A DNA stretch of 20,795 bases from Zygnema cylindricum (taxonomy: Eukaryota > Streptophyta > Zygnematophyceae > Zygnematales > Zygnemataceae), in NCBI GenBank assembly GCA_037447655.1, contig JBBHKE010000616.1, forward strand, positions 1 to 20,795. Reading direction: 5' to 3'. Numbering within the stretch: position 1 is the stretch's first letter; every line of letters starts with the position of its first letter. The translations under genes and the position numbers were made by a program. Of this stretch, positions 1 to 20,795 are shown in pieces. The notes below the pieces were generated by a model that worked only from the letters and a program-made list of their open reading frames with translations, ran no database searches and had not been told where the DNA came from.

Positions 1-68
1 GTGAAGATGGGAGGGAAGGACCGTGGCCTTTTTTTGCAAATCAGAGCTTAAGTCGTAACTTCACGAGT

Positions 69-182
69 TAGGGTTAAGTTCCATCATAACATAATGCACT
101 ATGTTACGCTGTCTCAATGAAAAAGTTACGACATACGACTCATGACACAGTGCATCATTTTACGATGGAACTTCACCCTTAG
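69..182. repeat. Imperfect inverted repeat (foldback)
   Basis: Two arms of about 38 bp face each other. The left arm (about 69-107) contains AGTTCCATCATAACATAATG and the right arm (about 144-182) contains its near-complement, ending GATGGAACTTCACCCTTAG. The arms differ at several positions and are separated by about 37 bp. No coding potential is seen. It could be a small MITE-like hairpin or a decayed element end. Confidence 0.5.
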
Positions 183-384
183 AAAGGGAAATGTAGTTGT
201 GAAGTAGGTAGGTTTTTGGTTCAGATGGATTTTGGTCTTTCAGATGTAGTAGCTGGATCCAACGATTTGTTTCCTTATCTCTTTCGAAATAAGGTGCTAT
301 TATAGTTTGTTTTGAGCGAACAGTTTGAACAACGTAGTTTCTCCCTCACTGCTTTTTTTGTTTTTTTTTTTGTTTTGGTTACAG

Positions 385-485
385 GTACATGGGGATATAA
401 CACACCGGAGGAAAGGGCAGATGCTGCTGCAATCGCTCGAATCCATCTCATAGATTTGCCGGAATTTTGTTCAAACCTTAAGTGA
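385..485 (+). CDS. Possible terminal exon of a gene entering from the left
   Basis: A long T-rich tract ends in GGTTACAG at 377-384, a good 3' splice site. Behind it a frame (two bases, then codons) stays open for 32 residues and ends in TGA at 483-485. The peptide contains TWGYNTPEERADAAAIARI and ends PEFCSNLK. It has no in-frame ATG at the splice site, as expected for an internal or last exon. I do not recognise the protein. The rest of such a gene would lie left of the window. A chance open frame behind a chance AG remains possible. Confidence 0.33.
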
Positions 486-863
486 TTTTTGGTAGTAAGA
501 AACTCCAGCATAAACTGCAGTTACAATATATGTACGCCTTCCACCAAACTAATTCGATTACATTTTTTTTTAATTTATAATATAGATTTGCCCATGTTTT
601 ACACAACGAATTAGCAAAAATGTAAAATGTGTCGACATCTTTCTGTTTTTACACTTCCCTTCCACTCTGAATTAGTATGGATGGAGTTTACATTCTTTGC
701 TTGAATTACTCATTTCAGCCTCACGACCTATCGCTAATTTGTTTTTGGCCGAGCTTTTTTCAACCATTCTTAGAAGAGAGTTAGAAACACTGAACGAAGG
801 AGTTTATAACAGTGTGTTACATCACCCAAAGTAGAGGAAGGCTAAACTTTATCACAAAGCGCG
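486..863. other. Intergenic, nothing recognised
   Basis: AT-rich DNA between the possible terminal exon and the candidate gene starting at 864. I see no open frame, repeat or RNA gene here. It would have to hold a 3' UTR and the next promoter if the flanking calls are right. Confidence 0.4.
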
Positions 864-992
864 ATGGTAAACCAATCTGAGTCCATGGCAACAAAAGGAA
901 GTAGCATAGCTAAAACTGAAAAACTACATGTGCGGGGAATAAACAAGAAGGATAAGGAAGGGCAAAAGCACAAAAATACAAAAAGATGGCAG
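864..992 (+). CDS. Candidate basic-protein gene, exon 1
   Basis: An ATG at 864 opens 43 codons and ends at a textbook donor, CAG|GTAAGC, after 992 (phase 0). The peptide is very basic, with GINKKDKEGQKHKNTKRWQ at its end. Two further open segments downstream (2856-2981 and 3034-3207) join in phase 0 and end at TAA, giving a 142-residue Lys/Arg/Glu-rich protein without membrane segments. I do not recognise it. The gene would be convergent with the plastid-protein gene at 3824-5552. Its 1.86-kb first intron would contain an antisense retroelement tail and a foldback element. The evidence is only open frames with matching splice phases, so this is a hypothesis. Confidence 0.33.
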
Positions 993-1059
993 GTAAGCCG
1001 AAAACACCCAAAGAAGCAAAAAGCAATAAACGAACCATCTAAGGAAAGATCCAACATGT

Positions 1060-2290
1060 ATTAACAAAACCCCAACATAACTAAAAATCTATGAAAAGCA
1101 TCCACGTAGTCCCCGAATGTCCGAGGACCACGAGGAGGGAGTTCCGGAACATGTCGACGACCCATAACTGCAATAGATGATCGAAGGAAGATAGAAGTAT
1201 GCACTCGTTGTGGGGCCACAGATTAACGCTGACGATAAAAAGTAGGGATTGACACAGAAGGGCTCCCAAGTCCCCGACGCTCGAACGAGCGCCAACCACA
1301 AGCACAGAGAAAATCGTCCAAAGCCACACCCAAACAACCAAATATCTTGACTGCCATCGGAATGAAGCTGTCCATAGCATCGTGATGGGCAAAATCATGC
1401 TCCTTCCTCCTAGCCGCGTCACGGGCAGCCACACCCTTATGCCGAACTGCTTGACTGACGACTGTGTCCGAGGTAGGGTTCGCCAAAACAACGTCACCAA
1501 ATGTACGACGCCCACCATCGAGTAATGCAATGTCAATCCGACGCGAAAGAAAAATGTGGGAAACCTTCGGTCGAACAGAAAATCCCCCCTCAGAAGCAAT
1601 AGTAGCAACGGTGTCCCGAATCGTGTCGTGCGCCTGAATCAACTCGCCCCCGTGGGAGCAACGAAGCAAATGGACGTCGTCGGGCTTGAGAACTTAGTCA
1701 CATGAGCAAACAAGAGAGCCAAGCAAAGGTGGGTGAGGGAGGCCAAGTCGCAACCTGAGGGCCGTGGTGAACTGAGCCGGCGTGAAACGGAGGGTGGATA
1801 AGATAGGGGTAGCCAATAGCCAAGCTCCGGAACCAAGTGCACTACAAAGGAGAAAGCGTGCACGCGAAGAACCGGAAGGAAGCACCTCAAGAAGCTCGGT
1901 CTTGATGGCGGCGAGAACCTGATTGATTCCTGAAAGGCAACTGATGTCATAACAAGAGTGGAAAGAGCCGGCATTTTCGCAATAGCAACCAGAGGAAGAG
2001 AACGCGATGCATCCAAAAGGGACCGTTGGAAGGCGACGTCCGAAACACGGGGAACAACGGTAGCAAGAATAGGAGTGTCCCCTGCCAGAAAACGACAACT
2101 TCCCAAATAGGCAGCAGGAGCAACACGTGCCGTCGATAGTAAACCCACACTGTCAGCAGGAAGAGAGGCCTGGAGGCGGGCTCCAGACTCGCGATCAAAA
2201 GCCCCACGACCTTACAAAGTGTAAAGGACGTCCATAAGGCGATCATCAAATGCAGAAACGGAGGACACAAAAGTAGGGGTGGGAGGGAGT
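1060..2290 (-). mobile_element. 5'-truncated, decayed non-LTR-like retroelement (C-terminal part)
   Basis: The minus strand reads as the last third of a reverse-transcriptase polyprotein. One frame at about 2200-2000 has GLLSTARVAPAAYLGSC. A frameshift between about 2000 and 1950 leads to a second frame with GSGAWLLATPILSTLRF and ALRLRLGLPHPPLLGSLVCS. After an in-frame TAA near 1692 that frame continues with HLLRCSHGGE, RRIDIALLDGG, TFGDVVLANPTS and FIPMAVKIFGCLG, and after another TAA (near 1223) it runs to about 1080. This order (GxGAWL, H.LxCxHGGE, RR[IV]D...DVV.xPT, FGCL) is one I know from retroelements of algae and early land plants. The RRID...GDVV pair resembles the acidic core of a restriction-like endonuclease, which is inference. 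It has two in-frame stops and at least one frameshift, so it is inactive. The RT itself is absent, consistent with 5' truncation during insertion. It lies antisense in the intron of the candidate + strand gene. Confidence 0.75.
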
Positions 2291-2478
2291 GTTATCGATA
2301 CTAATGCTGCCCTGATACAAATATTTCCTGCACACTAACAGAGATGGATATGGCTTTATTCGTGTGGATTTTCAAAGCATCGCAGGTTGGTTTTTCAGGT
2401 CCTAAAAAAGCAGTCCCTTAAACCGCGAAGGCAGTCATAAATGGGAATATTCACGAAAAACGCAAATGTTTGCAACTG

Positions 2479-2675
2479 CACTGCCCATTGTTATTAGCGC
2501 CAAGTATCTATTAGTGTTAATGCGAAATTAGAATATAAAATAGTAATTCAGTGCGAGGCGTGGCAGATTGTAGTCCATTTCATTAAAGAATGTTGTTAAC
2601 ACCATCTCATGATTTTCGGCCAAAACAAATTTGAGACCACATTAGGGTTGTTAGTTTTAATAACAATGGGCAGTG
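2479..2675. mobile_element. Short TIR element, family 2 (copy 1)
   Basis: The left end CACTGCCCATTGTTATTA (2479-2496) is matched exactly by the reverse complement of the right end TAATAACAATGGGCAGTG (2658-2675). The interior is non-coding and AT-rich. A related copy is at 5758-5940 and a degraded one at about 17760-17950. I could not identify a convincing target-site duplication. It is probably a non-autonomous DNA transposon (MITE). Confidence 0.75.
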
Positions 2676-2855
2676 TAATAAATCGAATGCAAATTGTATA
2701 TCCAACAGTGTGCTGATGGAAATGTCAACTAGTTTGATGTCTTTTCAAGAGTTTGAGGGTAGGCTTCATGTGCCTCAAATTTGTCGACCGAATTCTGTAA
2801 TAGCTGCCAGATCTCAATATGTGAGCTTGAAAAGAATGACAGTTTTTTCCGTTAG

Positions 2856-2981
2856 TTGCAATCATTAAAGCGGTTAAATACAGCTTCTGTTAGAAAACAT
2901 GACAAAAAAGAAAGTGAACAACAACAACGGCTGGAGAAAGATAAAATCCATGGAGAAGTGTCCACGGCACTAAATTACAGG
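2856..2981 (+). CDS. Candidate basic-protein gene, exon 2
   Basis: The acceptor CAGTTTTTTCCGTTAG has a pyrimidine tract and ends at 2855. The following 42 codons are open in phase 0 and run to CAGG|GTATAT at 2981/2982. The peptide is charged and probably coiled (KHDKKESEQQQRLEKDKIHG). It joins in frame with exon 1 (864-992) and exon 3. No family is recognised. Confidence 0.33.
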
Positions 2982-3033
2982 GTATATTTCTTTCATGTTC
3001 CTTGTTCTTTAACAAAAGCTTTGATCTTGCAAG

Positions 3034-3207
3034 CGATTTAGTTCAGCAGAAAATATAGTTTCATGGCATGACAAAGACAGAGCGAGAAGAGAAGATGAAG
3101 ACAGAAGAATCTCCATCATTGCTATCAGGTTTGTCGGTGTCAATCTCACTAACACAAAAACTGTTACCATTCGAGAAAAAATAAACACAATGTTAACTGA
3201 CAGGTAA
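3034..3207 (+). CDS. Candidate basic-protein gene, exon 3 (terminal)
   Basis: From the acceptor CTTGCAAG (ends 3033) 57 codons are open in phase 0 to TAA at 3205-3207. The peptide contains SWHDKDRARREDEDRRISII and ends INTMLTDR. The intron before it would be only 52 bp, short for a plant-type intron, and is the weakest point of the model. An alternative donor, AG|GTAATG, sits at the stop codon, so the exon might instead splice onward. Confidence 0.3.
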   Translation, partial: RFSSAENIVSWHDKDRARREDEDRRISIIAIRFVGVNLTNTKTVTIREKINTMLTDR

Positions 3208-3823
3208 TGATTACGAATCAATCCACCTTTGTTAAAAAGATATGCAGATTATTGTCATAAATGTTACCGTCAATCAGAAAGACATCATGGGATCACGAGA
3301 CAAGTAAAATTGGGACAGAATATCAAAAACAGATAGACAGTAATAACCAGATACAGTGAATTCAGGTTAATATTTTTAGTCATATGCTGTATAAATGCAA
3401 CACAGTGAACAAAAAATTATACTGCAATAAAATCCAAAAACACGGCTCACACATACAAAATAATGAAATGCAGTACCCAGAAACTGAAAACTATCACCAA
3501 CTATAAAACTACTTCAGCCTACAAATGATTCAAAATTACATCACAAAACCAGCCAACGGAAATTTTATAATAATTGACTACGCCAATATTCAGCGCTGTA
3601 TTATTTTCACACCAGAATTCTGTTTCATAAAACAGAACAAATGCGTATTCCGGCAATAAAAAAAATAAAAAGACATAATAAATATTCAGAGGTCGAAATG
3701 TACAATTTGCTGCCATTTGCAGAATGTTACCACATCGGCCTCCAATCAGAGGGTCTAATGCCTACAAAACTTGTGAAAGCTACAATAAATAAAAAGATCA
3801 TTAAAACAGCTTTCCAGAAGAAC
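3208..3823. other. Convergent intergenic region
   Basis: AT-rich DNA between the 3' ends of the candidate + strand gene and the - strand plastid-protein gene. It presumably holds both 3' UTRs. Open frames here are short and have no splice or codon support. I see no repeat or RNA gene. Confidence 0.45.
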
Positions 3824-4015
3824 CTAAGACTTCTTTCCGCCTCCTAACCTTTCGCTAATGTCAAGATCGTCAGATTTGCCTTTTCGTCCAAATGCAACTT
3901 CATCCAGACTTTGTCCTTGTCTTTTGTACTTTCCACCGACCTTAACAAATTCAGGACATGGCCGGTACGCCTTAATAGGCCACCAGGAAAAGAGGGGAAT
4001 GGCTCCTAAGCCGCC
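3824..4015 (-). CDS. Plastid-targeted small protein, exon 3 (C-terminus)
   Basis: This exon begins after TGATGCAG (acceptor AG at 4017-4016) in phase 0, matching the phase-0 donor of exon 2, and ends at TAG (3826-3824). It encodes residues 125-187. The segment runs GGLGAIPLFSWWPIKAYRPC, then FVKVGGKYKRQGQSLDEVAF, then a lysine-rich tail ending LGGGKKS. The dense aromatic, Gly and Pro content looks conserved and globular rather than random, and the fourth Cys of the protein (C144) is in the RPCPEF motif. No membrane helix is evident. I do not recognise the family. A plastid-complex assembly or accessory factor is only a guess from targeting and size. Confidence 0.72.
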   Translation of the reverse strand, partial: GGLGAIPLFSWWPIKAYRPCPEFVKVGGKYKRQGQSLDEVAFGRKGKSDDLDISERLGGGKKS

Positions 4016-4256
4016 CTGCATCAGTCACGGGTATCACGTCACCTTTGCTTAATAAAGCATGAAAACGTTAAAAAGTTAAAAAGTTAAAACAGGAAAAAAG
4101 ATGCATTTTATCCCAAATGACAAGAGAGAACGAAATGGAAACAAAGCCGAGGGATGCGAATAGACAAAAAAAATACATTAGACATTGTAACTCTCACCAG
4201 TCACCTCAACTAACTACCAACACTGAACTCTCTTTCGCTAAGAAATTAGTCCTCAC
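4016..4256 (-). other. Intron 2 of the plastid-protein gene
   Basis: A 241-bp intron bounded by AG|GTGAGG (donor at 4256) and TGCAG|GG (acceptor ending 4016). It includes a short AAAGTTA-like run near 4068-4090. There is no duplicated exon edge, unlike the introns of the ABC-F gene on the same strand. Confidence 0.6.
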
Positions 4257-4363
4257 CTGAATTCTTCCTTCCCCATTGCATCCTCCAACCAGAGACTCCC
4301 TCCCGCACGCCTGGCAGCTGCCAGGTGGCAGAATCTTACTGGCAGGCTTGTTCTCTACAGCCA
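4257..4363 (-). CDS. Plastid-targeted small protein, exon 2 (Cys-rich motif)
   Basis: The exon is bounded by TATAATAG| (acceptor AG at 4365-4364, weak pyrimidine tract) and ATTCAG|GTGAGG. It starts with two bases that complete Val89 from the phase-1 donor of exon 1 and ends in phase 0. It encodes residues 90-124. The core LPPGSCQACGRES followed by GGCNGEGRIQ contains C105, C108 and C117. C-x2-C with a following G-C-N-G-x-G resembles one arm of a DnaJ-type CxxCxGxG zinc site, and C144 in exon 3 could supply the fourth ligand (inference). The exon also contains a perfect 16-bp palindrome at 4310-4325. Confidence 0.68.
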
Positions 4364-5287
4364 CTATTATAGTGCCACGTGTCGTGTTCACAACCACAGC
4401 CAATGACACGCCCGAAAACAAAACATATTCATCAACAACACGTTGAAAAAAAACGACGTTCAGAATGGATGTCCAGCATAGGTTGATAGCGTCTCTTCAA
4501 GAACTGCAATAACCATCGCTATTTAAGTTAATCACTCTAATTCAAGTGAGTTTCTTGTTGACCTAAAATCAAACAGTGGTGTCATAAACACTTTTTATTT
4601 ATGTGGCTCATGATAAGCCACATGCCAAACCTAATTTAGTGTAGTCCATTCTATAAAATGTTAACGCTTATAATTCATTAACTCTAATAGCGATGGCAGT
4701 GTAGGGAAGCAGACAACTAGGAAAAATGCGGTGCAATAAAAAGCTCGAAGAATAATGCAGAAAACAAACAAGGCTCAAAAAGCAGGAAGGACAGAAGCTA
4801 CAAAACGAATGTCCAGAAAGCAAAATATCCAACCACCATTATTTCAGTTGAATATAAATTCAGGCGTATTTCTAGGAAACTAAAGCAGATAAGGTTTCCA
4901 TCTCATTACATTTCATTTCATTTCGCCCACGAAATAGTAAGAAATCCCATTCAATAACATGCTAGTCAGCATTTCAAAAACCTATCAAAAGGAAGATGGA
5001 AAACCAAAGTGACAAATGCAAAGGGTCATCGTCAAAGTTACACAACAGTTTGCCAAAAAATTATTGCAAAGAATGATACATAAATCACATCTACAGAATG
5101 AAAAGAGTGGACAAGTAGAAACTGGAGATGGAAAACTTTTGCTCTCTGTACAGCTAACCTTCCTCTTTCCTCTCCTTTCACACCTACCTCTCCCTCTCCC
5201 TCTCCTTCTCTTCCCATCTCCCGTTAATTATCACGCATTTTCTGGTTTTCCCTTCCCTTTTGCCTGTCCTCCACCACCATCTCTCAC
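4364..5287 (-). other. Intron 1 of the plastid-protein gene
   Basis: A 924-bp AT-rich intron with donor ACAG|GTGAGA at 5287 and acceptor at 4364. Near its 5' end the minus strand is purine-rich (5150-5220). I see no second gene, no mobile element and no copies of the flanking exon edges. Confidence 0.55.
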
Positions 5288-5552
5288 CTGTACTACCACC
5301 ATCCACTTCTTCTACAGGTGTCATAGAAGCCATGGCTGCCCCTCCGGATGTTCCCCTCCTCATCTTCTGGGCGCCATAGCCAGTTACGATCTCCTGGTTA
5401 GGGTTAGGGTTAGCGTTTGCAGTTAAACCTATCCTTCTGCAAACAGACAAAACTGGTGTGGTGGTAGAAAACGCATAAACTTGGGAGGAAGAGAGGGAGG
5501 AGGAGGACAGGAGGAAAGAGGGAGGGGAGGATATCCCTACTGCAGCCGCCAT
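5288..5552 (-). CDS. Plastid-targeted small protein, exon 1 (transit peptide)
   Basis: ATG at 5552 lies in a strong context (TAGCCATGGCG). The 88 codons plus one base end at ACAG|GTGAGA. The N-terminus MAAAVGISSPPSFLLSSSSL continues Ser-rich and without acidic residues to VCRRIGL at about 37-43, typical of a chloroplast transit peptide. The mature part probably begins in residues 45-60 and contains MASMTPVEEVDGG. Spliced with 4257-4363 and 3824-4015 the frame is continuous, giving 187 residues and a stop, with phases 1 and 0 both satisfied. Residues 46-53 (ANANPNPN) are encoded by a TTAGGG-like repeat read on the minus strand. The family is not recognised. The gene structure itself is well supported. 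Confidence 0.75.
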
Positions 5553-5601
5553 GGCTAGTCAATTTGGAGTCACTTGTGGAGTAACAAAAGATCAGGGCAA
5601 G

Positions 5602-5640
5602 TGTTAGGGTTCAAATTAGGGTGTCAAGATTAGGGTTGCA
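5602..5640 (-). promoter_or_regulatory. Telo-box-like motifs upstream of the plastid-protein gene
   Basis: Read on the minus strand, three motifs of the type ACCCTAA/AACCCTAA lie within 40 bp, 50-90 bases before the ATG at 5552. In plants, AAACCCTA telo boxes are known promoter/5'-UTR elements of translation and growth genes. Function here is inferred from the motif and its position only. Confidence 0.35.
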
Positions 5641-5757
5641 AGGCCTCGAACTTCCAAGTTCAGTTGGAAATTTAAATTGGAAGATATGTTCACTATAAAT
5701 ATTCAACTATTCACAGTACCGCGTAGGAAAGGGAAAGGTAGAATATGTTTTTTGTTA

Positions 5758-5940
5758 CACTGCCCCTCGTGTTATTAGCGTTACGGATTTATTAGTGTTT
5801 ATGCTAAATTAATAAATTATAATATAAAAACATTCAGTGCAAAGAGACGTGGCAAAAAATCTAGTCCACTCGTGCTATCGTCCACAAATTGTGGTGCTGA
5901 CCGCAAATAGCTATTGGTGTTAGTAATCATTGTCGCCCCT
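5758..5940. mobile_element. Short TIR element, family 2 (copy 2)
   Basis: It starts CACTGCCCCTCGTGTTATTA, like copy 1, continues with the same GATTTATTAGTGTTTATGC-like interior, and ends near TAGTAATCATTGTCGCCCC, a diverged inverse of the left end. It sits about 200 bp upstream of the ATG of the plastid-protein gene and may therefore lie in its promoter. Confidence 0.6.
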
Positions 5941-6400
5941 AAATCACGACAAATGAATCTAAAATAGAAAATAGAATTAATATAAAAATTTAAGCTAAAA
6001 TAGGTACGGTTTAATTAGGGTCAAATACTCTGATAAAGGTGGGATCTAAATCGTGTGACTTAATGTTTTTTCCGTACTAAAACTGCAAATTATTTCGTAA
6101 ATGAGTACAAAAAAGTAGCGACGTCGACACGAGAAAGTAATTGGTGTGACCACAAAAGTTATTGGTGTAGACACATGATGACGCCATTCAGTAGTAATAG
6201 AGACGGGGGATAGTAGGAACAACTTTATTGCAAAAAGTGTGATAGAAAAACCATCGAGGTACAAAAGGGGAAATAAAAAAGAAAAAATGGGACATTTAAG
6301 GACTACAAAAGCCATGGGAAAATAAGGCGAATAAAATAAATGAAATGGTCAAATTTAACTAAAATAAATTTGCCAAAACTCAATAAAACTACCAAAGATG
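5941..6400. other. Intergenic, nothing recognised
   Basis: AT-rich sequence between the family-2 element and the decayed retroelement. Open frames are short and without supporting splice sites or recognisable protein sequence. Confidence 0.4.
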
Positions 6401-8800
6401 ACTACACACAACGGGAAGACCTACAATACATGACGCCCCACAACTATAACAAGCAAAAGTCCACACCCGCAAAAATCGTAGGTGTGGACTCATTCATTGT
6501 GGGAAGATCTTGGATGCCCCGTTTGTCATCCGCCATAGTGCTTAGCCGTAGAAGGGTCGTAGCCTGCGAAAAAAATCGTAAACAAACTTGCTAAAGAGTT
6601 GCAATTTTTTGTAGTAAATGGGACAAACTGATCAGCCAGGTCTCGATGACTATAATCTCTTTTTTTAAAGGCCGCTTGGTCTTAAGTTGCCAAACACGTA
6701 TGTAATCCCGCGCGCAAAAAATTGTGGGTCCCAGTCGGATCCGCGAAGAACGCATCACCGAAAGTCATCACGACACTGTGGAGGAAAGCATATTCAACCA
6801 CCTAATACCACTAGATTGACCCGAGGAGGTAACACATGAGAAAATTTTTCTTTCACAATGTAGCTTGATTCTGCATCAATTGCAAAAGCTGCACCGTAAA
6901 CCAAATCATGTATAACACCAAGATCTCCCCCATGTCAGCAGAGAAGTAAATGAAACAAGTAGGAGTCCACAGGTTAGTTGCAAACAGAAGGCGGGCGCCT
7001 AATAAACGAAGAGTGAGGCAAACCCAAACGAAAGCTGAGTAATTAATCACACGTTAAAGGATGTCTTAAAGAAATCGGTGTAGCTCGCAACGACGCACCC
7101 GCCCACGACCCACAACACAAGAGCACGCGATTGAACTGGATGTATACCGTTTAATAAGTTAAAAAATGCCATTGACCCACAACAAACAATCACACAAATG
7201 AGCCGAAGGTAGCGCGTCTAATAAGTTATGGAATTCAACAACTAGCCGTGTTGTAGACGAAAATTAGTATCGACAATAAAATATAGAAAAGGTGGAATCT
7301 GGTTTGACCCACAACACACGTGCACGCAGATGAGCATAAAGTAACGTGTCTAATAGGTTATGGAATTAAACAACCATTTGCGGTGTTGTAGTTGAAAGTT
7401 ATTTTTTACACTAAAATATAGAAAAGAGTGGCATCAGGCGACAAATTTGCACACGTCAAGAGAAGAGTTTCATAAAAAAGAAACACGTTTTTCTCCCCTA
7501 GAGAGACAACCTTTGCCAAAATATAGATATCATCCACGATAAAATGAGACGTGATGGTAACTGCCACTAGAGCCTAACTATCTAAATATGCTATCGGGGC
7601 AAATGTAGCCATAAGCATCAAACCTAAACCGTCATTAAAATTTTGGAGGTTAACTTTTTCATACGCAAACGAGCCCTCTAGCCGATGAAAACTTCCATGA
7701 CCAACATGTTGTGGAACACATTAAAAGTTTATCATCAAAGTTTTTAAGAGAAGACAAATATGGGGCAGTTGGTGGTAAAGTTTAAGAGATATAGAGAAGA
7801 TTTTGAGCAAAATATTATGTGAGGGTTGCAAGTGTCGACTAAGATTGAGAGAGCTTAGAAAGGTCATCATGATGTGAGAGGTCCTCTAACAAAGCATCAG
7901 TAATAACTTCATTTGCTAAAGGTTGGGCTCCGATAAGAGAACCAAAAGGTTTAGTACCATTCGTTTGGACACGATTTTAAAACTCATAGGGATGAGGGAA
8001 TCACAATGTTAACCTTTTGATCACCAGGCCATACCCTAAATGGGATACTTGATCAACCGGTTGTACATAGTTTCTCTGCAAAATGGTTAAAGTTAGAAAG
8101 GACCTGGACTGAAGGACCCTCAATATGTATATCATCCGCGATTGGAGGGAATAAACAACCAAAAACAAGAATAATATAGACTGTAAAAGCTTAAAAGTGG
8201 GTCAATGTAAAAAAAGGTGCCCCTAAACTAACGCTTTGGCGAGTGCTAGTCCCAAACTTGAAGGTGGAAGCATCACCAAAAAAACAACAAAGATGAGAGA
8301 TCAAGGAGTTGAGGCGAGAATAAAATGCACAAAACAAAGGAAAACTTGGGTTATTGGCGATGGAGCATGTCTTAATTGGCAAAAGATATTATTACGGTGC
8401 CATGTGTTGAAGTCTTTGGCAACATCCAGTTGAACGTCAAACCAATCCGGATGGAGGTATAAAAGAGCATGGAGGAATATGAACAAATGTCTCACAACTC
8501 CTCTTGTTAGCAACGCCAAACTGGTGTGGTGAAAAATAGTAATGTAAATCTCGTTGAAGTCGAATGCACATTGACCGAGCAACTAAGCGGTAGGAGACTT
8601 TGCTGAAAGCGATTAGACGAATTCACCTAGCATGCTCAAAAACTGGTACGAGGCGTGTCGCAAAGAGAAGAGGCATAAATATGGCGAGGAACATGTCTTC
8701 GAGCCATCTCATTAGCCAATTTAAAAGGAAGATTAAAACTTTAATAATGGGTTTTCATGAAAATTGCGGAGGCCTGTTCCGAAGTGTTAAAACGTTGTCT
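6400..8800 (-). mobile_element. Decayed non-LTR-like retroelement with reverse transcriptase (longer copy)
   Basis: On the minus strand, pieces of one RT polyprotein appear in order but in changing frames. RLIAFSKVSYRLVARSMC and FSPHQFGVANKRSCETFVH (about 8640-8480) are fingers motifs of this RT type. VQLDVAKDFN (about 8440) is motif A with its catalytic Asp. TKPFGSLIGA (about 7950) is a worn QGDPLG-type motif B. FIVDDIYILA (7543-7514) is motif C, the FVDD variant of YxDD. After a repeat-bearing stretch come GLPHSSF (about 7020), a worn C-HGGD motif near 6930, SHVLPPRVNLVVLGG and TFGDAFFADPT (about 6730). The last two correspond to SHIFLSRRIDIALLDGG and TFGDVVLANPT of the copy at 1060-2290, so both belong to one family. 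Many frameshifts and stops make it a dead element. Boundaries are approximate. Confidence 0.78.
7107..7442. repeat. Tandem repeat, unit about 130 bp, 2.5 copies
   Basis: Three units start with GACCCACAAC at 7107, 7174 and 7306. The second and third share GTCTAATA(A/G)GTTATGGAATT and AAAATATAGAAAAG at matching places. The first unit is shortened to 67 bp. The array lies inside the decayed retroelement, between the FVDD motif and the C-terminal region, so it arose by duplication within the dead element or was part of it. Confidence 0.65.
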
Positions 8801-9640
8801 ATGTGAACACTGGTTATAGAGGCTACACTATGGGAATCATGAATCCAAATTAGGGTTAGTTATTAAAATCATCGTTAATGTATTGTGGGTGTTAGGTGTT
8901 TGAACGCAAAATATAGTTAATAACACTAATTCTTTTCGACACTAAATTTTGTACATTAAGAGCGATTAACGTTGTATTTTCTGATTTCAAGCCCTAAAAG
9001 TTGGCGACCTAATTAATGTTTTCATCCCTAATAAGGACGGCGAATATTTTGTATAGTTAGTGTTTAATCTTGAACATATTTTTATGGTAATCTTTATGTA
9101 CTTTGTTAAAGGGTCTTGATAATTGATATATTGACACAAGTATTATTAGACCGTCTACTACAGTGTATCGATAACGATACCGTGATATCAACGACATATC
9201 CACACAATTTGCACATTTGGTGCTGTCGAATTATTCTATATACTTCCTACATTTGCTACATATCACAAATTCCCCGTATTTATTACATCTAAAATACCTT
9301 ATCGATAAATCACTGTCTACTATCAGCTCGCTACACTATGAGAATGTGACAACTCGTAGATAAATTAGTGTTATGCGTATTAATTAGCTTTAATGTTTTG
9401 TTGGCTTTTAGATCCAAGAATCTAAAGTAGGGTTTTAACACTATTTGTTTCCTTACACATATTTTTTTTACTTTTCATAGCGCTTCACGGTTTATTGTAC
9501 CATCAAGGTTTTTCTTTTTTTTTGAGCGGCAAGTTTCCCGCGCATACGTCTTCTTTTAAAATTTCATTCGAATCGGCCAACCGGCGAAATTGTACTAAAA
9601 CCTGTTTTTCTAACTGCTGTACTCTAAAAATTAATCATAA
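8801..9640. other. Gene-free AT-rich stretch
   Basis: No gene, RNA or clear element is seen. There is a GGGTTAG-like word near 8850 and several ATTAGTGTTA-type words that recur in the MITEs of this window, so old element debris is likely. Confidence 0.4.
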
Positions 9641-9644
9641 ATGT

Positions 9645-9830
9645 GTTCAACACTTAAATATATTTTCTCCGTCCAACCATGTCCCTATTTTAGACTGGAG
9701 ACCGCCAATCGGATGGTGTAAGTATTCACTTTTAATCGCAATCGTCGGATTATCAATCTGACACCTGTGCTCGGAGAAGAGCTGTCCTACGTGGCGAAAA
9801 AACCATTAACTCTATGTACACGGTGTACAG
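9645..9830. mobile_element. Foldback MITE, family 1 (degraded copy a)
   Basis: It shares with the better copies at 19.55-20.0 kb the order ACTTAAA...TTTTCTCCGT, then GAGACCGCCAATCGGA, then TTTTAATCGCAATCGTCGGAT, then CGGAGAA, then GTGGCGAAAAAACCATTAAC. The ends are worn and run into ACGGTGTACAGTACCGT at 9819-9835. Confidence 0.6.
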
Positions 9831-9884
9831 TACCGTATTCCGTGCGCGAGTCTGCATGAAATGTTTCGCACGTTTTGACCATAA

Positions 9885-10072
9885 CTACTGTAGTGTTTAT
9901 GTAGCTTTGCCAGTTAAAACCATCTTTTCTCCGTACGCATCTGTCCAGCTTTCAATTGGGACCGCCAATCAGAAGATGAGAAACTGCCTTTCAGACGCAA
10001 CCGTCGATCGACAATCCGACAATTCTGCACGGAGACTAAAAAGTTTTAACTGACGAAAAAAACACTAACAAT
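9885..10072. mobile_element. Foldback MITE, family 1 (degraded copy b)
   Basis: It follows copy a in tandem. AGTTAAAACCATCTTTTCTC opens the left arm, GGGACCGCCAATCAGAAG marks the centre, and AAAAAGTTTTAACTGACGAA is the right arm, inverse to the left. No coding capacity. It probably forms a hairpin in single strands. Confidence 0.62.
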
Positions 10073-10181
10073 TTAACAGTAATAGAGATAAGGCCTTGCC
10101 GGAACCTGCAACAGCTTCGTTGACCCGTTTCACTCTCTACCTTCCTCTCCCTCTCTCTCCCTCTCTCTCTCTCCCTCTCTC

Positions 10182-10191
10182 NNNNNNNNNN
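10182..10191. other. Assembly gap (10 N)
   Basis: Ten undetermined bases lie at the end of a CT-rich run (10135-10181), next to an (AC)n(AT)n microsatellite. The true size is unknown. It falls 95 bp beyond the last visible exon of the ABC-F gene, exactly where the rest of NBD2 is missing. Confidence 0.98.
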
Positions 10192-10285
10192 AAAGTCATA
10201 CATGCACACACATATATATATATATATTATGTCTACGAGTTCCTCTTTTTACTCAAACTCCCCGGCTATAATGTAGTGGAATTAC

Positions 10286-10376
10286 AACTGTGAACAGCGT
10301 CTCCGGTCAACCCGAGAGCTCCTAAAGCAGATCGAGCTCTCTCATCCGTAACCGTCGGATCTTTTTCCCGGGCAAT
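10286..10376 (-). CDS. ABC-F gene, exon 9 (NBD2 helical region)
   Basis: This exon starts after TTCTCCAG (AG at 10378-10377) in phase 0 and reads [20 protein letters not shown] followed by [10 protein letters not shown], residues 548-577. In ABC-F proteins this D-P-x-x-x-D-x-x-A-R-x-x-L-G-x-L-G-L-x-G pattern directly precedes the LSGGE signature of the second nucleotide-binding domain. I place the donor at T|GTAATT (exon ends 10286); CACA|GTTGTA at 10289 is an alternative. A higher GC content than the surrounding introns supports coding. The next exon (signature, Walker B, H-loop) is not seen before the gap or in the gene-free sequence beyond it. Confidence 0.75.
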
Positions 10377-13300
10377 CTGGAGAATAATAAAGCAAATTTT
10401 AAAACTAGACAATTTTTTTTGATAGTGAAGATAAGAACCTATTATCTTTATTAATTACAGATGACATTCTGAACACAAAGACACCAGATAATTCATGTCC
10501 TCAAAGATGTAAGATGAAAACTGATTTTATTTCCATATTTCAATATCGATTTGAAAGATATAGAGATCTTATTTGAATATAGAGTTTTCCATCAATACTG
10601 TGTCAACATTAAGGTGATGTAATATCGGCCCCTCAAACTCATTTTTCTCCTTGAGCATCTGTATTATATATATATATATACACACACGTACATACTGAAA
10701 AAGTATCTGGAATTTTAGGTTTATACCTGCAATACACATTCTAAACCAGAAATATCTTGTGGGAGATCCTGAGCAAGATCTTGTGTGAAAACTCCCAATT
10801 GGACTCCCATTCCTTCCTCTCTCTCTCCCCCCTGTAAGGCTCCTCGACCAGACAAGGCTCGCAAAAGTGTCGATTTTCCACACCCATTGGGCCCCAGAAT
10901 CATCTGTTTATCCGAATATAAAAGGGGAATAAAGGAAAAAAAAAGGGAAAAAAAAGGGAAAAAGCAAGAAAAAGAGACAAGAAAAGATAAGAAAAGAAAA
11001 AAGAGGAAACAAAAAACGTGACTCAGAGTACAACACAAAGAAATTAAAAAGAGAAAAATTAGATAGAGTGTTACTGAATCGCTTCCAAAATAGTGTGACT
11101 TTCAAAAATTCCTTCATCGAAATCGAAATTTTTCGATAGCTTACAGACTCAAATAATATCAAAACAACATCAAAATTTAAACAGAAAAAAAAAAAGCCGT
11201 AACAGAGGAAAAAAAAACAATAACCACTAAATTGGGCGATTATACTGGTGAAGACCAAAAAACTTCCAAATTTGATGGTTAAAAGTACCAATGTCTGATG
11301 GTTAATAAGTACCAAAATTTGATTGTTTGTAAGAACAAAAAATTTGATGGTTATAAGTACCAAAATTTGATTGTTTTCAAGTACCAATTTTTTTTTTTTT
11401 TAAGTACCAAAAAATTGATGGTTTTGCTTCCTACCAGTCGCATTCCGGTTTCGAGTTTAAGATCGACATTTTGGAGAAGAGGAGGAGAGCCCTCCCATCC
11501 TATCACTCCCTTCCGAAGAATCAGAACCTCTCTCGCGCAGACAGGTGTCGGTGGGAGCTTCACTACGGCGATTCGACGGTCCCCTCCCGAGTTCGAATTT
11601 ACTGCACATAAGACAAAACAGTACCGGTGAACTGGCGTTTTCTGCACATACTGACAATTCTTCCTTCCTCCCCGCCCCCTCCCTCCTTCCCTCTCTCCCT
11701 TCCTCCCTCTCTCCCTTCCTCCCTCTCTCCCTTCCTCCCTCTCTCTCTCTCCCTCCCTCTGTCTGTCTTTCTCCCTCCGTCACCCTCTCACTCTGTCTCT
11801 CTCTCTCTCTCTCCGCCCGTTTTTAGAGCCGTTATCTGTTTGAAAGATGAAAAAACAGAACCAGTTATAATTTGAAAGAGACTTTAACTTAAGCATTCGA
11901 TCTTCTCTTCCTTTTTCCATACATTTAATTCATCCACCGCTTTAAAATCCAGAAAATCTCTTTATCACATTCATAAAACACATCACCTTTTTCAGGAAGA
12001 GCTGTGGAATAGAATTTTAAAACCCAAAAAAAATCTCTTCATTTCATTAATAAACACACTTCTCAAGTACCTTTTTCCAAGACCTGTAGGCATAGAAATT
12101 TAAAAACAATAATTGTCTCTTTATTTCATTCATAAACACACTAATCCAAAAATATCTCTTAACTTCAATCATAAAGAGAAAAGGCTCTTTTATTTCATTC
12201 CCTCTTTTTTTCATTATTTCTTCTCGAGTATCTTTTCCAAGAACATCTGTGGGTATAGAAGTTTAAAACCCAAAAAAATCTCTTTATTTCATTCGTAAAG
12301 AGAAAAAGCTCTTTATTTTATTCTCTTCGTTTCTTCATTTCTTCTTTTCTTTTTTTCTTTATTTCTTTATTTCTTCTTTCATACCTTGTTGGGGATGACC
12401 GGTGGGCATAGAAGTTTAAAATCCAAATAAATCTCTTTATTCCATTCCTAAAGAGAAAAAGGTATTTACTTCATTCTCTTCATTTCTTCATTTCTTCTTT
12501 TCTTCTTTTCTTTATTTCTTTATTTCTTCTTTCATACCTTTTTCGGGAAGACCGGTGGGCATAGACGCTTGGAGTTTAGCAATTGCTTTTTTTTTTGAAT
12601 TTGCCGCTGCGGCTTTTGTCGCTTTTGCTCCGAACCGATCGACGAATCCTTGTAATTTGTCAATTTCTGATTGCTTCGATTGAATTTCTTGGGCAAGTGC
12701 CAATTGTCGGGCTTCTCTTTCTCGCAAAAATTTAGTGTAATTTCCAACATATGTGTGCAATTGCCCATTACGAATCTATCGAAAAAAAAAAATGAATATA
12801 AGCAAAAGTTCAAATGAATATCCAGTCAAAATCGATCACATCGACACGAAAGCTTTGTGAATTTTGATTTTCAGAAACGAATCAAATACGTAAAAAAAAA
12901 AAAAAAAAAAAAACATGAACACGTACACACTTATTCAACAGCCTAACGGTGAAGTATATGTATTTGGAGTTGAAATAGACGCATAAATATTTTATTTTAG
13001 AAACTTACAAAAAAAAATCTTAGGAGTGAAACAGTTTATGATAGACAAACAATCATCCTTCAAGATTCAGAAAAAGACATGTACCAAGAACCGCATAAAT
13101 TTCAGACAAAAAATGTATCTTCACTTGCTTTACATCTAAAAAAAACATGTTCTTTATTCGGGCTTTGCTATGATGAATTTGTCATAAGGGGAAAAGAAGT
13201 ACAGGGACCTAATTTAAGGTGAACCCATAAAAGACAAAATTGCTGAAAAAAGCACAGTGAGAACTAGTAAACCCAGAAAAGACAAAATAACTGACCTCAG

Positions 13301-16300
13301 CAATACGGTCACATGTGCGATCGAGTAACGCCTCATCGTGACTAACAATAATGACAGCTCCAGGAACTTTCCTTAAATATTCCGCGAGCCAAGCCTGTAT
13401 TCCATTGCCCAAGAAAAAAGAACAAAACTGTTAACGTCTCAAATCTTCTTTCCCTTTTCCCTTTTCATTTTTGACTTTTCGCTTTTGCTCTCCCCTTTCG
13501 ATTTTGACACATATACCAAAAACGCTATTCTAAATGATTCGCTAAAACCTTCTTATAATCCCAATTCGCATACCGACAATTTTATTTTTTTCCTCAAAAA
13601 GACATATAGTCATTTGAACCTCCTCCTTTCAAGGCGGTTTCAGACTAAAGCTTCTGTCGCTGTCTCTTATTATCTCCCTCGCTGTAACAAGGTGAATCAA
13701 AAATAATTTTCTTTCAATCGTTCATTAACAAAATCAGCAAGGCAAGAAGGCAAATTGGAATACAAAATCCCAATTTCCTCGACCTTCAACCTAATTTCAT
13801 TTGGACGGGTATGCTTTTCAAATTGCGAGACCAATGAGATACAACACCCAAGGACCCGAATTCATTAAGACCGTCGATGGGGAAACATTCTCGGCCGTCG
13901 ATGAAAGAATATCGGTTAACAAGAAAGTTTCAAGAAGTTTTAGTGTGAGTGAAACCCTCTTGCGATATTTCTGTTAACAGATTTGAAAAGGTTTAAAAAG
14001 ATTTGCACGAGACAACAACAGAAGGTTTTTTTGTAAGACCAATTTTCACTCTCATTTGAACCTCCATTCAGGCAATGATGACCATCAGCTGTGGATGACA
14101 AAAATCGGGCAACTGGAAGCCACAATGTAGAACGATTTTTGAAAATTTTCCAATTACCCATTTCCTCCTTTCCCAACTTGCCTCCCAATTTCCCAATTTC
14201 CCAATTTCCTGATCTCCCGATTTCACAATTTCCCGACTTCATTTCCCATTTCCCAATTTCCCCATTTTCCCATTTTCCCTTTTCAAAATTTCCCAATTTC
14301 TCTCCCAATTCCCATTTTCCAACTTTCCCAATCTCCCTCCCATTTTCCCAGCTTCCCAATTTCCCATTCTCACCTTTGCTTTGCCCCATTTTTCCCCATT
14401 TCCCACTTTCTCACTTTCCTATTTTCCCACTTTCCCCATTTTTCCAGTTCCCTCTCTCACCTTTGCTTTGCTGTCCAAATGGTTAGTCGGTTCGTCCAAT
14501 AACATGAGAGACCTCCCGGACCGGTCCATCTGCCCTAATAGAAGTCTTGCGAGAGCGATTCTCATTTGCCATCCTCCGGAAAATTCCGAGCACAATCTCG
14601 TCCAATCAGATTGCTGGAATCCTAACCCATTCAGGACTCTGAAGCAAAACCGCAGAAAATAAATAAATATTAAGATAAAAGCGATACTAAAGATCATAAA
14701 GATTTTAAAGATCATAAAGATCTCGTCCAATGTCTAGTACTATTGATCATTCTTCCACTGTAACAGTGATGAACAGTGTAATTAGAACCTAATCTGTCTA
14801 TCTTTTCTTACCCAGCGATCATCTCATCTGCTTTATATTCCTCTAGTATCATTAATTTTGAACACATTAATACTGATGAGTCTTTCCCTCGAACAGCGAC
14901 GAACAGTGATGGACAGTGTAATTGGAACCTAATCCGCCTATCTTTTCTTCCATGGCAATCCTCTTGTCTGCTTTATATCCATCTAGTATCATTAATTCTA
15001 AACTCACATCAAGACTGGTAATTCTTTCACTCCACTAGCAATCAACAATGTAATAAGGACCTGATATGTTTTCTTACCAGCGATCACCTCATCTGCTTTG
15101 CATCTGCCTAGTATCATTGATTCTACTTTCACATTAATACTGATAATTCTTTCACAAAAGTGTATTTAGAAGCTTATCTATTTTTTCTTACCCGGCGATC
15201 ATCTCGTCTGCTTCCAAAGCTTCTAAAACTGATAAATCTTAATAAAATAAAAATAACGACAAATTCTTAATAAAATCGTGATGCAGATAGTTCTTTCACT
15301 CTAACAGCAATTAATAGTGAAATAAGAACCTAATACGTTCATCTTTTCTTACCCGGCGATCATCTCGTCTGCCTTATATCCGTCCGCGACTTCAAAAGCT
15401 TCTTGAGCTGCTGCAAGTTTTGCTATGGCTCCTTCTTCCCCTCTATCGACAGCAAGTTCCGCTTTTCGAAGCTCCTCGTCAGCCTCGTTAATCGCATCCA
15501 TTCGAGATCTCGCCTCATCCCAAACTGTTTGTTTGGAACCCGAAACAGCTCTGTTTTTTTCAAAAACAATAACATTATATTTCAGCTTATTCAATGTAAT
15601 TGACATAAAACTATGGGCTCATTCGAGATCTCGCCTCATCCTAAACTCTTTGGAACCAGAAATAGCTCTGTTTTTTACAAATGAAAAACATTATCTTTAA
15701 GCTTGTGTCTGGCAACATAACCATTAAATTTCAACTTATTCAATAGGATCGAGACAAAACTATGGGACTAAAAGAAAAGAATCGAATTAGTGCAACACCA
15801 TTACTGTCTTCCAGAGTCGTTATAAAAGAACAACATGCCAGAAAATGCATAACTATATGCTAAGCAAAAAAAAAAAAAGTATGAATGATTTTTTCCCTGG
15901 CCCATGTTCTCAAAGCAGAGAATAAAAAACATGAAACACAAAACAACAGCCTTCCCCACATTATTGAAGATACAATTGCCCCAAGACATACTCCTATTCT
16001 ATACATCCTATTATGTTTCATAAAGACAAAATCTAAAGCAAATATGTATAGACAGGATTAAAAATTCAAAAATTGGAATGAAATCTCACGTTTGCTCCAA
16101 ATAACCTAATTTTGTCCCAAACGATACCACCATTCGACCCGAATCAAACGGTTGGTTTCCGGTAATTGCACGTAATAATGTCGATTTTCCACACCCATTT
16201 ACTCCAACTAAACCGGCTCTCTCTCCCGGCATAAGACGCCAGGCAGCTCCTTCAATAAGATCTCGAGAACCGGCACTCAATGTGACTCCTTCCATTACAA

Positions 16301-18547
16301 ACACCTGGAAAAACAAAAAATGGTTCTTTTTTTTTTTTCAAACTATATAATTTCCTGCTACCAAGAGTTTTAAAGCTACATAAACTTATTCCATTACAAA
16401 CACCTGAAAAAAAGGGTTTGGGTAAAAAAAATGGGTTCGCTTGTTTGGTTATTTTCAAACCTCCAGAAATTTCCTGATTACAGACAGTATTTAGGTTAAA
16501 CAAACCCCTTCTATTACAAACACCGGAAACAACAAAATGGGTTTTTGGTTTCTTGTATGGTTTTTTTGGCAAACCTCTAAAATTTCCTGTTCACTGCGTG
16601 TTTTTGAGTTCAATGAACTCGTTACATTTTTGGAGCTTTTCAGGCTTTGATTTTTGTCAAACCACTGGAATTTCCTGTTTACTGGGAGTTTTGGAGTTAA
16701 ATAAACTCCTCCTACTAAAAAGACCCCGGGGACATAGTGCAAAAACTGTACACTTGTGACAGGAAAGAATATTTGTCAATTTATGTTCAAACGCTTAGGG
16801 TTTTGGTTTTTTGTCAAACCTCTAGAATTTCCTATTCAACAAGAGTTTTTAAGTCAAATAAACTCCTTCCATTACAAACACCTCGGGAAACATAACTGTG
16901 AAAACCGTACACTTGTAACAAGACAGTTCTTTGTAGATTTATGGTCAAACTTGCTTGATCATAGGGCTTTCGGTTTTAAATTTCTGCCATTTGTCAATTT
17001 CAGAATTCCCGCCTATCAAGCACTTTAAGATAAATAAAACACACTTGTGTTTTTTGATTTTCGGATTCTCCAAAAGCTTTAACAGCACAGAGACATGTCG
17101 GTATCACTTTCTACATATTCCTATGTTACTAATGTCCAACGGATGACCAATACACTCTCTATTACTAGCAAGAACAATTTAAATAATAAGCTTTTTGTCA
17201 TTAGGGCAACTGTGAAAAAACCACATTATTACTTCTTGATTTGTTGATGAAGTTTCAGATTTCTCATTCAACTTCGAAAGTAAAAAGTATTGTCGACCAC
17301 ATTATTCAAGAAATAATGACATTATTCAATAAGTAATGTTATTGCTCAATAAGTAATACTTTCAGTTTGACAGTTTGGTGTTTTATTCCACATTAACAAG
17401 GGTGTGGGCCAAAGAAATCTCAAAACAAAGTAAGATAATTATAAAGTAAGAAAAAAGCTCCACAAATACCAAAAATAACTCATATATGACAACCCTATTT
17501 TATGTATGTAATTCTTTTGGACTGTATCCATTTAAGGTTAATAGCTGTCCAAATTCTACACATGAATTGGTGTGAACCAATGGTTACCAAAGAGCAAGAT
17601 GGAGTATTGTCCATAAAGGTTTTCACTTTGTACACTTTCTTTTTATAAAAGATACTTCTTTCCCATAAACAATATAGAAAAAAAAATCCACTGCCCATCA
17701 CTTTTAGTGTGTAAGAATTCATAGCATTAAAGCAGAATTAGTATCATAGTACTAGTAGAGTGCTACCACACACTAAGAAAAGAAAAAAAAGCACAAAAAA
17801 CAAAAAAAGAAACAAAAAAACACAATAAAACACTCTAGTGGATTGTTATCCTATTCCTTCAATAGAGTTGTTGACACTATTTTGTGATTTTTGGCCCAAA
17901 AAAATGTCGAAAAAATTAGTGTTATAAACACTAATAGTGATGGGCGATGTATAATGGACTTATGATTATAATTTGAGAAACTATAAGAGTTATGTGTGAA
18001 AACTTGAATTTTCAGTCATTAGACAGATATTAAATAGGGTTAAAAAATGGCTTTTGGTTTTTTAGGGTTTTTTAACTTATTAGGGCCATTTTGGTTATGG
18101 GTCTTGGTGATAATAATTCAAATAAATTATCGTATCTTGCTGCTTTTAAAGGAAATGAATTTACACATGACTCTAACTTAAAATTAATTTTAATTTTCTT
18201 TAAAGGCATTAAATAAAGGTTTTCTGGCTCACCACATGAATTAAATGGATCGAAAACCGGAGACGTATTCACTGTAATTACTGTAAACATATAACATAAT
18301 ATAATATGCAATATTACGTAATAATATATATCATAGAGGAAAAAGTTTGGTTAAAAAAAAATCACAGGCACAATTCAAGGGCCATATGACCACTTTTATA
18401 CTTCTTGTGATTTTCTGTAAAAAAAAAAAAAAAGGGCAGAGGTTTTATGTGAAAAAATAGTAAAGTTCTCACAAAGTAGAGTTCGCTCGAGAGGAGGAGA
18501 GGGAGGGAAGGGGAGGGGGGGGGGGGGAGGGGGGGGAGGGGAGGGGG

Positions 18548-18582
<35 letters not shown>

Positions 18583-19281
18583 GGGGGGGGGGGAGGGCGA
18601 GAGCGGGAGAGAGAGAGGGAGGGAGAGAGGGAGGAAGGAAGGGAGAGGTGGAGAAGAGGGAGGGGGGAAGGTGAGGGGGAGGGGAGGGGAGGGGAGGGGG
18701 ACGGGGAGAAGAGGGGAGGGGAGGGGAGGGGAGGGGAGGGGGACGGGGAGAAAAGGGGAGGGGAGGGGGAGGGGAGGGGGAGGGGGGAGGGCGAGAGCGG
18801 GAGAGAGAGAGGGAGGGAGAGAGGGAGGAAGGAAGGGAGAGGTGGAGAAAATGCGAGTTGAGTCAGAAATCAGTTCAAAAAATTAAACAAAACATGGAGT
18901 GAAAATTCTCACAGCTCCAGCTGTATCTCCCTCTGGAGGCCACGTGTTTGCACCCAAAGCTGTCCTTTTCGCTCCCAATCCATTTGTACTTTCCCCAGAC
19001 ACGTGTGACGTGACAGGCCTCCGTTCCACAACACCACCTGTTCCTTGTTTGCAAACTGTACGGCTAAAGACCGGCCTGCTATTGGCTAAGCAGCAGTTTT
19101 CTGCAGTATTTGACAAAAAAACAGATAATCGGAAACTAGAAAAAAAAAAAGGGCTCCTTTCAACACCTTTTACGAACATAAGTTGACTTTGGAGACTCTT
19201 CTCTGATGAAGTACAAGGTACAGTTTGCTTGTGGTAGAACCGTACGGATGCATCCACGTGGCAACATGGTAGAGTAGTCAT
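10286..19281 (-). CDS. ABC-F ATPase gene, nine visible exons, 3' end missing
   Basis: Joined in order (19281-18913, 16304-16090, 15550-15353, 14638-14461, 13394-13296, 12775-12538, 11601-11435, 10903-10727, 10376-10286) the exons give 577 codons plus one base, with every splice phase satisfied and all introns GT-AG. The product has an N-terminal extension, NBD1 complete (Walker A 157-165, FSGGWQ 280-285, Walker B 303-310, H339), a tRNA-facing linker (354-433) and NBD2 up to the residues before its signature. There are no membrane segments. It resembles bacterial and algal ABC-F translation factors more than plant ABCF5. It is probably a plastid-ribosome factor. Some 120-150 residues with the NBD2 signature, Walker B and H-loop are absent from the window. 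Confidence 0.85.
10656..10692. repeat. AT/AC microsatellite in ABC-F intron 8
   Basis: (AT)n followed by ACACACAC. An inverse arrangement, CACACACATATATATA, stands at 10204-10226 on the far side of exon 9, so the exon is flanked by inverted microsatellites that could pair in the transcript. Confidence 0.7.
10727..10903 (-). CDS. ABC-F gene, exon 8 (NBD2 Walker A and Q-loop)
   Basis: Acceptor AAACAG| (AG at 10905-10904) and donor TGCAG|GTATAA bound 59 codons in phase 0, residues 489-547. The second Walker A motif GPNGCGKST (492-500) is intact. The Q-loop is GVFTQDLAQ (Q529), followed by [13 protein letters not shown]. Exon 7 ends LETGMRL and this exon begins MILGPNG, the usual uninterrupted strand-loop of an ABC-F NBD2, which confirms the join. 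With exon 2 it shows the two-NBD, membrane-free design of ABC-F ATPases, which act on the ribosomal E site rather than as transporters. Confidence 0.9.
10904..11434 (-). other. ABC-F intron 7 with donor-edge repeat array
   Basis: A 531-bp intron from CTG|GTAGGA to CAG|ATGATT. The 175 bases next to the donor (about 11260-11435) consist of units of about 30-36 bp on the minus strand. Each unit is of the type TTTGGTACTTATAACCATCA, varying in the AACCATCA/AACAATCA part. The genuine donor edge, TGGTAGGAAGCAAAACCATC, has the form of one unit. Several units keep TTGGTACTT, a possible GT donor. The remainder is A-rich on the + strand. Confidence 0.65.
11435..11601 (-). CDS. ABC-F gene, exon 7 (inter-domain end, NBD2 start)
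   Basis: Acceptor TTATGTGCAG| (AG at 11603-11602) is followed by two bases completing Val433 and 55 codons, residues 434-488, to CTG|GTAGGA. It encodes [20 protein letters not shown], then [20 protein letters not shown] and [13 protein letters not shown]. This is the start of NBD2: a beta strand, the A-loop region with Trp in VIGWEG, and the strand before Walker A. The phase-1 acceptor fits the phase-1 donor of exon 6. CT-rich intron sequence (11650-11815 on the + strand) begins shortly upstream. Confidence 0.85.
11602..12537 (-). other. ABC-F intron 6 with donor-edge repeat array
   Basis: A 936-bp intron. The half next to exon 6 (about 11980-12530) is a tandem array of units of about 155 bp, each containing a copy of the last 26 or so exon bases plus the donor. 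Copies are near 12381-12411, 12228-12258, 12068-12096 and 11984-12012; the genuine edge is 12534-12564. The interior of the units is TTTATTTCATTC-rich. The other half holds CCTTCCTCCCTCTCTC-type simple repeats at 11655-11815. Confidence 0.75.
11655..11815. repeat. CT-rich simple repeat
   Basis: CCCTTCCTCCCTCTCT is repeated about four times from 11690, degrading into (CT)n. Open frames across it on both strands are low-complexity artefacts. It lies in ABC-F intron 6. Confidence 0.9.
12538..12775 (-). CDS. ABC-F gene, exon 6 (inter-domain linker)
   Basis: From TCGATAG| (AG at 12777-12776) 79 codons and one base run to AAAAG|GTATGA, residues 354-432. It opens [20 protein letters not shown], the Y-x-G-N-Y motif that ends NBD1 in ABC-F proteins. 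It continues with a charged two-helix linker including [20 protein letters not shown] and [19 protein letters not shown]. The [12 protein letters not shown]-type signature is that of the bacterial/algal P-site-tRNA interaction linker; land-plant ABCF5-type proteins, as I recall them, differ here. The exon ends SMPTGLPEK, the part copied repeatedly in intron 6. Confidence 0.9.
12776..13295 (-). other. ABC-F intron 5
   Basis: A 520-bp intron, donor GAG|GTCAGT. A 36-bp segment at 13267-13302 spanning the donor is repeated once at 13219-13254 with about eight differences (period 48). A run of about 20 A on the + strand lies near 12893-12913. Confidence 0.6.
13296..13394 (-). CDS. ABC-F gene, exon 5 (NBD1 H-loop)
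   Basis: Thirty-three codons in phase 0, residues 321-353, between GGAATACAG| and GCTGAG|GTCAGT. The sequence [20 protein letters not shown] carries the switch histidine H339 of NBD1 and continues [12 protein letters not shown]. It joins seamlessly to the Walker B exon (LDSKAK|AWLAEYL) and to exon 6 (DRIAE|IRNGQL), both standard ABC-F sequences. Confidence 0.9.
13395..14460 (-). other. ABC-F intron 4
   Basis: A 1066-bp intron. Next to the donor it is a long degenerate array of CCCAATTTCC-like units (about 14150-14455 on the + strand). Within it, CTCACCTTTGCTTTG at 14369-14383 exactly repeats the genuine exon 4 edge at 14457-14471, including the GT. The rest (13400-14150) is ordinary AT-rich intron with no second gene seen. 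Confidence 0.7.
14461..14638 (-). CDS. ABC-F gene, exon 4 (NBD1 signature and Walker B)
   Basis: The exon starts after TTGCTTCAG (one base completes Gly261) and ends AAAG|GTGAGA in phase 0, residues 262-320. It holds [16 protein letters not shown], the ABC signature [16 protein letters not shown] (280-295; F/LSGGWxMR is typical of ABC-F NBD1) and Walker B with [13 protein letters not shown] (catalytic E310). About eight extra residues (GQMDRSGR) separate the signature helix from Walker B, where most family members have a shorter loop. Confidence 0.92.
14639..15352 (-). other. ABC-F intron 3 with donor-edge repeat array
   Basis: A 714-bp intron. From about 14735 to the donor at 15352 it consists of units of 112-160 bp, each carrying a copy of the exon 3 end and donor (near 14801-14840, 14941-14980, 15068-15105 and 15181-15222). 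Between them a shared filler of the type TTCTTTCACTCTAACAGC and AACCTAATC recurs. Confidence 0.8.
15353..15550 (-). CDS. ABC-F gene, exon 3 (NBD1 arm/helical region)
   Basis: One base completes Thr195, then 65 codons and two bases run to GCCGG|GTAAGA, residues 196-260. It encodes [20 protein letters not shown] followed by a long charged helix, with [20 protein letters not shown] and [13 protein letters not shown]. In ABC-F proteins the coiled arm between the Q-loop and the signature has this S-G-S-x-x-T-V-W-D-E-x-x-S/R beginning. Splice phases (2 and 2) match both neighbours. Both ends of this exon are duplicated in the adjoining introns. Confidence 0.9.
15551..16089 (-). other. ABC-F intron 2 with acceptor-edge duplication
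   Basis: A 539-bp intron with donor AAC|GTGAGA and acceptor ACAG|AGCTG. A segment of about 120 bp spanning the acceptor (15499-15619) is repeated directly at 15620-15770. The rest is AT-rich with no further feature. Confidence 0.75.
16090..16304 (-). CDS. ABC-F gene, exon 2 (NBD1 Walker A and Q-loop)
   Basis: Acceptor TTTTTCCAG| (AG at 16306-16305) opens phase 0 at [20 protein letters not shown]. Walker [10 protein letters not shown] is at residues 157-165 and the Q-loop GYLEQ at 190-194. The exon closes at CAAAC|GTGAGA in phase 2, matched by exon 3. [10 protein letters not shown] is the first beta strand of NBD1, so anything upstream is an N-terminal extension. ABC-F ATPases bind the ribosome next to the E site and influence peptidyl-tRNA and stalled ribosomes. 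With the N-terminal extension and the algal-type linker, a plastid ribosome is the likely target, which is inference. Confidence 0.92.
16305..17030 (-). repeat. Acceptor-edge repeat array in ABC-F intron 1
   Basis: Upstream of the exon 2 acceptor, about six diverged units of 95-160 bp follow in tandem. On the + strand the anchor (C)CATTACAAACACC recurs near 16394, 16514 and 16873 and in worn form near 16620 and 16714; the genuine edge is 16291-16306. A second anchor, AATTTCCTG followed by AGTTTT and AAATAAACTCC, recurs with the same spacing. The unit near 16873 still encodes [10 protein letters not shown] behind an AG. Confidence 0.8.
17031..18480 (-). other. Remaining ABC-F intron 1, no gene seen
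   Basis: Apart from a small repeat of CATTATTCAA-type words at 17300-17360 and a worn family-2 element, this AT-rich sequence shows no exon-like frame with good splice sites. Confidence 0.45.
17760..17950. mobile_element. Short TIR element, family 2 (worn copy 3)
   Basis: GTTGTTGACACTATTTTGTG, then GATTTTTGGCCCAAAA, then a right end of the type AACACTAATAGTGATGGGCG correspond in order to copy 1 at 2590-2675. The left end is not recognisable, so the start is approximate. Confidence 0.45.
18485..18855. repeat. G-rich tract with an uninterrupted G31 run
   Basis: Almost pure purine on the + strand, including 31 consecutive G at 18551-18581 and many GGGGAGGGG units. A 62-bp segment at 18594-18655 is repeated exactly at 18788-18849, 194 bp apart. 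The run would form G-quadruplexes on the + strand. It lies in ABC-F intron 1, where the transcript would be C/T-rich. A sequencing or assembly artefact in the homopolymer cannot be excluded. Confidence 0.9.
18913..19281 (-). CDS. ABC-F gene, exon 1 (probable N-terminal extension)
   Basis: An ATG at 19281 (context TTACCATGA) opens 123 codons to GGAGCT|GTGAGA, phase 0, matching the phase-0 acceptor of exon 2: ...GDTAGA|VFVMEGV. That is a sensible linker-to-strand join for an ABC-F NBD1. The N-terminus is poor in acidic residues for the first stretch, with [10 protein letters not shown] and [13 protein letters not shown], compatible with an organelle presequence, though not a clear-cut transit peptide. 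The GC content is above that of the flanks. A TATATATAAAG box lies 82 bases upstream. Caveats: the intron would be 2.6 kb, and homology cannot be judged by eye, so another first exon is possible. Confidence 0.52.
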
Positions 19282-19363
19282 GGTAATAAATGCTTATTCT
19301 CTGTTCTCTCGTTCTAAGCTTTGAGTTTTTAAACGAAAACTTGAGTCTATTTTTTCCTCTTAC

Positions 19364-19373
19364 TTTATATATA
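19364..19373 (-). promoter_or_regulatory. TATA box candidate of the ABC-F gene
   Basis: Read on the minus strand the sequence is TATATATAAAG, 82 bases before the ATG at 19281. A start site 30 bases downstream would leave a 5' UTR of about 50 bases. Supported by position and consensus only. Confidence 0.5.
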
Positions 19374-19505
19374 CATTCATCTTTGAAAGTTTTGAATGAG
19401 TTGTAAACCCTAACTTGCGTGACATATGACATCGCCCGTTTCGCAGCGCATTTCCGTACGGATATGTGTACTTTCTATGTACGCGACATGCGTCACCAGT
19501 CACGA

Positions 19506-19511
19506 CACGTG
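19506..19511. promoter_or_regulatory. G-box CACGTG upstream of the ABC-F gene
   Basis: A palindromic CACGTG lies about 130 bases upstream of the TATA candidate. Three more CACGTG hexamers lie downstream within the proposed exon 1 (18941-18946, 19000-19005, 19255-19260). G-boxes bind bZIP/bHLH factors and are common in light-regulated plant promoters; a role here is inference. Confidence 0.4.
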
Positions 19512-19550
19512 AACAATTGTACTTGCTGAGGTGAACTGTACTACAGTAAT

Positions 19551-19771
19551 ACACCGTGTATCGCTATTAGTGTTAATAATTTTTTCGCCCGCTTAAAACA
19601 CCTTTTCTCCGTACACACTTGTAAGATTTGCATTTTGAGACCGCCAAACAGAAGCTGAAAATCTTAACTTTCAATCGCCACCGTCAGATCCAGAATACGA
19701 CAAATGTGTACGGAGAAAAAATGTGTTAAGTGGCCAAAAAAACATTAACACTAATAGCGATTAGCGGTGTA
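19551..19771. mobile_element. Foldback MITE, family 1 (copy c)
   Basis: The left arm ACACCGTGTATCGCTATTAG, then CGCTTAAAACACCTTTTCTC and CGTACACACTTGT, is mirrored by the right arm ACAAATGTGTACGGAGAAAA, then GTGTTAAGTGGC and CTAATAGCGATTAGCGGTGT. The centre is GAGACCGCCAAACAGAAGC and CAATCGCCACCGTCAGATCC. It is about 220 bp with arms of about 70 bp or more and no coding capacity. It lies just upstream of the ABC-F promoter. Confidence 0.82.
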
Positions 19772-19773
19772 CA

Positions 19774-19995
19774 GTACACCGCGAATCGTTATTAGCGTCA
19801 AGGTTTTTTTCGCCACTTAAAACATCTTTTCTCCGTTCACACTTGTCCGATTTTCGAATTGAGACCGCCAATCGGAAGCTGAGAATACTAGCTTTCAATC
19901 GCGACCGTCAGATCCAAAATAAGACAAATGTGTACGGAGAAAAAATGTTTTAAGTGGCGAAAAAGCCTTGTCGCTAATAATGATTCGCGGTGTAC
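19774..19995. mobile_element. Foldback MITE, family 1 (copy d)
   Basis: It directly follows copy c. It starts GTACACCGCGAATCGTTATT and ends with the inverse AATGATTCGCGGTGTAC. Inner arms ACTTAAAACATCTTTTCTCC and GGAGAAAAAATGTTTTAAGT pair almost perfectly. The junction with copy c is the palindrome GCGGTGTACAGTACACCGC (19764-19782). Confidence 0.85.
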
Positions 19996-20048
19996 GTACA
20001 GCGCGCCAGAAAACAGGCCGAAGATTTTGAAATTCCTTCCTTTGATAC

Positions 20049-20300
20049 TACACCGTGAATCGTTATTAGCCTGCGTACGCTATATCGGCACCCCAAAATT
20101 TGGAGATTGATACCTTAAATATAATAAATTACACTATTTAAGGACGTGAACCATATTCTGCCACGTCGCCTGGCACTAAATTGGAATGAATGATGCTAAT
20201 TTTTTCTTTACACTAATAATTTTTATACGCTAAAAACGATTCGCGGTGTACAGTACACCGCCAATCGCTATTAGCGTAGAAGTTTCTTTAGCGTTCATGA
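20049..20300. repeat. Solitary family-1 MITE ends
   Basis: CACCGTGAATCGTTATTAGC at about 20051-20070 is a lone left end. At 20243-20261 two ends meet again as GCGGTGTACAGTACACCGC with flanking GATTCGCGG / CCGCCAATCGCTATTAGCGT and no element body on either side. These look like excision or recombination remnants. Confidence 0.55.
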
Positions 20301-20795
20301 AAAATTACCATGGTTTACGCTAATTAAGAATTTGAAAATTTTGAAAAAAAACATACATTCTAATTGTTTACTAATTCTAATTTGGGTCTTTGAAAAAAAT
20401 AAATGTCGGTCGCAAACATGCTTACACTAATATAGGTATTTGTACAAAATCTGACAAATCGTACAGATATCGTACGTTCACACGGTCGAAATGTGGTTGC
20501 TAAACGAATATGTGAGAACGTGATATTTTACAACCCGATATATCCCCTTTTTAGAGCGTACGTTCTCATGCGTCCACGGTTACTAAAACTCATTAATTAT
20601 ACCTTTTCACTTAAAAAGGTACAAATTTGTACTGTTTGACACTATCCGTACACCACACAAATTAAATGATGACGTACTTCAGTTTTGTACGGCACTAAAA
20701 AATAAACCCTAAATAGAGTAAAGAAAAAAATAGAATGAACTACGCTAATGGAGAATAAAAAAAAGAAAAAGCGGGACGGAATTAGCGTACACAAC
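20300..20795. other. Gene-free AT-rich end of the window
   Basis: No convincing exon, RNA gene or complete element. ATTAGCG and GTACGG words typical of the MITEs continue. Confidence 0.4.

Follow-up and report, generated by a model that had tools for sequence, protein, structure and literature searches.

Introns of an ABC-F ATPase gene in Zygnema cylindricum carry tandem, diverged copies of their own splice junctions, and such arrays recur in other genes of this alga and outside genes. We attribute them, with a probability of roughly two in three, to ordinary local tandem duplication of units that are mostly 60-167 bp long, tolerated since splicing removes the spare copy; a process aimed at junctions is not needed on this account. 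It is backed by the arrays themselves, by the locus specificity of their units in the sequence sampled, and by their presence both in other genes and outside genes. It is backed also by exon interiors, which have no copies, and by a paralogue of eEF3 in which the same introns are without arrays.

The gene lies on the minus strand at 10296..19281 of the window, which is the whole stretch of 20,795 nt analyzed (1-20795), and nine exons and eight GT-AG introns have been placed in it. The assembly searched comprises 352.8 Mb in 2,689 contigs; the genome of Zygnema cf. cylindricum SAG 698-1a_XF is given in the consulted part of its description as 359.8 Mb with 73.3% repeats (PMC11096116). The spliced model and the homologous protein P0001 place exons 1-5 at 19281-18913, 16304-16090, 15550-15353, 14638-14461, and 13394-13296, and exons 6-9 at 12775-12538, 11601-11435, 10903-10727, and 10376-10296. 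The product has a match to the Pfam domain ABC_tran. P0001, a spliced protein of 776 aa, is 97% identical over the 451-aa query made from exons 2-9 and 63% identical in exon 1. All eight junctions fit P0001, which has no extra exon sequence at any of them; in agreement with this spliced protein, the outermost site of each array is probably the one in use. We take its source tag, lgn, to denote reads assembled from a related species. The next relatives of the protein are from the moss Ceratodon, the liverwort Riccia, and Closterium, along with two further proteins that, by their names, we take to be from Spirogloea. The visible exons cover P0001 to about residue 562. Residues 563-776 found only matches of 31-40% identity in the assembly search, on other ABC contigs and up to residue 636; the C-terminal third is thus without a match comparable to this gene, whose assembled sequence is therefore incomplete. 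An N gap lies at 10182-10191 of the window.

By self-BLAST, introns 1 and 2 have diverged tandem copies at their acceptor edge, introns 3 and 6 have them at the donor edge, and introns 4 and 7 contain repeats in the donor half. These were evaluated by a shuffle test, in which the 24-nt exon edge, and also the combined junction of 24+24 nt, was compared with each intron shuffled 100 times with its dinucleotides preserved. The exon edge is copied beyond the level of all 100 shuffles at five of the 16 edges, namely, the acceptors of introns 1 and 2 and the donors of introns 3, 4, and 6, the excess at the intron 4 donor being narrow (22 vs. a shuffle maximum of 20). With the combined junction, the intron 5 donor exceeds all shuffles, and the intron 7 donor and the intron 6 acceptor reach p=0.01. 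With the more stringent requirement of z>4.5 in 50 shuffles, a junction copy is found in six of the eight introns and the exon edge is copied at four of the 16 edges. Intron 8 (10377..10726, minus strand) has no junction copy in either the 100-shuffle or the stricter test.

The arrays, all given here for the minus strand, differ in extent and in the amount of exon sequence they contain. The acceptor array of intron 1 (16285..16950) includes, besides the real acceptor (16305/16304), diverged copies in which the start of exon 2 is represented by about 20 nt; it is seen by self-BLAST, shuffle test, and alignment, the last with 18 of 20 exon and 35 of 39 intron bases identical. The same three approaches identify the acceptor array of intron 2 (15499..15766), where a copy carries 52 nt of the start of exon 3 (44/52 exon and 31/38 intron bases identical). 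The donor array of intron 3 (14749..15384) consists by eye of about five copies, including the real donor at 15353/15352, with an exon part of 32 nt (27/32 exon and 35/43 intron bases identical). One of its decoys translates as YKADEMIAG, the same as the real exon end. Several copies of a 153-bp unit with 33 nt of exon make up the donor array of intron 6 (11941..12570; 28/33 exon and 44/45 intron bases identical), and the donor-side array of intron 4 (14144..14471) is degenerate and purine-rich on the minus strand. The repeats of introns 5 and 7 are mainly on the intron side and are weaker than those of the other five introns. In intron 5, a weak donor-side repeat at approximately 13219..13296 involves intron sequence only (24/28), and in intron 7, a donor-side array (11268..11441) has a 24-bp period, 6.7 copies, and a marginal resemblance to the donor edge (p=0.01, score 19). 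An earlier, sequence-only reading had described copies in seven of the eight introns, each with an exon end, at the acceptor edge in introns 1 and 2 and at the donor edge in introns 3-7. The sides are borne out by self-BLAST, shuffles, and alignment, and the diverged tandem nature of the copies by self-comparison and alignments; exon sequence is found in five of the introns, amounting to only 11 nt in intron 4, and introns 5 and 7 do not share it to any main degree. It is also the case, as judged partly by eye, that many decoys keep their GT or AG, as had been claimed.

Similar arrays occur elsewhere in the genome. The sample covers 289 kb including the window, its stretches having been chosen through searches for the ABC and chaperonin families, and some of its contigs are homologous pairs or overlap slightly. 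Models of the chaperonin genes come from aligning reference proteins to the DNA with splicing allowed, and the exons of the ABC loci are predictions of a purpose-made small gene finder. Junction-spanning copies are present in CCT1, CCT2, CCT5, one copy of eEF3, and, with predicted exons, four ABC loci. Alignment locates them in one CCT5 intron (L029 161-1941), two CCT1 introns (L034 153-536 and 5611-6089), and the CCT2 intron i6 (L035 4896-6180), and the decoy in the first of the CCT1 introns retains 36 of 40 exon bases. Cpn60 (L037) and the acceptor before the first CCT2 exon seen probably carry such copies also, both acceptors being putative. Units with both the exon and the intron of one junction are found at five junctions of the window, two of CCT1, CCT2 i6, CCT5, two of eEF3 copy A, and four of the ABC loci. 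There are 43 arrays in the 289 kb, and the smallest spacing is 60-167 bp in 36 of them; made of diverged tandem copies whose lengths run from tens of bp to >100 bp, the arrays in introns qualify as minisatellites.

Direct repeats are found away from junctions as well. One lies upstream of the first exon at 19550..20292 (no strand assigned), with copies about 225 bp apart and 83% identity in the longest pair, and another lies outside the modelled gene at 7172..7438 (no strand assigned; spacing 132 bp, 78.5% identical). The rate at which probes find a local copy is 43/727 in the ABC loci and 10/179 in the first 10 kb of the window; it is 26/93 at 10.3-16.3 kb, 11/33 in intron 1, and 12/27 at 18.9-20.8 kb. 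Duplications of all kinds are therefore frequent in the stretch that holds the window gene. The segment at 18.9-20.8 kb is mostly upstream of the first ABC-F exon. The gene is an outlier, with six of eight introns affected vs. seven of 55 chaperonin introns, and it was picked for this very feature. Of the two eEF3 copies, which share five intron positions, copy A carries two junction arrays, with repeats in a further two introns, and copy B gave no self-match. Arrays therefore come and go. Two introns of copy A measure 213 and 242 bp when the extra copies are subtracted. The ABC transporter locus L011 (C1303) has no array. The homologous contig pairs L016/L028 and L023/L024, otherwise uninformative as to copy number, yielded one 97-nt insertion that repeats a 29-bp unit.

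How often junctions are involved was assessed at two levels. In the first, 48-nt probes were placed on junctions, intron interiors, and exon interiors, and a local copy was sought for each; introns flanked by an exon of <38% identity or <9 aa, and introns <90 bp long, were left out. In nine chaperonin genes with 55 homology-modelled introns, copies exist for 7/110 junction probes and 47/547 intron-interior probes, and for none of the 96 exon-interior probes from the same nine genes. An earlier round with 44 introns gave 5/88 for junctions, 35/473 for intron interiors, and 0/62 for exon interiors. The corresponding junction and intron-interior counts are 6/16 vs. 31/94 in the ABC-F gene, 2/10 vs. 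7/19 in eEF3 copy A, and 0/10 vs. 0/16 in copy B. The Mantel-Haenszel odds ratio over the chaperonins, the window, and eEF3 copy A is 0.79, and by these counts, copying affects a junction at about the same rate as any position within an intron. Short degenerate repeats are scored by the probe test as well, and they may mask a preference of long units.

At the second level, whole BLAST-level arrays overlapping gene spans were compared with random placement on present intron lengths. Arrays crossing a junction number six of 10 in the chaperonins, against 2.24 expected (two of the six, at the first acceptor of L035 and in L037, are on putative acceptors, and exon 536-623 of L034 was added by hand), two of two in eEF3 (1.15 expected), four of eight in the ABC loci (1.73), and four of five in the window (1.38). 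Pooled without the window, 12 of 20 arrays cross vs. 5.1 expected (P 0.0007); array counts leave out the second copies L024 and L028 and one ABC array that overlaps an exon too far, and the main count omits the minus-strand gene of L009/L010, which has two crossing arrays. When arrays are detected in introns only, at a score of 60, seven of 11 abut a junction vs. 3.9 expected (P 0.026; window 2/3 vs. 0.9), and the counts are 7/12 vs. 4.0 at a score of 50 and 5/9 vs. 3.5 at a score of 80. Restriction to introns with both ends verified gives 3/6 vs. 1.5 in the chaperonins, 2/2 vs. 1.6 in eEF3, and 4/4 vs. 1.5 in the window. The excess may in part be a detection effect, because selection holds the exonic part of one copy. 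By simple arithmetic, a unit of 115 bp in an intron assumed to have been about 270 bp long at the time of duplication leads to an expected crossing share of about 60%, as observed. The sequence-only reading had seen a process anchored at junctions. In the 289-kb sample, overlap with junctions is no greater than expected at the level of probes and is greater than expected, by about twofold, at that of whole arrays; on this proposal the two tests disagree.

The exon part of a unit is 11-55 nt by the shorter estimates, which mix BLAST limits and alignments, and up to 88 nt by looser alignment, with spacings mostly of 80-160 bp. BLAST and alignment differ at the first CCT2 acceptor (23 vs. 88), at CCT2 i6 (49 vs. 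60), and in L025 (43 vs. 65). Of the 17 crossing arrays, all have an exon part below half of the unit when the shorter estimates are taken, and 14 do with the looser alignments.

The array excess of about twofold (12/20 and, with intron-only detection, 7/11), together with the restriction of the exon part to 11-55 nt, is what would be expected if duplication were linked to the splice junction, either through DNA breaks coupled to transcription or splicing or through pre-mRNA intermediates that are copied back, with junctions preferred. We consider this link unlikely, since the probes show no enrichment at junctions, duplications are present also outside modelled genes, and arrays are lacking from copy B of eEF3 and from the majority of the 55 chaperonin introns. 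It is similarly doubtful that junctions are true hot spots, at which transcription- or splicing-coupled duplication of 60-165-bp units takes in some tens of exon bases, and introns grow from their own edges genome-wide. Should the twofold excess survive once old intron lengths are allowed for, a coupling of mutation to splicing or transcription would be indicated. Should it not, splicing is still seen to shelter duplications that reach into exon edges.

Ordinary duplication sheltered by splicing, the explanation we prefer, could work as follows. A segment of mostly 60-167 bp would duplicate in tandem at many places in the genome. Where the unit straddles a donor, the resulting order would be exon edge, intron start, exon edge, intron start; the outer donor would be used, and the second exon edge would become intron. 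A unit straddling an acceptor would give the mirror image. The transcript would be unchanged and the intron lengthened, and the event could recur, which would lead to arrays at junctions. Tolerance would follow from continued use of the outermost splice site, with the decoy and the spare edge of the exon being spliced out. A duplication inside an exon would, in contrast, change the protein and be removed by selection. The tolerated units would thus be those wholly within an intron or those astride a junction that reach into the exon with their smaller part. With extensive exon context, a decoy may compete too well and hence be harmful, which could account for the exon part being less than half of the unit. 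Junctions would often be struck because the unit was about as long as the intron then was. Neutral tolerance, shorter introns at the time, use of the outermost site, and the chemistry of duplication, whether slippage or break repair, are the elements of this scheme that we infer. In these arrays, the spliceosome is naturally faced with a choice between near-identical splice sites at distances of about 80-160 nt, and the genome is one in which intron growth by junction-crossing duplication can be counted.

That the decoy sites are kept by selection, for example, because they buffer or regulate splicing, is far less probable than a link to the junction. The best-matching decoy has an intact GT or AG at 13 of the 15 junctions that could be judged by eye, of 20 aligned, a count biased toward intact sites since only the best-matching decoy per junction was judged. 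At about 82% identity, an intact fraction of about 0.67 is expected by arithmetic. Other decoys of introns 1, 3, and 6 have, by eye, lost the dinucleotide, and paralogous introns manage without decoys. Selection for decoys is not separable from chance and was set aside.

A spreading element that carries the units, an introner or a MITE, has even less in its favor. Introner elements alter intron content genome-wide through a sequence common to many loci. The alga resembles these systems in that intron content is changed over the genome; it differs in that the units are locus-specific in the 289-kb sample, where similar sequence in many unrelated introns was not found. The units of the seven window introns match only the window, the other 268 kb being matched by a single 33-nt stretch, no unit matches another window intron, and the units include the gene's own coding sequence. 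The claims that the unit sequence differs from intron to intron and that no single element has spread therefore hold within the 289 kb sampled, and an introner or transposon origin is rejected, even though the consulted part of the genome description reports 11.6% MITE for Zygnema cf. cylindricum (PMC11096116). Assembly error is the least credible of the explanations and is also rejected: the N gap and the missing match to the C-terminal third of the homologue are suggestive of it, whereas the longest copy pairs differ by about 5-35% and several genes on several contigs are alike.

The nearest known kind that our literature search brought up, which is no proof that a closer one is absent, is the potato RdRp gene PGSC0003DMG402000361. 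In the portion of the report that we draw on, a tandem duplication that crosses an intron-exon boundary gave rise to a new intron, and a further 83-bp duplication lies within intron 1 (Ma, Lan and Niu 2016, PMC4974935). This is a case of the same kind, so the initial view that the algal arrays have no described equivalent does not stand. The two share a direct tandem unit that is part intron and part exon. As far as the potato case is described there, they differ in outcome, a new intron and altered exon structure in potato vs. a spare copy inside an existing intron with an apparently unchanged mRNA in the alga, and in recurrence, the algal duplications being found in several genes and as arrays over the genome. 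Comparison with P0001, which has no extra exon sequence at the eight junctions, identified no new intron resulting from the algal duplications.

The model of Rogers and Hellsten, as outlined in the same source, explains intron gain by duplication of an exon segment that holds AGGT (PMC4974935). Tandem duplication and rival duplicated splice sites are common to that model and the alga. The algal units differ from those of the model as outlined: they are mainly intronic, with a minor exon part rather than an exonic AGGT-holding unit, they lie astride an existing junction, and they create no new intron. The arrays are thus not simple AGGT duplications, as had been supposed from the start. In fission yeast, according to the same partial account, a 24-bp exonic AGGT segment has undergone multiple tandem duplication with an intron across the duplicates (PMC4974935). 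The likeness to the alga lies in splice-site-holding repeats arrayed in an intron; the unit described for yeast is exonic and concerns two genes, whereas the algal units are intron-rich and occur in several unrelated genes.

The first exon of eEF3 copy A (stretches L009/L010, from contig G000:C290 of the same assembly, at about 140,660) contains a single in-frame TGA, downstream of which the frame stays open through the 921 codons modelled. The frame of eEF3 copy B (contig C230, stretch L019) is open. Copies A and B are 83% and 79% identical, respectively, to the homologue P0122. The predicted gene neighbouring copy A, on the minus strand of L009/L010, has an intron (3086-3996 in the coordinates of the merged 19.8-kb sequence) that carries both a donor copy and an acceptor copy, with spacings of 587 and 191, respectively.

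The last ABC-F exon seen in the window lies near a gap of ten Ns at 10182-10191. A search of the assembly with residues 563-776 of the spliced homologue P0001, its C-terminal third, gave no match resembling the ABC-F gene of the window. Intron 1 of this gene holds a G-rich tract of the GGGAGG type, about 350 bp long (18493-18839). Elsewhere in the window, overlapping long open frames of 150-190 aa each are present on the minus strand at 1061-2300, and are perhaps the remnant of a transposable element.

On contig G000:C598, equal-scoring chaperonin exon matches lie at 198757-198981 and 204124-204348, at a distance of 5.4 kb, as a larger tandem duplication would leave them. Equal or near-equal matches were also found on paired contigs of the assembly (G000:C706/C2615, C638/C1059, C2488/C315 and C1878/C2437), which are perhaps haplotypes or homeologues left separate in the assembly.
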